This document shows positions 1 to 64,000 of a DNA stretch of 64,000 nucleotides, piece by piece. The stretch lies in the NCBI RefSeq assembly GCF_002161355.1, contig NZ_NFHL01000001.1:248001-312000 (forward strand), written 5' to 3'. The translations under genes and the position numbers were made by a program. Origin of the DNA: Lachnoclostridium sp. An76 (lineage in GTDB: Bacteria > Bacillota > Clostridia > Lachnospirales > Lachnospiraceae). How positions within the stretch are numbered: position 1 is the first letter of the stretch; each line of letters starts with the position of its first letter. A model generated the notes under the pieces. That model saw nothing but the letters and a program-made list of their open reading frames with translations. It ran no database searches and had not been told where the DNA came from.

Positions 1-1
1 G

Positions 2-283
2 CAGAGAGTCGCCGTGGCAAGAGCGATCGCAGCGCAGCCGCCTGTCATTCTCGCCGACGAGCCCACAGGAAATCTGGACAGCCGCTCCACTGCGGATATC
101 ATGGATATTTTAAAAGAGCTCCACAGGAGCGGCCGCACGGTGATCGTGATCACGCATGACGACGACATCGCCCGGCAGGCGGATCGTGTCATAAGGATCC
201 TGGACGGCCGAGTGGAGGCAGATTATAAGAATAAAGCTTTATCCGATCCGGGAAATAAGAAAGAAAAAATGGAGGATTCCTGA
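2..283 (+). CDS. MacB-type ABC transporter ATP-binding protein, C-terminal end (partial)
   Basis: Only the last 93 codons are in the window; the frame is open to the left edge, so the GTG at 14 is not the real start. The first residues (QRVAVARA) are the end of the ABC signature region. They are followed by Walker B with D-loop (ILADEPTGNLDS) and the switch histidine in VITHDDD, as in the LolD/MacB/FtsE group of ATPases. It lies 1 nt before a membrane fusion protein gene, which is followed by an FtsX-like permease, so it most likely powers that three-part exporter or peptide-sensing system. The substrate cannot be read from the sequence. Confidence 0.93.
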   Translation, partial: QRVAVARAIAAQPPVILADEPTGNLDSRSTADIMDILKELHRSGRTVIVITHDDDIARQADRVIRILDGRVEADYKNKALSDPGNKKEKMEDS

Positions 284-284
284 T

Positions 285-1970
285 ATGTTTTCCAATAAGA
301 AAAATACTCATCTCAAAGAAAGTGCGTCAGCAGCACATGATCCGCTGAATACAACGGATGCCGGCAGTACGTCCGGCGCAGTATCCGCAAAGAAAAAACT
401 GCCCGCATGGGTGATCTTCCCTGTCCTGGCGGCCGTCCTTCTCCTGGCATGGTTCCTTTCTCTTTTTGCCGGAGGAAAGACGGAGGACTCTGTGGGAACT
501 CCGCTCAATGTGGTAAAAGCTGAGAAAGGCACAGTAAAGGAAGTATACAATTCCACCGGTACGGTCGAGAGCGAGAATACAAAGACCTACTACTCTCCTG
601 TCACAGCTCCCATCAAAGAATGCAGGGCAGTCGTCGGCCAGACGGTAAAAGCGGGAGATCTGCTCGTAACATTTGACACAACGGATCTGGAGCGGAACAA
701 CCAGCAGGCACAGCTTACACTCCAGTCCAGCCTCAATAATTCCATCGCCGCAAGGGCTCAGAACGCCAGGACGATTGACGCGGCAAATGCAGCGTCCGCG
801 CAGGCAGCGGCACAGGCGAACGCACTTGCAGGCGAAGTGAATTCCCTTGTATCCCAGGTCGATTCCGCCTATGCCCAGTATCAGGCGAATCAGCAGGCAG
901 CGGCACAGCAGGCCGCTCAGAACGCCCCGAAGGTCCAGGCTCTCCAGGCGCAGATCACATCCTATAATGAAGCCATAGCTTCAGCAGATGCAGTGATCTC
1001 ATCCTATGAGAGAGGTTATACCGGACGGCAGGTAGAGATCAATGAGGCGCTTGCAGCAGAAGATCCGGATCCGGTCCAGAAACAGATCATAAAAGATACA
1101 GAGGATTATAACGCCGCATTACAGTCAAAGTCTGACACAGAAGCACTCCTCGCCCAGGCGCAGGATTCTCTGGACGCGCTCGGCGTTCCCCCGGCAGATG
1201 ACGCGGGATATGCCGACCTCCTGGCTCAATATGAGGCAAAATATGCCGAATGGCAGGCAGCATACCAGGCTGCCGGTGCTGCGGTCCCTGAGACAGGGAT
1301 GACTTCCGCCGAACTCAATAACCTGGATATCAGCGACAATCTGGCGGAGCTTGCCGCCCTGACCCCGGAGGAACTTCTGGCAAAAGGAAAAGAAGGCATG
1401 AAAGCAGACATGAACGGTGTCATCGCATCGGTTGACATCCTTCAGTCTAACAGCGCGGCACAGGGAGCTGCCCTCTTTACCATCGCGGGTACAGACAGCG
1501 TCCGTGTGAAGATCGAGGTTTCCCCTGATGATTATGATAAGATGAAGCCCGGCTGCGAGGTAACAGTAACGCTTGCAGACCATACATACAAAGGAACGCT
1601 TGACGGAGTTGACAAGATCGCTGTCCCCAACGCAAAGGGAGTCCCTGTCATCGGCGCCCGCATCCACATCGAGGACCCGGATGAAAACATCTGCATCGGC
1701 GCTACCGCAAAGATCAAGATGACAGTTGCCGAGGCAAAAAATGTGGTCGTCATCCCAACTGAGGCAGTCAATGCCTCAACTGACGGTGACTTTGTCTATG
1801 TGATCGAAAACGGTATCGTAAAAGAAAAACCGGTCACCCTCGGGATCTCCTCTTCCACAGAGACAGAGATCAGGGAAGGACTTGACGTGGGAGACATAGT
1901 CATCAATGATTTCAACGCGGATATCAAGCCGGGCATGAAGGCTGCCGCAAAGGAAGCGGCGGCGGAATAA
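285..1970 (+). CDS. membrane fusion protein (HlyD/MacA-like) of ABC exporter
   Basis: 561 residues. A cytoplasmic N-terminus of about 40 residues precedes one transmembrane segment (about 41-64). Next come a lipoyl/barrel-sandwich half (about 75-130), a long Ala/Gln-rich coiled-coil hairpin (about 135-300), the second lipoyl half (around KADMNGVIASVDI) and beta-barrel domains to the acidic, Ala-rich end. This is the architecture of MacA/HlyD adaptors; in a Gram-positive cell it would stand on the outer face of the membrane. A GGAGG lies 9 nt before the ATG, and the gene starts 1 nt after the ATPase stop. It is longer than usual because of the extended coiled coil. Its role as partner of the following permease is inferred from order. 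Confidence 0.93.
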   Translation: MFSNKKNTHLKESASAAHDPLNTTDAGSTSGAVSAKKKLPAWVIFPVLAAVLLLAWFLSLFAGGKTEDSVGTPLNVVKAEKGTVKEVYNSTGTVESENTKTYYSPVTAPIKECRAVVGQTVKAGDLLVTFDTTDLERNNQQAQLTLQSSLNNSIAARAQNARTIDAANAASAQAAAQANALAGEVNSLVSQVDSAYAQYQANQQAAAQQAAQNAPKVQALQAQITSYNEAIASADAVISSYERGYTGRQVEINEALAAEDPDPVQKQIIKDTEDYNAALQSKSDTEALLAQAQDSLDALGVPPADDAGYADLLAQYEAKYAEWQAAYQAAGAAVPETGMTSAELNNLDISDNLAELAALTPEELLAKGKEGMKADMNGVIASVDILQSNSAAQGAALFTIAGTDSVRVKIEVSPDDYDKMKPGCEVTVTLADHTYKGTLDGVDKIAVPNAKGVPVIGARIHIEDPDENICIGATAKIKMTVAEAKNVVVIPTEAVNASTDGDFVYVIENGIVKEKPVTLGISSSTETEIREGLDVGDIVINDFNADIKPGMKAAAKEAAAE

Positions 1971-1990
1971 CCAGCCGGGAGGAAAGATAG

Positions 1991-3229
1991 ATGGGACAAT
2001 TTCTTGAATATATCAAAATGGCGCTGGATAATATCCGCTCCAATAAGGGCCGTTCCTTCCTGACCATGCTTGGGATCATCATCGGCATTTCTTCTGTTGT
2101 GACCATCGTTTCCATAGGAAATGGTCTGAAAAGCGATGTTGTAGACGCGGCGAACGAGCAGACAAACACTGTGACCGTCCAGGCAAACACAGAGGAAGTG
2201 ACTGACACACAGATCATCACAGGGGACGACATCTCTTATCTGGAAACAGCTATGGGTGATTCGATCGAGAGCATAACTGCATCTTCCATGTACGCGGGGA
2301 AATGCACGACCCGCAAAGGGACTTTTGACGCCTATGTGACAATGACTACTCCAGATTATGAGCACGCCCAGTACACATCTCCTCTTGTAAAAGGCTCCTA
2401 TTTCACAGATATGGATCTGGCCGGCGGGAACCCGGTCTGTGTCATTGACGAGCTGACTGCTCTCTATCTGTTCGGGAATACGAATGTCGTGGGTATGAGC
2501 TTTGAACTTGCCATTGACAGCGGCATCGAAGAGGTCATGATCACGGGGATCCGGGAGACATCCGATGATATGCTGGAAGTGGAACAGACGTATCAGGCAA
2601 TGGGCCTGGGAGAGACGATCTCCATTGAAGTCCCCTACACGCTGGCTGAGTCTTTCGGGACTCCCATTGAAGGGTTTTCTTCGGTATCGATCACCGCCCG
2701 GGATACAGAGTCAGCGGGCCGCGTGGCATCATCCGCTGTAAAGCTCTTAAACTCCCGGCATCAGGATCTGGGCGACAATCCTTTCATGCAGCAGAAACCG
2801 ATGAACCTGTCAGATATGCTTGGCGCTGTCATGGACGGGGTGACAGCCTTTGTGGCGCTCGTGGCAGCCATCTCTCTCATCGTGGGCGGTATCGGCGTCA
2901 TGAACATCATGCTCGTCTCCGTGACAGAGCGGACCCGGGAGATCGGTATCCGCAAAGCGCTGGGCGCCAGGACCGGATCCATTATCGCCCAGTTTCTCTG
3001 TGAGTCCGCCATTATCTCCGGCATGGGCGGAGTCATAGGGATCCTGCTCGGCGGAGGTCTCACGGCACTGATCAGTGCGCTTGAGATCGGCGGGATCCAC
3101 GCTTCTCTCTCACTCCCGGCAGTGATCATCGCGACGCTCTTCTCCTGCGGAGTGGGGATCGTCTTCGGTATCTATCCCGCGCGGAAAGCCGCGCGCCTGA
3201 GCCCGATCGAAGCACTGCGGCGCATATAA
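1991..3229 (+). CDS. MacB-like ABC transporter permease (FtsX family)
   Basis: 412 residues. The N-terminal transmembrane helix (about 24-48, with the family-typical [12 protein letters not shown]) is followed by a large extracytoplasmic MacB core domain (about 50-270). Three C-terminal helices (about 285-310, 335-360, 375-395) end in the conserved [16 protein letters not shown] motif. A GGGAGG sits 7-8 nt upstream. Together with the preceding ATPase and adaptor it forms a complete MacAB-like mechanotransmission-type transporter. Such systems export peptides or antibiotics or act in envelope stress; which one applies here is unknown. Confidence 0.94.
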
Positions 3230-3305
3230 ACGAGCCGCTGCTTATAGATTTCAGCCGACTGCGGCTGAACCAATATTATCATTTAATTTATGAGGAGGAT
3301 TCATA

Positions 3306-3683
3306 ATGAAAAGAAAAAGCAAACTTCTGAATGTCGTATCCATTATCATCATCGTACTCAGTGCACTCGGGCTTCTGGGCACACTTGCGACCATTGCCAT
3401 GTCCGGTATGCTGGAGCCTTATCTCGAAGCATATGGGGCCGCCCCGCTGTCAGCAGTCGACTACGTATTTTCATTAGTCCTGACCGTCATCGAGCTTGCA
3501 GCCGGGATCATGGGCGTGATGTACCGCTCTAAAAAATCTGTCCTGATCATTGGCGTTATCTACTGTATCAGCATTCTGGCAAACATCGCCATATCTACAG
3601 TCACAGTCGGGTTTATGTTCACCTATGTGTTCAATCTGATCCTCCCGATCCTCTATATGTGGGGATGGTATCTGTCTGAGTAG
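3306..3683 (+). CDS. small four-helix membrane protein
   Basis: 125 residues with about four hydrophobic helices (about 8-33, 52-75, 79-103, 104-124) and almost no soluble part. A strong GAGGAGG lies 7 nt before the ATG. It sits 76 nt after the MacB-like permease and before a terminator, so it is probably the last gene of that operon. No family is recognised with confidence; it may be an accessory or immunity-type membrane protein, which is inference from position only. Confidence 0.8.
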   Translation: MKRKSKLLNVVSIIIIVLSALGLLGTLATIAMSGMLEPYLEAYGAAPLSAVDYVFSLVLTVIELAAGIMGVMYRSKKSVLIIGVIYCISILANIAISTVTVGFMFTYVFNLILPILYMWGWYLSE

Positions 3684-3696
3684 AACAGATGAACGC

Positions 3697-3745
3697 AGCT
3701 CCCGGATGGCAGTAATTTTTCGCCGTCCGGGAGCTGTTTTTTATT
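3697..3745 (+). terminator. intrinsic terminator of the MacAB-like operon
   Basis: The arms AGCTCCCGGATGGC and GCCGTCCGGGAGCT can form a GC-rich stem of about 14 bp. It is followed by GTTTTTTATTTT on the + strand, directly after the 125-residue membrane protein gene. Confidence 0.93.
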
Positions 3746-3771
3746 TTGGGGTCTTTTTACAGGATAAATTT

Positions 3772-3811
3772 CAGGGACAGGCATGACTTATGCGAGTCAC
3801 ATCTGCCCCTG
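3772..3811. repeat. imperfect inverted repeat downstream of the anchored-protein gene
   Basis: CAGGGacag...tgcCCCTG arms enclose an inner TGACT-cgcata-AGTCA hairpin. It lies about 90 nt after the stop of the minus-strand gene at 3903 and may end that transcript, but no good T-run follows. The rest of 3746-3902 shows nothing else. Confidence 0.35.
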
Positions 3812-3902
3812 TTTTGGACTTTCCATTTCCCGACAGCCCCATACTATGCAAATTATTCTATTATATCGGTTCTGTACACATCAAGTTCCACGTCATCTTG
3901 GC

Positions 3903-4190
3903 TTACACTTCTGGGAAATAGAACTTAATCTTCTGTCCTACTTTTAAATCATCCCATTCATAACCATCTTTATAGTGCAAAACTAAAACCTTATTGTAAA
4001 GCCACGAGGGACTGTCTACATTCACGATTATGCTCGTTTCATCTTTTATCTCCAGTATAGTTCCTTTTTCAAACCTGCATGCTGACCATCCGCCATCTAC
4101 TTTCTCCATTGTTTGCCTAGAACATTTACACCAAATACCAATTCCTATAAACAACAAAATAAGTAATAAACTGATCGTTATTTTTTTCAT
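3903..4190 (-). CDS. small membrane-anchored extracytoplasmic protein, unknown function
   Basis: 95 residues. A Lys-rich start and a hydrophobic stretch (about 4-20) make a signal anchor; a Cys follows, but the preceding residues (GIW) are a poor lipobox. The remainder is a small beta-rich domain. The end (KVGQKIKFYF) resembles OB-like proteins of the DUF3221 type, but the match is too weak to name. The ATG overlaps the stop of the acetyltransferase by 4 nt, so the two are translationally coupled. AT content is higher than in the neighbours. Confidence 0.72.
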   Translation of the reverse strand: MKKITISLLLILLFIGIGIWCKCSRQTMEKVDGGWSACRFEKGTILEIKDETSIIVNVDSPSWLYNKVLVLHYKDGYEWDDLKVGQKIKFYFPEV

Positions 4191-4780
4191 TCAAGCCAGC
4201 CCTTACCATACCTTTCTGCAAACTCCCTTTTGATCTCGTCAAAACACCTGGTTTCCAACGGTCTGTCCGGATGGGAAGAAATGCATTTCTCAAGCCATAC
4301 TATGTCATACCAGCGACCGAATTTATATCCGCATTTGTGGAATCTTCCTGCCACGTGATATCCCATATGTTCATGAAACTGCACACTGTTTCTTGTCAGA
4401 TATTCATCTTCCGGGTCAGGGTACGCGACACAGGCATTCAGATTGATCACATTCTGAAGCGTCAGAGCATACTCCAGCGCCGTATAAAGTTCTCTTCCGA
4501 TCCCCTGTCCTCTGACATCTTTTGCTATGTAGATCGTCGTTTCCACCGACCAGTCGTAAGCTCTCCGCTCCTTAAAGGGGCCTGCATATGCGTACCCTGC
4601 GATCCTGCCGTCTCTTTCAGATACAAGATAAGGATACCTTCTCAAAATTTTCTGAATGCGTCCCCTGAATTCTTTTATTGAAGGAACTTCGTATTCAAAT
4701 GTGATGGCAGTCCTCTCCACATAATAAGCATATATATCAAGTAATTCTCCTGAATCACTCTCTTCGGCGATGCGGATCAT
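4187..4780 (-). CDS. GNAT family N-acetyltransferase (phosphinothricin-acetyltransferase-like)
   Basis: 197 residues. The core is a GNAT fold of the Pat/Bar type: MIRIAEESDSGELLDIYAYY at the N-terminus, the acetyl-CoA pyrophosphate loop VRGQGIGRELY (about 95-105), and the family-typical HEHMGYHVAGRFHKCGYKFGRWYD near 145-165. It should transfer acetyl from acetyl-CoA to a small amine, an amino-acid-like herbicide analogue or a related compound. AGGAGG 7 nt upstream lies inside the end of the mini gene before it, so the two are coupled. The final 30 residues after the GNAT core look like a lineage-specific tail. Confidence 0.9.
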   Translation of the reverse strand: MIRIAEESDSGELLDIYAYYVERTAITFEYEVPSIKEFRGRIQKILRRYPYLVSERDGRIAGYAYAGPFKERRAYDWSVETTIYIAKDVRGQGIGRELYTALEYALTLQNVINLNACVAYPDPEDEYLTRNSVQFHEHMGYHVAGRFHKCGYKFGRWYDIVWLEKCISSHPDRPLETRCFDEIKREFAERYGKGWLE

Positions 4781-4782
4781 TT

Positions 4783-4908
4783 TTAAGCCTCCTGTTCCTC
4801 AAAATTTGCCACATAGGAGTTATATTCCGAAATAATGATTACCAATGCTGATTCATCACCTTTTTGGATCCGGCTGATCAGTTCAGTCTCGTTATAACAA
4901 TTACTCAA
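4783..4908 (-). CDS. 41-residue sigma-factor N-terminus-like mini protein
   Basis: This small ORF reads from a TTG start preceded by a perfect GGAGGT (7-8 nt spacing) to a TAA 2 nt before the acetyltransferase ATG. The product (MSNCYNETELISRIQKGDES at its start) matches the opening of sigma-70 family factors, where ELISRIQKGDESAL leads into region 2, but it stops with FEEQEA before the DNA- and core-binding helices are complete. It may be a remnant of a sigma gene kept as a translated leader for the acetyltransferase, or a small regulator. The strong ribosome site and tight spacing favour real translation. Confidence 0.6.
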   Translation of the reverse strand: MSNCYNETELISRIQKGDESALVIIISEYNSYVANFEEQEA

Positions 4909-5005
4909 GTGACTTCACCTCCATTTCCCATCTATTTACTATATATACAAAGATCAGAAATAAAAAGTTGCATCAATCGTTTTTTTATTACTGGTATGAG
5001 TAAGA

Positions 5006-5049
5006 AAGACCCGGCAAGCTAAGGTGCAGGCCTAGCTCTCTCGGGTCTT
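5006..5049. terminator. hairpin terminator after the repair operon
   Basis: The arms AAGACCCG and CGGGTCTT enclose a second AGCTA/TAGCT pairing. On the minus strand it lies about 50 nt after the flavoprotein stop and ends in GGGTCTTTCTT; on the plus strand it is followed by cattttctcttt. It probably ends the mutS operon. Confidence 0.6.
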
Positions 5050-5101
5050 CATTTTCTCTTTATCACGTTATTTTATTTCGCTCTTTTCAGGATGTCCGCT
5101 G

Positions 5102-6325
5102 TTACTCCCCAACGGTAGCCGCTTCCCCAGCCACATGTCCGCTGGCCCACGCCCACTGGAGATTATACCCTCCGCACATCCCGTCCACGTCCAGGATCTC
5201 TCCGGCAAAATACAGTCCGGGCACATATCTGGATTCCAGTGTCTCAGGATCCACCTCCGCGGTATCGATCCCGCCGCAGCACACCTGCGCCTGCTCATAG
5301 GAGTTCGTCGCCTTTACCGGGACTTCAAAGTGCTTGATCAGTTGTACGAGCCTGCTAATCTCATCTTCTGTCAAAGTTCCTGCATTCTGCTCTCGCGGGA
5401 TGCGGGAAAGCTTGATCCACAGGTCGGACAGTTTCTTGTGAAAGAGGCCGATCAGGAACATATCCGCGGATTTCTCAGGACGCGTCTTTGCCCTGGCGCT
5501 CAGGAATGCCCTGGTCTGTTCTTCTGTAAAGTCCGGCATAAAGTCCAGCACAGCCGTCACTTCTTTTTTCTCGTACAGGAGCTTTGCGGCATACCGGCTC
5601 ACCTGGAATACAGGGATCCCTGAGATACCGTAATCCGTGAGCTGGATCTCGCCTGTATCCGTCGCGATGCACTCTCCCTCAAACCAGACAGAGACACTGC
5701 CGTTTGCCCGCACGCCTGCCACCGCTTTAAAGAAACTCCCTTCACACCGGAGCTGGACCAGTGCGGGAAGTACCGGGATCAGCCTATGTCCCAGACGCTT
5801 GGCAAGGTCATAGCCTGACCCGTCGGATCCGGTTGCAGGCGCCGCCCTGGATCCGGTACAGAGGATCACACGGTCCGCGCGGATATTTTCATGATCTGAG
5901 CGGATCGTAAAGCCCTTTTTCCCGGGAAGGATCTCCCGGATATCAACTCCTGTCCGGATCTCCACATGCAGACGCTCCAGTTCCATCCGGAACGCGTCAA
6001 GCACTGCGGACGCCTGGTCGGAATTGGGATAGAGATATCCGTTCCGGTTTTTTGAGTAGATCCCAAGCTGAAGAAAAAAAGAGATTGCTTTCTGAGCGTC
6101 AAATTTTTCGATGATCCCCCACGGGAACAAAGGGTCTTCCGAGTGATAGCACAGCGGTTCCTGATGTGTATTTGTAAAATTGCATCTTCCGTTTCCTGTG
6201 GACAGGATCTTCTTCCCGATCCTGTCTTTATGTTCCAGGATGATAACGCGGGCTCCTTCTGATGCCGCTGTCACAGCAGCCATCATCCCTGACGCACCCC
6301 CGCCGATCACTGCGACTGTTCTCAT
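5102..6325 (-). CDS. NAD(P)/FAD-dependent oxidoreductase, HI0933/YhiN (BaiN-like) family
   Basis: 407 residues. The N-terminal FAD-binding motif VAVIGGGASGMMAA is followed by the family pattern KILSTGNGRCNFTN (about 38-51). The C-terminal second FAD motif ends LYFAGEILDVDGMCGGYNLQWAW, which marks this flavoprotein group. Relatives act on unknown substrates; one has been linked to bile acid reduction in gut clostridia, but that role is not shown here. The start at 6325 is chosen because GGAGGGA lies 7 nt upstream and the protein begins right at the Rossmann strand. An in-frame ATG at 6376 would add 17 residues but has no ribosome site. It is the last gene of the mutS operon. Confidence 0.9.
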   Translation of the reverse strand: MRTVAVIGGGASGMMAAVTAASEGARVIILEHKDRIGKKILSTGNGRCNFTNTHQEPLCYHSEDPLFPWGIIEKFDAQKAISFFLQLGIYSKNRNGYLYPNSDQASAVLDAFRMELERLHVEIRTGVDIREILPGKKGFTIRSDHENIRADRVILCTGSRAAPATGSDGSGYDLAKRLGHRLIPVLPALVQLRCEGSFFKAVAGVRANGSVSVWFEGECIATDTGEIQLTDYGISGIPVFQVSRYAAKLLYEKKEVTAVLDFMPDFTEEQTRAFLSARAKTRPEKSADMFLIGLFHKKLSDLWIKLSRIPREQNAGTLTEDEISRLVQLIKHFEVPVKATNSYEQAQVCCGGIDTAEVDPETLESRYVPGLYFAGEILDVDGMCGGYNLQWAWASGHVAGEAATVGE

Positions 6326-6384
6326 CTCTCTTCCCTCCATCGCTTTTAAATGTCGCTTTACTGCCTGTTCTGCCATAAGCCGGC

Positions 6385-7695
6385 TTATAAAAGTTCGCGT
6401 ATCCTGTCCATTGAGACCACTCCTGCGTCGATCATACTCTGCAGGGATTTCAGTATCCCCAGCTTCGCATGCGTCCATGTAAGTCCGCCCTGAAAATACA
6501 CGGCATACGGCGGTTTGATCGGTCCGTCCGCGGACAGCTCGATAGATGATCCCTGGACAAAGGCTCCGGCTGCCATGATCACATCGCTGTCATAGCCGGG
6601 CATTGCCCACGGCTCAGGGGACACATAGCTGTCCACAGGGGCCGCTGCCTGGATACCTTTGCAGAACGCGACCACGCCCTCCGGCGAGCCCAGTGTCACT
6701 GCCTGGATGATGTCATGGCGGGACTCTTTTCCGTCCGGCACCACCGGATATCCCAGCTTCTCATAGATATTTGCCGCGAACACCGCTCCTTTGAGCGCGC
6801 CGCACACCACAGTCGGGGCGAGGAAAAATCCCTGGTAAAAGGACTGCATCACTCCCAGGGAAGCGCCCACCTCTTTGCCGAGTCCGGGGGAAGTAAGCCT
6901 GTACGCGCAGTTCTCGATCAGCTCTTCTTTTCCCGCGATGTAACCGCCGATCGGGGCAAGGCCGCCGCCCGGGTTTTTGATCAGAGAGCCAACGATCATG
7001 TCCGCTCCCACATCGCTGGGCTCGATCCGTTCCACAAACTCTCCGTAGCAGTTATCTACCATGCAGATCACATCCGGGCGTCTCTCCTTGATAAATGCGA
7101 TCAATTCCCCGATCTTTTCTACGGAATAGCTGGGACGGGTCTGATATCCCTTGGAGCGCTGGATAGTCACAAGTTTTGTCCTCTCATTTAACGCTGCCTC
7201 GATCGCAGGATAGTCGAAATATCCGTCTTCCAGAAGCTCCACCTGCCGGTAAGTGATCCCGTACTCGGCAAGGGAACCTTTGGACGGCCGGATCCCGATC
7301 ACTTCCTCCAAAGTATCATACGGTTTTCCCACCGGGGAGAGAAGCTCGTCCCCGGGACGCAGGTTTGCCGCAAGGGCAAGAGCCAGCGCGTGTGTGCCGC
7401 AGGTGATCTGCGGGCGGACAAGTGCTGCTTCTGTGTGGAAGGCTGAGGCATAGACCTGTTCCAGCGTATCCCTTCCCTGGTCATTGTACCCGTATCCGCT
7501 GACATAGTTAAAGCAGCCTTCGCTCACCCGGTTCTCCTGCATTGCATGGATGACCTTGAGCTGGTTATATTCTGCTGTCTCGTCAAATCCGCGGAAACGC
7601 TCCTTTAAGCTCTCTTCCGTCTTCTGCCCGTACTTCCAGACTTCTTCGGAAATGCCGAGCTTCTGGTACATAGATTGTGATTCTGTCTGGTTCAT
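6385..7695 (-). CDS. methionine gamma-lyase family protein (aluminium-resistance/YnbB-like PLP enzyme)
   Basis: 436 residues. It has a fold-type I PLP-dependent domain: SGYGYNDQGRDTLEQVYA near 70, the cofactor-stacking region PQITCGTHA, the aspartate in MVDNCYGEF (about 230) and the Schiff-base lysine in GSLIKNPGGG (about 255). This is the family often named aluminium resistance or cystathionine-beta-lyase-like, regularly found beside miaA in Firmicutes. The true substrate is not known. The ATG overlaps the miaA stop (ATGA), with AGGG upstream. Confidence 0.9.
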   Translation of the reverse strand: MNQTESQSMYQKLGISEEVWKYGQKTEESLKERFRGFDETAEYNQLKVIHAMQENRVSEGCFNYVSGYGYNDQGRDTLEQVYASAFHTEAALVRPQITCGTHALALALAANLRPGDELLSPVGKPYDTLEEVIGIRPSKGSLAEYGITYRQVELLEDGYFDYPAIEAALNERTKLVTIQRSKGYQTRPSYSVEKIGELIAFIKERRPDVICMVDNCYGEFVERIEPSDVGADMIVGSLIKNPGGGLAPIGGYIAGKEELIENCAYRLTSPGLGKEVGASLGVMQSFYQGFFLAPTVVCGALKGAVFAANIYEKLGYPVVPDGKESRHDIIQAVTLGSPEGVVAFCKGIQAAAPVDSYVSPEPWAMPGYDSDVIMAAGAFVQGSSIELSADGPIKPPYAVYFQGGLTWTHAKLGILKSLQSMIDAGVVSMDRIRELL

Positions 7696-8639
7696 TTTAT
7701 TATCCCTCTGTTCTTCAGTTCTTTTCTCATAAATTCCACGACGGCGTCGTCGGACTGCCCGATGACAGACTTATCCGCCCATATGACGTCCCGCTCCCGC
7801 TTAAACCAGGTGAGCTGCCGCTTTGCGAAATGGCGGGTGTCTCTTTTGATGATGCGCACCGCCTCCTCCAGCGTGCATTCCCCGTCAAGATAAGCGTAAA
7901 GTTCCTTGTAGCCAAGCCCCTGCATGGCAGTGGACTCTCTCTTCACTCCGCGCTCCTTCAGATACCGCACTTCTTCGAGAAGCCCTTCTTCCATCATCTT
8001 GTCCACTCTCCTGTCGATCCGCTCATACAGCCGGCTCCTCTCGTCCGTCAGGACAAAGTAAGCGAAATCATAAGGCGAGCTCTTTTCCCGCTCCGCCTCA
8101 TTATGTTCGGAAATCTTCCCGCCGGTCTGATGGTGGAATTCCAGGGCCCGGATCATGCGCTTGATATTGTGCGGGTGGATTTCTTCCGCTGCTTTCGGAT
8201 CCGCTTCCCGCAGCATGGCGTGGAGATATTCCCCACCCTTTTCTTCCGATGTTTTTTCCAGAGAGCGGCGGTATGATGTGTCTCCGTCATTCTCCGTAAA
8301 ATCAATATCATAGAGGAGCGCCTGGATATAAAATCCGGTCCCCCCTGCCACAAGAGGGATCTTCCCTTTCGCATAGATCTCCTCAGCAGCTGCTTTCGCC
8401 ATCTGCTGGAAGCGTACCACGTTAAACTCTTCCTCCGGTTCCAGCACATCGATCAGATAGTGGGGCACTCCCTCCATCTCTTCCTGCCGGATCTTTGCCG
8501 AGCCGATATCCATATGGCGGTATACCTGCATGGAATCCGCGGAGATGATCTCCGCGCCAATGGCTTTTGCCAGGCGTATGGACGCGGCGGTCTTTCCCAC
8601 AGCGGTAGGGCCTGCAAGTATGATCAGTGGTCTTTTCAT
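7692..8639 (-). CDS. miaA: tRNA dimethylallyltransferase
   Basis: 315 residues, normal length. It transfers a dimethylallyl group to adenosine 37 of tRNAs reading UNN codons, which steadies codon pairing. Visible motifs: P-loop GPTAVGKTAA (about 10-19), SADSMQVYRHMDIGSAK (about 34-50), the VGGTGFYIQALL segment (about 99-110) and the tail RDTRHFAKRQLTWFKR. The ATG at 8639 shares one base with the mutL stop, giving tight coupling. It sits in the common mutS-mutL-miaA order. Confidence 0.97.
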   Translation of the reverse strand: MKRPLIILAGPTAVGKTAASIRLAKAIGAEIISADSMQVYRHMDIGSAKIRQEEMEGVPHYLIDVLEPEEEFNVVRFQQMAKAAAEEIYAKGKIPLVAGGTGFYIQALLYDIDFTENDGDTSYRRSLEKTSEEKGGEYLHAMLREADPKAAEEIHPHNIKRMIRALEFHHQTGGKISEHNEAEREKSSPYDFAYFVLTDERSRLYERIDRRVDKMMEEGLLEEVRYLKERGVKRESTAMQGLGYKELYAYLDGECTLEEAVRIIKRDTRHFAKRQLTWFKRERDVIWADKSVIGQSDDAVVEFMRKELKNRGIIK

Positions 8640-10753
8640 TATACGATCCTCTTAAATTTCTTTTCCAGTTCTTTTTTTGTCATTGCGATAATGGTCGGCC
8701 TGCCATGGGGACAATGGTACGGATTGTCCAGGGTGAGCAGCTCCCCGATCAGAGCGTCAACCTCCTGGGCGGAAAGCCTGTTGTTTCCTTTCACAGCGGC
8801 TTTGCAGGACATGGACGCTACTTTCTCGTCGATCAGATCCGGCGTCATGGACGTATTCAGCCCGTCCGACAGGTCATCGATCATCTCCATCAGCAGTTCT
8901 TTTTTCGCGATGCCGAACAGATTGTCCGGCACTGCGCGCACTGCATACTCTTCGGGGCCAAAGGGCTCGATCTCAAACCCGATCCGTGTGAACCGGTCCA
9001 TATGTTCCTCCAGAAGCCTTGCCTCCTGCATGGAGAGCGTCAATATGATCGGCGGACTTAAATACTGGGAAGTAAACTCCCTTGTCTTCATCCCTTTGAG
9101 CGTGCGCTCATAAAGCACCCTCTCATGGGCTGCATGCTGGTCTATAATGTACAGGCTGTCCTGAAACTGCACGAGCCAGTATGTGTCAAACACCTGTCCG
9201 ATCAGCCTGTATTCCGCGCGGACATCCCGTTTTAAGAAATTCTCCTCAAAAAGATCAAGCTGTTGGGGTTTCTGAGGCGCCTCAGATGGTGCTTCCTCTT
9301 TGGGAACCGGGGTTTCCTCTGGTTTTAGCTCTGCCGGGCAGGCTTCCTGATGTACTTTCTCTTCCTTCTCCGGCGCCTGAACGTCTCCCGGTGTCCGGAC
9401 TTTCTCCGCGCCGTATCTTACAGTCTCCCGGATCCTGTCCGCCTGTGTTTCCGGGCGGTAGATCCCGCTTCGGTCCGCCACCTCCGCGGAGGACATCCTC
9501 TCATGGTAGGCAGTGACCCTCTCCCTCATCTTCCGGATAAAGTAATCCTCATCATGCACCTCTTCCTGCGCTGGAGGCTGTACAGCTTCCGGCGCAGGAA
9601 GAGGTGCAGCTCCCGGCTTTACATCCGCAGATACAAAGGCATCAGCAGCCGTATTTCTCGGGCGCAGCAGGAAGGGGCTCTCTTTCTGTCCCGCCCTTTC
9701 CTGTGCAGCCTTCCCGGGGCCTTCCGGCTGTACCGGTTCCGGCACTTCCGCTCTCTGGATCAGCTCCGGTTCCAGCAGCCTGCGGTGCACGCCCTCAAAG
9801 ACCGTGTTGTACACGTCCTGCTGTCTCTGGAAGCGCAGTTCCATCTTGGTGGGATGGACATTGACGTCGATCGTCTCCCCGTCCACATGGAAATGGAGGA
9901 CTGCAAAAGGAAATTTATGCTGCATGGTAAAGTCTTTGTATGCATCCTCCAGAGATTTTGAGATCATAGGACTTTTTACGTACCTGCCGTTCACAAAGAA
10001 ATTTTCAAAGTTCCTGTTTCCTCTCGTGATGACCGGTTTCCCGAGGTAGCCCGTGATCCTCAGACCCGATTTTTCATAATCAATGTCCAGCAGATTGGCC
10101 GCAATGTCACGCCCGTATATGTTATAGATCACGTCTTTTAATTTTCCGTTTCCCGAAGTCCTTAGCTTCTCCTGGTTATTGTTTTTAAAGAGAAACGCCA
10201 CTTCCGGATGGGACAGCGCCAGGTGCATGAGCAGGTCCTGGACATGCCCTGCTTCTGTCATGGGTGTCTTTAAGAACTTCCGCCTTGCAGGCACATTGTA
10301 AAAGAGCTGGTGCACAAGAAACGTCGTTCCATTGGGCGCGCCGGTCTCCTCTAAGGAGACTTCCTTTCCGCCTTCGATCACATACCTTGTCCCGAACTCG
10401 CAGTCCCCGGTCTTTGTGATCAGCTCTGTGCGCGTCACTGCCGCGATACTCGAGAGCGCCTCGCCGCGGAAGCCCAGAGAGCTGATGTGCATCAGGTCTT
10501 CCACGCTGCGGATCTTGCTCGTAGAGTGGCGCAGGAAAGCGCTCCTCACCTCATCGTGGGGGATGCCGCAGCCGTTGTCTGTCACGCGGATAAAGTCAAT
10601 GCCGCCGTCCCGGATCTCCACTGTCACGGAATCCGCCCCGGCGTCGATGGCATTTTCCACCAGTTCTTTTACAATAGAAGCCGGGCGCTCGATAACCTCG
10701 CCCGCCGCGATCTTATCAATCGTCACCTGATCCAATACCTGAATGTGGGGCAT
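8639..10753 (-). CDS. mutL: DNA mismatch repair protein MutL
   Basis: 704 residues. The GHKL ATPase domain has KELVENAIDAGA, DNGCGI and FLRHSTSK with SSLGFRGEALSSIA; the transducer domain carries NVHPTKMELRF (about 300). A Pro/Glu-rich linker of roughly 170 residues follows. The C-terminal endonuclease/dimer domain has the metal-binding DQHAAHERVLYE motif and the terminal CPHGRP, so this is a nicking MutL of the type in bacteria lacking MutH. It follows mutS with a 16-nt gap. It acts after MutS in strand-directed mismatch repair. Confidence 0.97.
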   Translation of the reverse strand: MPHIQVLDQVTIDKIAAGEVIERPASIVKELVENAIDAGADSVTVEIRDGGIDFIRVTDNGCGIPHDEVRSAFLRHSTSKIRSVEDLMHISSLGFRGEALSSIAAVTRTELITKTGDCEFGTRYVIEGGKEVSLEETGAPNGTTFLVHQLFYNVPARRKFLKTPMTEAGHVQDLLMHLALSHPEVAFLFKNNNQEKLRTSGNGKLKDVIYNIYGRDIAANLLDIDYEKSGLRITGYLGKPVITRGNRNFENFFVNGRYVKSPMISKSLEDAYKDFTMQHKFPFAVLHFHVDGETIDVNVHPTKMELRFQRQQDVYNTVFEGVHRRLLEPELIQRAEVPEPVQPEGPGKAAQERAGQKESPFLLRPRNTAADAFVSADVKPGAAPLPAPEAVQPPAQEEVHDEDYFIRKMRERVTAYHERMSSAEVADRSGIYRPETQADRIRETVRYGAEKVRTPGDVQAPEKEEKVHQEACPAELKPEETPVPKEEAPSEAPQKPQQLDLFEENFLKRDVRAEYRLIGQVFDTYWLVQFQDSLYIIDQHAAHERVLYERTLKGMKTREFTSQYLSPPIILTLSMQEARLLEEHMDRFTRIGFEIEPFGPEEYAVRAVPDNLFGIAKKELLMEMIDDLSDGLNTSMTPDLIDEKVASMSCKAAVKGNNRLSAQEVDALIGELLTLDNPYHCPHGRPTIIAMTKKELEKKFKRIV

Positions 10754-10769
10754 ATCAATCTCCTCTCTT

Positions 10770-13421
10770 TTACCATCTGTTCTTCAGCTTATTCTGAAGT
10801 CTGTATATCGTATTCAGCGCGTCGATCGGCGTCATATTCCCTACGTCAAGGTTTTTCAGCTCCTCGAGGACATCGTCGTCTTTCACTGTATCAAACAGCG
10901 ACATCTGCGCAATGTCCACTTCATCATATTTCTTCACTTTTGGCCGCTTCTTTTCACTGCGCTCCCTGACCGCGATCTCGCTGACCTTTGCGGTCACATC
11001 CTCATCACTTAATTCCTCAACGATCTCTTTCGCGCGCTCGATCACCAGGTCCGGCACTCCTGCCAGCTTTGCCACCTGGATGCCGTAGCTTTTGTCCGCG
11101 CCGCCTTTTACGATCTTGCGCAGGAATACGATGTCATCGCCCTTTTCCTTGACTGCGATGCAGTAATTGTTGACATTGCTGATCTTGCCCTCCAGTTCGG
11201 TCAACTCATGGTAATGGGTCGCAAAAAGGGTCTTCGCTCCAAGCAGACGGCTGTCGCTGATATACTCCACCACAGCCCACGCGATGGAAAGTCCGTCGAA
11301 CGTGCTCGTCCCCCTTCCGATCTCATCCAGGATCAGAAGGCTCTTCGAGGTCGCGTTCCTTAAGATGTTCGCCACTTCCGTCATCTCTACCATAAAGGTA
11401 CTCTGGCCGGATGCCAGGTCGTCTGACGCGCCTACCCTCGTGAAGATCCTGTCAGACAGGCCGATGTTCGCGCTTTTCGCCGGAACGAAGGAACCGATCT
11501 GTGCCATCAAAGCGATCAGCGCGGTCTGCCGCATGTACGTGGATTTCCCGGCCATGTTTGGCCCGGTGATGATAGAGATCCGGTGTTTTTTATCGTCCAG
11601 ATACGTATCATTTGCGATAAACATATCATTGGGGATCATCCGCTCCACCACCGGATGGCGCCCGTCTTTAATATCTATGATCCCTTTCTCATTGATCTTC
11701 GGACGGGTATAATTATTCCGCTCTGCCACAACGGCAAGGGAAGCAAACGCGTCCAGGGCTGCCACTGCCTTCGCGGTCTTCTGGATCCGCTCGATCTCCC
11801 CGGCGATGGTGTCCCTGACCTGGCTGTAGATCTCATATTCCAGCGCATAGAGCTTATCCTCCGCGCCCAGGATCATATCCTCCAGCTCTTTTAATTCCGG
11901 GGTAATGTAACGCTCGGCGTTGGCCAGTGTCTGCTTGCGCGTATAGTAGTCCGGCACCATGTCCTTATAGGAATTGGTGACTTCCAGATAATACCCGAAC
12001 ACTTTATTATATTTGATGCGGAGATTTTTGATCCCCGTCTTTTCCTTCTCGTCGTTTTCCAGCTTCGCCAGCCATTCCTTGCCGTCTGACTTCGCCCGGC
12101 GGAGCTTGTCTACTTCTTCATTGTAGCCGTCCCGGATGATATTGCCCTCTTTCATGGCTATGGGCGGTTCCTCGCGGATCGCGTCTTTTACCAGTGTGCA
12201 GAGATCTTCCAGCGGATCCATATCATCATGGATATTTTTCAGAAGCTCTGACTGCATTTCTTCCAGGATATAGCGGATATGCGGGAGCATTTCGAGAGAA
12301 CTGCGGAACGCGGTCAGGTCTCTCGGATTTGCGGTCCCGTATGCGATCCTTGTGATCAGCCTCTCCAGGTCATAGACCGGGGAGAGGTACTCGCGGATCT
12401 CCTCCCTGGAGATGGCGCTGTCCTTCAGCTCTGCCACAGCATCCAGCCGTTTCTCGATCTCATTTTTATCGATCAGAGGCTGCTCCACATATTTTCGCAG
12501 CGTCCTTGCCCCCATGGCGGTCTTCGTCTTATCCAGCACCCAGAGAAGGGAACCTCTCTTCTGCTTCTCGCGCAGCGTCTCGCACAGCTCCAGGTTCCGT
12601 CTTGTAGAGCTGTCCAGCATCATGTATTTTCCCGCGGCGTAAGGGGTGATGTGTGTCAGGTTGGACAGAGAGTTTTTCTGCGTCTCCAGAAGATACTGCA
12701 GGAGCGCGCCCGCGCTGATGATCCCGCAGTCATAGTCTGCCAGCCCCAGCCCTGCAAAGGATGTTACCTGAAAGTGCTCCAGAAGTTTCTGGCGGCACAC
12801 ATCGTCGTCAAAGTACCAGGAATCCAGAGAATAGATCGTGATCCCCAGCCTGTCCTTCATCCCATCCAGGTCCATGCCGCTCATATAAAAGGCTTCATTG
12901 CATATGATCTCCGACGGGGAGAAACGGTAGATCTCATCCATGAGCTTCGCGCTGTCCGGGATCTCTGTCACGAAATAATCTCCTGTCGTGATATCAGATA
13001 CAGACACCCCATAGCGGTCTGCAATATAAACGATGCACATTATATAATTGTTTCTCGTCTCATCAAGCGCCTGGGTATCCAGATTCGTTCCCGGCGTGAC
13101 AATGCGCACCACATCACGCTTTACGATCCCTTTTGCCGTCTTCGGGTCTTCCACCTGTTCGCAGATCGCTACTTTATATCCTTTTGACACCAGTTTATTC
13201 AGATAGCTTTCCACAGCATGATAAGGGACACCGCACATGGGTGCCCTCTCTTCCTGCCCGCAGTTTTTTCCGGTCAGCGTGATCTCCAGTTCTCTTGATG
13301 CAGTCAGCGCATCGTCAAAGAACATCTCGTAAAAATCTCCTAATCTATAAAAGAGGATGCAGTCCTGGTACTGGGCTTTCGTCTCCATGTACTGCTTCAT
13401 CATTGGTGTTAATTCTGCCAC
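10770..13421 (-). CDS. mutS: DNA mismatch repair protein MutS
   Basis: 883 residues, full length. The mismatch-reading Phe-X-Glu lies in GDFYEMF (about 29-35). Connector, lever and clamp regions follow, then the C-terminal ABC-type ATPase with GPNMAGKST (about 620), the DDLASGQSTFMVEM signature and LILDEIGRGTSTFDG. It recognises mispairs and recruits MutL. GTG start with AAGGAG 7-8 nt upstream. It is the first gene of the repair operon, with a consensus promoter and a palindrome-bearing leader. Confidence 0.97.
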   Translation of the reverse strand: MAELTPMMKQYMETKAQYQDCILFYRLGDFYEMFFDDALTASRELEITLTGKNCGQEERAPMCGVPYHAVESYLNKLVSKGYKVAICEQVEDPKTAKGIVKRDVVRIVTPGTNLDTQALDETRNNYIMCIVYIADRYGVSVSDITTGDYFVTEIPDSAKLMDEIYRFSPSEIICNEAFYMSGMDLDGMKDRLGITIYSLDSWYFDDDVCRQKLLEHFQVTSFAGLGLADYDCGIISAGALLQYLLETQKNSLSNLTHITPYAAGKYMMLDSSTRRNLELCETLREKQKRGSLLWVLDKTKTAMGARTLRKYVEQPLIDKNEIEKRLDAVAELKDSAISREEIREYLSPVYDLERLITRIAYGTANPRDLTAFRSSLEMLPHIRYILEEMQSELLKNIHDDMDPLEDLCTLVKDAIREEPPIAMKEGNIIRDGYNEEVDKLRRAKSDGKEWLAKLENDEKEKTGIKNLRIKYNKVFGYYLEVTNSYKDMVPDYYTRKQTLANAERYITPELKELEDMILGAEDKLYALEYEIYSQVRDTIAGEIERIQKTAKAVAALDAFASLAVVAERNNYTRPKINEKGIIDIKDGRHPVVERMIPNDMFIANDTYLDDKKHRISIITGPNMAGKSTYMRQTALIALMAQIGSFVPAKSANIGLSDRIFTRVGASDDLASGQSTFMVEMTEVANILRNATSKSLLILDEIGRGTSTFDGLSIAWAVVEYISDSRLLGAKTLFATHYHELTELEGKISNVNNYCIAVKEKGDDIVFLRKIVKGGADKSYGIQVAKLAGVPDLVIERAKEIVEELSDEDVTAKVSEIAVRERSEKKRPKVKKYDEVDIAQMSLFDTVKDDDVLEELKNLDVGNMTPIDALNTIYRLQNKLKNRW

Positions 13422-13440
13422 GTTTGTACTCCTTTGCTGT

Positions 13441-13482
13441 ATGTGCGCACATTCTTATCCAGTCTTGGCATACATGTGCGCA
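13441..13482. repeat. paired ATGTGCGCA motifs in the mutS leader
   Basis: A perfect 12-bp palindrome, ATGTGCGCACAT (13441-13452), and a second copy of ATGTGCGCA (13474-13482) lie 33 bp apart between the mutS promoter and start codon. They could bind a dimeric protein twice on one DNA face, or pair as an RNA stem through the complementary TGCGCACAT. Confidence 0.6.
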
Positions 13483-13503
13483 GGTAAAAATTTCTGCGGA
13501 TGT

Positions 13504-13532
13504 ATTATAGCATTTTTGAGAAATCTGTTCAA
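13504..13532 (-). promoter_or_regulatory. mutS operon promoter
   Basis: Minus strand: -35 TTGAAC (13527-13532), 17-bp spacer, -10 TATAAT (13504-13509). It lies about 85 nt before the mutS GTG. Confidence 0.85.
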
Positions 13533-13663
13533 CCGAAAAGGACGGAAAGGAAAGGGAGCAAAGTATGGCGGACCATATTAAATAAATCTCAATAAAATAT
13601 ACATAGAATTTTCAGAGGATCCGTGTTACATTGGTGATATCACATAAACAGGAGGACATTATA

Positions 13664-14653
13664 ATGATTCAATTTCCGACATTCCCGCCTCACATAAAGC
13701 AGGCGGCAGACAGGCAGAAGGGACAGAACTGGTTTATCGAACTTCTGATATTTTTTCTCGTTTACATGATCTCATCCATGGCGGCAAGCATTATCGTGAT
13801 CATAGGAGGCGTGGCTGCGGTCCTGGCTGACAGCACTATCCTGAAACAGTTTGCCAGCGGAGATCTGCGGCAGGCAGAAGCACTGATGGACTCACTCCTG
13901 GATTCAGATCCTATTATGATCGTTACGCTGTTCGCCAATGCAGCTATGATCCTTATCACGGTGCTTTTCTGTATTTTTCTCCAGAAGCGGACCGCCGCAT
14001 CCATGGGATTTGTGCGCAAAAAGGCATTCACCCAGTATCTTGCAGGCGCAGGGACCGGGCTTCTGCTCTTCTGCGGAGCTGTCCTCATCAACGTCCTGAC
14101 AGGATCCATGACCATCGACGGGATTTCTTCCGGATTTTCGCCGGTCCTCTTCCTGCTGTTCCTGCTCGGATTCGGCGTCCAGGGGATGGGGGAAGAAGTG
14201 CTCTGCCGGGGATATTTTATGGTGTCCCTGGGGCGGAGATACCGGGCAGCCGCGGCAGTTTTCCTGAATTCCGCCGTGTTCTCACTGCTCCATATTTTTA
14301 ACCCCGGGATCTCCCTGCTGGCGATCATCAACCTTCTGCTGGCGGGTGTGGTATTCTCGCTGTATTTCCTGAGGACAGGCAATATCTGGGGAGCGGGCGC
14401 CATGCATACGGTATGGAATTTTGTCCAGGGAAATGTATTCGGCATGGAGGTGAGCGGCCTTGAGATGTCCTGCTCTCTTTTCTCCTCCACTTCTGATCCG
14501 TCCCGTTCACTCTGGAACGGAGGTTCTTTCGGAGCCGAAGGCGGACTGTCCGTGACCATCGTGCTGACCATCGCGATCCTGGTCATGCTTTTTACAGCAC
14601 GTGGAAATGCGGCAGTTTCTCCCCGTACAGAAAATGCAGGAGATAACTGCTGA
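13664..14653 (+). CDS. CPBP family intramembrane glutamic endopeptidase
   Basis: 329 residues with about eight hydrophobic segments. The Abi/CPBP signature is present: EEVLCRGYF (Glu-Glu...Arg, about 182-190), a later FSLLHIFNPG and a final W..GAMHTVWNF, giving the Glu/His set of Rce1-like membrane proteases. Some relatives process peptides or protect against bacteriocins; the target here is unknown. The start at 13664 is set by AGGAGG 8 nt upstream; the upstream GTG at 13631 has no ribosome site. The 3' end overlaps the convergent next gene by 62 nt. Confidence 0.9.
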   Translation: MIQFPTFPPHIKQAADRQKGQNWFIELLIFFLVYMISSMAASIIVIIGGVAAVLADSTILKQFASGDLRQAEALMDSLLDSDPIMIVTLFANAAMILITVLFCIFLQKRTAASMGFVRKKAFTQYLAGAGTGLLLFCGAVLINVLTGSMTIDGISSGFSPVLFLLFLLGFGVQGMGEEVLCRGYFMVSLGRRYRAAAAVFLNSAVFSLLHIFNPGISLLAIINLLLAGVVFSLYFLRTGNIWGAGAMHTVWNFVQGNVFGMEVSGLEMSCSLFSSTSDPSRSLWNGGSFGAEGGLSVTIVLTIAILVMLFTARGNAAVSPRTENAGDNC

Positions 14654-15077
14654 GAAAGATGCCAAGCACGCAAAGACCGGAAAAGATAACGGCAAAGGGC
14701 AGGCAGATCTGCCCCATCAGCTGAAAGGGCTGGTCCGTGTAATCCCACACTGCCCAGCCCATTATTTTATTTACGATGATCCCGGTGATAAACTCGCACG
14801 CCGTGACAAAGATCACGCACCAGCCAACCTGTTTCCAGAGAGGCGCGTCCCACCCGGTCCACATCCCCTGCTGGGCGAAAAACACAAGGCAGAATCCGCC
14901 GAGCAGGAACATGGACCAGTGGGAAAATCCCCGGAATATCACTTCAAATGTATAATACAGGATCCCGCCGAGAGTTCCCAGAAATAAGTATTCACTCAGT
15001 CGTTTCACAGTAAGTATCCTCTTTTTCATTTTTCTGTAATCCCATCCTTCCCATGAGTGGAAAATGGTTTCATACAT
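14592..15077 (-). CDS. putative ABC-transporter type IV-like membrane protein (PF06541-like)
   Basis: 161 residues from the first start; an inner ATG at 15029 would give 145. Ribosome sites are weak for both. It has four to five membrane segments, with the family-like opening FLGTLGGILYYTFEVIFRGFSHWSMF and a later NKIMGWAVWDYTD. Proteins of this type occur widely in Lachnospiraceae, and their transporter label is only a family name. The stop lies inside the 3' end of the convergent CPBP gene. Confidence 0.75.
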   Translation of the reverse strand: MYETIFHSWEGWDYRKMKKRILTVKRLSEYLFLGTLGGILYYTFEVIFRGFSHWSMFLLGGFCLVFFAQQGMWTGWDAPLWKQVGWCVIFVTACEFITGIIVNKIMGWAVWDYTDQPFQLMGQICLPFAVIFSGLCVLGIFLSSYLLHFLYGEKLPHFHVL

Positions 15078-15117
15078 AGTCTGGACATCCCGGCATTATT
15101 TTATAAGTGGAAATCTC

Positions 15118-16434
15118 TTACGTTTCTTCTCGAAAACGTCTGATCTCAGCAAGTCTTTCCGCTGTTTTCTTTTCCTCCCCTTCCATAGTCGGATGATAGT
15201 AGGTCCTGTCTTTTAACCCATCCGGCATACACTGCATGTGGGTCAGCTTTTCCTCTGTGTCATGTGCATATTCATAGCCTTTCCCATATCCCAGCTCTTT
15301 CATCAGCCCTGTCGGCGCGTTCCTGATCTGCATGGGCACTGGCTCTGCGTTCCGATCCCTGACGTCCCGCTTACATTCCTCGCACGCTCTGTAAAGGGCG
15401 TTCGATTTGGGCGCCATAGACAGATACACGACCGCGTGGGTCAGATGGACATCGCATTCAGGCATCCCCAGGAAATGGCACGCCTGATAAGCTGCCACGG
15501 CAACCTGCAGAGCCCGGCTGTCCGCCATGCCCACATCCTCGCTGGCGAACCGGATCAGCCTGCGCGCGATATACAGTGGGTTTTCACCGCCTTCCAGCAT
15601 ACGCATCATCCAGTAGACTGCCGCGTCAGGGTCACTGTTCCTCATGGATTTGTGAAGAGCGGAGATCAGATTATAGTGTTCCTCTCCGGACTTATCATAT
15701 AAAAGAGATTTCCTGCTGATACACTGGGACAGCACTTCCGTTGTCACCGTGATCCCTTCCGCGCCGATCTCGCCGTTTAACACTGCCATTTCCAGTGTAT
15801 TCAGTGCGGTCCTGGCGTCTCCGTTGGCGAATGCGGCGATTGCTTTTATATGTTCCCCGGATATCGTTACATCTTGATTTCCGAATCCTTTTGGATCTTT
15901 CAGCGCATTTTCAAGCAGGCGGACCAGGTCCTTTTCCTCCAGTGCCTTCAGCACAAACACCCGGCAGCGGGATAAGAGCGCTGCATTGATCTCAAAAGAC
16001 GGGTTCTCTGTGGTCGCCCCGATCAGGATAATACTTCCTTTCTCCACATACGGAAGGAAGGCATCCTGCTGTGCCTTATTGAACCGGTGGATCTCATCCA
16101 CAAAGAGTACGGTGCGCAGGCCCACTCTCCGGCTCTGCTCCGCCCGGTCCATGACCGCACGGATCTCTTTAATGCCGCTGGTCACAGCACTGAAGTTGAT
16201 GAACTCTGACTTCGTCCTCCCCGCAATGATGCTGGCAAGGGTGGTCTTTCCCACGCCGGGCGGTCCCCAGAAGATCATAGACGAGATCTGGTCACGCTCG
16301 ATGAGCTGCCTCAACATTTTCCCCGGGCCCAGCAGGTGCTCCTGCCCCACAAATCCTTCCAGTGTGTCCGGGCGCAGCCTGCTCGCCAGAGGCGTCATCG
16401 CCCTGTTGTTCCCAAATAATGTCATCTGCTCCAT
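15118..16434 (-). CDS. rarA: replication-associated recombination protein A (RarA/MgsA), AAA+ ATPase
   Basis: 438 residues. Walker A GPPGVGKTT (about 57-65), Walker B FVDEIHRFNKAQQDA (about 110-124) and sensor-1 GATTENPSF match the RarA/WHIP group. A C-terminal tetramerisation region contains SEDVGMADSRAL and APKSNALYRA. It acts at stalled replication forks as a clamp-loader-like ATPase. It is downstream of and close to (10 nt) a membrane protein gene. Confidence 0.96.
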   Translation of the reverse strand: MEQMTLFGNNRAMTPLASRLRPDTLEGFVGQEHLLGPGKMLRQLIERDQISSMIFWGPPGVGKTTLASIIAGRTKSEFINFSAVTSGIKEIRAVMDRAEQSRRVGLRTVLFVDEIHRFNKAQQDAFLPYVEKGSIILIGATTENPSFEINAALLSRCRVFVLKALEEKDLVRLLENALKDPKGFGNQDVTISGEHIKAIAAFANGDARTALNTLEMAVLNGEIGAEGITVTTEVLSQCISRKSLLYDKSGEEHYNLISALHKSMRNSDPDAAVYWMMRMLEGGENPLYIARRLIRFASEDVGMADSRALQVAVAAYQACHFLGMPECDVHLTHAVVYLSMAPKSNALYRACEECKRDVRDRNAEPVPMQIRNAPTGLMKELGYGKGYEYAHDTEEKLTHMQCMPDGLKDRTYYHPTMEGEEKKTAERLAEIRRFREET

Positions 16435-16444
16435 ATCTTATCTC

Positions 16445-17065
16445 CTATCTCATCAGCAGCTTGATCAGTATCAGAATGGCAGCGAATAGAAAGATTATTT
16501 TTCCAAACAGCTCTCCGCCCATGTGAAATTCCTCAAATTCCCTGGGCATGTTGAAGATATCCGGATCTCTTCTGTGCTCTTTCAGCTGAAAGTCCTCTAT
16601 GTAGTGTTTCCATCCGCTCCTGTCCGTATAGACGCTGACCCGGTCAGAGGCAAGATACCGGTGGACAGGTATCCGGTATCCCTGGCTTTGGATCGTACTT
16701 GCTGCTCCGGTCGCAGGGTCATACATTTCCACCTGAAGGAAATAATATCTGCGGTACCTGAGCCTATTGTGCTCTCCTGTCGTATATGGCACATCCTGCC
16801 TTGCGATACCTGTGATCCGCCCCTGGGATACATCGCCCAGCGCCACTGCTTCCGCTCTCTGGCGCCGGTAAAACAGCGCTCTTCGCACATTATTGACCGC
16901 AGTGTACGGCATGAGCAGACCCGCCGCAAGAAAGACCAGCAGAAACGGATCAAAACCTGCCGCTGCGATACTTCGGATCAGGACCGAGTACCACACGGCC
17001 GCAAATACAAATATAGGTATCACTCCGCTGATCTCTTCCTCCGCCGGTCTGATCTTTCTTTTCAT
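16445..17065 (-). CDS. membrane protein of unknown function
   Basis: 206 residues. Two N-terminal hydrophobic helices (about 13-35, 38-58) are followed by a soluble beta-rich domain (about 75-165) with RRYYFLQVEMYDP and DRVSVYTDRSGWKHYIED, then a final helix (about 185-204). The layout recalls DUF3592-type proteins, but I cannot confirm it. GGGAGG lies upstream of the ATG. A TATAAT box (17160-17165) about 95 nt upstream may be its promoter; the -35 is poor. It is probably co-transcribed with rarA. Confidence 0.75.
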   Translation of the reverse strand: MKRKIRPAEEEISGVIPIFVFAAVWYSVLIRSIAAAGFDPFLLVFLAAGLLMPYTAVNNVRRALFYRRQRAEAVALGDVSQGRITGIARQDVPYTTGEHNRLRYRRYYFLQVEMYDPATGAASTIQSQGYRIPVHRYLASDRVSVYTDRSGWKHYIEDFQLKEHRRDPDIFNMPREFEEFHMGGELFGKIIFLFAAILILIKLLMR

Positions 17066-17212
17066 CTCAGTATCCTCCCACGTTCTTTCTTATAATCCCT
17101 GTTCATATTATTTACATGTTCTTTAAAACAATTTTTTGTAATGATGTTTTTACAGATTCATTATAACAGATTCCCTTCGACAGATGTAGAAAAATAAATA
17201 ACCTTGTGGATA

Positions 17213-17452
17213 TCATATCAGCTTTCTCCATTTGTTCTGTAATACGTCCACAATCTTCATCTGCACTTGTATCTTCATATCCGCGTCGGTGTAGGAATGT
17301 ATCTGGCTGTCCGGGCCAACTTCGTTATACATCACCAGAGAATTGATATAAGCGTCTTTCTTTTGATTTTCCCCGTAAAGTGCAGAAAAGGCCGATCCGC
17401 ACAAGGCAGACGGCTTTTCTTTTTCGTTGTCCGGCAGATGGAAGATATTCAA
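17213..17452 (-). CDS. hypothetical protein, possibly translationally coupled
   Basis: 79 residues from a TTG that overlaps the stop of the preceding gene by 4 nt (TTGA). No separate ribosome site is visible, so it depends on coupling, or the two may once have been one gene. The product is charged and soluble, with no recognised domain. Codon use matches the AT-rich island. Confidence 0.45.
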   Translation of the reverse strand: MNIFHLPDNEKEKPSALCGSAFSALYGENQKKDAYINSLVMYNEVGPDSQIHSYTDADMKIQVQMKIVDVLQNKWRKLI

Positions 17453-17904
17453 TATTCAATCACCAGTGTTTCCTCTCGTCCATCCGGGAACGTGTAAACA
17501 AACTTTGCTGTTGTATCTTTGCAGGCCCAGAAAAATGGTTCGTTGCACTCCATATCCAATTCCACATCGCCTCGGAAAGTATCAGTCAGGCGTATGGTCT
17601 GAAAGCAGGGGGACTTCTCTATGTCTGCGTTGGAAAGTTGCTGCCGCAAAATTTCATATAGTCCTTTTTTTGTGACAGGATTTTCTAAAATGTAATGATA
17701 GCGGAACCGTTCATTGGTGAAGCGATTGGTATTGATAACCCGCAATAGATATTCAGTAAATCCCGGCGGTATGATATCCTCGATGTTTATCGCAACTTCA
17801 CGTTCCGGACTGTTTTGGATTTGAAAGATCAGGGAAGAAAGCGCCTTCGGAGATATAATAATAAAATCTATTTCTCCCCTGATTTTCAGCCTATATTCAT
17901 TCAT
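17449..17904 (-). CDS. hypothetical protein in AT-rich island
   Basis: 151 residues from the ATG at 17904, which has GGAG 5 nt upstream; a longer reading to 17955 lacks one. It is a soluble alpha/beta protein with no signal peptide or membrane segment and no recognised family. It occupies the place where a permease would be expected after the ABC ATPase at 18002, which it cannot replace since it is soluble. Probably unrelated cargo. Confidence 0.65.
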   Translation of the reverse strand: MNEYRLKIRGEIDFIIISPKALSSLIFQIQNSPEREVAINIEDIIPPGFTEYLLRVINTNRFTNERFRYHYILENPVTKKGLYEILRQQLSNADIEKSPCFQTIRLTDTFRGDVELDMECNEPFFWACKDTTAKFVYTFPDGREETLVIEY

Positions 17905-18001
17905 TTTTACTCCATCTGTCATCAAGCGATCAGTAAAGGTTATTATACTGGACACATGATAAACTCACTAAAATGGTAATCAATTTCCATATTTCACTGC
18001 C

Positions 18002-18676
18002 TTACTCAACAATCCTGCCATCCTCAATATGAATTACACAGTCCGCCAGTGCAGCAATCTCTGGATTGTGGGTGATCATCATGATAGTCTGGTTAAATTC
18101 CCGGCTGGTCATTTTCAATAAACCGATCACATCATCACTGGTCTTGCTGTCCAAGTTACCAGTGGGTTCGTCAGCCAAGATGATGGAAGGCTTGCTGGCC
18201 AATGCTCGCGCGATGGCAACCCGTTGCTGTTGCCCACCGGAAAGGGTGTTAGGCAGGCTGTCCAGCTTCTTTTCTAACCCTAGCAGATTAATGATCTCCA
18301 TAATAAATTTCTTGTCCGGCTTTTGTCCATCCAGTGAAATAGGTAAAATGATATTCTCCCACACGCTAAGTACAGGCACCAGATTATAATTTTGGAAGAT
18401 GAAGCCAATCTGTCTGCGGCGAAAGATAGTGGCCTGTTCGCTGTTTAGCGTGGCAAGTTCAGTTTCGCCCACTCTGATGCTTCCTTCCGTTGGGGTATCC
18501 AAACCGCTCAACATATTCAATAGGGTAGACTTTCCAGAGCCAGAAGTGCCGATAATGGCAGTAAACTTGCCCCGCTCAATATCCAAATCTACTCCATCCA
18601 AAGCACGCACTTGTGTTTCACCTTTACCATAATATTTTTTTAAGCCACGAGCTTGCAAAACGGTATTATTTATCAT
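18002..18676 (-). CDS. ABC transporter ATP-binding protein (MacB/BceA-like), without permease
   Basis: 224 residues. Walker A GTSGSGKST (about 43-51), Q-loop FIFQNYNLVPVLSVWENI, signature LSGGQQQRVAIARA, Walker B ILADEPTGNLDS and switch histidine MITHNPEIA are all intact. It is the type paired with large FtsX-like permeases in antimicrobial-peptide sensing and resistance. No permease follows: the next 40 nt hold only a 15-codon reading frame. AAGGAGG lies upstream of the ATG, and the gene has its own promoter. It is either an orphan or the remnant of a lost transporter. Confidence 0.92.
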   Translation of the reverse strand: MINNTVLQARGLKKYYGKGETQVRALDGVDLDIERGKFTAIIGTSGSGKSTLLNMLSGLDTPTEGSIRVGETELATLNSEQATIFRRRQIGFIFQNYNLVPVLSVWENIILPISLDGQKPDKKFIMEIINLLGLEKKLDSLPNTLSGGQQQRVAIARALASKPSIILADEPTGNLDSKTSDDVIGLLKMTSREFNQTIMMITHNPEIAALADCVIHIEDGRIVE

Positions 18677-18708
18677 AAATTTCCTCCTTATTTCCTGGAT
18701 TTGCTTTC

Positions 18709-18736
18709 ATTATATCCGGGCAAAAGAAATGCACAA
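18709..18736 (-). promoter_or_regulatory. promoter of the island ABC ATPase gene
   Basis: Minus strand: -35 TTGTGC (18731-18736), 16-bp spacer, -10 TATAAT (18709-18714), about 32 nt before the ATG. The -10 and its flanks (18701-18716) are identical over 16 bases to the promoter region at 28145-28160. Confidence 0.75.
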
Positions 18737-18794
18737 TGGAAAATGCGTAATCTAATATTGACGATGAAAAAACTAAAGCCCATCCGAAAAAAGT

Positions 18795-18832
18795 GGAAGA
18801 AAATAACGCCGCTTCACGAAGAAACGGCGTCG
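18795..18832 (-). terminator. terminator after the histidine kinase gene
   Basis: Minus strand: ACGCCGTTTC...GAAGCGGCGT hairpin with a tail of TATTTTCTT. It separates the kinase transcript from the ATPase gene. Confidence 0.75.
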
Positions 18833-18849
18833 TTCAATTTATTATTCAA

Positions 18850-20097
18850 TTAGGGGCATGGGATCAGGATTTTCAGCCGGTAAACTCTTTCTTTCTGTTG
18901 GAAGTTGCACTGGCCGCTGTATTTTTCTACGGCTTTTTTAATGTTAGGAATACCAAAGCCATGCACAAAGCGGTCTTTCTTTGTGGTTCCCTCGGTGAGA
19001 GGGTTCCTCGGCGACGTATTGTTTTCTATGGTGATAAGCAGCATATTTCGAACACGCTCGGCCTTGACAGTAATCAGGCGCTTGTACTCCGGCAGATTTT
19101 CGCTGGCCTCTATTGCGTTGTCAATAGCATTGCCGAAAATGGTGCTGATGTCCAGCGGCTCCATGAAGTCGATCCCGTGAAAGTCAGCCATAGCGGAAAA
19201 ATCAATCTGTTTTTCGCGGGCCTTTACCGCCTTATCTTTCAGAATGATGTCCAGAAATTCATTTCCCGTATGCACATAATCCTCATAGTCTGCAATTTGA
19301 GAGCGCAGCGTTTCCGCCATCTGGCGTGTTTCTTCTGTGTTTTGCCTGCTTTCCATTACAAGCAGGTGGTTTTTCATATCATGGTAAATGGAACGTATAC
19401 GTTCTTCATTTTTTAATTTTGCTTCATAGTAGTTCTGTTGCATTTTTAACTTCTGTGCATGATACATCTCCTGCGTACTTTTATGCAGATACTCCACAAG
19501 CAAAATACAGCTTAGGTTTGAAAACATTACTACTACGCACAGTGGATATACAATGGCGGGCTGATCCGTTATAAAATAAATCGTTGTAAAACAGGCCACT
19601 GTAGGAACTGCTATGATCAAAACAACAATCAACTGCAGCTTCATTGGCAAACTAATTCGCATCTGCCGCAGCGAAGTCTTTAAAAGTAGACTGACGCCAA
19701 TCCACACTAGAAGTCGTATCATACGTGAAAGTGCATACAAAATTGAACTAAACATCCATTCTGTTTCTGTCCACCCATATCCAAAATCGCCTGGCGCACC
19801 AGTTACATGAAAAAATATCTGACTAAAAATATTTTGCATCAGAAAATTTACAGAAATCATAACGGGATAAAAAATCAAGACAGCCATAATCTTTTCTGCA
19901 AGCTTTCCTTGATGGAAGATTATCATATATAGGGAAAATTCACACAACGGCAATAAAATATTGGGTAAATAATTTAGATACACAACAACGCCTGTAAACA
20001 TAGATGATGCCAAAATGCCAGTATCCTGAATGGCAGTCCCCTTCTTAGAGGAATAAAGGTATGCAAGGACCAGAAAAATACAGCTCTGTAAGCCCAC
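18850..20097 (-). CDS. AgrC-like GHKL sensor histidine kinase, 5' end frameshifted
   Basis: 415 residues from a GTG that has no ribosome site. About six membrane helices (1-190) precede a coiled linker and the phospho-acceptor region SIYHDMKNHLLVMESRQN (about 245), then N-box NAIDNAIEAS and glycine box HGFGIPNIKKA. The frame is cut at its start. An ATG at 20135 overlaps the regulator stop (ATGA), but a run of six A (20099-20104) is one base too short to join it to the kinase. With seven A the protein would begin MIFFFDMLTFIFFVGLQS, a good first helix. So this is a decayed or phase-variable gene, or a sequencing slip. Confidence 0.85.
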   Translation of the reverse strand: MGLQSCIFLVLAYLYSSKKGTAIQDTGILASSMFTGVVVYLNYLPNILLPLCEFSLYMIIFHQGKLAEKIMAVLIFYPVMISVNFLMQNIFSQIFFHVTGAPGDFGYGWTETEWMFSSILYALSRMIRLLVWIGVSLLLKTSLRQMRISLPMKLQLIVVLIIAVPTVACFTTIYFITDQPAIVYPLCVVVMFSNLSCILLVEYLHKSTQEMYHAQKLKMQQNYYEAKLKNEERIRSIYHDMKNHLLVMESRQNTEETRQMAETLRSQIADYEDYVHTGNEFLDIILKDKAVKAREKQIDFSAMADFHGIDFMEPLDISTIFGNAIDNAIEASENLPEYKRLITVKAERVRNMLLITIENNTSPRNPLTEGTTKKDRFVHGFGIPNIKKAVEKYSGQCNFQQKERVYRLKILIPCP

Positions 20098-20131
20098 GAA
20101 AAAATAAATGTGAGCATATCAAAGAAAAAAA

Positions 20132-20782
20132 TCATAGCATATCCCCCCAATAGTCGGCCAAACGCTCCATAAACTCTTTACGCTTAGGTTGGCTGATGGG
20201 AATAATCTCGCCTGAAATCAACTCAATGTCCAGCTTTTTAATGCCTTTCACATAAAACAGATTGACTATATAGCTGGTATGACAGCGCGCAAAGTTTTTG
20301 TCGCAAAGCTCCTGTTCCATTTCTTTCATGCTCTTGTAGCAGACGATATTTTCCTGTTCGGTGTGGAACATCAGAATGCGGTTGTAGGTTTCAATGTAAC
20401 GGATGGATTTCAAAGGGGCCTTGTATTTTCCCGTATCGTTGGCAATTACCAGAAAAGGATTTTCTTCTTTCTGACTGCGCTCCACGAATTTATTCAGTTC
20501 CGATTTCAGCCGGGCATACTTTAAGGGCTTGATGATATAGTTGGTCGCCTGATACTTATACCCTTCAAGCCCGTACTGCGTGAGTGTGGTCAGGAAAATA
20601 ATTCCCACACGTTCATCCATCTGCCGGATGCGTTCGGCAGCATGAAGCCCATTTACCAACTTCATGCGAATATCAAGGAAAATCAGGTCAACGGTCGTGT
20701 CATATTTCTCGATCAGTTCCATGCCGTCATAGTAGGCGGTAATCTTTATGTCCCGGCCTGTTTCCTTGCTGTATTGGTTCAA
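20132..20782 (-). CDS. LytTR response regulator, 5'-truncated
   Basis: 216 residues. A receiver domain with phospho-acceptor Asp in LIFLDIRM (residue 37) and the FLTTLTQYG and NYIIKPL elements is followed by a LytTR DNA-binding domain (about 112-214). Receivers normally place this Asp near 55-60, so about 20 residues are missing, including strand 1 and the acidic pair needed for phosphorylation. The only start is a TTG lying directly after the T-run of the pnp terminator, without a ribosome site. The gene appears to have lost its beginning and promoter by deletion or insertion at that terminator. Confidence 0.85.
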   Translation of the reverse strand: MNQYSKETGRDIKITAYYDGMELIEKYDTTVDLIFLDIRMKLVNGLHAAERIRQMDERVGIIFLTTLTQYGLEGYKYQATNYIIKPLKYARLKSELNKFVERSQKEENPFLVIANDTGKYKAPLKSIRYIETYNRILMFHTEQENIVCYKSMKEMEQELCDKNFARCHTSYIVNLFYVKGIKKLDIELISGEIIPISQPKRKEFMERLADYWGDML

Positions 20783-20783
20783 T

Positions 20784-20830
20784 AAAAAGAAAGCCTAATT
20801 TCCAAACTATATCGGAAGTAGGCTTTCCTT
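20784..20830 (-). terminator. intrinsic terminator of pnp
   Basis: Minus strand: GAAAGCCTA-cTTCC and GGAAaT-TAGGCTTTC arms form a stem of about 14-15 bp followed by TTTTTATT. It abuts the truncated response regulator. Confidence 0.92.
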
Positions 20831-20901
20831 ATTATTAAAGTGACCAAGACAAGCTAAAAAATATTTCACGCAAAAACGCTATCTTGTTTTCTTTTGTTAT
20901 T

Positions 20902-22989
20902 TTACTCAGCCACATCGCGGATGCTGAAGCTGAACCGACCCATCTTATCCTTGCCCAGGCATACAGCCTTCACTACATCGCCCAGTTTGAGCACATCCTC
21001 GACCTTGTCCACTCTCTTCTTCGCGATCTTGGAGATGTGTACCAGACCTTCCTTGCCCGGAGCGAACTCGAGGAATGCGCCGAAATCTTTGATGCTTACG
21101 ACCTTTCCTTCGAATACCTGTCCCGCCTCAAAATCTGTGACGATCGTATGGATCAGCCTGGCAGCCTTATCCATGCCTTCTTTCTCTGTGCCGCAGATGG
21201 ATACGGAACCGTCATCCTCGATGTCGATCTTCACGCCGGTCATATCGATGATCGCGTTGATCGTCTTTCCTCTCTGTCCGACTACATCGCCGATCTTCTG
21301 CGGATCGATCTGCATCTGGATGATCTTCGGCGCGTACGGTCCGACTTCCGGCCTCGGCTCTGCGATCGCCTTGTTCATGACCTCGTCGATAATATAAGTC
21401 CTTGCCTTCTTCGTCGCAGCGATCGCTTCTTCGATGATCGGTCTTGTCAGTCCGTGGATCTTGATATCCATCTGAATTGCTGTGATCCCTTTATGTGTAC
21501 CTGCGACCTTGAAGTCCATATCTCCGAAGAAATCTTCCAGTCCCTGGATATCTGTGAGTACCAGGTAATCATCATCTGTATCCCCTGTCACCAGACCTGC
21601 GGAGATACCGGCCACTGCGGATCTGATCGGCACGCCTGCTGTCATAAGGGACATACTGGACGCGCACACACTTGCCTGTGAAGTGGATCCGTTGGACTCA
21701 AATGTCTCAGATACAGTACGGATCGCATACGGGAACTCTGACTCGCTCGGAAGTACCGGAAGGAGTGCTCTCTCAGCAAGCGCCCCGTGTCCGATCTCAC
21801 GGCGTCCCGGTCCTCTCGACGGCTTTGTCTCACCTACGGAGTAGGACGGGAAATTATAGTGGTGCATATATCTCTTCGATGTCTCAGACTCATCCAGCCC
21901 GTCCAGTCTCTGCGCCTCGGACAGAGGTGCCAGTGTGGTCACAGTACAGATCTGTGTCTGCCCTCTCGTAAACATAGCGGATCCGTGTACTCTCGGGATC
22001 AGGTCCACCTCTGCGGCAAGCGGACGGATCTCATCGATGGCACGTCCGTCCGGACGCTTGTGGTCTTTTAAGATCATCTTTCTTACAGTCTTTTTCTGAT
22101 ACTGGTAAACAGCCTCGCCCAGAACTTCCAGCCACTCTTCTTTGTCTGCGAATGCCTCTTCCAGTTTTTCCGTGATCTGGCGGATATTCTCTTCCCTTGT
22201 CTGCTTGTCATCCGTGAAGACCGCTTCCTCCATTGCTGACGGCGGGACGATCTCTTTGATGGCGTCGAACAGCTCCTGCGGTACCGCGCAGCTCTCGTAG
22301 CTGTGTTTCGGCTTTCCGCATTCCGCGACGATGGTGTCAAAGAATGCGATCACTTTCTGGTTCAGTTCATGAGCCGCAAAGATCGCCTCGATCATCTTGT
22401 CCTCAGGTACCTCATTTGCACCCGCCTCGATCATGATGACCTTCTCCTTTGTGGAAGCCACGGTCAGCGCCAGGTCAGACGCCTCTCTCTGAGCCGCTGT
22501 CGGATTGAAGACGAACTCTCCGTCCACCAGGCCTACCTGAGTCGTGGAGATCGGTCCGTCAAACGGGATGTCGGAAATACTTGTGGCGATGGAAGCGCCA
22601 AGCATCGCTGTCAGCTCGGGGCTGCAGTCCTGCTCCACGGACATGACCAGGTTTTCCAGAGTCACGTCGTTTCTGTAATCTTTCGGGAAAAGAGGGCGCA
22701 TCGGGCGGTCGATGACACGGTCCGTCAGGATCGCGTTCTCAGAAGCCTTCCCCTCTCTTTTATTGAAGCCGCCCGGGATCTTTCCTACCGCGTAGAGTCT
22801 CTCATTGTACTCAACGCTTAACGGGAAGAAATCGATCCCGTCTCTTGGTTTCTCTGATGCCGTCGCAGTACAGAGCACTGTCGTATCGCCATAGTGCATG
22901 AGCACAGCGCCGTTCGCCTGCTTTGCCACTCTGCCAACATCGACGCGCAGCGTCCTGCCGGCGAGTTCCATTTCATACTTTTTGTACAT
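20902..22989 (-). CDS. pnp: polyribonucleotide nucleotidyltransferase (PNPase)
   Basis: 695 residues. Two RNase PH domains surround an all-helical linker; the second carries the catalytic region with GRREIGHGALAERAL. A KH domain (DVVGQRGKTINAIID, about 570) and an S1 domain (FEGKVVSIKDFGAFLEF, about 630-690) follow. It degrades RNA 3' to 5' by phosphorolysis and can add tails. AAGGAG lies upstream of the ATG. It has its own consensus promoter and a long structured leader. The gene ends the block that in many Firmicutes directly follows rpsO. Confidence 0.97.
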   Translation of the reverse strand: MYKKYEMELAGRTLRVDVGRVAKQANGAVLMHYGDTTVLCTATASEKPRDGIDFFPLSVEYNERLYAVGKIPGGFNKREGKASENAILTDRVIDRPMRPLFPKDYRNDVTLENLVMSVEQDCSPELTAMLGASIATSISDIPFDGPISTTQVGLVDGEFVFNPTAAQREASDLALTVASTKEKVIMIEAGANEVPEDKMIEAIFAAHELNQKVIAFFDTIVAECGKPKHSYESCAVPQELFDAIKEIVPPSAMEEAVFTDDKQTREENIRQITEKLEEAFADKEEWLEVLGEAVYQYQKKTVRKMILKDHKRPDGRAIDEIRPLAAEVDLIPRVHGSAMFTRGQTQICTVTTLAPLSEAQRLDGLDESETSKRYMHHYNFPSYSVGETKPSRGPGRREIGHGALAERALLPVLPSESEFPYAIRTVSETFESNGSTSQASVCASSMSLMTAGVPIRSAVAGISAGLVTGDTDDDYLVLTDIQGLEDFFGDMDFKVAGTHKGITAIQMDIKIHGLTRPIIEEAIAATKKARTYIIDEVMNKAIAEPRPEVGPYAPKIIQMQIDPQKIGDVVGQRGKTINAIIDMTGVKIDIEDDGSVSICGTEKEGMDKAARLIHTIVTDFEAGQVFEGKVVSIKDFGAFLEFAPGKEGLVHISKIAKKRVDKVEDVLKLGDVVKAVCLGKDKMGRFSFSIRDVAE

Positions 22990-23020
22990 GTTGTTCTCCT
23001 TTATTTACTCGTTTTCTTTC

Positions 23021-23111
23021 GCGGACAGATGTCACCGAAACTACTGAAAAAAACATCAGCCCGGATGCTGATATGCTTTTCAGTGGTCTCGGGTACTCTT
23101 AAGCCGTCCGC
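23021..23111 (-). promoter_or_regulatory. long double-stranded RNA leader of pnp
   Basis: Minus-strand transcript: GCGGAC...GTCCGC closes an extended stem in which CCGAGACcACTGAAAA faces TTTTCAGTaGTTTCGG. The apical hairpin is ATCAGC-atccgg-GCTGAT, followed by GTTTTTTT. The long stem looks like a ribonuclease III substrate; the apical hairpin with T-run could also act as an attenuator. Autocontrol through RNase III processing is known for pnp in enterobacteria; here it is inference. Confidence 0.7.
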
Positions 23112-23121
23112 AATCTTATAT

Positions 23122-23150
23122 ATTATAGCATATGCCTTTTTGTTAGGCAA
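23122..23150 (-). promoter_or_regulatory. pnp promoter
   Basis: Minus strand: -35 TTGCCT (23145-23150), 17-bp spacer, -10 TATAAT (23122-23127). The transcript would start just before the structured leader. Confidence 0.82.
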
Positions 23151-23151
23151 T

Positions 23152-23246
23152 AAAAAAGAACTGCCGTTAAAATTTTTCGAATGGCGCGGGCGGGCCCGGT
23201 GCATTTCCCCGGCAGCCCGGCGCCATCCACGGTTTTAACGGCAGTT
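23152..23246 (-). terminator. large cruciform terminator after the sugar-acid operon
   Basis: Perfect 14-bp arms (23159-23172 and 23233-23246, AACTGCCGTTAAAA and its complement) enclose a second GC-rich stem (ATGGCGC with CCGGGC/GCCCG). On the minus strand a T-run follows (CTTTTTTATT). It ends the uxaB transcript. The 88-bp size and nested arms also fit a small mobile palindromic repeat. Together with the pnp promoter and leader it fills the 332-bp gap between pnp and uxaB; 23247-23321 shows nothing else. Confidence 0.8.
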
Positions 23247-23321
23247 CCATATTTTTTATCCGATATCCGGTCTGGTATTTCCTCGGGAATTTACTGTGCC
23301 GTCCTTTCGACAGACACGCTG

Positions 23322-24815
23322 TTACAGGCAGGATGCAAAGGCAGCCAGCGCGCCTTTCTCCCGGATCAGCTTCAGATTATCGGCTGTAAGTTTTTCAAAC
23401 CCGACGATCTGTGTCAGATCCTGACCCCACATCTGCTCATCTGTCATCACCGCATGGACCAGATCTTCTGCAGAGTCATTTCTGTGATCCCAGTAAAACT
23501 CCAGAACCCAGCGGTCATCCGAGCACACATAGGTGTTTCCTTTCGCCCGGCGGCAGACCAGGCCTTTGTCGTTTAACTCCTGGATGTCATTTGTATAAAA
23601 TGCGATATACGCCGCAAAGCTCATGGCCAGGCAGGTCGGGATCTTCCCTTCCAGATCGATGTAGTCCAGCAGGCTGGGCAGATTCCTTGCCCGCCACTTG
23701 GAAGTCGAGTTCAGGGAGATGCTCATCAGCTCGTGATCCACGAACGGATTGTTGAAGCGGTCCTGCACCGCGCCGGCAAATTCCATCAGGTCCTTCCTGT
23801 CCAGCGGCAGGGTTGGGATGATCTCCTCGTAGAGCATATGGTTCATGAACCCGCGGACTGTGTCATCCGCCATGCAGTCTCGTACAATGTCAAACCCGCC
23901 CAGGTAAGCTCCCAGGACAAATCCCGTGTGGGCGCCGTTTAAGATCCTTACCTTTCTCTTCTTGTAAGGGGTCACATCCGGCACGACGATGCAGTTTACC
24001 CCTGCTTTTTTAAAGGGAAGCTTTTCCTCCAGCCACTGCGGGCCTTCGATATTCCACACACCGAACACTTCGCCCACGTCGAGAAGCTGATCCCTGTATC
24101 CATTCTCCTTTTCCAGCTTCTCCGCCTCCTCAGCGTCCTTGATCCGGCCGGGAACGATGCGGTCCACCAGTGTCGAGCAGAATGTACAGTCTTCGGAGAC
24201 ATATTTCCGGAAGCCCTCTTCCAGTCCCCACTGGCTGATGTACTGCTCCACGCATTTTAACAGTTCTTTTCCGTTGTTGTCGATGAGCTCGCAGGAAAGG
24301 ATCACAAGCCCGCTCTTTTCCGCTTTATACCTTGCGTACAGCACCTGTGTCAGTTTCCCCGGGAATGAGCTGCACGGCTGATCTTCCATTCGGCACTCCG
24401 GGTCATAGACGATCCCTGCCTCTGTTGTGTTGGAAACAATGTACTCCAGATCGTCGGACACTGCCAGCTCCATCATCGCGTCGAATCCTTCTTTTTCATA
24501 CGGATTGACACAGCGGGAAACAGAAGAGATCACGCGCTTTCTGTCCACTTTTTCCCCGTTTTCCCTGCCGCGCAGATAGAGGGTGTAGAGCCCTTCCTGA
24601 GCGTTGATCATATCGGTCAGTCCCTGGGGGATGGGCTGTACGAGCACGCACTTTCCGTTCCATCCCGCCTTTTCGTTGGCCATGTCAAACCAGTAGTCAA
24701 CAAACGCGCGCAGGAAATTCCCTTCGCCGAACTGCATCACCTTCTCCGGCGCTGACTCTAAAATATATCCCTCGTAACCGGGTTTCTTAAGCACCTCATA
24801 ATTTAAAAGCTCCAT
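23322..24815 (-). CDS. uxaB: tagaturonate reductase / altronate oxidoreductase (UxaB-like)
   Basis: 497 residues of the mannitol dehydrogenase family. The N-terminal NAD-binding strand and loop are in VMQFGEGNFLRAFVDYWFD (about 26-44), with VSNTTEAGI near 125. The C-terminal domain carries ILNGAHTGFVLGAYLGG, where the conserved Lys/Asn/His set of this family lies. It should interconvert D-tagaturonate and D-altronate with NADH. The start at 24815 is chosen because AAAGGTG lies upstream; the GTG 12 nt earlier overlaps that site. It is the last gene of the sugar-acid operon, and a fructuronate-type substrate cannot be excluded. Confidence 0.9.
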   Translation of the reverse strand: MELLNYEVLKKPGYEGYILESAPEKVMQFGEGNFLRAFVDYWFDMANEKAGWNGKCVLVQPIPQGLTDMINAQEGLYTLYLRGRENGEKVDRKRVISSVSRCVNPYEKEGFDAMMELAVSDDLEYIVSNTTEAGIVYDPECRMEDQPCSSFPGKLTQVLYARYKAEKSGLVILSCELIDNNGKELLKCVEQYISQWGLEEGFRKYVSEDCTFCSTLVDRIVPGRIKDAEEAEKLEKENGYRDQLLDVGEVFGVWNIEGPQWLEEKLPFKKAGVNCIVVPDVTPYKKRKVRILNGAHTGFVLGAYLGGFDIVRDCMADDTVRGFMNHMLYEEIIPTLPLDRKDLMEFAGAVQDRFNNPFVDHELMSISLNSTSKWRARNLPSLLDYIDLEGKIPTCLAMSFAAYIAFYTNDIQELNDKGLVCRRAKGNTYVCSDDRWVLEFYWDHRNDSAEDLVHAVMTDEQMWGQDLTQIVGFEKLTADNLKLIREKGALAAFASCL

Positions 24816-24866
24816 TGTTCTTTTCACCTTTCTTCTGTCAAATCCTCATATCAAAATCTGCTCTGG

Positions 24867-25922
24867 TCAAAAGCCGGTAAAATCAAGAACGACTTTCAGC
24901 ATTTCCGCCCCGTTTTTATCAAACTCGGCAAACGCCTCGGCAGCCTTGTCCGCAGGATACATGTTTGTGATCACCCTGCCCAGGTCCGCCCGGCCCTCAT
25001 TTACCAGATCGATCAGCTCGACGAAATCCTTCTTTAAGGCATTGCGGCTCCCGAATACATTCAGTTCTTTCTTCTGGATCAGCGTAAAGTTAAAGTCCAG
25101 ATTCTTCTTGCCCACGCCGATCAGCACGACTTTGCCACCGAATGCTGCGGCGTCGATGCAGTTCTGGAATGTGGACGGCAGGCCGACCGCCTCGATGCAC
25201 ACGTCAAAACCGTAGGCATTTACATTGCCGCGGATATCGATCTGTCCGGTGATGTCTGCCACCGCTTTTTCCAGCGCCTCAGGGGACTCATTCAGGATCA
25301 TGCCGTCAAATCCGAAATTGTCCATGGCATAGCGCAGTTTCTTCTCCGCCACATCGCACATATAGACTTCTCCGCCCAGTGCCTTTGCAGCACAGCCCGC
25401 CAGCACGCCGATGGTGCCCGCTCCGACGACAAGGACTTTGTCGCCTTTTTTGATCCCGGCTCTCTGCACGCCGTGATAGCTGATGCAGAACGGCTCTATG
25501 GCTGCCAGCAGTTTCGGATCCAGTCCTTTGCCGTCATAGATCCTCTCCAGCGGCATCGTGATGTATTCGCAGAAGGCGCCGTCCCTCTGGCATCCCATAG
25601 TCTGATTGTCCATGCACGCATTGACGATCCCTCTCCCGCAGCTGTAGCAGCTGCCGCAGTTAAAGTAGGGGTTGCATGTAACGATCATTCCTTTTTTCAG
25701 CCCGTACTCATTCTCATCGACTTCCACGATCTCTGCGCTGAACTCATGTCCCGGGATGCGGGGATAATCAAAATATGCGAATGTCCCCCTGTATGATCCC
25801 AGGTCGCTCCCGCAGATCCCCCCGTAGAGGATCTTTAAAAGAGCTTCCCCCGGTTTCCTTACCGGTTTTTCGATCTCCCGGATCTCCACATGTCCGGGTT
25901 CTGTGATATAGATTGCTTTCAC
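24867..25922 (-). CDS. zinc-dependent medium-chain dehydrogenase (candidate L-galactonate 5-dehydrogenase type)
   Basis: 351 residues. Catalytic zinc ligands: Cys in GGICGSDLG (about 37), GHE (about 60) and Glu later. Structural zinc: four Cys in NCGSCYSCGRGIVNAC (about 90-105). NAD-binding VLVVGAGTIGVLAG (about 167). It is close to sorbitol/galactitol-phosphate/L-galactonate dehydrogenases. Its place just before a tagaturonate reductase suggests it makes the 5-keto sugar acid used by that enzyme. That assignment is by context, not by a diagnostic residue. Confidence 0.87.
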   Translation of the reverse strand: MKAIYITEPGHVEIREIEKPVRKPGEALLKILYGGICGSDLGSYRGTFAYFDYPRIPGHEFSAEIVEVDENEYGLKKGMIVTCNPYFNCGSCYSCGRGIVNACMDNQTMGCQRDGAFCEYITMPLERIYDGKGLDPKLLAAIEPFCISYHGVQRAGIKKGDKVLVVGAGTIGVLAGCAAKALGGEVYMCDVAEKKLRYAMDNFGFDGMILNESPEALEKAVADITGQIDIRGNVNAYGFDVCIEAVGLPSTFQNCIDAAAFGGKVVLIGVGKKNLDFNFTLIQKKELNVFGSRNALKKDFVELIDLVNEGRADLGRVITNMYPADKAAEAFAEFDKNGAEMLKVVLDFTGF

Positions 25923-25994
25923 GGTACTTCCTCCTGTTTTTTATGATCTGTTTTCCATGATCCGTTTTCTTTTTCAGCCGCCTGGGCTCTCCGC

Positions 25995-27200
25995 TCAGCG
26001 GTCTGCGTCGATATATTTTTCGTTCCAGATGACCGCGGTCTTCATGGGCGCGCTCTTGGAATAGATCTTATTTTCATAAGCTCCGATGGGATCTTCGGTA
26101 AACTCGCCTTTATCGATGAGTTCCACGATCTCGTCATAGCAGCTCTTCTCAAGGATACGGATTGCCTCCTCCATATGGTCCTGGCGGAAGTTGATGGAGC
26201 CGAAGATCACCTGGTTCTTAAAGCCGAAGGGCATGGTGTCAAAGGAGACCACCGGGCCTAAGGAGAAGGAATTATAGATCCCATTGCATCCCAGCACGCC
26301 GTACTGAAACGCGATCTCCTGCTCAATCCCCGCGCCGCTGGATCCGATGAACACGGTAGCCGTGCCGCCCAGCTTATCCATGATCGCTTTCGCCAGTTCT
26401 TCTTTTGTGTCAAAATTGCTCTTCACATAATCTGCCTTTGCCTGCTTCAGGGCAAAAGAAACCTTCGGGCTGTCCTCATCGCTCCTCGCAACAAAGACGA
26501 TCTTTGCCTCCGGATATTTCTGTCGGATCAGGTCTCCGATGAACATCCCCGTGGTGCCAAGGCCGAAGACGCATACCCTCTGGAATGTCTCTTTTCTCGC
26601 GATCTCACGCGCCTCTGTCTCCGAGCATTTGTACTGCGCCATCTTTACCCGGAAGTTGTGCGCCTCGCCAAGATCTTCCATGCGCTCTCTCTGGAAGATC
26701 ATGCAGGCATAGGGATCGCTGAATACCAGTTTTTTTGCCAGGGAAAGGGCGATCTTACCGTCCTTTACATATCCATCCGGGATCTTCAGGAGCATGTCTG
26801 GATTGTAATAATCCATATCTGAGAACAGGCCGTCCGCCTGGTCGCATCCGTACTCAAAATAATCCTCTTCCTCTGTATACCTGGTGGGGTCATAGCTGTT
26901 TCCCCCGCGGATCAGGACAATGGCAAAGCGGTTCTCCGACGGCACCCACACCACGCCTTCGTGTCCGTTGATCAGGCGGTCACATCCCGGCGGGAATTTG
27001 GCATCCAACTCACCTCTGCGTCCCATCTCCATCAGCGTATGGTCTGTCCCGCAGAAGCCGACCAGCACGCTTTCCGCCAGGATCCCTTCCTTCTCTTCCT
27101 CTCCTCTGAGCCTTCTCCTCGGGATATTGTGGATCTCCACATCCCCGTATACAAGAGGCCTGTCTTCACTGTTCTGAAAATATGTACCTTTTACGATCAT
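25995..27200 (-). CDS. glucose-dehydrogenase-like medium-chain dehydrogenase
   Basis: 401 residues. The N-terminal GroES-like part has VGFCGTDHTLMEMG and RLINGHEGV, matching the Cys-Thr-Asp and His-Glu pattern of archaeal-type glucose dehydrogenases, with an acidic substrate region. The nucleotide-binding part has VCVFGLGTTGMFIGDL (about 205-220). It would oxidise the anomeric carbon of an aldose to a lactone using NAD(P). The start at 27200 follows AGGAGG at 7 nt; the ORF upstream of it has no site. It lies 29 nt after the amidohydrolase gene, which could open the lactone product. Confidence 0.83.
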   Translation of the reverse strand: MIVKGTYFQNSEDRPLVYGDVEIHNIPRRRLRGEEEKEGILAESVLVGFCGTDHTLMEMGRRGELDAKFPPGCDRLINGHEGVVWVPSENRFAIVLIRGGNSYDPTRYTEEEDYFEYGCDQADGLFSDMDYYNPDMLLKIPDGYVKDGKIALSLAKKLVFSDPYACMIFQRERMEDLGEAHNFRVKMAQYKCSETEAREIARKETFQRVCVFGLGTTGMFIGDLIRQKYPEAKIVFVARSDEDSPKVSFALKQAKADYVKSNFDTKEELAKAIMDKLGGTATVFIGSSGAGIEQEIAFQYGVLGCNGIYNSFSLGPVVSFDTMPFGFKNQVIFGSINFRQDHMEEAIRILEKSCYDEIVELIDKGEFTEDPIGAYENKIYSKSAPMKTAVIWNEKYIDADR

Positions 27201-27229
27201 GTTAAATCCTCCTAATCTATAGTTCCGGG

Positions 27230-28108
27230 TCATTCCACCATGTTGATTATCTTATCCGAGACTGCCAGTTCCGGGAATCCGTAAAACTTCTCTGCGTTTT
27301 CACCCAGGAATTTTCTCTTTTCCTCTTCTGACAGCTCTGTTGTCTTCTCCACGAAATCCTTGCTCATGTCATAAGTGATCGCTGTCATTGTCCTCGGGTA
27401 GTCGCTGCCCCACATCAGTTTGTCTATGCCGCAGATATCGATGGCAGTGCGGATCGCCTTTACTGCCGACGGGTACGGATAGAACTCACTGTGGAAGAGC
27501 CATGTGATGCCGCCGCTCTCGATATAGACATTTTTATGCTTTGCAAGGGCGATCTGCTTTTCCCAGCCGTCCACTGTGACCATTCCGAAATGTCCCACCG
27601 CGATGCGCAGATCCGGGTGTCTTACGATCAGCTCCTCCATGGCGTCTGTCTGGGCGTCCCCGTCTGCCATGTCAATGGCGATGAATTTTCCCAGACGCTC
27701 CGCCTGTGCGAAGACTTCCTCATGGGCAAGAAGGCCTTGATTTTCCAGCCTGCCCCCGCAGATCTTTACACCGTCAAACCGGGACATCCACTCGTCCGCG
27801 ATCGGTTTCTCCTCGTACAGGCAGGTGATCCTCATCCGGTCCGGGTATTTCTCCTTACACTCCAGGAGATAGCTGTCCTGACTGCCGTCTATATATTCCT
27901 GTGTGATCACACAGCCGCTGACCCGGGCGTAATCCATATTTGCCATCAGCATTTCCACGGTATTGCGGCCGTCAAGCATATACGGCGGCATCATCTGTCT
28001 CAGCTCGCCGCCGAAATCGCTCTTCCCGCCGGTAAGCGGGATCACCGGTTTTCCGTTCACACGGCCTGCCTGAGTGTTCCATAAATGTGCATGTGCATCA
28101 ATGATCAT
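27230..28108 (-). CDS. amidohydrolase-superfamily hydrolase (candidate aldonolactonase)
   Basis: 292 residues of the TIM-barrel amidohydrolase_2 type. N-terminal metal motif IIDAHAHLW (about 2-10), a conserved Lys in FDGVKICGG, His in AVGHFGM and the final metal/acid Asp in MWGSDYPRTM (about 245). Relatives include lactonases for L-rhamnono-, L-fucono- and L-galactono-lactones and decarboxylases. Standing between sugar dehydrogenases, a lactonase is the simplest reading. The ATG at 28108 has AGGAGGAG upstream. It is the first gene of the operon, divergent from an AraC regulator. Confidence 0.83.
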   Translation of the reverse strand: MIIDAHAHLWNTQAGRVNGKPVIPLTGGKSDFGGELRQMMPPYMLDGRNTVEMLMANMDYARVSGCVITQEYIDGSQDSYLLECKEKYPDRMRITCLYEEKPIADEWMSRFDGVKICGGRLENQGLLAHEEVFAQAERLGKFIAIDMADGDAQTDAMEELIVRHPDLRIAVGHFGMVTVDGWEKQIALAKHKNVYIESGGITWLFHSEFYPYPSAVKAIRTAIDICGIDKLMWGSDYPRTMTAITYDMSKDFVEKTTELSEEEKRKFLGENAEKFYGFPELAVSDKIINMVE

Positions 28109-28152
28109 ATAACTCCTCCTTCTGACCATATTTTTCTCTCAATCTTGCTTTC

Positions 28153-28158
28153 ATTATA
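28153..28158 (-). promoter_or_regulatory. -10 element of the sugar-acid operon
   Basis: TATAAT on the minus strand, about 45 nt before the amidohydrolase ATG. No good -35 lies 17 bp upstream, which fits activation by the divergent AraC protein. It shares a 16-base identical context with the promoter at 18701-18716. Confidence 0.6.
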
Positions 28159-28246
28159 TCGCCTGTGGTACGATGAAGACACATCAAAATCAGACAATTA
28201 TGGCATATCCGTGTCCGATAAGCGTACTTTGAGAGGAGCATCTCCC

Positions 28247-29116
28247 ATGAAAAATGACAACCTGAACATTACCTTCTCGATTGGGAAATACATGATCACG
28301 ATCCTGAAGTTTACTTATGAATGCCAGACCTGGAACACCCCGTCCCATTCCCACAGCTCCAACAGCTATGAGCTCCACTATATCCCCCAGGGAAAGGGGA
28401 CGCTGATCAGCAGCCAGAAGTCTTATGCACTGTATCCCAATGTCCTGTATACGACCGGACCCCATATCGAACATCAGCAGTATCCCGACCCTTCCGATCC
28501 CACTTATGAATACTGCATTTATCTGAGGATCGAAGAAACACACACCAGGCAGCGCAGAAAAAATACGGACCAGGAAAATATCATGGATCTGTTTTTAAAT
28601 TACCCTTTCTGGTACGGGACTGACCATGCGGATCTCCCGGTCACTCTGGAACAGATCCGCCGGGAGATCTTTGACCCGAAACCGGGCGGAGCCCTGATGC
28701 TGGAAGCGCTGTTTATCCAGTTCATGGTCAAGGTGCTGCGCAACTATAAGCCTGCATCCAAAGCCGCGATCACCTCGATCCCGATCCCGCTGATCAAAGC
28801 CTATATCCTGATCGAGGACAGTTTCCTTCTGGAGTACGATACGATCACGCTCGAAGAACTGTCCCGGAGACTGGGTTTAAGCACCCGCCAGACAAGCAGG
28901 ATCTTATTCGACCGTTACGGGCAGAATTTCACTCAGAAACGGACCGAGGCGAGGATGGCGGCTGCTGCGACCTTTTTAAAGGAGGGCAGTCTCTCCGTCT
29001 CTGAGATCGCATCCAGGCTGGGGTACTCCTGCCCGAACCATTTTCACGCAGCGTTCAAAAAGTATTATCAAATGACTGCCACGGAATATAAGAACCGGTA
29101 TCTGGACAGACCGTGA
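28247..29116 (+). CDS. AraC family transcriptional regulator
   Basis: 289 residues. An N-terminal cupin-like ligand domain (HSHSSNSYELHYIPQGKG near 38-55) precedes a C-terminal pair of helix-turn-helix motifs (TLEELSRRLGLSTRQTSRILF and SVSEIASRLGYSCPNHFHAAFKKYY). It should bind a sugar or sugar acid and control the divergent dehydrogenase/lactonase/uxaB operon. The start at 28247 has GGAG 8 nt upstream; the open frame before it crosses the promoter region. A shared bidirectional terminator follows. Confidence 0.92.
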   Translation: MKNDNLNITFSIGKYMITILKFTYECQTWNTPSHSHSSNSYELHYIPQGKGTLISSQKSYALYPNVLYTTGPHIEHQQYPDPSDPTYEYCIYLRIEETHTRQRRKNTDQENIMDLFLNYPFWYGTDHADLPVTLEQIRREIFDPKPGGALMLEALFIQFMVKVLRNYKPASKAAITSIPIPLIKAYILIEDSFLLEYDTITLEELSRRLGLSTRQTSRILFDRYGQNFTQKRTEARMAAAATFLKEGSLSVSEIASRLGYSCPNHFHAAFKKYYQMTATEYKNRYLDRP

Positions 29117-29154
29117 GGCGGTGTTCCGCGACAGGCCATAGATCAAAAAAACGC

Positions 29155-29206
29155 CAAAAAAAGCGCCGGCTGCATGGAAAAATCCATCTGCAGCCAGCGC
29201 TTTTTT
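29155..29206. terminator. bidirectional terminator between araC-type gene and rpsO
   Basis: AAAAAAAGCGCCGGCTGC...GCAGCCAGCGCTTTTTT: about 16 bp of stem, with a central TGGA/TCCA and A/T-runs on both sides. It serves the convergent AraC gene and rpsO. Confidence 0.93.
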
Positions 29207-29232
29207 CATTCGGTTTCTTACCAGATCCCGGA

Positions 29233-29499
29233 TTATTTTCTAAGTCCGAGTCTCTCGATCAGTGAACGATATCTCTCGATATCTACTTTCTTAAGGTATG
29301 CAAGAAGTCCTCTTCTCTGACCTACCATCTTAAGAAGTCCTCTTCTTGAGTGGTGATCCTTCGGATTAGCCTTGAAGTGTTCTGTGAGCTCGTTGATCCT
29401 TGCTGTCAGGATCGCTACCTGTACCTCCGGTGAACCTGTGTCACCCTCGCTTCTTCCATACTCTTTGATGATTGCCTGTTTCTTGTCTTTTGCGATCAT
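29233..29499 (-). CDS. rpsO: 30S ribosomal protein S15
   Basis: 88 residues, standard length. Typical S15 sequence: [20 protein letters not shown], then [20 protein letters not shown], which binds the three-way junction of 16S rRNA and S8-side helices. AAGGAGGAG lies before the ATG. It has its own promoter and a folded leader. In many Firmicutes it sits directly between ribF and pnp; here the sugar cassette separates it from pnp. Confidence 0.98.
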
Positions 29500-29595
29500 G
29501 CTTTGTCTCCTCCTTAAATATACTCTGGTAACCGCCTGGCATTAAGCGATGGCTGGAGTTTTCCGATCACCGAACGCCGGCTGATTGTGTAACCT
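29500..29595 (-). promoter_or_regulatory. rpsO leader, candidate S15 autoregulatory RNA
   Basis: About 95 nt of untranslated leader lie between the promoter and the ribosome site, with GCCGG/CCGGC-type and GCCATCGC/GCG-rich pairings. S15 controls its own translation through leader RNAs in several bacteria; the specific fold here is inference. Confidence 0.45.
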
Positions 29596-29600
29596 CAGCT

Positions 29601-29629
29601 AGTATAGCACAGCACACTGTGGTTGTAAA
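29601..29629 (-). promoter_or_regulatory. rpsO promoter
   Basis: Minus strand: -35 TTTACA (29624-29629), 17-bp spacer, -10 TATACT (29601-29606). Confidence 0.85.
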
Positions 29630-29672
29630 GAAAATTTTACCTGACTGTATGCCAGTCTGTATGTCAGTTTTT

Positions 29673-30569
29673 TCAGCTTCGATCTTTAAAGAAATCGATG
29701 CCGTACTGCATGTCCTTCATGACCTGCTCTCTCAGCTCTTCCACAGAGCCGAATTTCACCTCCGGGCGCTCAAACCCGCAGAACCGGACCGTCACTTCTT
29801 TGCCGTAGGCGTCTCCCTCATATCCATAGACATATACTTCAAAAAGCCTCCTGCGCTCATCCGTGACCGTGGGCTTGACCCCGGCGTTTCCCACGCCGTT
29901 ATACCACTCTCCGTCGATCTTCACCCGGCAGGCGTAGACTCCGTACCTGGGGAGGATCTTCTGCGCTTCCGGCTCCACATTCATCGTCGGGAACCCCAGC
30001 GTACGCCCGAGCTGTTTCCCGTGGCGGACAGGCCCGGTGAGTTCGTAGGGATAGCCCAGGAGCTGCTCCGCGAGCCGGACGTCCCCCTGTGCGAGGGCGT
30101 CCCGGATATAGGTGCTGCTGATGATCATATCCCCGTACCGCTCTTTTTCCACTACATCCACGGTATAGCCGTATCGGGGGGCATATCTTTCCAGCATCTC
30201 CACGCTTCCGCGCTTATTATGCCCGAAGACAAAGTCCCTGCCCACGACGATATGGGCGGCGTTTAGTCCTGCGCACAGGATGTCCCGGATAAAGTCTTCC
30301 GCCTCCATATTCCTGAGAGTCTCTGTAAACGGACAGTCGATCAGCCAGTCGATCTTCCCCTCCAGATGCTCCCTGCGCTCCCGGTTCGTCATGATCGCAT
30401 CCCTGTGCATGTCAAAAGCGCAGAGCACACTGTCACATTCATCGGTGGCATAGCTCCTTATTTTATCCACCAGTTTCTGATGGCCCCTGTGGAGCCCGTC
30501 AAACTTCCCCATAGTTACCGCTGTCTTTTTTGTTCCGTGATAAGATCCGATCCCTGTTATATATTTCAT
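29673..30569 (-). CDS. ribF: bifunctional riboflavin kinase / FAD synthetase
   Basis: 298 residues. The N-terminal FAD synthetase domain has GKFDGLHRGHQKLVD (about 22-36, nucleotidyltransferase HxGH-like). The C-terminal flavokinase domain has LGRTLGFPTMNV (about 190) and GVGNAGVKPT. It converts riboflavin to FMN and FAD. It starts 7 nt after truB and ends the translation operon. No FMN riboswitch is present, as expected for an operon-internal ribF. Confidence 0.96.
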   Translation of the reverse strand: MKYITGIGSYHGTKKTAVTMGKFDGLHRGHQKLVDKIRSYATDECDSVLCAFDMHRDAIMTNRERREHLEGKIDWLIDCPFTETLRNMEAEDFIRDILCAGLNAAHIVVGRDFVFGHNKRGSVEMLERYAPRYGYTVDVVEKERYGDMIISSTYIRDALAQGDVRLAEQLLGYPYELTGPVRHGKQLGRTLGFPTMNVEPEAQKILPRYGVYACRVKIDGEWYNGVGNAGVKPTVTDERRRLFEVYVYGYEGDAYGKEVTVRFCGFERPEVKFGSVEELREQVMKDMQYGIDFFKDRS

Positions 30570-30576
30570 GTCTGCC

Positions 30577-31569
30577 TCATCTGTCCTTTTTCTCTGTTTT
30601 ACCTGCGCTCAGTCCATCGGGATCAAGGAACATCTTTTCCAGCCGGAACTGCCCCCGTTTTCCCTCGTACCGATAGATGCCAATGAACCGATCCCTGCTG
30701 TCATATACGCGGAATCTTTCCCCGTCTGCGGGTCCCGCGGCGCAGCTTTTCTGTTCCGGGGCTCCGGCAGGTTCCGCTTTGCCCGGCTGCCGTATGACAT
30801 GCTTCAGGCAGAAAGGATTTCCGTTATATCCGAGAGAAGCCGCCCCATCCTTTAATATCACCTGTCTCAGTTCAGAAAATACGCTGTCCAGGGGAAGAAG
30901 GATCTGTGACAGATCCCCATCCTTCACATGATCCTCCACATCTGCCAGCCGCAGGCTCTCTTCCAGACGGAATCTTCCCACGCGGGTGCGGAGAAGCGAC
31001 TCCATGCATCCTCCCACGCCCAGTTTCTCTCCGATATCATGGCAGAGCGTGCGGATATAAGTCCCTTTGGAACAGTCCACTTCCATGCGCACTCTCGGGA
31101 GACAGAGTTCTTCCACCCGGATATCATGGATGAGGACTTTCCGGCTTTTGCGCTCCACGGTCTTTCCTTCCCTTGCCAGTTCATAAAGCTTCTTTCCGCC
31201 CACTTTCAGTGCGGAATACATGGGCGGGATCTGGTCGTATTCCCCGACAAAACTCCGGATACAGGCCAGCACATCCTCTTTTGTGATGCCCGCTGTCTGC
31301 TGTTCGGCCAGGACAGTGCCCGTGATGTCCTGTGTGTCTGTCGTTTTCCCGAGGAGCAGGACCGTCTCGTAAGTCTTGTCCTTATCCGTGAGCAGGTCGC
31401 AGACCTTTGTCGCCCTGCCCAGACAGACAGGAAGCACCCCCTCCGCATCGGGATCGAGGGTGCCTGTATGTCCGATCTTCTTCTGTCCCACGATGCCCCT
31501 CAGACGGGCGACAACATCGTGGGAAGTCCATCCTTTTTCTTTATAAATATTCAGAATACCGTTGATCAT
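30577..31569 (-). CDS. truB: tRNA pseudouridine(55) synthase
   Basis: 330 residues. It isomerises uridine 55 in the T-loop of tRNAs. Catalytic Asp in GHTGTLDPDAEGVLP (about 35-49), then KTYETVLLLGKTTDTQD and RVEVDCSKGTYIRTLCHD-type motif. The C-terminal PUA-like part is longer than usual and holds a Pro/Gly/Cys insert (about 265-285). The gene lies between nrnA and ribF in the standard order. Confidence 0.96.
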   Translation of the reverse strand: MINGILNIYKEKGWTSHDVVARLRGIVGQKKIGHTGTLDPDAEGVLPVCLGRATKVCDLLTDKDKTYETVLLLGKTTDTQDITGTVLAEQQTAGITKEDVLACIRSFVGEYDQIPPMYSALKVGGKKLYELAREGKTVERKSRKVLIHDIRVEELCLPRVRMEVDCSKGTYIRTLCHDIGEKLGVGGCMESLLRTRVGRFRLEESLRLADVEDHVKDGDLSQILLPLDSVFSELRQVILKDGAASLGYNGNPFCLKHVIRQPGKAEPAGAPEQKSCAAGPADGERFRVYDSRDRFIGIYRYEGKRGQFRLEKMFLDPDGLSAGKTEKKDR

Positions 31570-31591
31570 TTCTTCTCATCCTGTCACTTCT

Positions 31592-32575
31592 CTATTCCTG
31601 CGGTGATACGGCGCCGCTGTGGTCGAGCTGCAGCGCGATCCTGGCTGTGATATTGTTGATCACATCGTGGCTGGATCCGCTCATCGTCACTCCTGCCGCG
31701 CGCACATGCCCGCCGCCGCCAAAATGCTTCGCGATCACGCTGACATCCACCGCGCCCTTTGAGCGCAGGCTGACCTTGAACTTCTGCGGCTCGATCTCAT
31801 GGAGAAAGATTGCTGCTTCCACGCCCTTTGTCTGGCGGAGCTGGCTTACGATCCCCTCCAGGTCAGACGGCTGCGCATGGAAGAACCGCATGGAACGCTG
31901 TCGGATCACAGAGACGATACAGCGCTTATCCATGATAAGCATGCTCTCCAGAAGAGCGCGCCCCAGGATCTGATTCTGGATGTACGTTTTCTCATAGTAT
32001 GTCTTCTCAATGATCTCACTGCCGTTGATGCCTTTGCGCATCAGCTCCGCCGCAATCTCCATGGTCTCCGGGGAGGTGCAGGAATACTGGAACACACCGG
32101 TATCGTGCACGATTCCCATGTAGAGTGCTTCCGCCACTGCTTTGCTGATCTTTTCTTTCTCAGTCAGCCGAAAGACCAGCTCTGATGTGGAACTGGCGTC
32201 AGGGACAATATAATTGTGGTCTGCAAACGCCTCATTGCTGATATGATGGTCAATGCACAATGTCTCTGCCGCAGCCTCAAATAAAGGCTCCGAAAAGCCC
32301 AGGCGCTTTGTGTCCCCGCAGTCCAGGCAGATAAAAAGATCATACGGCTCCGCCCCGTCAGGGATCTGTGTCTTTACTTCATCCGTCCCGCTGATCATGC
32401 GGTATGCCTCCGGCACATCTTCCAGATAGACATCCGTATGGATGTGCGGGAACTGTTCTTTCAGGTAAAGGTACAGTCCCATACAGGATCCGACACAGTC
32501 GCCGTCCGGGCGGACATGCCCGCCCAGTGCGACGCTGCGCTTGTCTTTTAAGATATCTTTTAATACAATCGTCAT
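31592..32575 (-). CDS. nrnA: DHH family phosphoesterase NrnA (nanoRNase / pAp phosphatase)
   Basis: 327 residues. Metal motifs GHVRPDGDCVGS (DHH motif I), CLDCGD, CIDHHISN (motif III) and VHDTGVFQYS; a DHHA1 domain ends in FGGGGHVRAAG. Relatives degrade oligoribonucleotides of 2-5 nt and dephosphorylate 3'-phosphoadenosine 5'-phosphate. The start at 32575 lies 1 nt after the rbfA stop, with GGAGCTGAAGA upstream; a second ATG at 32593 would overlap rbfA. Confidence 0.94.
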   Translation of the reverse strand: MTIVLKDILKDKRSVALGGHVRPDGDCVGSCMGLYLYLKEQFPHIHTDVYLEDVPEAYRMISGTDEVKTQIPDGAEPYDLFICLDCGDTKRLGFSEPLFEAAAETLCIDHHISNEAFADHNYIVPDASSTSELVFRLTEKEKISKAVAEALYMGIVHDTGVFQYSCTSPETMEIAAELMRKGINGSEIIEKTYYEKTYIQNQILGRALLESMLIMDKRCIVSVIRQRSMRFFHAQPSDLEGIVSQLRQTKGVEAAIFLHEIEPQKFKVSLRSKGAVDVSVIAKHFGGGGHVRAAGVTMSGSSHDVINNITARIALQLDHSGAVSPQE

Positions 32576-32576
32576 A

Positions 32577-32951
32577 TTAATCTTCAGCTCCATTCTCTGA
32601 ATTCCCTGTCACTTCATCGATCTTTCTGCTGATATTCACTCCATATTCAATGGACTGGTCCAGGATAAACCGGATCTCCGGGGTGTTGCGCATATTGACC
32701 GTGCGCGCCAGCTCGCGGCGGATATACCCCTCCGCGCTTTGGAGCCCTTTCAATGTATCCTGCTGTGCCTTCTCATCTCCCAGGACACTGATATATGCCT
32801 TACATGTCTTTAAATCCGGAGCCACTTCGACAGCAACCACGGACGTCATCGGCGCCACCCTGGGGTCTTTGATCCCTCCGCGCAGGATATTGCTCAGCTC
32901 TCTCTGGACCTCAGCATTTACTCGTGTGTTTTTGATACTGTTTTTTCTCAT
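32577..32951 (-). CDS. rbfA: 30S ribosome-binding factor A
   Basis: 124 residues, a single KH-like fold: VNAEVQRELSNILRGGIKDPRV, DLKTCKAYISVLG and TPEIRFILDQSIEYGVNI are typical. It assists late 16S rRNA 5'-end maturation and 30S assembly. It lies between infB and nrnA. Confidence 0.96.
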   Translation of the reverse strand: MRKNSIKNTRVNAEVQRELSNILRGGIKDPRVAPMTSVVAVEVAPDLKTCKAYISVLGDEKAQQDTLKGLQSAEGYIRRELARTVNMRNTPEIRFILDQSIEYGVNISRKIDEVTGNSENGAED

Positions 32952-32977
32952 TGCTGCTCCTTCTCTCTGAAACAGGC

Positions 32978-35896
32978 TTACTTTCTCTCAGTCTCGACCA
33001 TCTTGTAAGCCTCGACCTCGTCGCCTTCTTTGATGTCATTATAATTCTCAAATACAAAGCCGCACTCATATCCGGCTCTTACTTCCTTCACATCGTCCTT
33101 GAATCTCTTCAGGGATGCCAGCGGTCCGTCGAATACGACGATACCGTCGCGGATCAGGCGGACAGAACAGTTTCTCTCGAAGATACCGTCTTTGACATAT
33201 GCACCTGCGATCGTTCCCACGCCTGACGCCTTGAATGTCTGGCGCACTTCCGCGTGTCCCAGTACCTTCTCCTCAAAGACCGGATCGAGCATGCCCTTCA
33301 TGGCTGCCTCCACATCCTCGATGGCATTGTAGATGACTCTGTAAAGCCTCAGGTCCACGCCCTCTCTGTCCGCGATGTCTTTAGCAGTCGCATCCGGGCG
33401 GACATTGAAGCCGATGATGATGGCATTGGAAGCAGACGCCAGGATCACGTCGGATTCGTTGATCGCGCCTACGCCTCCGTGGATCACCTTTACAACGACT
33501 TCATCGTTGGACAGCTTTAAGAGGCTCTGCTTGAGCGCCTCTACAGAGCCCTGCACATCTGCCTTTACGACGATATTGAGCTCTTTTAAGTTACCTTCCT
33601 GGATCTGGCTGAACAGATCGTCAAGGGACATCCTGGACTTCGTCTCATCCAGGAGCTTCACCTTATTCTGTGCGATAAAGGTCTCCGCGAAGTTTCTCGC
33701 TTCCTTCTCTGAATCGCATCCCACAAACACCTCACCGGCATTCGGCACGTCATTCAGACCGAGGATCTCCACCGGCTGTGACGGACCTGCCTCTTTGACA
33801 CGCCTTCCCTTATCGTCCATCATCGCGCGGACACGTCCGTGCGCGCTTCCCGCTGCGATGGCGTCTCCTACGTGGAGTGTTCCCTTCTGTACGAGAACTG
33901 TTGCGACAGAACCTTTTCCTTTATCCAGCTCTGCCTCGATCACAAGACCTCTTGCCGCGCGGTTCGGGTTAGCCTTAAGCTCCATCACTTCCGCTGTCAG
34001 GAGGATCATCTCAAGCAGCTCCGGGATCCCTTCTTTTGTGTGCGCGGACACGGGGACAAAGATCGTGCTTCCGCCCCAGTCTTCCGGGATCAGCTCATAC
34101 TCTGTCAGCTCCTGTTTCACGCGCTCGATATTCGCGCTGGGCTTATCGATCTTGTTGATCGCTACGATGATCTCGACCCCTGCCGCTTTCGCGTGGTTGA
34201 TCGCCTCCACGGTCTGCGGCATCACGCCGTCGTCCGCAGCCACTACGAGGATCGCGATATCCGTGGAGTTTGCACCGCGCATACGCATTGCGGTGAACGC
34301 CTCATGTCCCGGCGTATCCAGGAAAGTGATCTTCTCTCCATTGACTTCCACCACATAAGCGCCGATATGCTGAGTGATGCCGCCTGCCTCGCGGTCAGTT
34401 ACGTTGGAGTGGCGGATCGCATCCAGGAGAGAGGTCTTGCCGTGGTCGACATGGCCCATGACACAGACGACCGGAGGACGTTTCACCATAGTGCTTTCGT
34501 CTTCCTCATCCTCTTTTAAGAGCTCTTCGATCACATCCACGACTTCCTCTTTCTCGCAGAGGACCTCAAATTCCATTGCGATCTCCTCTGCTGTATCAAA
34601 GTCGATCTCCTGGTTCACTGTCACGACTTTGCCCTGCATGAAGAGCTTCTTCACGATCACAGACGGCACGACCTTCATCTTATCCGCAAGCTCTTTGATC
34701 GTCAGGACTTCCGGGATCACGATCTGTTTGATCTTCTCCTCTTTCTTCTCCTCCTGCTTCTGCTGCGGCTTCTTCGCCTCTGCCACCTGTTTCTGCTTTC
34801 TGCCCTTCTTGCCTTTGCCGTCGAACGCCTCGTCTCTGTATTCTTTCTTCCTGTTGTCGCGCTCTTTATCTTTTGCCTTATTTCTCTGGCTCTTCTGCTG
34901 CTCTACCATCGGTGCGCCCACATCGTCCCTGCGGGAATCCCTGCGGTCGCCGCGCGGTCCGGATCCGTTCGGCCTCTGGTCCCGGCCGCCTCTTTCACCT
35001 CTGTCCCCTCTGTCAGAGCGCCCTCTTCCATCGCCGAAAGAGCGGCCTCCCTGGGGCCTGTCAGAGCGTCCCGGCCTGTCGGAGCGTGCTGTCCGGTCTC
35101 CTGACGAACGGCCTTCTCCCGCAGTCCTTCCCTGTCCCGCGCGTTCCGAACGGACAGGACGGTCTCCGGCCGGTCTGTCTGCGCGTGCCGGACGGTCTCC
35201 CTGCGGTCTGTCTGTCCGCGCCGGGCGGTCTCCGACCGGTCTGCCCTCGCCGGACGGGCGTGTGCCCTGAGCCGGACGCTCCGCACGTACCGGACGGTCT
35301 CCTGACAGCCTGCTCTCTCCCGCCGGACGCTCCTCTCCTGCCGGGCGCGCACCGGCAGCCGGACGTGTTCCGCTCTGCACTGCTCTCTCCGGGCGTACCG
35401 GACGCTCTCCTGCCGGACGTCCCTCGCCCGCGGGACGCGCTCCCTGTGCCGGACGTGTTCCTGGCTGTCCCGGGCGGACTCCCTGTGCCGGACGGTTCCC
35501 CGGCTGTCCCGGGCGTGCTCCCTGCGCCGGACGGCTGCCCGGCTGTCCCTGACGCGCAGGATGCTGCTGTGCCGGACGGCTGCCCTGGATACGGCGGCTG
35601 TCACGGGAATTCTGGGGACGGATGACAAAGGCCAGATTTTTCTTCTTCGGCGCCGCCTCCTTTGCATCAGCAGACTCTGCTTTCACACTGTCTGTCTTTG
35701 ACTCTTCTTCCTTTTTCAGCTCCTGTTTCGCCGCTTTATTCCCGGAATGCTCTCTGCGGATTTCTTCCGCCACGCTGTCTTCCAGGGAACTCATATGATT
35801 TTTCACCTCTACATTTTTCTTCTGCAGGATCTCAATGAGTTCCTTATTATCTATCCCGAGCTCTTTCGCAAGCTCATGTACCCTCATTTTTGTCAT
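32978..35896 (-). CDS. infB: translation initiation factor IF-2
   Basis: 972 residues. The N-terminal IF2_N helix bundle (about 3-52) is followed by a charged region and then an unusually long Arg/Gly/Pro/Asp low-complexity stretch (about 100-325). A Lys-rich region and a second IF2_N domain (about 395-445) precede the GTPase domain: [12 protein letters not shown] (about 480), [14 protein letters not shown]. Domains II, III and C2 complete it. It brings initiator tRNA to the 30S subunit. The coding repeats (34922-35599) explain long open antisense frames, which are not genes. Confidence 0.97.
34922..35599 (-). repeat. degenerate Arg/Gly/Pro repeat tract within infB
   Basis: About 225 codons rich in RPAQGARP-, RPAGERP- and [14 protein letters not shown] units. 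The DNA shows many near-repeats of a 12-30 bp GGACG/CCGGCG-rich unit, so the tract should vary in length between strains by recombination or slippage. Confidence 0.85.
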
Positions 35897-35903
35897 ATTT
35901 CAA

Positions 35904-36236
35904 CTACCTCCTATATGCAATATCCTCTCGGTTTTTAAGCTCTTTTAGAATCCCGTCTGCAAATCCTTCGTCCAATATCGCCAGAGATGCACGGAATTCT
36001 TTTCCCATTGCATGCCCTAAGGTATCTTTATCTCCGTAAAAACAAATTGGAACTCTGTAAAATTTACACATATCCCGAAATTTCTTTTTTGTGTTCTCCG
36101 ATGCGTCAGACGCCACGATCACGAGCTTTGCTTTTCCTGCCTTTGTCTCATTCTCTGTCATCATCTCGCCGCTCGTGCATCTCCCAGCCTTCATCGAGAG
36201 TCCGATCAGGGACAGGACCTTATCTCTATTCGCCAA
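35904..36236 (-). CDS. ribosomal L7Ae/L30e/S12e-family RNA-binding protein (YlxQ)
   Basis: 110 residues of the L7Ae fold: SLIGLSMKAGRCTSGEM, KLVIVASDASENTKKK and the LGHAMGKEFRASLAILD end. Such proteins bind kink-turn RNA and accompany infB in Firmicutes. TTG at 36236 is preferred because GGAG lies 10 nt upstream and the frame overlaps the ylxR stop in the usual coupled way; the ATG at 36266 would place the ribosome site only 3 nt away. Confidence 0.88.
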   Translation of the reverse strand: MANRDKVLSLIGLSMKAGRCTSGEMMTENETKAGKAKLVIVASDASENTKKKFRDMCKFYRVPICFYGDKDTLGHAMGKEFRASLAILDEGFADGILKELKNREDIAYRR

Positions 36237-36501
36237 TCTCGCCCATCTCCTTTTCCAGTCTCTCATATACCTCCTGGGGGATCTCCTGTTTAAAGGAGCG
36301 CTCCAGCCCTTTGCTCTTTGCCGCCTTCCGGAAACATTCCACGGACCTGCACAGATACGCGCCGCGCCCGTTTTTCTTCCCTTCTGCGTCTACGACAAAG
36401 CTGCCTTCCTCTGTGCGCAGGATCCGCATCAGCTCTTTCTTCGGCTTCATCTCACCGCAGCCCACACATTTTCTCATCGGGATCTTTTTCTTTACTGCCA
36501 A
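36226..36501 (-). CDS. YlxR family protein (RNase P modulator RnpM, DUF448)
   Basis: 91 residues. KCVGCGEMKPKKELMRI and NGRGAYLCRSVECF are the typical RNA-binding DUF448 motifs, with Cys pairs. The family has been linked to RNase P control in Firmicutes. It overlaps the next gene by 11 nt. Confidence 0.92.
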   Translation of the reverse strand: MAVKKKIPMRKCVGCGEMKPKKELMRILRTEEGSFVVDAEGKKNGRGAYLCRSVECFRKAAKSKGLERSFKQEIPQEVYERLEKEMGEIGE

Positions 36502-36527
36502 ATGATTCCACTCCTTCAGACTCTTGC

Positions 36528-37781
36528 TTAGTTCTCTGTCTCGACGAACTCGATCCCGTCCGGATCATCCTGTCCGTCCGCCCCCTCGTAGTCCCCGTCA
36601 TATCCGCTGTCATCATAATCATCGTAATCTTCATCATAGCCGTCGTATGCGCCGTCACCAGCGTACTCGTCCTCGTAGTCGCCGGTGTAGCCTTCCTCAC
36701 CCATGAGTCCCATCTGCTCCATGTAATTCTCCGGAAGGTCTCCCGCCTCGATCGCCTGAGTCTCGCTCTTGATATCGATCTTATATCCGGTAAGGCGCGC
36801 CGCCAGTCTTGCGTTCTGCCCTTCTTTTCCGATCGCAAGGGAAAGCTGGTAATCCGGCACGATCACGCTCGCCACTTTTTCCTCCGGGTCAGCCATTACG
36901 GAAATGACCTTCGCCGGGCTCAGCGCGTTTTCGATCAGAAGCGCCGGGTTCTCATCCCAGTTGATGATATCGATCTTTTCCCCGCGCAGCTCCTGGACTA
37001 CCGCATTGACCCTGGAACCGTTCATGCCGACGCAGGCGCCGACCGGATCTACGTTCGGGTCATTGGACCACACTGCCATCTTTGTACGGGACCCGGCCTC
37101 GCGGGCAATGCTCTTGATCTCCACGATGCCTTCCCTCACCTCAGCGACCTCCGCCTCGAACAGACGCTTCACCAGCTCCGGGTGCGTGCGGGATACGAGG
37201 ATCTTCGGTCCCTTCGGCGTGTTCTTGACTTCCACCACGTACAGTTTGATGCGTTCTGTGGGCTTAAACACCTCGCCTTTTACCTGCTCATTCTCCGTGA
37301 GCATTGCGTCAGCCCTTCCAAGGTTGATGCTGATATTTTTCCCTACATAGCGCTGGACGATACCGGTGACGATATCCTTCTCTTTCTCAAAATACTGGTC
37401 AAATACGACTTTTCTCTCTTCCTCGCGGATCTTCTGGAGGATCAGGTTCTTCGCATTCTGTGTGGCGATGCGCCCGAATTCTTTGGACTGTACCGGGATC
37501 TGAGCCACATCTCCGATCTGGAGCGCGGAATCGATCTTCTCCGCATCTTCAAGACTGATCTCCAGCGCAGGCTCTGTCACTTCCTCAACGACTTTCTTCT
37601 CCGCGTACACTGCGTAATCGCATGTCTCCCTGTCCATGATGACCTTGATATTCTCCGCTGTGCCGAAATGGTTCTTGCAGGCGCTGATCAGTGAATTCTC
37701 GATGGCATCCATCATCACATCTCTGCTGATGTTCTTCTCTTTCTCAAGGATCGTCAATGCTTCCATTAACTCTGTGTTCAT
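36528..37781 (-). CDS. nusA: transcription termination/antitermination factor NusA
   Basis: 417 residues. N-terminal RNA-polymerase-binding domain (about 1-125), S1 domain (IVTGIVQRYVGKNISINLG), then KH1 and KH2 (GACVGMNGSRVNAV; IGKEGQNARLAARLTGYKIDI). The C-terminal 65 residues are highly acidic and rich in Tyr, Gly and Asp, unlike the short end of typical Firmicutes NusA. It controls pausing and hairpin termination. It is the second gene of the operon after rimP. Confidence 0.96.
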   Translation of the reverse strand: MNTELMEALTILEKEKNISRDVMMDAIENSLISACKNHFGTAENIKVIMDRETCDYAVYAEKKVVEEVTEPALEISLEDAEKIDSALQIGDVAQIPVQSKEFGRIATQNAKNLILQKIREEERKVVFDQYFEKEKDIVTGIVQRYVGKNISINLGRADAMLTENEQVKGEVFKPTERIKLYVVEVKNTPKGPKILVSRTHPELVKRLFEAEVAEVREGIVEIKSIAREAGSRTKMAVWSNDPNVDPVGACVGMNGSRVNAVVQELRGEKIDIINWDENPALLIENALSPAKVISVMADPEEKVASVIVPDYQLSLAIGKEGQNARLAARLTGYKIDIKSETQAIEAGDLPENYMEQMGLMGEEGYTGDYEDEYAGDGAYDGYDEDYDDYDDSGYDGDYEGADGQDDPDGIEFVETEN

Positions 37782-37800
37782 TTTTTCCTTCCTCCTAATA

Positions 37801-38268
37801 TTAAAAATCCAAAGCCAGACGGATCAGGCCGATGTCCGCCCTCTCAAATGTCTGTTCCGTATCATCTTCATATGCGATGGTAACAGTATTTTCATCATAT
37901 GCCTTCAATATGCCGGTGAATTCCTTCTGCCGGTCGATCACCCGGTATGTGCGGATCTCCACCTCTTCGCCCAGGCTCCTCTTAAAATCCTTTTCCTTCT
38001 TAAGCGGTCTCCCGAGTCCCGGGGAACTCACTTCAAACACATAGGAATCCGGGATGTAATCCTTCTCATCCAAAATATCTGAGAACTGCCTGCTGACCGC
38101 CTCGCAGTCATCCACTGTGATGCCGCCGGGCTTGTCGATATACGCGCGCAGGTACCAGGTCCCGCCCTCCTTGACATACTCCACATCCACCAGCTCAAAG
38201 CCCAGAGCTGAGACGATCGGCTCTAACAGTTCTTCTGTTTTCTGTTCGTACTCTTCTCTCTTCGACAC
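37801..38268 (-). CDS. rimP: ribosome maturation factor RimP
   Basis: 155 residues. It starts at GTG 38268 with GGAAG upstream; an in-frame ATG at 38295 and the longer ORF to 38433 would enter the leader hairpin. Family motifs: LGFELVDVEYVKEGGTWYLR, VDDCEAVSRQFSDILD, YVFEVSSPGLGRPLKKEKDF. It aids 30S assembly. It is the first gene of the nusA-infB operon. Confidence 0.94.
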   Translation of the reverse strand: MSKREEYEQKTEELLEPIVSALGFELVDVEYVKEGGTWYLRAYIDKPGGITVDDCEAVSRQFSDILDEKDYIPDSYVFEVSSPGLGRPLKKEKDFKRSLGEEVEIRTYRVIDRQKEFTGILKAYDENTVTIAYEDDTEQTFERADIGLIRLALDF

Positions 38269-38348
38269 ACTATACTTCCTTTCCCTGTTTACTGCCATGC
38301 TTTCAACGGCATAATGGCACACCCCTCTCGGAGTTTCCCACACCAACA

Positions 38349-38378
38349 AAGAAGAGTGAACTTTCGTCCACTCTTCTG
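38349..38378 (-). promoter_or_regulatory. hairpin in the rimP-nusA leader (possible attenuator)
   Basis: Minus strand: AGAAGAGTG and CACTCTTCT arms with an inner GAC/GTT pairing around a GAAA loop, followed by TTTGTT. It lies about 30 nt after the promoter and about 80 nt before rimP. It could let NusA control its own operon; inference. Confidence 0.6.
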
Positions 38379-38404
38379 CCGGAATCTTTATGTAACTGTC
38401 TGTC

Positions 38405-38433
38405 AGTATAACACTTATTTTCCCATAGTGCAA
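38405..38433 (-). promoter_or_regulatory. promoter of the rimP-nusA-infB operon
   Basis: Minus strand: -35 TTGCAC (38428-38433), 17-bp spacer, -10 TATACT (38405-38410). Confidence 0.83.
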
Positions 38434-38467
38434 GACATTTAGCCGAATTTACCTAAATTTGCCCAAA

Positions 38468-39277
38468 TCAGAAAAAATCTTTCTTCTTAATGATCCTGCC
38501 CCCGGTATAAAGCATGACAGCTGTCAGCGGTATACATACCGCCAGACACTGCGCTGCATTCACGCCGCTCCCGGCAAAGCGTTCATAGCGGAGCAGCATC
38601 AGGTAATTAAAAATCAATAGCGGCAATCGAAAAAACGCGGAACCCGCCAGTACCGCCACTGGCACAATAAATCCTGCCACAGCATTGATCATGACGGACA
38701 GCACACACTGAACAGATGCAATGGTATTCATGACGACAAGAGACAGAACCGCCAGTCCCATGACAAGCCCCGCTGTGTTTATCTCCTTCAGCATCAATCC
38801 ATTGTATTCCCATTGGAGTTCTGTATTGTTCCCGTTTATCTCAGCGCCTGAAAAAATGCCGAATATAAGGAAGCCCAGAAAAGAAACCGCAAGAAATACG
38901 GCTGATTCCAGAAAAATACCGCCCATGCATGACATCCACCAATGTCCCCTTGTCTTTTTCCGCAGCAGGATCTGCTGCTGGTACTTAGAGAAGCTGCTGC
39001 TGATCCTCTTACCCGTGACCGCGAAAAAATAGATGAAATACAGGGACCACAATGCCGGAATATTAAATGGCTGCTGCGCAGACCTCTCATACGGCAGTTC
39101 TCCTTTATAAAACTCAACCACATAATCCGCCACGGACAGCCCGATCTCTTCTCCGCGCATCTGCTCCAGCGCCTGGATATTTATCTGAAAAAAACGGCAC
39201 GAGATCAGTACAATGCACAACGGAACCAGATACATCCAAATATGCGGCACCGACATAGCCTTTTTAATCTTCCTCAC
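38468..39277 (-). CDS. ABC-2-like membrane protein, third permease-type protein of the secreted-protein cluster
   Basis: 269 residues with about six helices and a first extracytoplasmic loop of about 40 residues. The cytoplasmic stretch FSKYQQQILLRKKTRGHWW resembles the YRSRKKMFRKQ stretch of the permease at 40492, suggesting common descent. GTG start with GGGGGA upstream. It is the last gene of the cluster. Its role beside two other permease-type proteins is unclear; it may be an accessory membrane subunit. Confidence 0.8.
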   Translation of the reverse strand: MRKIKKAMSVPHIWMYLVPLCIVLISCRFFQINIQALEQMRGEEIGLSVADYVVEFYKGELPYERSAQQPFNIPALWSLYFIYFFAVTGKRISSSFSKYQQQILLRKKTRGHWWMSCMGGIFLESAVFLAVSFLGFLIFGIFSGAEINGNNTELQWEYNGLMLKEINTAGLVMGLAVLSLVVMNTIASVQCVLSVMINAVAGFIVPVAVLAGSAFFRLPLLIFNYLMLLRYERFAGSGVNAAQCLAVCIPLTAVMLYTGGRIIKKKDFF

Positions 39278-39293
39278 ATTATCCCCCTGTTTT

Positions 39294-39836
39294 CTATAAT
39301 TCCAAAATCGACTTTACCGGATATGACGAAAATGTCAGCCAAAATTCCCGGCTGTCGATCTCTTTCCACTGCCGGTCTGTAAACTGATATTTCAAAATCT
39401 CAAAAAGATATGAAGTCTCTATCTTCTGCCCCGGTTCAAGCTGCGGTACCGCAGAACCATATTTCTCCATGTCCGTGCTCCCGAGAAGACTGTTGATCGA
39501 CGCAGAATACCCGAATGTCTCCAGGTTCAGTGCTGTCAGGTCACACTGTATCGACTCATCTGTCCTATTTTCCAGAGTAACAGAAACTTCTCTGAGTTCC
39601 GCATCCAGGAAGGGCTCTTCCCCTCGCTTCTCATAGAGCGCTTCCCGTTCTTCTTCTGATAGTATCTCCCATCCCGTCACGGTAAGAAAGACTCCGTCCC
39701 GGATCTCCACTTCCTGCCCGGCCTTCGTCCGCTCTATGGACGGCGCCGGATATTTCCGGTTGATCCGGAGATACCCTGCTGTAAAAATAGCAGCCAGTAT
39801 TACAACCAGTACGACTGCTGTCACTCTCTTTTTCAT
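39294..39836 (-). CDS. membrane-anchored extracytoplasmic protein (DUF5028/DUF4352-like)
   Basis: 180 residues. A signal anchor (about 4-22) is followed by an immunoglobulin-like beta domain (about 40-175): VTLENRTDESIQCDLTALNLE and LEPGQKIETSYLFEI recall the DUF4352/telokin-like fold of surface proteins in ABC-transporter clusters. It resembles in layout the 246-residue protein at 42134. It may shield or present the ABC substrate on the cell surface; inference. Confidence 0.78.
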   Translation of the reverse strand: MKKRVTAVVLVVILAAIFTAGYLRINRKYPAPSIERTKAGQEVEIRDGVFLTVTGWEILSEEEREALYEKRGEEPFLDAELREVSVTLENRTDESIQCDLTALNLETFGYSASINSLLGSTDMEKYGSAVPQLEPGQKIETSYLFEILKYQFTDRQWKEIDSREFWLTFSSYPVKSILEL

Positions 39837-39845
39837 ATGCGTCTC

Positions 39846-40487
39846 CTATCCTGCAATATGCTCTTTGATCTCTCCCAGATCCATCCTGTAAATCTCATCA
39901 GCCGCTTCTTCCAGCAGTTCAGATGTATGGCAGGAGATGATCACCAATGCCCCCCGCTCCTTTTCTTCTTTTATGATCTCCCACAACCGTTTCTCGCTCT
40001 TTTCGTCCAGCGCATTTGCCGGCTCGTCCAATATGACAATGTCCGGCTTCTCCATAACCGCTGCCGCGATACCAAGCTTCTGTTTCATTCCGAGCGAATA
40101 GGTCCTGTACTTTTTGTCCATCACATCTTCCAGACCGACTCTTTTGACCGCATTGATGATTTCTTCCCGGCCGATGACCTTCTTAATAGATGCCAGCACC
40201 TCCAGATTTTGAAAACCAGTATACGAGTTCAGGAACCCGGGCTTTTCGATCAGGACGCCAATGCTTTTCGGAAATGAGATCTCTTTCCCCAATTCTTCTC
40301 CATTGATCACGACTTTCCCCGAGGTAGGAAGCACAAGCCCGCATATCACTCTCATAAGCATAGATTTACCGCACCCGTTCTTTCCCTGGAGCCCGTAGAC
40401 CCTTCCCCGGTCCATGGAAATCGTGATATTCTTTAAAACCTCTTCCGCGCCGATCTGCTTGCTGATATTTTCTATTTCTAAAAACAT
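39846..40487 (-). CDS. ABC transporter ATP-binding protein (BcrA/LanF-like)
   Basis: 213 residues. Walker A GKNGCGKS (about 36-43), TYSLGMKQKLGIAAAVM signature region, Walker B DIVILDEPANALD and switch histidine IISCHTSE match the short ATPases of bacitracin and lantibiotic self-protection systems. GGGGGA upstream of the ATG. It is preceded by two ABC-2-like permeases, giving the LanF-E-G content. Confidence 0.92.
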   Translation of the reverse strand: MFLEIENISKQIGAEEVLKNITISMDRGRVYGLQGKNGCGKSMLMRVICGLVLPTSGKVVINGEELGKEISFPKSIGVLIEKPGFLNSYTGFQNLEVLASIKKVIGREEIINAVKRVGLEDVMDKKYRTYSLGMKQKLGIAAAVMEKPDIVILDEPANALDEKSEKRLWEIIKEEKERGALVIISCHTSELLEEAADEIYRMDLGEIKEHIAG

Positions 40488-40491
40488 AGTT

Positions 40492-41283
40492 CTATTCCCC
40501 CGTATTCATTTCTCCGTATAAATCTATTTTTCTGATAAAACGCACTCCCACAGAATACTCTGCCAGGATTACAAGAATCCCCAGGAGAAAAGCTCCTCCC
40601 ATTTTCACAGGGGAGTCCCATGACGCTGTCTGGACTGAAAAAAACTGATAATACCCATCGAATCTCCAGGAAGATATAGCTGCCAGCAGTATGAGCAGGA
40701 TCCACAGAGCCGGCATATATTTGGGGCACCAGAACAGCGCTTCCATAAATATAAGGATCTGCACAAACTTCACAAGGTACATCACAAAAATCATCCCCAG
40801 GACCATGGGAAAGCTTACCTCTTCTACTCCTCCTGTCATCGAATAGTACAGGCTGTCGATCTGATCCCAGTTAATGAAGCTTTCCGTCATTGCCCGGGCA
40901 AACACCGTCTCTACCGCCAGCATGACCGTTGTAATTATAAATGCATATATGATCCCTTCCCGGATCTGCTTGCGGAACATCTTTTTCCGGCTTCTGTACC
41001 GCAGCAGCTGCTGGATGTTCAGACTTTCTCTGCTGGATTTCATGACAAAAAAAGTAAAGACCGGCAGCAGCATAATACCAAAGTTCCAGTGTCCCTGGAA
41101 CATGATCAATTCATCTGCCGCACAAAGTCTCACATGATAAAGCTGCAGATAAGATTCATATTGCCCATGGCAGCTCCAGTAAGCGCAGAACACGGTCCAC
41201 GCAAAGACCAGCGCCGACAGGCGCTGCTCCTTTCGCATTCCGTCAAGGACGCTCCGGATATGCCATTTTATATCAGAAAACAT
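40492..41283 (-). CDS. ABC-2-like permease (LanE/G-like) 2
   Basis: 263 residues, about six helices. An N-terminal cytoplasmic segment precedes the first helix (about 24-36), and a conserved stretch NIQQLLRYRSRKKMFRKQ is followed by helices to the end. It overlaps the preceding permease gene by 11 nt, so the pair is coupled. It probably forms the membrane channel with the permease at 41273 and is driven by the ATPase at 39846. Confidence 0.85.
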   Translation of the reverse strand: MFSDIKWHIRSVLDGMRKEQRLSALVFAWTVFCAYWSCHGQYESYLQLYHVRLCAADELIMFQGHWNFGIMLLPVFTFFVMKSSRESLNIQQLLRYRSRKKMFRKQIREGIIYAFIITTVMLAVETVFARAMTESFINWDQIDSLYYSMTGGVEEVSFPMVLGMIFVMYLVKFVQILIFMEALFWCPKYMPALWILLILLAAISSWRFDGYYQFFSVQTASWDSPVKMGGAFLLGILVILAEYSVGVRFIRKIDLYGEMNTGE

Positions 41284-42097
41284 CTTCCCGTTCTCCTTTG
41301 CGTGTGAAAATAAACCAGGAAGCCAGCAGCCCGACTGCCAGATAGATCAGGAAAACCCATGGATTAATGATCCCGCAGCCGGCTCGTCCCATATATACAA
41401 TGGAGTAATCCCATACCCCAAGAAGGCTGCATCCCACATGAATGATCAACTGGATGAAAAACGGGATCACTGCGATCACGATCTTATAGTCCGACAGGAA
41501 ACTGACTGCCAGTGTCAGACAGGCAAAGATCCCGCCGATCACAAAATCGATCAACAGAAAGATCAAAATATAAAGCAAAGGATGTGTAAAAAATATACTG
41601 CTGAACAGATGGGCCGGCGTAATCATGCTCCGGGTGTAGATTGTTGACGGCTGAAGATCCGGAACCAGCGTCATACAGCAAAGCAGATTCAGGAAAAGCG
41701 GGATCGCGACCGCTGCTCCTCCGGAAATAAAAGCCGAAAAATACTTTGCCTGCAAAAAGCCTTTTCTGCCGCAGCGGGTATAAATATTTTTGAGGAAACC
41801 GCTGTCTCCATCCGTAAAGTAAGATGTACCGAAAGGCAGCATCGCAAAGACCGGCACCAGAAGGAAATAGATAAATCCCTCTATATTTCCGCCGTTTCCC
41901 GCTATCCAGGTCTCTGAAACAACGGCCGGCTGAACTATCGGCCACTTTGCGAAATCCATAGCCTCATTTCTGAGGTAAACAGGGATCTGATCCCCGATCA
42001 CCTGTGCGGCCGATAATACGCAGCCGATCAAAACCGCCAGCAGCATGCCTTTGCTTGTAAATGCGCGTTTTAACTCTATTTTTAAAATGTCCTTCAT
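41273..42097 (-). CDS. ABC-2-like permease (LanE/G-like) 1
   Basis: 274 residues. It begins KDILKIELKRAFTSKGMLLAV, typical for ABC-2/LanG-like permeases, and has six helices with a large first outside loop (about 38-85). AGGAGA lies upstream of the ATG. Partner of the permease at 40492 and the ATPase at 39846. Confidence 0.87.
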   Translation of the reverse strand: MKDILKIELKRAFTSKGMLLAVLIGCVLSAAQVIGDQIPVYLRNEAMDFAKWPIVQPAVVSETWIAGNGGNIEGFIYFLLVPVFAMLPFGTSYFTDGDSGFLKNIYTRCGRKGFLQAKYFSAFISGGAAVAIPLFLNLLCCMTLVPDLQPSTIYTRSMITPAHLFSSIFFTHPLLYILIFLLIDFVIGGIFACLTLAVSFLSDYKIVIAVIPFFIQLIIHVGCSLLGVWDYSIVYMGRAGCGIINPWVFLIYLAVGLLASWFIFTRKGEREDVF

Positions 42098-42133
42098 ATT
42101 CTCTCCTGTATAAGCGGCTGAAGCCGCTGCACT

Positions 42134-42874
42134 TTAATTTAAAATGATCCAGCGACGCACTTCCGCATCGAGTTTATTGAGCGTGCTGTCCGATCCGCCC
42201 GTATGTTCGATCCGCAGGTAAAACCCATCACAATAAGGGAGAAGATCATCCGGCACAACATATATCAGCCGTTCTTTTCTTATCTCATTAGCCGCAAAAG
42301 TCTCCTTATATGTATTCTTTGTTATTGGTTTCAGCTCATTGGTCTCCAAATTGACAATATCGCTCACTTCGCCGGTGCATGACTTCTCCGCGCCCCGCAT
42401 CTGCAGTCTGATGAACCCCCATATATGCTGCGTCACTTCTCTGTCCTGAAGATTCTCCACTGTGATATCCGCCACGACATAAGAATAGTCGTTCAGTATA
42501 TTCTTATTCTCGTCATACTCTACCTCAGGATACTCGTTCAACTGATAGTCCCCCGGATTTTGTTTCGTCAATTGCCAGGAGTCCACAGTGTAGGCAAATG
42601 GGAGATTGCGGATCGTATCCCCCGTTGACACGACATATCTTGCATCCACCTCATGATCCAGGTACTCCGTCAAATGTTCTGCAAGATCCTCGGAAGCCTC
42701 ATCCGGCTCCCCGTCCTGGATTGGAATGCCAGTATTTATACCGTCGGTATCCGTCACTTCCTCAAAAGTCGGGGCGTCTTTGTCCTGTCCGTTTCCTCTG
42801 AAATAGAGGATACAGATCAAAGCGATAACACACGTTGCAAATAACACTATAATTGTAACTGCTGTTTTTCTCAT
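42134..42874 (-). CDS. membrane-anchored extracytoplasmic protein (DUF5028-like)
   Basis: 246 residues. A signal anchor (about 5-26), an acidic linker, and a beta-rich domain (about 85-235) with SYVVADITVENLQDREVTQ and IRKERLIYVVPDDLLPYCDG. The fold type resembles the 180-residue protein at 39294, so the cluster carries two surface proteins of one kind. AAGGAAG upstream. It follows the secreted small-protein gene after an intercistronic hairpin. Confidence 0.78.
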   Translation of the reverse strand: MRKTAVTIIVLFATCVIALICILYFRGNGQDKDAPTFEEVTDTDGINTGIPIQDGEPDEASEDLAEHLTEYLDHEVDARYVVSTGDTIRNLPFAYTVDSWQLTKQNPGDYQLNEYPEVEYDENKNILNDYSYVVADITVENLQDREVTQHIWGFIRLQMRGAEKSCTGEVSDIVNLETNELKPITKNTYKETFAANEIRKERLIYVVPDDLLPYCDGFYLRIEHTGGSDSTLNKLDAEVRRWIILN

Positions 42875-42890
42875 TCTAACTTCCTTTTGC

Positions 42891-42926
42891 TAATTGGCTG
42901 CCCCGGGGCAACGGAGCAGCCAATTA
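42891..42926. repeat. intercistronic hairpin behind the secreted-protein gene
   Basis: Perfect 11-bp arms (TAATTGGCTGC and GCAGCCAATTA) with a GC-rich loop and no T-run. On the mRNA it would protect the upstream message and damp the downstream genes, a common arrangement after a highly expressed peptide gene. Confidence 0.75.
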
Positions 42927-42960
42927 TAAATCACATAATATAGATTATTGTACTAATATT

Positions 42961-43383
42961 TTAAACACTGTCAGGGCTCCAATAGCCGTAAATTGTAGCC
43001 GGAACATTTTCTGCTGGATGTATCAACAAAAAGCACTCTGCCTTTCCACTTTCTTTTACCAGATTGGGAATATATCTCACTTCTCCGACACCGACATAAT
43101 ATTCACGTGCACCATATGTAAAATTCGCATTATCACTATATACAGAAAAATACGCCGGGATATTTCCTTTGTGATACACATAGCACGAGGTATAATCCCT
43201 TTTGGCTCTGGGCTCAGTCTGATACCACGTATTTCCAGTCGATTCATATACATAAAATGAATCTGTTATATTGCCAACTGCAAATACTGTCTGTGCAGCT
43301 CCTCCCACAAAGAACACTCCCAACAATGCCAGGCACGTTACTCTTGCTTTCCCGCTCAGCTTCAACAAGGTTTTTTTCTTCAT
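42961..43383 (-). CDS. small secreted protein (DUF2712/lactococcin-972-like)
   Basis: 140 residues. A Lys-rich start and hydrophobic core (about 15-35) end at a signal peptidase site after AQTVFA, giving a mature protein of about 104 residues starting VGNITDS. The mature part is beta-rich, aromatic (many Tyr/Phe/Trp) and has the pattern PRAKRDYTSCYVYHKG, which recalls DUF2712 and lactococcin-972-like exported proteins. I rate that likeness as weak. AGGGGGA upstream and a strong promoter suggest high expression. It heads a cluster with an ABC exporter, so it may be a bacteriocin-like or surface-active protein. Confidence 0.75.
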   Translation of the reverse strand: MKKKTLLKLSGKARVTCLALLGVFFVGGAAQTVFAVGNITDSFYVYESTGNTWYQTEPRAKRDYTSCYVYHKGNIPAYFSVYSDNANFTYGAREYYVGVGEVRYIPNLVKESGKAECFLLIHPAENVPATIYGYWSPDSV

Positions 43384-43440
43384 AGTCTCTTCCCCCTAAC
43401 TTTTAAGTCCTGAGTCCGAAACACCACAAATACTAGATTA

Positions 43441-43469
43441 AGCATATAATAAATTAGCTATTATGTCAA
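43441..43469 (-). promoter_or_regulatory. promoter of the secreted-protein/ABC cluster
   Basis: Minus strand: -35 TTGACA (43464-43469), 17-bp AT-rich spacer, -10 TATGCT (43441-43446), about 55 nt before the ATG. The rest of 43470-43607 is AT-rich with no clear element. Confidence 0.85.
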
Positions 43470-43607
43470 TAATAAATCGTTATTCGATACATTAATTATA
43501 CATTTTGTCCAAATCAATCTTCTAATACTTATCGTATTTATGATTCCAAAAAGGCATCTCTGTTTCCAGACATGCCTTTCCTGATCCCATATATATTTTT
43601 TAGTATT

Positions 43608-45851
43608 CTACCCCCGGTACTTCGTCCCGGCTCCGTCCCGTTTCGCCGCTTTCAGCCGGTTCAGCGTGACTTCTTTCTCCCCATAGAGGATCTTCGTCTC
43701 TGTGCCTTCCTCAAAGAGATAGACGTTCTCCAGTTCATCCTTCTTCTGGAGGCGGATGCCGCGCACGCCTACCGCCGCCTTCTTCTTGACCGGCACTTCC
43801 TCAGCCGGGAACCGCAGGAAATATCCGTTCTTTGTCTGGAGCACGATGTTCTGGCTGTCATTGACCACTTTCACAGCGATCAGAGAGTCCTCTTCCTGGA
43901 GCTTTGTCGCCGCGATGGTCCGTTTTGACACCTGGAACTCTGTTCCCTCAACCTTCTTGATCATTCCCTGAGCGGTGGCGAAGAGAAGGTTCGCGAAACG
44001 CATCTGCTCCGCATCGCAGACCATGACGATCTGCTCCTCGCTGGTAGAGTAATTGCTCACATTGTCGATCGGCGTCCCCTTGTCGCGGAACCTGCCGTAG
44101 GGCACGTCCAGCACCTTGACCTGATGCATCTTCCCGGTGTCCGTAAAGATGCAGAGCTTCCCGGTATTCATACAGTGGACGATGTATTTGTTCTCACTGT
44201 CCGCTGCTTCCTTATTTCTCTCGTACACAGACAGGTCCACAGTCTTTGCATACCCGAAGCGGTCCATGAGAAATACCACTTCCTGCTCTTCGATCTTCTT
44301 CTCCTCGAAGACAGCCTCTTCCGCGTTCTCGACGACTGTGCGCCTCTTCCGCGCGTACTCCTTCTTGAAGGCATCCAGCTCTTCCATGATCACGCCTGCC
44401 ATGGAGTCGTAATTGTTCAGGATATCCTCATACCTCGCGATATTTTTGAGAGTCTGCTCATGCTCCGCGATGAGCGCCTGGATCTCCAGCCCGATCAGGC
44501 GGTACAGGCGCATCTCCAGGATGGCGGTCGCCTGGCGCTCGGTAAACCTCAGCAGGGCTGCCATCTTCTTTGAGATCCTGGACTTGAACGTAATATTGTC
44601 CGTCACGCCGTTTACAAGGCAGGCGCGTGCGTCCTTGACAGACTTGCTTCCCCTCAGGATCTCGATGATCAGATCGATCACATCGCAGGCTTTGATCAGT
44701 CCTTCCTGGACCTCGCTCTTCTCCTGTTCTTTCGCAAGGAGCGTCTTATATTTGCGGGTCGCCAGCTCGAACTGGAAGTCCACGTGGTGCTCAATGATCT
44801 TCTTCAGCCCCAGTGTCTCCGGGCGTCCGTCCGCCACAGCCAGCATATTGACGCCGAAGGTATCTTCCAGACGGGTCTTCTTGTAGAGCATGTTCTTTAA
44901 GTTCTCCGCGTCCGCCCCTCGCTTTAACTCGAGGACAATGCGGATCCCCTCTTTTGAGGACTGGTTGGAGATGTCTACGATATCCGTGGTCTTCTTTGTC
45001 TCCACCAGATTCGCCACGTCGTTTAAGAACTTGCCGATGCCGGTCCCGATCATGGTGTACGGGATCTCGCTGATGACGAGCTGCTTTTTCCCGCCTTTTA
45101 ATTCTTCCACCTCGACCTTGCCCCGGATCTTGATCTTGCCCTGGCCGGTCTCGTAGATATCCAGAAGGTCATCCTTATTTACCACGATGCCCCCGGTGGG
45201 GAAATCCGGGCCTTTGATGTACTTCATGAGCTGTCTTGTACTGATCTCGTCGTTTTTCATGTACGCCTTGACCGCGTCGATGACCTCGCCCAGGTTGTGG
45301 GTGGGGATGCTTGTCGCCATACCGACCGCGATCCCTTCCGCGCCGTTTACGAGCAGGTTCGGCACACGCATGGGCAGGACAAGGGGCTCTTTCTCCGTCT
45401 CGTCAAAGTTTGGTCCGAAGTCTATGACGTCTTTGTCCAGATCCGCAAGACACACTTCCTGGGTAAATTTTGTCAGCCTTGCCTCGGTGTAACGCATGGC
45501 CGCCGCCCCGTCTCCTTCGATGGAGCCGAAGTTGCCGTGGCCGTCCACAAGGGTCTGTCCCTTCTTGAAATCCTGCGCCATGACCACCAGCGCCTCATAG
45601 ATGGAGCTGTCCCCGTGGGGATGGTATTTACCCATGGTGTCTCCCACGATGCGGGCGCATTTGCGGTATGGTTTGTCATAGCGGATGCCCAGCTCGTACA
45701 TGTCGTAGAGAGTGCGCCGCTGGACAGGCTTGAGCCCGTCCCTTACATCCGGCAGGGCGCGGGCGATGATCACGCTCATGGCGTAATCGATATATGATTT
45801 TTTCATAAGGTCTGAGTACTCGGTCCTTATGATCTGTGATTCACTGTTCAT
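43608..45851 (-). CDS. parC: DNA topoisomerase IV subunit A
   Basis: 747 residues. N-terminal breakage-reunion domain with YAMSVIIARALPDVRDGLKP, GDTMGKYHPHGDSSIYEA and the catalytic Tyr in AAMRYTEARL (about 122). The C-terminal beta-pinwheel lacks the GyrA-box QRGGKG motif (it reads VKKKAAVGVRGI instead), which favours topoisomerase IV over gyrase. It unlinks daughter chromosomes together with the ParE encoded just upstream. AAGGAG upstream of the ATG. Confidence 0.9.
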   Translation of the reverse strand: MNSESQIIRTEYSDLMKKSYIDYAMSVIIARALPDVRDGLKPVQRRTLYDMYELGIRYDKPYRKCARIVGDTMGKYHPHGDSSIYEALVVMAQDFKKGQTLVDGHGNFGSIEGDGAAAMRYTEARLTKFTQEVCLADLDKDVIDFGPNFDETEKEPLVLPMRVPNLLVNGAEGIAVGMATSIPTHNLGEVIDAVKAYMKNDEISTRQLMKYIKGPDFPTGGIVVNKDDLLDIYETGQGKIKIRGKVEVEELKGGKKQLVISEIPYTMIGTGIGKFLNDVANLVETKKTTDIVDISNQSSKEGIRIVLELKRGADAENLKNMLYKKTRLEDTFGVNMLAVADGRPETLGLKKIIEHHVDFQFELATRKYKTLLAKEQEKSEVQEGLIKACDVIDLIIEILRGSKSVKDARACLVNGVTDNITFKSRISKKMAALLRFTERQATAILEMRLYRLIGLEIQALIAEHEQTLKNIARYEDILNNYDSMAGVIMEELDAFKKEYARKRRTVVENAEEAVFEEKKIEEQEVVFLMDRFGYAKTVDLSVYERNKEAADSENKYIVHCMNTGKLCIFTDTGKMHQVKVLDVPYGRFRDKGTPIDNVSNYSTSEEQIVMVCDAEQMRFANLLFATAQGMIKKVEGTEFQVSKRTIAATKLQEEDSLIAVKVVNDSQNIVLQTKNGYFLRFPAEEVPVKKKAAVGVRGIRLQKKDELENVYLFEEGTETKILYGEKEVTLNRLKAAKRDGAGTKYRG

Positions 45852-45916
45852 TCCTTATTCTCCTTCATCACTGTGGGATCCTGACTTACAGCCGGGACTG
45901 TGTCCGGCGGCACGGA

Positions 45917-47839
45917 TCAGATGTCCAGCTCTGCCTCTGTCGCATTCTCATAGATAAATGCACGCCTGGGCGGCACTTCCGTGCCCATGAGCATCTCTGT
46001 CACACTGGAAGCCATCCTTGCGTCCTCGATCTCTACCAGCTTGAGAAGCCGCCTTTCCGGGTCGAGCGTGGTCTCCCAGAGCTGTTCCGCGTCCATCTCG
46101 CCGAGACCTTTGTATCTCTGGAGGGTGAACGGCCCTTTGTGGGTCTTCCGGTATTTTTCCAGAGCTTTGTCATCGTAGAGGTATTCTTCCTCCCCGCTCT
46201 TCGGCATCGCCTTGTAGAGGGGCGGCATGGCGATATACACATGCCCTTCGTAGATCAGCTCCGGCATGAAACGGTAGAACAGGGTGAGGAGCAGGGTGGA
46301 GATATGGGCTCCGTCCACGTCCGCATCCGCCATGATGATGATCTTGTCGTACCTTAATTTGCTGATGTCAAAGTCATTTCCATAGCCTTCCGAGAACCCG
46401 CACCCGAACGCATTGATCATGGTCTTGATCTCCGCATTGGCAAGGATCTTGTCAATGCTTGCCTTCTCCACGTTCAGGATCTTTCCGCGGATGGGGAGGA
46501 TCGCCTGGAAATTACGGTCTCTCGCCGTCTTTGCCGAGCCGCCGGCGGAATCTCCCTCCACGATGAAGATCTCGCATTTTTTCGGATCGCGGCTCTCGCA
46601 GTTTGCCAGTTTTCCGTTGCTGTCAAAGGAGTATTTCTGTTTGGTGAGCAGGTTGGTCTTTGCCTTTTCCTCAGTCTTCCGGATCTTTGCCGCCTTTTCC
46701 GCGCTGGAGAGCACCGTTTTCAGCGTGTCGAGATTCCGGTCAAAATAGCGCACGATTTCCTCGCCGGTCACCTTTCCCACGGCTTTTGCCGCGTCAGGGT
46801 TGTCCAGCTTTGTTTTTGTCTGTCCCTCGAACCTGGGATCCGGATGCTTGATGGACACGATGGCAGTCATGCCGTTGCGGATGTCCGCTCCGGTGAAGTT
46901 TGCATCCTTCTCCTTTAATATGCCCAGCTCCCTTGCGTACTGGTTCATGACCGTGGTGAATGTCGTCTTGAATCCGGTCAGATGGGTGCCTCCCTCTGCA
47001 TTATAGATATTATTGCAGAAGCCCAGCACATTCTCGTGGAATTCATTGACATACTGCAGTGCCGCCTCCACCTCGATGCCGTCGGACTCTCCTTTGAAAT
47101 AAACAGGTTCATGCAGTGCCTCTTTTTTCTTGTTCAGGTCGCGGATAAATCCGATGATCCCCTCCGGCTCGTGATAGACCACATGCTCCGGCTCATCCAG
47201 CCGCTTATCGTCGAAAATGATCGTCAGCTCGGGATTTAAGTATGCGGTTTCATGGAGACGGCTTTTCACCTCTTCGGCCCGGAACTTCGTCTTCTCAAAG
47301 ATCGTGTCGTCCGGCAGGAAATTGATCGTAGTCCCTGTTTTTCTCGACTTCCCGATCTTCGGCAGCAGGCCGTCCTCCAGTTCGATCACCGGGACGCCCC
47401 GTTCATATCTGTCATGGTGGATATATCCGTCCCTGCTGATCTTCACATCCATATAGGTAGAAAGTGCATTCACGACAGAGGAACCCACGCCGTGCAGACC
47501 GCCGCTTGTCTTGTACGCGGAATCGTCAAATTTACCTCCCGCATGCAGCGTGGTGAACACGAGCCTCGCCGCGGACACTCCTTTCTGGTGCATATCCACC
47601 GGGATGCCGCGCCCGTTGTCCGTGACTGTGGCGGAACCGTCCTTTTCCAGTGTCACATGGATCTCCGAACAGTATCCCGCCAGATGCTCGTCCACAGAGT
47701 TGTCCACGATCTCGTAGATCAGGTGGTTTAATCCTTTGGTCGATACACTTCCAATATACATGCCGGGACGCTTCCTGACTGCCTCCAGTCCTTCCAGCAC
47801 CGCGATACTGCCTGCATCGTATGTATTGTTGCCTGCCAT
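45917..47839 (-). CDS. parE: DNA topoisomerase IV subunit B
   Basis: 640 residues. GHKL ATPase: EIVDNSVDEHLAGY, DNGRGIPV, GGLHGVGSSVVNALS. TOPRIM: FIVEGDSAGGSAKTARDR and ADADVDGAHIS. Supplies ATP for strand passage. Gyrase-type GyrB is hard to separate by sequence alone; the partner without GyrA box supports ParE. AAGGAG upstream; own promoter and a leader hairpin. Confidence 0.9.
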   Translation of the reverse strand: MAGNNTYDAGSIAVLEGLEAVRKRPGMYIGSVSTKGLNHLIYEIVDNSVDEHLAGYCSEIHVTLEKDGSATVTDNGRGIPVDMHQKGVSAARLVFTTLHAGGKFDDSAYKTSGGLHGVGSSVVNALSTYMDVKISRDGYIHHDRYERGVPVIELEDGLLPKIGKSRKTGTTINFLPDDTIFEKTKFRAEEVKSRLHETAYLNPELTIIFDDKRLDEPEHVVYHEPEGIIGFIRDLNKKKEALHEPVYFKGESDGIEVEAALQYVNEFHENVLGFCNNIYNAEGGTHLTGFKTTFTTVMNQYARELGILKEKDANFTGADIRNGMTAIVSIKHPDPRFEGQTKTKLDNPDAAKAVGKVTGEEIVRYFDRNLDTLKTVLSSAEKAAKIRKTEEKAKTNLLTKQKYSFDSNGKLANCESRDPKKCEIFIVEGDSAGGSAKTARDRNFQAILPIRGKILNVEKASIDKILANAEIKTMINAFGCGFSEGYGNDFDISKLRYDKIIIMADADVDGAHISTLLLTLFYRFMPELIYEGHVYIAMPPLYKAMPKSGEEEYLYDDKALEKYRKTHKGPFTLQRYKGLGEMDAEQLWETTLDPERRLLKLVEIEDARMASSVTEMLMGTEVPPRRAFIYENATEAELDI

Positions 47840-47887
47840 TTACATTCTCCTTCTTTATTTCCGCTGCCGGCGGAATATCGTTTCTCT

Positions 47888-47922
47888 CAAATGCCCTGCA
47901 TAAGCGCAGGACATGCCATTTG
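47888..47922 (-). promoter_or_regulatory. hairpin at the 5' end of the parE mRNA
   Basis: CAAATG...CCTGC-gcttat-GCAGG-g-CATTTG arms lie within the first 45 nt of the predicted transcript. It may stabilise the mRNA or act on translation; no T-run follows. Confidence 0.55.
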
Positions 47923-47924
47923 AT

Positions 47925-47953
47925 ACTATACCACCAGTCCTTGTGATTTGCAA
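47925..47953 (-). promoter_or_regulatory. parE-parC promoter
   Basis: Minus strand: -35 TTGCAA (47948-47953), 17-bp spacer, -10 TATAGT (47925-47930). Confidence 0.8.
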
Positions 47954-48023
47954 ACAAAAAATATCGTCTCCCCACCAGATGTAGTGACAGATAGAGACAG
48001 CCCGGCCTCACAGCCGGACTGTG

Positions 48024-49208
48024 TCACTCCAGGATCACATGCGCCAGGGTATCTGCCAGCACCTCCATGGCGTTGCGCATCTCTGCCACTGTATTCGTCT
48101 GCGCCCCTGCTTCCACGAGAAGGGACTTGGGCAGCAGATGCAGATTGTACCGGTATGCCCTCAGATAGATATGCCGGACAAATCCCGGATACAGACTTTC
48201 CGAAGCGAGCTGCATCTGCAGGGAAAAAGCCAGGTTATCCTGTATGTATGGGTTATACAGATAATCAATGTCCCCGTTGGTGCGGGTCCGGCTCAGACCG
48301 TTGAAATACATGATCTTCGCCGTGGGTTTCCCATTGATCTCCGTCACCAGATGCGTCCCTTCCGCCACGCCGTCCCTGTGCAGGTCGATCGCCACCTCCA
48401 GAGTAGGATTTGCCTCTATGAGCGGGCGCACGGAAGCCTCGGCGTTTTCATACGCATTGCTCCTGTCCAGCTGTCCGTTGATGATGTCATACACCCCGGT
48501 GTCGTGGATCGTCTCAATCCCCTTTTCATTTAAGAGTTCTGTCAGATAATCCCCCATGCCCACGATACTGGTCGCAGGGTCCCCTGGTGTGGAATCCACG
48601 AATTCTTCCTGGGAATGTGTATGGAAGATGATCACCTTCGGTCCGCCTGTGGTATTGTCGATCTTCATGCTCCTGCTCAATAAGTCATCCGCGTTTAACT
48701 GCTCAGGACCGATCATGGTAGAACTGTCCACTGTATAGAAATTGCTGAGAAGATAGTCGAAATCCCTCAGCTTCTCGATGGACATGTCAACGGTCGGCGC
48801 AGCCGGCTGGGCAGCGGCTTCCGCCGGCTCCGGCTCTCCGACAAGATTTCCGTTTTCATCCACTGCGTTTTCGTCATTTGCCTGCGCGTCCAGTATCTTT
48901 GCCAGTGTTTCCTCATCCTCGATCGCAGGGCTGCTCACAGCATGATCCTCCGCATAACTCACAAGAGGGAGCCAGGCGAGGGCTTTTTCTCTGACCCACT
49001 CCCGGGCGCCCTTGTCCTGGGCCCGGTTCAGGAAGGCAAGCCCCGGCATGTACATCTCTTCGGCGCCCGCCAGGATCTGATTCTGGAAATCATACCGCCA
49101 GCTTCCCCTGCTCCCTCCCGCAGCGATCCACAGCGCGCACGCGGCCAGGAGCAGGATGGGCGCGGCTGCCTTTGTCTGCCCGGGTCTCTTTGTCCATATA
49201 TCTTCCAT
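48024..49208 (-). CDS. spoIIP: stage II sporulation protein P
   Basis: 394 residues. One N-terminal transmembrane helix (about 15-32), then a linker and the SpoIIP amidase/endopeptidase domain (about 190-390) with IIFHTHSQEEF, VAIDLHRDG and the late Glu in LLVEAGAQTNT as probable zinc and catalytic residues. It cuts peptidoglycan with SpoIID and SpoIIM during engulfment of the forespore. It lies 77 nt after gpr, a common pairing in clostridia. An Ala/Pro/Glu-rich linker (about 110-135) is longer than usual. Confidence 0.95.
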   Translation of the reverse strand: MEDIWTKRPGQTKAAAPILLLAACALWIAAGGSRGSWRYDFQNQILAGAEEMYMPGLAFLNRAQDKGAREWVREKALAWLPLVSYAEDHAVSSPAIEDEETLAKILDAQANDENAVDENGNLVGEPEPAEAAAQPAAPTVDMSIEKLRDFDYLLSNFYTVDSSTMIGPEQLNADDLLSRSMKIDNTTGGPKVIIFHTHSQEEFVDSTPGDPATSIVGMGDYLTELLNEKGIETIHDTGVYDIINGQLDRSNAYENAEASVRPLIEANPTLEVAIDLHRDGVAEGTHLVTEINGKPTAKIMYFNGLSRTRTNGDIDYLYNPYIQDNLAFSLQMQLASESLYPGFVRHIYLRAYRYNLHLLPKSLLVEAGAQTNTVAEMRNAMEVLADTLAHVILE

Positions 49209-49284
49209 ATCTAAAAGGCATCCCTTTCCTGTCTTTACTTCTGCAATTTTATGCCCGGGCTCTTCCTGTTATGACTTATGACGC

Positions 49285-50259
49285 TTATGTGAAAAGCATA
49301 TTGATCGCTTCGGAAAGAGTGTGGCTGATATGGTGGATCAGCTCGTCCACGTCCTTTGGAGTCATGAACATCCCGTTCAGATGGGGAGAGATCAGCTCCC
49401 TTACGAATTCCTGCTTTTCTCCCGCATTGCAGGCGCGGAGCTCTCGCCCCACTCCCTTCAGTGATTCCGAAGATTCCAGCGCCTGGATGAAATTTTCCAT
49501 CGTGTCGTTTACGATCGTCGCCGCGTCCACAACTGTCGGGACGCCGATGCCGATCACCGGGACGCCCAGTGACTCTTCCGTCATGCCGATCCTGTGGTTC
49601 CCCACGCCTGAGCCCGGATGGATCCCTGTGTCCGCGATCTGTACCGTCCGGTTCAGTCTCCTGCTGCTGCGGGCCGCAAGGGCATCCACCGCGATGACGA
49701 TATCCGGGTGGGTTTCATTAACAATGCCCCTGACGATCTCCGAACTCTCCATACCGGTCTGTCCCATCACCCCGGGTACAATAGCGCTGATCATATTTGC
49801 GTGTTCCATGCCCATGGCATATTTCCCGTATTCTTTCACGACATGGCGGTTCACGGCGAGATGGTCCGCCACATAAGGCCCCAGGGCGTCCGGGGTCACC
49901 TCCCGGTTCCCAAGCCCCACCACAAGGACAGAAAGGTCGTCTTCCCCTTTTCTTTCCTCACGGATATTTTTATCGATCAGCTCCCGGATCAGTCCGCACA
50001 GCTCGGACGCGATCTCCATATGCGTCTCATCGTCCGGGAGAGCAAGATCCGGCGTCTCCAGCGTCAGGTATGTCCCTGTCGGTTTCCCCATTGCTTTTGC
50101 GCCGTTCTCTGTCTCTATCTCCACACGGGTAAGCCTCATTTCCCTCTCCTCGTCATATTCTTCTTTTAATATGACCCCGGGGATCTCCACATGATCTGAC
50201 TCGAACCTCTCTTTTTCCTCCAGGGCCAGATCCGTCCTCACACTGTAATTGCGCAGCAT
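49285..50259 (-). CDS. gpr: GPR endopeptidase (germination protease)
   Basis: 324 residues. It has the N-terminal propeptide YSVRTDLALEEKE with the self-cleavage-like region, then VLVVGLGNREVTPDALGP and the C-terminal KDVDELI pattern of this family. Made in the forespore as a zymogen, it degrades small acid-soluble DNA-binding proteins at germination. A forespore sigma site is expected, but none is convincing in the 130 nt upstream. Confidence 0.96.
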   Translation of the reverse strand: MLRNYSVRTDLALEEKERFESDHVEIPGVILKEEYDEEREMRLTRVEIETENGAKAMGKPTGTYLTLETPDLALPDDETHMEIASELCGLIRELIDKNIREERKGEDDLSVLVVGLGNREVTPDALGPYVADHLAVNRHVVKEYGKYAMGMEHANMISAIVPGVMGQTGMESSEIVRGIVNETHPDIVIAVDALAARSSRRLNRTVQIADTGIHPGSGVGNHRIGMTEESLGVPVIGIGVPTVVDAATIVNDTMENFIQALESSESLKGVGRELRACNAGEKQEFVRELISPHLNGMFMTPKDVDELIHHISHTLSEAINMLFT

Positions 50260-50337
50260 CTCTCATCCTCGCTTTCATGTATGGTATACGAATGTTACTG
50301 ATAATAGCAGTTTTCTCAATATTTCTTAAAATATGTA

Positions 50338-50366
50338 TTGACAACCCTTTCCTGTTAGCATAAAAT
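50338..50366 (+). promoter_or_regulatory. rpsT promoter
   Basis: -35 TTGACA (50338-50343), 17-bp spacer, -10 TAAAAT (50361-50366). About 90 nt of leader follow, holding a GTGTCC/GGGACAC stem (about 50393-50416) that may take part in S20 autocontrol. Confidence 0.85.
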
Positions 50367-50459
50367 AAGTGAGTATGTTTCAGCGGAGCGTCCGTGTCCG
50401 AATCTGCTGGGACACATGATCTACATTTGAATTTCATGTTATATTTGGAGGTGTACAGA

Positions 50460-50723
50460 TTGGCTAACATTAAGTCTGCTAAAAAAAGAATTTTAGTAAA
50501 CGAGACAAAGGCTGCAAGAAACAAAGCAATCAAGTCTAAAGTAAAAACAGCTGTAAAGAAAGTTGACGCTGCTATTGCTCAGAAGGACGCAGAGGCTGCT
50601 AAGACAGCGCTGCACGCAGCGATCGTTGAGATTTCCAAAGCAGGAAGCAAGGGTGTTTACCACAAAAAGACTGTTTCCAGAAAAATCTCCCGTCTGTCAA
50701 AAGCTGTTAACGGCATTGCTTAA
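50460..50723 (+). CDS. rpsT: 30S ribosomal protein S20
   Basis: 87 residues, Lys/Ala-rich three-helix bundle beginning MANIKSAKKRI. TTG start at 50460 with GGAGGTG 6-7 nt upstream; the ORF reaches further up only by chance. TTG starts are usual for rpsT and keep translation low, part of S20 autocontrol. Its own terminator follows. Divergent from gpr, as in many Firmicutes. Confidence 0.97.
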   Translation: MANIKSAKKRILVNETKAARNKAIKSKVKTAVKKVDAAIAQKDAEAAKTALHAAIVEISKAGSKGVYHKKTVSRKISRLSKAVNGIA

Positions 50724-50754
50724 TTTGCTTCTTATTTGATAGAAAAGAGTAAAA

Positions 50755-50794
50755 AAAGAGACATCCGCACCGTCAGGCGGATGTCTCTTTTTTT
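50755..50794. terminator. rpsT terminator
   Basis: AAAGAGACATCCGC and GCGGATGTCTCTTT arms with T-run on the + strand and A-run on the other side; usable in both directions. Confidence 0.95.
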
Positions 50795-50823
50795 GACCTT
50801 TTTAATTTCGCAATATAATTTGT

Positions 50824-50844
50824 GCAAGGGGTCTGACCCCTTTT
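50824..50844. repeat. GGGGTCTGACCCC palindrome at the end of the phosphoribosyltransferase gene
   Basis: AAGGGGTC-t-GACCCCTT followed by TTTT on the + strand, directly after the stop at 50845. On the minus strand the same hairpin follows the gene but the tail is poor. Palindromes of this sequence recur in many bacterial genomes. Confidence 0.7.
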
Positions 50845-51486
50845 TTACAATTTCGCATACCCAAAGCTGTTCACGATCCCGTCCAGCCTCACTCCCGCAT
50901 CGCAGATAGGACACTGATGCGCGCTGTATACATGGTAATCCGGGAGATCTGAGCTGGTGAAGATCGTCTTTACTTCTACTCCCGCTACTTTTGAGATCGC
51001 GCTGAATACCGCGCAGATCCCGCACACCCTGCCTCTGTAATACAGGACGGATTCGATCGCCTGCATGGTCAGTGTGCCGGTCGCCATGGAATCCGTGAGG
51101 ATGAGCACCTGTTTCCCTTCGATCATCCTCTGGCTGTTCTCCCGGAAAAGGATCTGTCCCGTGAAGTCGAACTCCGGGGTAACGACAGAGATATTGTTTC
51201 CCGCGCTCATGGACATATTGGAGCTGTCTGCGAGAGTCTCTGCCATAAATGCCCCGATCACTTCTGTGTTTTTCAGGCAGACGATCGTGTCCACCATTGT
51301 ATTTGTCAGATACTCTTCCGCAAGAGTCCTGGCGGTCTCCCGCGCGTTGTTATGGCGGGTCTTGACGGTAGACATATCTATGTACGTGTTCACATGCGAA
51401 TTCTTTGTCGCAAAATGCCCGCTCAGCATCTTGATACGTGCTTTCGGGTTTTTCGTTGACCTCAGGTCCACAAATCGTTCATCCAT
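50845..51486 (-). CDS. phosphoribosyltransferase family protein (orotate-PRTase-like)
   Basis: 213 residues. Type I PRTase fold: hood region at the N-terminus and the phosphoribosyl-pyrophosphate loop in VLILTDSMATGTLTMQA (about 127-143; usually two acidic residues before the Thr, here only one Asp). The end has Cys in SAHQCPICDAG, a possible metal pair. The family stands near orotate PRTase, but the modified loop makes a different or regulatory role likely. GGGAG upstream of the ATG. Confidence 0.8.
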   Translation of the reverse strand: MDERFVDLRSTKNPKARIKMLSGHFATKNSHVNTYIDMSTVKTRHNNARETARTLAEEYLTNTMVDTIVCLKNTEVIGAFMAETLADSSNMSMSAGNNISVVTPEFDFTGQILFRENSQRMIEGKQVLILTDSMATGTLTMQAIESVLYYRGRVCGICAVFSAISKVAGVEVKTIFTSSDLPDYHVYSAHQCPICDAGVRLDGIVNSFGYAKL

Positions 51487-51579
51487 ACTCTTCGCTCCCT
51501 TCTGTATTTGTATCCGTTCAGTTATCTCTGGAAATATTTTATCACATCAGGGAGCAGCATGCAGTATATTCTGAAATAT

Positions 51580-52947
51580 TTATGTCCTGTTTTCTTTCAG
51601 CCCGGGCCATACGGTGATCAGCATGGTGACAAAACTTGCCGTGCCGCCCACTATATTTGAGACCGGTTCCGCGAGGAACACGCCGTTTGTCCCCAGCCCG
51701 CCGATCAGCGGCAGGAGCAGGGTCAGCGGCACTACGATGATGACTTTGCGGAACAGGGAGAAAAATACTGCCTGTTTCGGACGGTTCAGCGCCACATAAG
51801 TAGACTGACCGGCAAACTGCAGCGCCATCATGAAGATCCCGCAGAAATAGATCCGCATCGCCGGGATCCCCGCCTCGATCAGCTCTGTCTCCTGCGTAAA
51901 CAGATGCAGGAAAAATCTGGGTTCGAAAAACAGCACCGCCCAGACCGCCAGAGAAAACACGATACAGCCGATGCTCATAAACTTGATCGCAGACTTCACT
52001 CTTCCATAACACCCTGCCCCGTAATTATACCCGATGACAGGCTGTGCCCCGGAAGTCAGGCCGGTGACAGGCATGGTAATGATCTCGCGTACGGAATTGA
52101 TGACAGTCATGATCCCCACATACAGGTCGCCTCCATGTCGGGCGAGCACTGCGTTGCACACGATCTGGACGGTCCCGTTCGTCACAGACATGACGAAACC
52201 GGAGGTCCCCAGGAGCGTGATCTCTTTGACCAGTCCCGCTTCCAGCTTCATCGATTTCCCGCTCAGTTTGAGCAGCGCTTTCTTCCCTGTCAGGAAACGG
52301 AAGACCCAGAGGGCGGACGCCCCCTGCGAGAGGATCGTCGCTGCCGCTGCCCCTCTCACGCCCATTCCCAGGCCGAAGATGAAAACAGGATCCAGGATGA
52401 TATTCATCACCGCGCCAAGCAGCACTGTCAACATGCCCGTCTTCCCAAATCCCTGGGCATTGATGAAATTATTCATGCCCAGGCTGGTCATGACAAACAG
52501 AGTGCCGCAGATATAGACTGTGATATACTGGTCCGCATACGGATAAGTTGCTTCACTGGCGCCGAAAAGGTACAGGAGCGGTTCTTTAAAGAGCAGACAG
52601 ACTGCCATCAGGACCGCACCCGAGATCAGGAGCATGGTAAAAGAATTTCCCATCACCTTCTCCGCCCGCTTCTCCTCATGCCCGCCTCTTGCGATCGAAC
52701 ACAGAGGCGCCCCGCCCATGCCGAAGAAATTGGCAAAGGCTGTGATGATCGTGATGATGGGCAGGCACAGCCCGATCCCTGTCAGCGCCTGTGCGGACGC
52801 CTGCGGGAGATGCCCGATATAGATCCGGTCAACGATGCTGTACATCACATTGATCAGCTGCGCCAGTGTCATAGGCACGGCAAGATCCATGATATTCCGG
52901 GCAATGCTCCCCTTGCTGAAATCATTGGCATTTCCGCTGTCAGCCAT
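51580..52947 (-). CDS. MATE family efflux transporter
   Basis: 455 residues, twelve hydrophobic helices in two halves. Starts with a charged stretch then KGSIARNIMDLAVPMTLAQLINVMYSIVDRIYIGHLP, typical of DinF/MepA-type MATE pumps. It should expel cationic drugs or metabolites with Na+ or H+. It stands alone between the PRTase and ilvC. Four in-frame Gly/Ala-rich helices and the EFVE-like pocket cannot be resolved further. Confidence 0.94.
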   Translation of the reverse strand: MADSGNANDFSKGSIARNIMDLAVPMTLAQLINVMYSIVDRIYIGHLPQASAQALTGIGLCLPIITIITAFANFFGMGGAPLCSIARGGHEEKRAEKVMGNSFTMLLISGAVLMAVCLLFKEPLLYLFGASEATYPYADQYITVYICGTLFVMTSLGMNNFINAQGFGKTGMLTVLLGAVMNIILDPVFIFGLGMGVRGAAAATILSQGASALWVFRFLTGKKALLKLSGKSMKLEAGLVKEITLLGTSGFVMSVTNGTVQIVCNAVLARHGGDLYVGIMTVINSVREIITMPVTGLTSGAQPVIGYNYGAGCYGRVKSAIKFMSIGCIVFSLAVWAVLFFEPRFFLHLFTQETELIEAGIPAMRIYFCGIFMMALQFAGQSTYVALNRPKQAVFFSLFRKVIIVVPLTLLLPLIGGLGTNGVFLAEPVSNIVGGTASFVTMLITVWPGLKENRT

Positions 52948-52975
52948 TCCTCTGTTTCTCCCCTTTCCATAACAG

Positions 52976-53020
52976 ATGAACAGATGCCCGCCCGGCAGGA
53001 ACGCCGGCGGGCATCTGTTC
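52976..53020 (-). terminator. hairpin after ilvC
   Basis: AACAGATGCCCGCC...GGGCATCTGTT: 11-bp outer arms with a second GCCGG/CCGGC pair. Tail T-poor (CATCTGTT). It lies about 45 nt after the ilvC stop. Confidence 0.65.
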
Positions 53021-53063
53021 GCACATATCCTCTGTCCCTTCCCGGGAGCAGTATCTTATTTCA

Positions 53064-54262
<1,199 letters not shown>

Positions 54263-54760
54263 TTAAAGGTAAGCCACATCGCTGCTTCCCCTGGAAAGCC
54301 CCGTGATCCCTGTCCTTGCGAGTTCCAGGATCTCATACCCTTTCAGGAGATTCAGAAACGCTTCCAGCTTGCTCTGTGTCCCGGTAAGCTCCACGATCAG
54401 GGAATCTTCCTCCACATCCACGATCTTCGCGCGGAAGATGTCCGCCACGGAGATGATCTCACCTCTCTGCGCGGCATTGGCGCGGAGCTTCACCATGATC
54501 AGCTCTCTGTACACGGATTCCCCGTCCTTCAGTACCTTGATATCTACCACATCCTCGAGCTTTCTGACCTGCTTCTCGATCTGGGACAGGATCAGCTCGT
54601 CCCCGGATGATACAACCGTGATCCTCGTAAATCTCGGATCTGCTGTCATACCGGCAGTGATGCTGTCGATGCTGTATCCGCGGCGGCTGAACAGCCCTGA
54701 TATGCGGCTCAATACGCCGGGATTATTGTCTACGAGCAAAGAAAATACCTGCTTTCTCAT
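54263..54760 (-). CDS. ilvN: acetolactate synthase small (regulatory) subunit
   Basis: 165 residues. An ACT domain (VFSLLVDNNPGVLSRISGLFSRRGYSIDS at the start) binds valine for feedback control; the second half is the small-subunit C-terminal domain (RGEIISVADIFRAKIVDV). It activates the catalytic subunit IlvB, which is not adjacent here (the upstream gene is an ABC-F protein). So the large subunit must be encoded elsewhere. Confidence 0.95.
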   Translation of the reverse strand: MRKQVFSLLVDNNPGVLSRISGLFSRRGYSIDSITAGMTADPRFTRITVVSSGDELILSQIEKQVRKLEDVVDIKVLKDGESVYRELIMVKLRANAAQRGEIISVADIFRAKIVDVEEDSLIVELTGTQSKLEAFLNLLKGYEILELARTGITGLSRGSSDVAYL

Positions 54761-54783
54761 CGTCTTCTCCCTTTCTCATCCAA

Positions 54784-54808
54784 AAAACAGAGTGCAATCT
54801 GTTTTGTC
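54784..54808 (-). promoter_or_regulatory. AT-rich hairpin in the ilvN leader
   Basis: Minus strand: AAAACAGA-ttgcac-TCTGTTTTTT, between the promoter and ATG. It can be the terminator of the ABC-F transcript or an attenuator of ilvN. Confidence 0.6.
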
Positions 54809-54815
54809 TTTAATA

Positions 54816-54844
54816 ATATTATCAACTGTGTGTTTCTTTGTCAA
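54816..54844 (-). promoter_or_regulatory. ilvN-ilvC promoter
   Basis: Minus strand: -35 TTGACA (54839-54844), 17-bp spacer, -10 TAATAT (54816-54821). Confidence 0.83.
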
Positions 54845-54887
54845 GAAGTTATTCGCAATTTTGCAGCAGGAACTTTCCATCCCCCGG

Positions 54888-56750
54888 TCACCCCTGTTCC
54901 GCGATCTTCTCTGCCAGATCGTTCAGGTACACCCACCGCTCCATCTTTTCATCCAGTTCTCCCTGTGTCTTTTCCTGCTCTTCCAGCAGTTCCTTAAGCT
55001 TTACGGAATTGGTGGCGTTCGCCTCGATCTGCCGCCCGATCGTCTCAAGCTTTGCTTCGATCGCGGCAATGTCGTCGTCAATGGTCTCGTACTCCCTCTG
55101 CTCTTTATAAGAAAATTTCAGTTTCTGGGGCTGGTCCTGTTTCCAGCTCTTTCCGCTTTTTTTCGCAGTTTCCGATGTATCACCCGGCGCGCTCCCTTTC
55201 TGCGCCGGATCACCTTTCTGCCGGGATCTTCCCGCTGCGCCGGCGTCCCCCGTACCGTCAGCGGATACAGCGGATGCCATTTTTCGTGTCTTTGCTTCCA
55301 GATAGTCCGTATATCCGCCCTCGTACTGGGTCACATGCCCTTCCCCGTCCAGTTCCAGGATCCGGTCCGCGATATTGTCCAGGAAATAGCGGTCATGGGA
55401 GACGGCGATCACGATCCCGGAGAAGGAGTTCAGATAATCTTCCAGGATCGTCAGTGTCGGGATGTCCAGATTGTTTCCCGGCTCATCCAGCAGGAGTACA
55501 TTGGCATTCTCCGCCAGGACGCCCAGGAGATAAAGGCGCCGCTTCTCCCCGCCCGAGAGCTTGCCGATGGGAGCGTACTGCATATCCGGCGTGAACAGGA
55601 AGCGCTCCAGCAGGGAGGAGGCGCTGATCTTCCCGTCTGTGGTCGTGATATATTCTGCGATGTCCTTTACATAATCAATGACCCGCTGGCCGTCGTCCAT
55701 ATGCTGCTCTTCCTGCGCGAAATATCCGATCCGGACCGTCTCCCCGATCTCGATCTTCCCGGAATCCGGCTCCTCCAGCCCGGCGATCAGCTTCATGACC
55801 GTGGACTTCCCGCACCCGTTCGGTCCGATGATCCCAAGCCTCTGGTTTTTCAGCACGATATAACTGTAATCCTCCAGGATCTTCTTGTCCCCATAGCGCT
55901 TGCTCACATGATGGAGCTCGATGGTCTTCTTCCCCATCCGGGTCTCCACAGAGCCCAGCTCCACGGTCTGGTCCTGTGCGGGCGCTTTTCCGTTTTTCAG
56001 CGCTTCCAGCCGCTCCAGCCTTGCCCTCTGCTTCGTGGATCTGGCTCGGCACCCGCGCTTCGCCCACTCCAGCTCCATCCTCAGGATACTCTGGCGCTTC
56101 CGCTCAGAGGCAAGCTCCATCTCTTCCCTTGCCGCTTTCAGCTCGAGGAACCCGGAATAATCCGCGTCATACCCGTACATCTTCCCGCGGCTGATCTCCA
56201 GGATCCGGTTCGTCACGCGGTCCAGGAAATACCGGTCATGGGTCACCATGAGGATGGTCCCCCTGTATCCCCGCAGATACTCCTCCAGCCAGGTGATCAT
56301 CTCCCCGTCCAGATGGTTCGTGGGCTCATCCAGGAGAAGCACGTCAAAATCCCCGGCAAGAGTCTTTGCCAGGACCACCTTTCGCTTCTGTCCGCCGGAG
56401 AGATGTGCGATCTCCTGGTCCAGGTCCGTGATCCCAAGCTCCGTCAGATTGCTCTCCACCTGCCAGTCCTCCCCATTTCTTTCAGACAAGGCATAGGAGC
56501 GGATATCCTCACCTTCCGGAAATACAGGATTCTGCGGGATATAGGCAATCTTAAGCCCGTTCTGCCTGATGATCTGACCCTCATCGGGCGTCTCCTCCCC
56601 TGCTATCATCCTGAGCAGGGTAGATTTTCCCGTACCGTTGATCCCTACGATGCCGATCTTATCCCCCTGCTGGATGCCGAAAGAGGCGTCTTCGTATATA
56701 GTCTTTTCGCCGTAGATCTTGCTGATATGTTCGATATTGATGATATTCAT
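54888..56750 (-). CDS. ABC-F family ATP-binding protein (Uup-like)
   Basis: 620 residues, two ABC domains and no membrane part. Domain 1: GINGTGKST, LSGGQKRKVVLA, LLLDEPTNHLD. Domain 2: GPNGCGKST, LSGGEKRRLYLL and LLLDEPGNNLD (Gly-Asn for the usual Thr-Asn-His). A P-site tRNA-interaction-type linker lies between them. A C-terminal coiled coil (about 555-615) after a low-complexity link is as in Uup. ABC-F proteins act on the ribosome, relieving stalls or antibiotic blocks. The leader can pair with the ribosome site, which points to induction. Confidence 0.93.
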   Translation of the reverse strand: MNIINIEHISKIYGEKTIYEDASFGIQQGDKIGIVGINGTGKSTLLRMIAGEETPDEGQIIRQNGLKIAYIPQNPVFPEGEDIRSYALSERNGEDWQVESNLTELGITDLDQEIAHLSGGQKRKVVLAKTLAGDFDVLLLDEPTNHLDGEMITWLEEYLRGYRGTILMVTHDRYFLDRVTNRILEISRGKMYGYDADYSGFLELKAAREEMELASERKRQSILRMELEWAKRGCRARSTKQRARLERLEALKNGKAPAQDQTVELGSVETRMGKKTIELHHVSKRYGDKKILEDYSYIVLKNQRLGIIGPNGCGKSTVMKLIAGLEEPDSGKIEIGETVRIGYFAQEEQHMDDGQRVIDYVKDIAEYITTTDGKISASSLLERFLFTPDMQYAPIGKLSGGEKRRLYLLGVLAENANVLLLDEPGNNLDIPTLTILEDYLNSFSGIVIAVSHDRYFLDNIADRILELDGEGHVTQYEGGYTDYLEAKTRKMASAVSADGTGDAGAAGRSRQKGDPAQKGSAPGDTSETAKKSGKSWKQDQPQKLKFSYKEQREYETIDDDIAAIEAKLETIGRQIEANATNSVKLKELLEEQEKTQGELDEKMERWVYLNDLAEKIAEQG

Positions 56751-56757
56751 AAAATAA

Positions 56758-56827
56758 AACTCCTTACAAACCCTTCTGTGGCCTCGTACCGTTCCACAAA
56801 GATATTTTGAAGAGTTTATAAGGAGTT
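56758..56827 (-). promoter_or_regulatory. leader inverted repeat that can hide the ABC-F ribosome site
   Basis: Minus strand: AACTCCTTAtAAAC (56814-56827) and GTTTgTAAGGAGTT (56758-56771) pair over 14 nt with one mismatch; the second arm holds the AAGGAG of the ABC-F gene. Between them TTTGTGG/CCACAGA forms an inner hairpin. If both arms are on the mRNA the start site is masked. Confidence 0.65.
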
Positions 56828-56832
56828 GTCAA
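56804..56832 (-). promoter_or_regulatory. possible ABC-F promoter
   Basis: Minus strand: -35 TTGACA (56827-56832), 17-bp spacer, -10 CAAAAT (56804-56809). If used, the first arm of the leader repeat would lie in the promoter and not in the RNA, so this site and the masking model exclude each other unless transcription comes from upstream. Confidence 0.5.
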
Positions 56833-56898
56833 GAACATTTCAGCCATCCGCCTGATGCCTGTTTCCTTAACTGCCTGCTCTTACGCCCGCTGTCCGCC

Positions 56899-58140
56899 CT
56901 ACTTATTCACCTGGTGCCTGCGGAAGAAGCCGTACGCCAGTCCGGACAGCAGCACCGCGCACACTCCGTTGACGATCATTGCGGCAGCAGGCCATGTCAC
57001 AGTCAGCCCTCCGATCCTGTAAACCATGTACGACCAGAACCCGAAGTCCGCGATCTTCTCCGGCAAAAGCCCGAGCAGATGCTTCCACACATAGCCGCCT
57101 TCGTTCAGCGACAGGAAAAGCGGCACGCACAGGAACAGGACGGAAGTGATCACCACGCCGTACGGATTTTTCATAAGGGATGACAGGAGCAGGACCACGC
57201 CGGCAAGTCCCAGTGTCAGTACATACCCCATGGCAAGGACCAGCCCGCACGCCTGGATGGAGGTCAGATCATAGCTGATCGAAACATTCTCCCCGAGCGC
57301 CTGGACCGGAAGGTTCCATCCGTCCGTGCCAAGCACCGCCAGATAGATCCCCGTGAACAGCCCCATGCAACCCCAGTACACGACTGTGGTAAAGAGGAAG
57401 GAAGACGTAAGCTTCGCCAGGATCAGCCTGCTCTTCCCGTATCTCATGCTCAGCAGCAGGGAATCACATTTTGACTGATACTCGCCTGCAAATACAGGCG
57501 CTGTCCCGATACAGACCACAAGCATGACCAGTATGGTCAGGGACGCACTGTTGATGATCTCCCACCATGCCCGGTTATATACGTATGACATTTCCCCCAC
57601 AGCGTCATCCTTCGTATCCCACCAGTCCGCCTCTTCCTCTGTGATCTCGCCCAGGCTTACCGCATTCTCCAGGTTTTCCCACACACGCTCTTTTCTCGCC
57701 TCGCTGAAATCTTTCCCCCGGCTCTGCAGGAACACGTCTCTCATGGGATCATTCCTTTGTTCCGGATAAGCGCGGTACGCTCCATCGATCAGATGCAGGA
57801 CCGGCAGATTGGGAAGATACCATTTCACATACATCTCTTCTGATAAGTACGCAAGATCCCTGTCGTCCGAAGCAGTCGCCGGATCCTCTGTATATGCCAG
57901 GTATTCGTCCACGACCGCGTCCACGGTCTCCTGATCCAGCGTCACTTCCTTCCGGTTTTCCTTCTGGACCTGCACTGCCTCCAGGCCGGTCACTTTCTGT
58001 CCGTCTGCATCTGTCTCAAAGATCAGGCGGATATTTGAGAATACGCTGAACGCCAGGAACAGGGCGCACCCGAGCACCGCGAACTGTGTCAGCCGGCTGC
58101 CCCAGATCCGTTTCCACTCATACCATATCATTCTCTTCAT
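56899..58140 (-). CDS. ABC-2 type permease of sigma-linked transporter
   Basis: 413 residues. First helix about 17-37 after KRMIWYEWKRIWGSRLTQF; a large outside domain (about 40-205) follows, then five helices to the end, ending in GVCAVLLSGLAYGFFRRHQ. This layout is that of ABC-2 exporters with a long first loop. It overlaps the ATPase by 4 nt (ATGA) and is the last gene of the ECF sigma operon. The substrate is unknown; envelope or peptide stress is plausible. Confidence 0.85.
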   Translation of the reverse strand: MKRMIWYEWKRIWGSRLTQFAVLGCALFLAFSVFSNIRLIFETDADGQKVTGLEAVQVQKENRKEVTLDQETVDAVVDEYLAYTEDPATASDDRDLAYLSEEMYVKWYLPNLPVLHLIDGAYRAYPEQRNDPMRDVFLQSRGKDFSEARKERVWENLENAVSLGEITEEEADWWDTKDDAVGEMSYVYNRAWWEIINSASLTILVMLVVCIGTAPVFAGEYQSKCDSLLLSMRYGKSRLILAKLTSSFLFTTVVYWGCMGLFTGIYLAVLGTDGWNLPVQALGENVSISYDLTSIQACGLVLAMGYVLTLGLAGVVLLLSSLMKNPYGVVITSVLFLCVPLFLSLNEGGYVWKHLLGLLPEKIADFGFWSYMVYRIGGLTVTWPAAAMIVNGVCAVLLSGLAYGFFRRHQVNK

Positions 58141-59048
58141 GATCGTCCCCTCCTTTTCTTCCCGCTGCTCTGTTCCAGCATTCCCAGCTCATCGGAAAAG
58201 CATTTCAGATAAAGATCCTCCAGAGTCGGCTCCGCCTGCTCCGCATCCGCGCAGGGCCGTTCCGGGCTGATCACTCTCGCCTCCACCAGCTCTCCCAGAT
58301 TTCTGGAATTTACGACTGTATGGCTGTTTTCAAAGGCAGCCCATTCCCGGACAGGTACCTGGCAGGACCAGACCATGCCCTCTGCCTCAGCGGTCAGTTC
58401 TTCTGTCGTCCCCTGGAGGATGAAGCGCCCTTTCTTCATGAGGATCACTTGGTCGGAGATATACTCGATATCGGAGACGATATGCGTGGAGATAATGATG
58501 ATCTTATCCTGCGCCATCTCTGCGATCACATTTCGGAAATACGCCCGTTCCTTCGGGTCAAGCCCCGCGGTTGGCTCGTCCATGATCAGGATCTTCGGGT
58601 CATTTAACAGTGCCTGGGCGATCCCGAGCCTGCGCTTCATCCCGCCCGAAAAGGTGCGGATCTTCCGCTTCATGTCCCCTTCCAGGCTGACAAGTTTCAT
58701 CAGTTCCCTTGTCCTTCTCCTTGCATACCGCGGATCCAGCCCTTTGACCGAAGCGATATAGAGCATAAAGTCCTCCGCCGTAAACCCGGGCGTGTAGCCG
58801 AACTCCTGGGGCAGGTATCCCAGCAGGTCCCGGAACTGTTCTCCCATCTCTGTTACATTTTTACCATTGAGCTTTACCTCCCCGGACGTGGGGGCCACGA
58901 TCCCGCAGATCATCTGCATCAGCGTCGTCTTCCCCGCTCCGTTCGCGCCGAGGAATCCATAGATCCCCTCGGTCAGTTCTGCGTTTACATTCTCCACTGC
59001 GATCCGGTTTTTAAATTGCTTAGACAATCGTTCCAATGTTAATCTCAT
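58137..59048 (-). CDS. ABC transporter ATP-binding protein of sigma-linked transporter
   Basis: 303 residues. Walker A GANGAGKTT (about 35-43), LLGYLPQEFGYTPGFTAEDFM Q-loop region, signature FSGGMKRRLGIAQAL, Walker B ILIMDEPTAGLD and STHIVSDIEYI. A C-terminal extension (about 215-303) is typical for ABC-2 ATPases. The ATG at 59048 has GGAGG 8 nt upstream; the ATG 6 nt before would leave 2 nt. It overlaps the membrane protein gene before it. Confidence 0.93.
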   Translation of the reverse strand: MRLTLERLSKQFKNRIAVENVNAELTEGIYGFLGANGAGKTTLMQMICGIVAPTSGEVKLNGKNVTEMGEQFRDLLGYLPQEFGYTPGFTAEDFMLYIASVKGLDPRYARRRTRELMKLVSLEGDMKRKIRTFSGGMKRRLGIAQALLNDPKILIMDEPTAGLDPKERAYFRNVIAEMAQDKIIIISTHIVSDIEYISDQVILMKKGRFILQGTTEELTAEAEGMVWSCQVPVREWAAFENSHTVVNSRNLGELVEARVISPERPCADAEQAEPTLEDLYLKCFSDELGMLEQSSGKKRRGRS

Positions 59049-59796
59049 CCACATTTCCTCCCATATATTTTATCAGTTTTGCTGTCTGCCAGACTGCCAC
59101 CGCCATAGCCGCGGCCCCTGCGAGAAGCCAGGCGGACGCTGTCTCTGCGTCATAAATCTGCCATCCCATGGACTGCGAAGCCAGAAGTCCACCGGCAAGC
59201 AGCACCGCCCATGCCGCGCAGCAAAACAGCGTGCTCTCTTCCCTGACCTTCTGGAAGATCACCATGCATCCCGTGCACATCAGAAGATAAGGGACCGTAC
59301 TGTACAGGAGCACCTGCCATGCCGCCGCTGTGCCGCAGGCGGTCATCACTGCTGACACAGCGCCGATCACGATCGCATCGATCACTCCGAACAGAGTCAG
59401 GCGCGCCAGGAACGCATGCCGGAGCGAATATTTTGCCGTCATCTGGATCTCTATGATACCCGGCTGGAAAAAGCCGCCAAGATCATTTGCATTGATCAGG
59501 CACAGGAGCGGCCCGGCAAGGGAAACCACTGTCCAGAACCAGATTTCCGATCCGGTGATACTCCCCGGCAGCCATACAGCCATGAGCAGGGCCAGCCCTG
59601 CTTTCAGCAGCCATGTATGGGGACGGACGAATCGGCACTGGTCAAAAAAGAACTGCCCCATTGTCATCCTCTCATCGCCTGTGCGGCTGATCCATGCCGT
59701 CAGCTCCCGCGCTCTGTATATCGTCTCCTCCAGCGCTTTTTCACTGTGACCGGGGACCGTATATTGATCCAGTTTTTGCTTCAGTTTTCTGTCCAT
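59020..59796 (-). CDS. six-helix membrane protein next to ECF sigma factor (possible anti-sigma role)
   Basis: 258 residues. A cytoplasmic N-terminus of about 60 residues (with RKLKQKLDQYTVPGHSEKAL) precedes about six helices. It overlaps the sigma gene by 16 nt and the ATPase by 29 nt, so it belongs to the unit. A membrane protein with a soluble N-terminus after an ECF sigma gene is often the anti-sigma factor; no zinc-binding anti-sigma motif (HxxxCxxC) is seen, so this is only a suggestion. Confidence 0.82.
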   Translation of the reverse strand: MDRKLKQKLDQYTVPGHSEKALEETIYRARELTAWISRTGDERMTMGQFFFDQCRFVRPHTWLLKAGLALLMAVWLPGSITGSEIWFWTVVSLAGPLLCLINANDLGGFFQPGIIEIQMTAKYSLRHAFLARLTLFGVIDAIVIGAVSAVMTACGTAAAWQVLLYSTVPYLLMCTGCMVIFQKVREESTLFCCAAWAVLLAGGLLASQSMGWQIYDAETASAWLLAGAAAMAVAVWQTAKLIKYMGGNVDEINIGTIV

Positions 59797-60323
59797 TCTG
59801 TTCCGCCTCCTTTTTCAAGCCTGCGCCGCAGCTCTTTTTCCGCCGCCTTCAGCCGGTAGCGCACCGTGGACGCCGGCATGCGCATCACAGCTGCAATATC
59901 TCTGATCTTCAGTTCCTGATAATACCGCAGGATCACGATCTCCCTGTCCGGGGACTCTAAAGCGGCAAGCGCTTCCCTCACCCCGACCCGCTCCGCGGCA
60001 TGCTCCACAGCCATGTCCGGCTTCGGATCCCGCTCTGCACGAAGCTCCTGCTCAACGGGAATTTCCTTCTGATTCCTGTAATGATCCCGGATCACATTTC
60101 CGGCGACCACATACAGATAGTTTTTGATTTTCCCGTATTCCCGGTAGCGCTCCACATTCCTTAGGAATCTGAGGAATGTCTCCTGGGTGAGATCCTCGGC
60201 AGTCTCCCTGTGCCCCAGGTGCCGGAAGCAGTACGCGTAGATATCCGCGTAATTCTCCCGGATCAGCCTGTCCGTATATTCTTCGTCATAAATGATCCGG
60301 TCTGGTGATCTGTAGTGAAACAC
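59781..60323 (-). CDS. ECF-type RNA polymerase sigma factor
   Basis: 180 residues from GTG 60323 (AAAGGAATTG upstream); the longer ORF to 60410 has no ribosome site and enters a terminator. Region 2: DIYAYCFRHLGHRETAEDLTQETFLRFL, NYLYVVAGNVIRDHYR. Region 4: ALESPDREIVILRYYQELKIRDIAAVM and PASTVRYRLKAAEKEL. It should read a stress promoter, likely that of its own operon. It is followed by a membrane protein and an ABC-2 transporter. A TATACT (60380-60385) lies about 60 nt upstream. Confidence 0.93.
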   Translation of the reverse strand: MFHYRSPDRIIYDEEYTDRLIRENYADIYAYCFRHLGHRETAEDLTQETFLRFLRNVERYREYGKIKNYLYVVAGNVIRDHYRNQKEIPVEQELRAERDPKPDMAVEHAAERVGVREALAALESPDREIVILRYYQELKIRDIAAVMRMPASTVRYRLKAAEKELRRRLEKGGGTEWTEN

Positions 60324-60400
60324 GTGCAATTCCTTTCTGTAAAACAGGGTAATAAAATTGGTCTGAAAGCTTTCTGTAAAGTATAACGGATGAAACGGAG

Positions 60401-60462
60401 AAAAAAACAAAGCCGAACGGCTAAATTACTGTTTTAAGTCAATAATTAAGCCGCTCGGCTAA
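60401..60462 (-). terminator. long terminator after the TIR-propeller gene
   Basis: Minus strand: AGCCGAGCGGCT...AGCCGTTCGGCT, with AATTATTG/CAGTAATT extending the stem to about 20 bp, followed by TTGTTTTTTT. It separates the PDZ/TIR unit from the sigma operon. Confidence 0.95.
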
Positions 60463-60467
60463 GAAGG

Positions 60468-62015
60468 TCAGGAATGATTGTCTTCTGTCAGTTCCCTCCC
60501 CTTTTTTATCAAATCTTCCAATGTATATGCCGGATAAACGCGGATCTGATCACTTTCCATATCAGACTTTATGATCTTTTTTGTATCGGGCAGATAGGTT
60601 CTCATCCCAGGAATCGCTGCTGTCTGGGTCCATTCCTCCATGGATATTCTTACTCCCTGTGTTTCGCCTGTAAGATCCCACAAATACATGGTTTGTCCTC
60701 CACTCTCTTCAAGCACGGCAAATTCCGACTCCCCGCCTGCTCCCTGCAGACGGATACTGCCTTCCTTTTCCCCATTTTCTGTATTATATATTGAAACAGT
60801 ATAGGTATTATCCCACATTAGTATATAACGGTCATCTACGGCAAACCGGATCTCACTGACCATCTCCGCAGGGATATCTGACTCAATCTCCTGCTCTGTT
60901 TTTCCACTCTCCGTATTATAAATCCTCAGGCAACCATCAGGTTCCAGCGAAGCGATCCACGACCTGACTTCACCAACACATACAGCAGGACTCATCTCCT
61001 CTCTGCAATGGCTTTCAATAAAGCGCCATTCTTCCTTCTCCAGAGAAAAAACCGCATATCCGGTTAATTCCTTTCCGCCTATACTTTCGTACAAAGTTAC
61101 AACAGCACAGCCATTTGCGCCAATATGAAGACTTACGTTTTTGGGGTCATCCCGATCAATCCCATAAATACTCCCTTCATAAGGGAGAGCCGTACTTTTT
61201 TTCTTTTCTCCATCTACCCACCATGACAGAACATAGGTATAATCCTCGTCCAAGTCAATGTCTGCTGAGAACACAGGGCTGCCCGCCGCTTTCGGAGCCG
61301 TACACATATGGAGACCGCCATGCTCATCCAGATCTTCGTATCTGTAAAATCGGTCATTTCCTATGTCATAGACCGACTCACTGAAGATCAGTTTCTGCTC
61401 ATCAGCAGAAAAACCAAAAAACTCCATTCCTCTGATATCATTATATTCTTCCGGCACCTCTGCCGATGATCTTGGAACAAGTGTGGAAGCATCCAAAAAC
61501 CACAGCACATCACCATACAGATCCGCCGCAAGGATAATATCTCCTGAGGGGAACGGATACATCCGGTCCCAGCAATGGATATAATCAGAAGATCTTTCTT
61601 CATTTTCATCCGTCATCGGATCCATATAATTCTTATCCCCTGTTTTTCTCAATATAACCACATTGCTTCTGTCATCATCCGGGATCCCGAATACAAATTC
61701 TCCTTCCAGACCTCCGCATGACAAAGCATAGTTCAGGTTGATACCGCTTGTCCAGGAATCTCCATACCCATACTCAAATTCAAGTAAACCGATGCTAAGA
61801 GTACCGCAGCTTCCATTTTCCATAACCACCCGGAAATCCAATTCTCTTCCGTCTTTCCAGTATGCGCTCAACACAGGGACCGGCAGATTGTGTACGAGCT
61901 TAGCTTCTCCCGTATGAAAATTAAAATAAACTGCGCAGGTATCATAAAAACAGACAGCTGCATGTTCTCCCATAAGATATAACGGCGACAAAAGCGCCCA
62001 TCCGGAGAAAAACAA
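60468..62015 (-). CDS. beta-propeller (WD40-like) C-terminal part of split TIR protein
   Basis: 515 residues in the reading frame; the TTG at 62015 has no ribosome site and is not a real start. The protein is rich in repeated blade patterns (FHTGEAKLVHN; TESGKTEQEIES; NTENGEKEGSIRL), each with Asp/Gly turns and buried Trp/Tyr, as in WD40 or quinoprotein-like propellers. It continues the blades that begin in the TIR frame (VCFSPDG). Two one-base changes (near 61990-61993 and 61969-61971) would join both parts into one protein of about 951 residues. Confidence 0.8.
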   Translation of the reverse strand: MFFSGWALLSPLYLMGEHAAVCFYDTCAVYFNFHTGEAKLVHNLPVPVLSAYWKDGRELDFRVVMENGSCGTLSIGLLEFEYGYGDSWTSGINLNYALSCGGLEGEFVFGIPDDDRSNVVILRKTGDKNYMDPMTDENEERSSDYIHCWDRMYPFPSGDIILAADLYGDVLWFLDASTLVPRSSAEVPEEYNDIRGMEFFGFSADEQKLIFSESVYDIGNDRFYRYEDLDEHGGLHMCTAPKAAGSPVFSADIDLDEDYTYVLSWWVDGEKKKSTALPYEGSIYGIDRDDPKNVSLHIGANGCAVVTLYESIGGKELTGYAVFSLEKEEWRFIESHCREEMSPAVCVGEVRSWIASLEPDGCLRIYNTESGKTEQEIESDIPAEMVSEIRFAVDDRYILMWDNTYTVSIYNTENGEKEGSIRLQGAGGESEFAVLEESGGQTMYLWDLTGETQGVRISMEEWTQTAAIPGMRTYLPDTKKIIKSDMESDQIRVYPAYTLEDLIKKGRELTEDNHS

Positions 62016-63325
62016 ACGTCGGAGAGAGAAGTCCCTTCATCAGTCAGCTCCATATTCTCTGTCTGTGCCAGAATACTGCCAGTGGAAGAAGAATAGAAAC
62101 TGATCTTTTCATCTTCTTCCACTTCCCCGTCTGCTTTATACTGTTCATACACAGCTATCATTTCCCCGTCTGCCGAGACTGCTTTTTCAGCGGAGGAAAT
62201 CTGTTCATAGTCAATACGCTGCTTCTCTGCTCCCGTCTTTGTATCAAGAAGAACCATTTCCGAAAAGCTGTCACAAAAAACCTTGCTGCCGTTTTCAGGA
62301 AGAAAGAGCACTCCCTGTTTTCCTTCCACATCCTCCAGCATATGCTCCCATAAGCAGCCGCCGTTTTTTCCATTGTATCCTCTCACGAATCCGAATTCAT
62401 CAACAGTGACAGCCAGACTGCCGTCTGAAGACACGACCATATCGGTAATCGGTGTATCCTGATGGATCATGCAGTCCACGCGCATTGCGCTGTCACAGTA
62501 TGCATAGAGGGCATTGCTCAGGGCATACTCAGCCCCAGCAGACGGCGGACGACTATCATCTTTCCCCTGCGGCAGTGCTGCCAGTGCGCTTTCCACCGCA
62601 GAATATCGATCCCCGTCCGCAAGGTACTGCTCACTTAGCAGAGCAAGCGCATAGGACTCATTTTCCTGTGAACGCCGGTACTGTTCCTCTATGTCCGCAT
62701 TCTTTTTCACAAGCATTCCTGCAAATGCAGCAGCGATCACTGCGGTTCCGCCCAGCACAACTGATATTCTCTGCTGACGGTATCTTCTCTCGCGCTGCCA
62801 CAGAGCATCATATGGACATCTCAGTATTGCTGCTGCAAGACGGATAAATTCATTTTGTAATTTTCGCAGGACAGCCGCCGCATTATCCCCTGAAATATTT
62901 GCCGCAAGCGGCTCCACCTCCCGCACTGATCCATCATCCGGATTGCGCTGGTGTGTCAGCAGATCTGGAAAAGACTCTTCCGGCGTCCCATCCGCAAGTA
63001 CGGCAAGAATATGGCTTCCGTCATGATGCTCCCGGAAATACTCGATCTCTCTTCTTACCCACATGGACTTTGGCGTCTCCGGTGTACAGATTACGATCAA
63101 AAAATCAGATCTGTCCAGGGCGGTATAAATATCGGAATTAAGATCACTGGAAATAGGCAGTTCATCCTCATCACGGAACACTTTTCCAAGCCTCTTCTCT
63201 CCATTTTTCCGTAACCGCACCGGTACGCGGTAATGTTCCAGCAGCCGATGCAGTCTTTTCGCAACCGCAGCGTCAAGTTTCTTATGCCTGTAGCTGATAA
63301 ATGCAATATAACGGTCCTCTGTCAT
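61868..63325 (-). CDS. TIR domain membrane protein with start of beta-propeller (frameshifted)
   Basis: 485 residues. TIR domain (about 1-150): DRYIAFISYRHKKLDAAVA, GKVFRDEDELPISSDL, DFLIVICTPETPKSMWVRRE with Glu93 at the place of the catalytic NAD-cleaving Glu of TIR enzymes. One transmembrane helix (about 187-206), a helical linker, and then propeller blades from about 275 (QDTPITDMVVSSDGSLAVT). The last about 35 residues after VCFSPDGRF are out of frame. Directly downstream (22 nt) of a PDZ protein gene. The role is unknown; TIR plus sensor repeats suggests stress or phage sensing, which is inference. Confidence 0.85.
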   Translation of the reverse strand: MTEDRYIAFISYRHKKLDAAVAKRLHRLLEHYRVPVRLRKNGEKRLGKVFRDEDELPISSDLNSDIYTALDRSDFLIVICTPETPKSMWVRREIEYFREHHDGSHILAVLADGTPEESFPDLLTHQRNPDDGSVREVEPLAANISGDNAAAVLRKLQNEFIRLAAAILRCPYDALWQRERRYRQQRISVVLGGTAVIAAAFAGMLVKKNADIEEQYRRSQENESYALALLSEQYLADGDRYSAVESALAALPQGKDDSRPPSAGAEYALSNALYAYCDSAMRVDCMIHQDTPITDMVVSSDGSLAVTVDEFGFVRGYNGKNGGCLWEHMLEDVEGKQGVLFLPENGSKVFCDSFSEMVLLDTKTGAEKQRIDYEQISSAEKAVSADGEMIAVYEQYKADGEVEEDEKISFYSSSTGSILAQTENMELTDEGTSLSDVCFSPDGRFCRRYILWENMQLSVFMIPAQFILIFIREKLSSYTICRSLC

Positions 63326-63347
63326 GATCCTTTCTCTCTCCTGTCAT

Positions 63348-64000
63348 TCAGCCATCCGTTCTCACAGTCATTTTCCCGGAAAATCCTGTGTCTGCCGGCA
63401 GATTGAGCCTGATTACCACTCCGTCCCGCATGACTTCGATCCATCTGTCCTGCTCCTGATCCAACAGTCTGGAAAAATGGTTTTCTCCTGCGATCCGTTT
63501 TCCCCTCACTCCAATGATCAGGTCTTTGACCTGAAGTCCGGCTGCCTGTGCCTCTGTTGTCACCGCAGTAACTTCAATCCCGCAGTCCGCAGAAATATTC
63601 TCAAGGAATTCATTCAATACAGTTTCATCAATCTGCTCCCGCCAGGAAAGCGCGCCCGCAGAAGTCATCCAGCCAGTAACTGTGCTTTCGATCACATTCT
63701 CCTGCGCGCCAATCTCTATTAATTCTGCAATTGTTTCATCTGCCTTTGCAGCCGCATTTTCCGCATCTCCAGAAAGCAGAGACTGAGTGATCTCTGCCCA
63801 GGCGGTCACTGTACTCATATAGGGAAATTGTCCCGCTAAAAGAAGATCATCCATATACTCCGAGGTTCCGCTCTCGAAAAGATCCGCCGTAACAAGCATC
63901 TCCAACGCCGAACAGTATTCCATCAGTTCATCCGAAGCCTCCAGATTATAGGGATCATCAACGATCCTTTCAACCACACTGAAATCCACATCATCCAGAG
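63348..64000 (-). CDS. PDZ domain protein, N-terminus beyond the window (partial)
   Basis: The frame is open to the right edge (LDD before the GTG at 63989), so the gene starts outside. Visible: an all-helical acidic part (about 1-120 of the visible sequence; TPR-like pattern with ALEMLV, LLLAGQF, AAAKADETIAEL) and a PDZ domain at the end (GIEVTAVTTEAQAAGLQVKD, then IIGVRGKRIAGENHFSRLL). PDZ domains bind C-termini or regulate proteases. No protease triad is in the visible part. Its 22-nt gap to the TIR gene marks an operon. Confidence 0.8.
   Translation of the reverse strand, partial: LDDVDFSVVERIVDDPYNLEASDELMEYCSALEMLVTADLFESGTSEYMDDLLLAGQFPYMSTVTAWAEITQSLLSGDAENAAAKADETIAELIEIGAQENVIESTVTGWMTSAGALSWREQIDETVLNEFLENISADCGIEVTAVTTEAQAAGLQVKDLIIGVRGKRIAGENHFSRLLDQEQDRWIEVMRDGVVIRLNLPADTGFSGKMTVRTDG

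What the first reader, a model, noticed from the sequence alone, without database searches (positions are those of the whole stretch)
60468..64000. PDZ protein plus TIR-transmembrane-beta-propeller protein: candidate undescribed sensing or defence system
Seen: a TIR domain with Glu93 at the NADase position, one membrane helix and a long propeller, coupled to an upstream gene with a helical region and a PDZ domain, closed by a strong terminator. Known: bacterial TIR domains often cleave NAD in antiphage systems, and propellers and PDZ domains are recognition modules. Inference: the propeller senses a ligand, the TIR acts as effector and the PDZ protein is a regulator. I know of no described system with this exact pair.
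Basis: partly seen in the sequence, partly recalled or inferred. Interest (0 to 1): 0.7.

Follow-up and report, generated by a model that had tools for sequence, protein, structure and literature searches.

The report
Membrane TIR receptors beside ryanodine-receptor-domain channel
The window's edge cuts through a six-gene bacterial cassette that pairs membrane-anchored TIR sensor-enzymes with proteins carrying the nucleotide-binding domain of animal ryanodine receptors, one of them channel-like, which suggests a TIR-made signal that acts on a ryanodine-type membrane protein.

Summary
The TIR-membrane helix-propeller gene is real. The "PDZ protein" is not a separate partner: it is the cut-off end of a second, larger TIR-helix-propeller gene (1222 aa) that continues beyond the window. 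The second TIR gene carries a 277-bp deletion in this genome and is intact in relatives.

Outside the window lies the better clue. An 88-aa protein that is plainly a ryanodine-receptor (RyR) domain (PDB RyR2, E 7e-46) overlaps the first TIR gene by 4 bp. Further upstream is a membrane protein with an RCK gating-ring fold and a second, weaker RyR domain. The ~10.7-kb block is a presence/absence cassette; a close relative has AbiE remnants at that site.

RyR genes sit beside TIR genes well above chance: 15 of 37 (0.55 expected), then 8 of 10 in seven further genomes (0.11 expected). Some are potassium-channel-RyR proteins. Phage RyR proteins bind cyclic ADP-ribose (preprint PMC13232231).

Best model: an outside propeller activates the inside TIR, whose NAD-derived signal acts on RyR-gated membrane effectors. 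Nothing here is shown biochemically.

The parts
63348..64000 (-). 3' end (last 216 residues and stop) of TIR1, a 1222-aa TIR-membrane helix-propeller-helical-PDZ-like gene; the rest lies outside the window (G000:C1:311348-315016)
   Evidence: open orthologues of 1222 and 1236 aa in G029 and G030
63402..63608 (-). PDZ-like domain at the C-terminus of TIR1 (weak in this copy)
   Evidence: PF17820 E 0.017, under the cut-off; PF17820 or PF13180 among the precomputed Pfam domains of several homologues
61868..63325 (-). TIR2, N-terminal open frame: TIR, membrane helix, start of propeller (22 bp after TIR1)
   Evidence: aligned with intact 1044-aa copy in G029
62975..63301 (-). TIR domain of TIR2 with conserved Glu93
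   Evidence: PF13676 E 1.7e-13; E in 241/243; profile match to plant and bacterial TIR NADases
62711..62767 (-). membrane helix of TIR2 (residues 187-205), arginine-rich flank on the TIR side
   Evidence: family-wide positive-inside pattern
61989..61989 (.). site of the 277-bp deletion that breaks TIR2 in this genome
60468..62015 (-). TIR2, C-terminal open frame: rest of the tandem propeller
   Evidence: fold of orthologue P0121
60400..60460 (-). intrinsic terminator closing the operon
   Evidence: hairpin -30.5 kcal/mol, z -7.8, followed by T run

Best explanation
The window's edge cuts a six-gene accessory operon (operon inferred from strand and spacing; reading order: RCK-RyR membrane protein 656 aa, M48 metallopeptidase, zinc-ribbon protein, stand-alone RyR domain 88 aa, TIR1, TIR2). 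TIR1 and TIR2 are single-pass receptors: the C-terminal propeller(s) outside, the TIR inside (predicted). When the propeller meets a cue of infection or envelope damage, the TIR uses its Glu to convert NAD+ into a cyclic ADP-ribose-type signal (inferred from family). The signal binds the RyR domains (inferred: ligand residues kept). The RyR domain of the RCK-gated membrane protein then changes ion flow and stops the cell, while the small coupled RyR protein buffers or hydrolyses the signal, or helps to sense it. Shown here: gene anatomy, RyR homology, RyR-TIR co-location, fold of the RCK-RyR part, cassette behaviour. Not shown: enzyme activity, ligand, channel activity, defence.
Against: 22 of 37 RyR matches in the order have no TIR within 10 kb (several at contig ends, eight in one genus at a shared chromosomal site), so RyR may have other uses. 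In 26 of 88 TIR-propeller loci the neighbour is a DHH phosphoesterase-like protein instead, and no locus is in both partner lists. Pfam alone does not reach its RyR cut-off for the 656-aa type, the Ruminococcus flavefaciens type (L061, L062), L173, L175 or L176, and gives no RyR hit for L026, L028, L029; L028's protein has no PDB match at E 1. In the R. flavefaciens type 7 of 7 sampled have N for H100 and C for D117; 5 of 15 stand-alone RyRs have T for H100; two animal RyR2 repeats have N at D117, one also N at H100. In the 656-aa type D628 does not sit in D117's column (1 of 11 has D there), although it is invariant. The own membrane partner has no Ion_trans hit; its membrane part is modelled at pLDDT about 41-62. 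TIR2 is broken in this genome. M48 and zinc-ribbon genes are unexplained. The RyR ligand data are from one preprint on phage proteins, where 6 of 8 tested homologues bound the signals and only RyDEP cleaved them.
Confidence: 0.5

Rival explanations
1. The TIRs are end effectors: activated TIRs destroy NAD+ directly, and the RyR proteins are safety devices that bind or break stray cADPR or ADPR; the RCK-RyR protein only adjusts ion balance.
For: Many bacterial TIRs deplete NAD+ (established knowledge; Cat1, start of abstract). The stand-alone RyR keeps both residues of the RyDEP catalytic dyad, fitting a hydrolase; its frame overlaps TIR1's start, as an off-switch might.
Against: RyR domains are fused to effector-like partners: potassium channels, a kinase protein with a CARF-PDDEXK-type nuclease match (L026), an AAA-like protein (L056; AAA under its cut-off). 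That looks like signal reception rather than clean-up.
Confidence: 0.2
2. Not defence: an envelope or nutrient sensing receptor of gut Clostridia, in which the propeller reads a glycan, peptide or wall state and the TIR-RyR-channel line sets potassium or membrane potential.
For: Propeller predicted outside. The M48 peptidase and PDZ-like domain would suit envelope quality control. PADLOC gave nothing for the three non-TIR upstream genes searched (zinc ribbon, M48, RCK-RyR); the four downstream window genes (sigma factor, ABC transporter genes and one unknown) were searched with NCBIfam only and gave no defence family (best 25 shown where more matched).
Against: Patchy: 4 of 58 congeners. Clean cassette, with abortive-infection AbiE remnants at the same site in a near relative. 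RyR elsewhere joins kinase and nuclease proteins.
Confidence: 0.22
3. One reading: a PDZ regulator gene paired with one TIR-propeller effector.
For: PDZ-like domain and TIR-propeller are adjacent in the window.
Against: The PDZ stretch is part of TIR1, one open frame of 1222 aa here and of similar length in relatives.
Confidence: 0.01
4. The operon is a decaying remnant in this genome without function.
For: TIR2 lost 277 bp; flanking genes also lack stretches that G440 and G441 have.
Against: TIR1, both RyR genes, M48 and zinc ribbon are open; intact TIR2 in G029, G030 and G014; full-length protein clusters with 124 and 452 members.
Confidence: 0.07

Closest known systems
Thoeris anti-phage systems (ThsB TIR plus ThsA)
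   Same: TIR enzyme with conserved Glu plus a neighbouring protein with a predicted ADP-ribose-type sensor domain; in type II a His-ADPR signal binds the macro domain of ThsA (passage of PMC12948488; that this effector acts at the membrane is recalled)
   Different: TIR is a membrane receptor with propellers; the neighbour carries RyR plus RCK, not SIR2-SLOG or macro; no ThsA match in PADLOC for the operon genes searched (the 88-aa RyR was not put to PADLOC); NCBIfam ThcB4 21.8 bits against a cut-off of 220
RyDEP and phage RyR-domain sponges (preprint PMC13232231)
   Same: RyR (R12, PF02026) domain with the same ligand residues; [quoted passage not shown]
   Different: There it is a phage counter-defence protein; here it is a cellular gene in a TIR operon or fused to membrane or nuclease proteins
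Animal ryanodine receptors, Repeat12 domain
   Same: 88-aa protein aligns with RyR1-3 repeats (E down to 7e-46); RyR on an ion-channel-like protein
   Different: The bacterial membrane proteins are RCK-type and far smaller; two RyR2 repeats compared here lack the D117 equivalent
RCK-gated channels: CASTOR/DMI1, GsuK, BK (Slo1), TrkA
   Different: RyR domain at the C-terminus; own copy lacks a recognisable pore domain by Pfam
Toll-like receptors and plant TIR receptors
   Same: TIR inside, large recognition domain; profile match to TLR2, ROQ1, L6, RUN1
   Different: Reversed order (TIR N-terminal), propeller instead of LRR, no shared descent of the whole receptor implied

Membership tests
Catalytic TIR domains (NADase/cyclase) | TIR domain and conserved catalytic Glu | tested here: met
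   PF13676 E 1.7e-13 (TIR2) and 9.5e-10 (TIR1); Glu in 241 of 243, Asp in 2; aligned to the S-W-..-E stretch of ROQ1 and L6 by profile. That this Glu is the catalytic one in ROQ1 is recalled
Catalytic TIR domains (NADase/cyclase) | NAD+ cleavage or cyclisation | not testable with these tools
   needs an enzyme assay
Catalytic TIR domains (NADase/cyclase) | TIR pocket in the predicted structure | tested here: inconclusive
   model of P0121 has alternating strands and helices at 1-145, but the fold searches list propeller matches only in the rows shown
Thoeris | ThsA-type effector (SIR2, SLOG, macro domain) beside the TIR | tested here: not met
   Pfam and PADLOC on the operon proteins searched found none
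Thoeris | TIR protein over a curated Thoeris cut-off | tested here: not met
   best NCBIfam hit ThcB4 21.8 bits, cut-off 220
RyR domain (PF02026), 88-aa protein | score over the curated cut-off and ligand residues H, W, H, D | tested here: met
   86.2 bits against 27.4; residues and spacing kept
RyR domain (PF02026), 656-aa protein | score over the curated cut-off | tested here: not met
   14.5 bits and 17.8 bits
RyR domain (PF02026), 656-aa protein | profile and fold similarity to solved RyR domains | tested here: met
RCK-gated ion channels | RCK gating-ring fold | tested here: met
RCK-gated ion channels | pore domain with potassium selectivity filter | tested here: not met
   no Ion_trans domain in the own protein; membrane part pLDDT about 41-62. 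Ion_trans_2 is met in the relatives L166, L173, L156
HtrA-type PDZ proteins | PDZ with protease domain | tested here: not met
   PDZ-like end only, no protease domain in TIR1
Anti-phage defence system | protects cells from phage | not testable with these tools
   only indirect: cassette behaviour and AbiE remnants at the same site

The most novel reading that the evidence does not exclude
Bacillota carry a widespread immune axis in which TIR enzymes, some of them membrane receptors shaped like inside-out Toll receptors, make cyclic ADP-ribose signals that open RyR-domain-gated RCK channels (some true potassium channels) or switch on RyR-linked kinase-nuclease proteins. This would be a bacterial counterpart of animal cADPR-ryanodine receptor signalling, and phage RyR sponges would be captured or matching copies of its sensor.
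Probability: 0.4. Interest if true: 0.95.

Novelty: new variant of a known kind. Interest (0 to 1): 0.82.

Why it matters
If true, it links three fields by one gene cluster: TIR immune signalling, RCK-gated channels, and the long debated role of cyclic ADP-ribose at ryanodine receptors. It gives small, soluble, testable proteins (an 88-aa RyR domain, isolated TIR domains) and a clear prediction: TIR product binds RyR and gates a membrane protein. It would also explain why phages carry RyR-domain sponges, and add ion channels to the proteins that TIR signals control.

Tried and rejected
PDZ gene as separate partner: rejected once the sequence beyond the window was read. Window TIR slice against PDB by single sequence: no hit at E 0.1; the profile A5 succeeded. 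L028's 780-aa partner against PDB by single sequence: no hit at E 1. Pfam RyR is under its cut-off or absent in several partner types, so profile and fold tests were added for the own one. My RyR model was seeded with L026, L028 and L029, so its scores for those three are circular; for them I rely on BLASTP. NCBIfam did not recognise the AbiE remnants of G440; PADLOC did. One regular expression of mine for the RyR core matched 0 of 21 because its spacing was written wrongly; the alignment is used instead. One script used a wrong frame for the small RyR protein; repeated correctly. A local alignment missed the deletion; the global one found it. The TIR fold of the model is not among the fold rows shown, which the propellers fill. 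Papers: PMC13232231 abstract, passages and sections 4, 5 and 27 read; PMC7159879 and PMC12948488 passages only; all others seen as search listings with starts of abstracts. One 2015 NAR paper that I asked for is not held. No paper joining RyR domains, TIR genes and channels in bacteria was seen in the listings of searches (some listings capped at 10 to 20 rows); the library holds open-licence PubMed Central papers only.
Full report
1. What is in the window. On the minus strand the window shows a 485-aa frame (61868-63325) with a TIR domain, a 515-aa frame (60468-62015), and an open-ended 216-aa frame at the window's edge (63348-63998). Pfam finds TIR_2 (E 1.7e-13) in the first, nothing firm in the second, and a sub-threshold PDZ_6 (E 0.017) in the third. 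A terminator follows at about 60400-60460 (-30.5 kcal/mol, z -7.8).

2. The PDZ gene is the tail of another TIR receptor. The window is G000:C1:248001-312000. Reading beyond it (L004 = C1:308001-327000) shows one open frame of 1222 aa, L004:3348-7016 (-), with TIR_2 (E 9.5e-10), a membrane helix, propeller-like matches, a helical part and the PDZ-like end. I call it TIR1, and the window's TIR-propeller gene TIR2; they are 22 bp apart and are distant relatives (39% identity over about 300 aa). The pair is found in G029, G030 and G014 of the same genus (in G014 TIR1 is split over two contigs).

3. TIR2 is broken here. Against the intact 1044-aa copy of G029 it lacks 277 bp at window 61989, with 2854 of 2858 other positions identical and no microhomology. 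Clusters of full-length copies have 124 and 452 members. The neighbouring stretch of this assembly also lacks segments that G440 and G441 have, so both a true deletion and an assembly fault remain possible.

5. The operon beyond the window. Reading order: a 656-aa membrane protein (L004:9021-10991), an M48 peptidase with zinc ribbon (8114-9040), a zinc-ribbon protein (7323-7856), an 88-aa protein (7013-7279), TIR1, TIR2. The 88-aa stop overlaps the TIR1 start as ATGA. The 88-aa protein is a RyR domain: PF02026 86.2 bits, cut-off 27.4; PDB matches are ryanodine receptors (RyR2 E 7.4e-46 for four repeats, best repeat 1.7e-12; RyR3 Repeat12 1.7e-29; bacterial 3nrt 1.3e-20). In the own genome the only two PF02026 matches at E up to 0.1 are this one and a weak one in the 656-aa protein (17.8 bits).

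7. What RyR domains bind. A 2026 preprint (PMC13232231; abstract, passages and sections 4, 5, 27 read; [quoted passage not shown] contacts are H75, W78, H100 and D117. The own 88-aa protein has H, W, H, D at offsets 0, +3, +25, +42, exactly as in RyDEP. In samples: 15 stand-alone RyRs, H75 15, W78 15, H100 10 (5 T), D117 15. Potassium-channel type (7): 6, 7, 7, 6. 656-aa type (11 of 21 used): H, W, H in 11; in D117's own column 1 has D, but D628 a few residues on is invariant. Other channel-like (5): 5, 5, 5, 2. L028/L029 type (2): 2, 2, 2, gap. Kinase type (2): 2, 2, 2, 0. AAA-like (1): all four. Genus-g26 type (2): all four. R. flavefaciens type (7): H and W 7, H100 and D117 lost in 7. Two animal RyR2 repeats: H, W, H, N and H, W, N, N. 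So ligand binding is plausible for most types and doubtful for the R. flavefaciens one.

8. TIR and RyR genes are neighbours far beyond chance. In 392 genomes of the order, 34 have a RyR match, 37 in all. In these 34 genomes 73 TIR_2 matches were found. 15 of 37 RyR matches are within 10 kb of a TIR, 10 of them within 400 bp; 0.55 expected under random placement, and 200,000 simulations never exceeded 7. Replicate: in 398 genomes of the phylum 10 have RyR; 7 are new; in these 8 of 10 RyR matches are within 10 kb of a TIR, 0.11 expected (distances read from the coordinates; one of the 8 is under the RyR cut-off). Three of the ten phylum genomes were already in the order set and are not counted twice. 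The seven TIR proteins there match neither the A1 nor the A4 profile at E 1 and have no helix window of 1.6 or more in residues 100-330, so they are of other, probably soluble kinds: the link is with TIR signalling and not with the propeller. RyR-centred regions were fetched for 36 of the 37 order matches (the own one was already held).

9. What the RyR is joined to. Beside TIR genes: potassium channels with TVGYGD filter (L166, Ion_trans_2 5.7e-16, RyR 2.7e-6; L173, 6.8e-15, RyR 3.5e-4 which is under the cut-off; L156 with one gene between); the TIR genes of L166 and L173 match the family profile into the propeller part. Also channel-like proteins without that filter (L160, L164, L174-L176; L164's TIR is not of the propeller family); a kinase protein with a RyR-like stretch (BLASTP to the 656-aa protein E 3e-8) and a CARF-PDDEXK-type match in L026; an AAA-like RyR protein in L056 (RyR E 7.1e-17; AAA under its cut-off). 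Potassium-channel-RyR proteins without a TIR within 10 kb also exist (L154, L163, L167, L168). In 88 loci around 92 TIR-propeller genes the same-strand neighbours fall into two main groups: RCK-RyR relatives (a cluster in 26 loci plus a related one in 4) and DHH-like proteins (26 loci; two checked by Pfam), with no locus in both; by my RyR model 23 of the 80 named loci hold a RyR-bearing ORF at E 1e-3, so not every member of the first group has a confirmed RyR.

10. Cassette. The 88-aa RyR occurs as an orthologue (83% or more) in 4 of 58 genomes of the genus; two others have weak matches in longer frames. In G440, whose sequence next to the block is 94.8% and 96.9% identical, own C1:308410-319094 is missing and replaced by about 965 bp that encode remnants of AbiEi and AbiEii (PADLOC E 5.9e-33 and 1.2e-34). 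G441 also lacks the block and has another ORF there. The block ends lie close to the operon ends. This is what accessory, probably defensive, cassettes look like, but it is not proof.

11. Mechanism. I propose: outer propeller senses; inner TIR makes an ADP-ribose-type signal; RyR domains receive it; the RCK-RyR membrane protein changes ion flow; the small RyR buffers, hydrolyses or helps to sense. Steps 1 and 2 are inferred from family knowledge and topology, step 3 from homology and residues, step 4 from fold and from the true potassium channels in relatives, step 5 is the weakest. Probabilities: tandem TIR pair 0.97; functional link of TIR and RyR 0.85; nucleotide signal 0.7; membrane effector 0.6; defence 0.6; whole chain about 0.5.

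12. Known or new. It works like Thoeris (TIR signal plus receiver) but fails the tested membership features: no ThsA domain, TIR far below curated cut-offs. The RyR domain is known in animals, bacteria and phages; RCK channels are known. The combination with TIR genes was not seen in nine searches of the open-licence library, which does not exclude prints elsewhere. I rate it a new variant of a known kind.

Noticed in passing
26 loci, e.g. L092:8470-9981, L100:8456-9994: A second partner type of TIR-propeller genes: about 510 aa, DHH (E 3.5e-14) and DHHA1 domains (two members checked; DHHA1 over its cut-off in one) plus a long unknown C-terminal part; a candidate signal-processing phosphoesterase.
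   Followed up: partly
L144:271-4482 and L026:587-4621: Large kinase proteins with a Card1-like or CARF-PDDEXK-type nuclease end, beside (L144) or fused to (L026) a RyR-like domain: possible RyR-gated nucleases.
   Followed up: partly
L005:3032-10249 (G000:C21): A separate cluster in the same genome with a SIR2 protein (ThsA PADLOC hit E 1.5e-14) next to a 190-aa TIR protein: looks Thoeris-like.
   Followed up: no
G000:C1:319095-327319 (L004/L192): The own assembly lacks several stretches (about 2.1 kb, 0.4 kb, 0.2 kb) that G440 has just beyond the cassette; with the 277-bp gap in TIR2 this may mean decay or assembly trouble.
   Followed up: partly
L153, L157-L159, L161, L162, L165, L169: In one genus (g26) a membrane RyR protein of about 480-500 aa sits near genes that look like alr and/or yebC (names recalled from sequence) in eight loci without a TIR within 10 kb.
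   Followed up: no
P0210: A 1479-aa relative carries a protein kinase domain together with TIR and propeller (precomputed Pfam).
   Followed up: no
L004:8114-9040: M48 peptidase with zinc ribbon and a zinc-ribbon protein keep company with the TIR-RyR operon in L004, L022, L024, L031 and L148, and in another order in L045 and L105; role unknown.
   Followed up: partly
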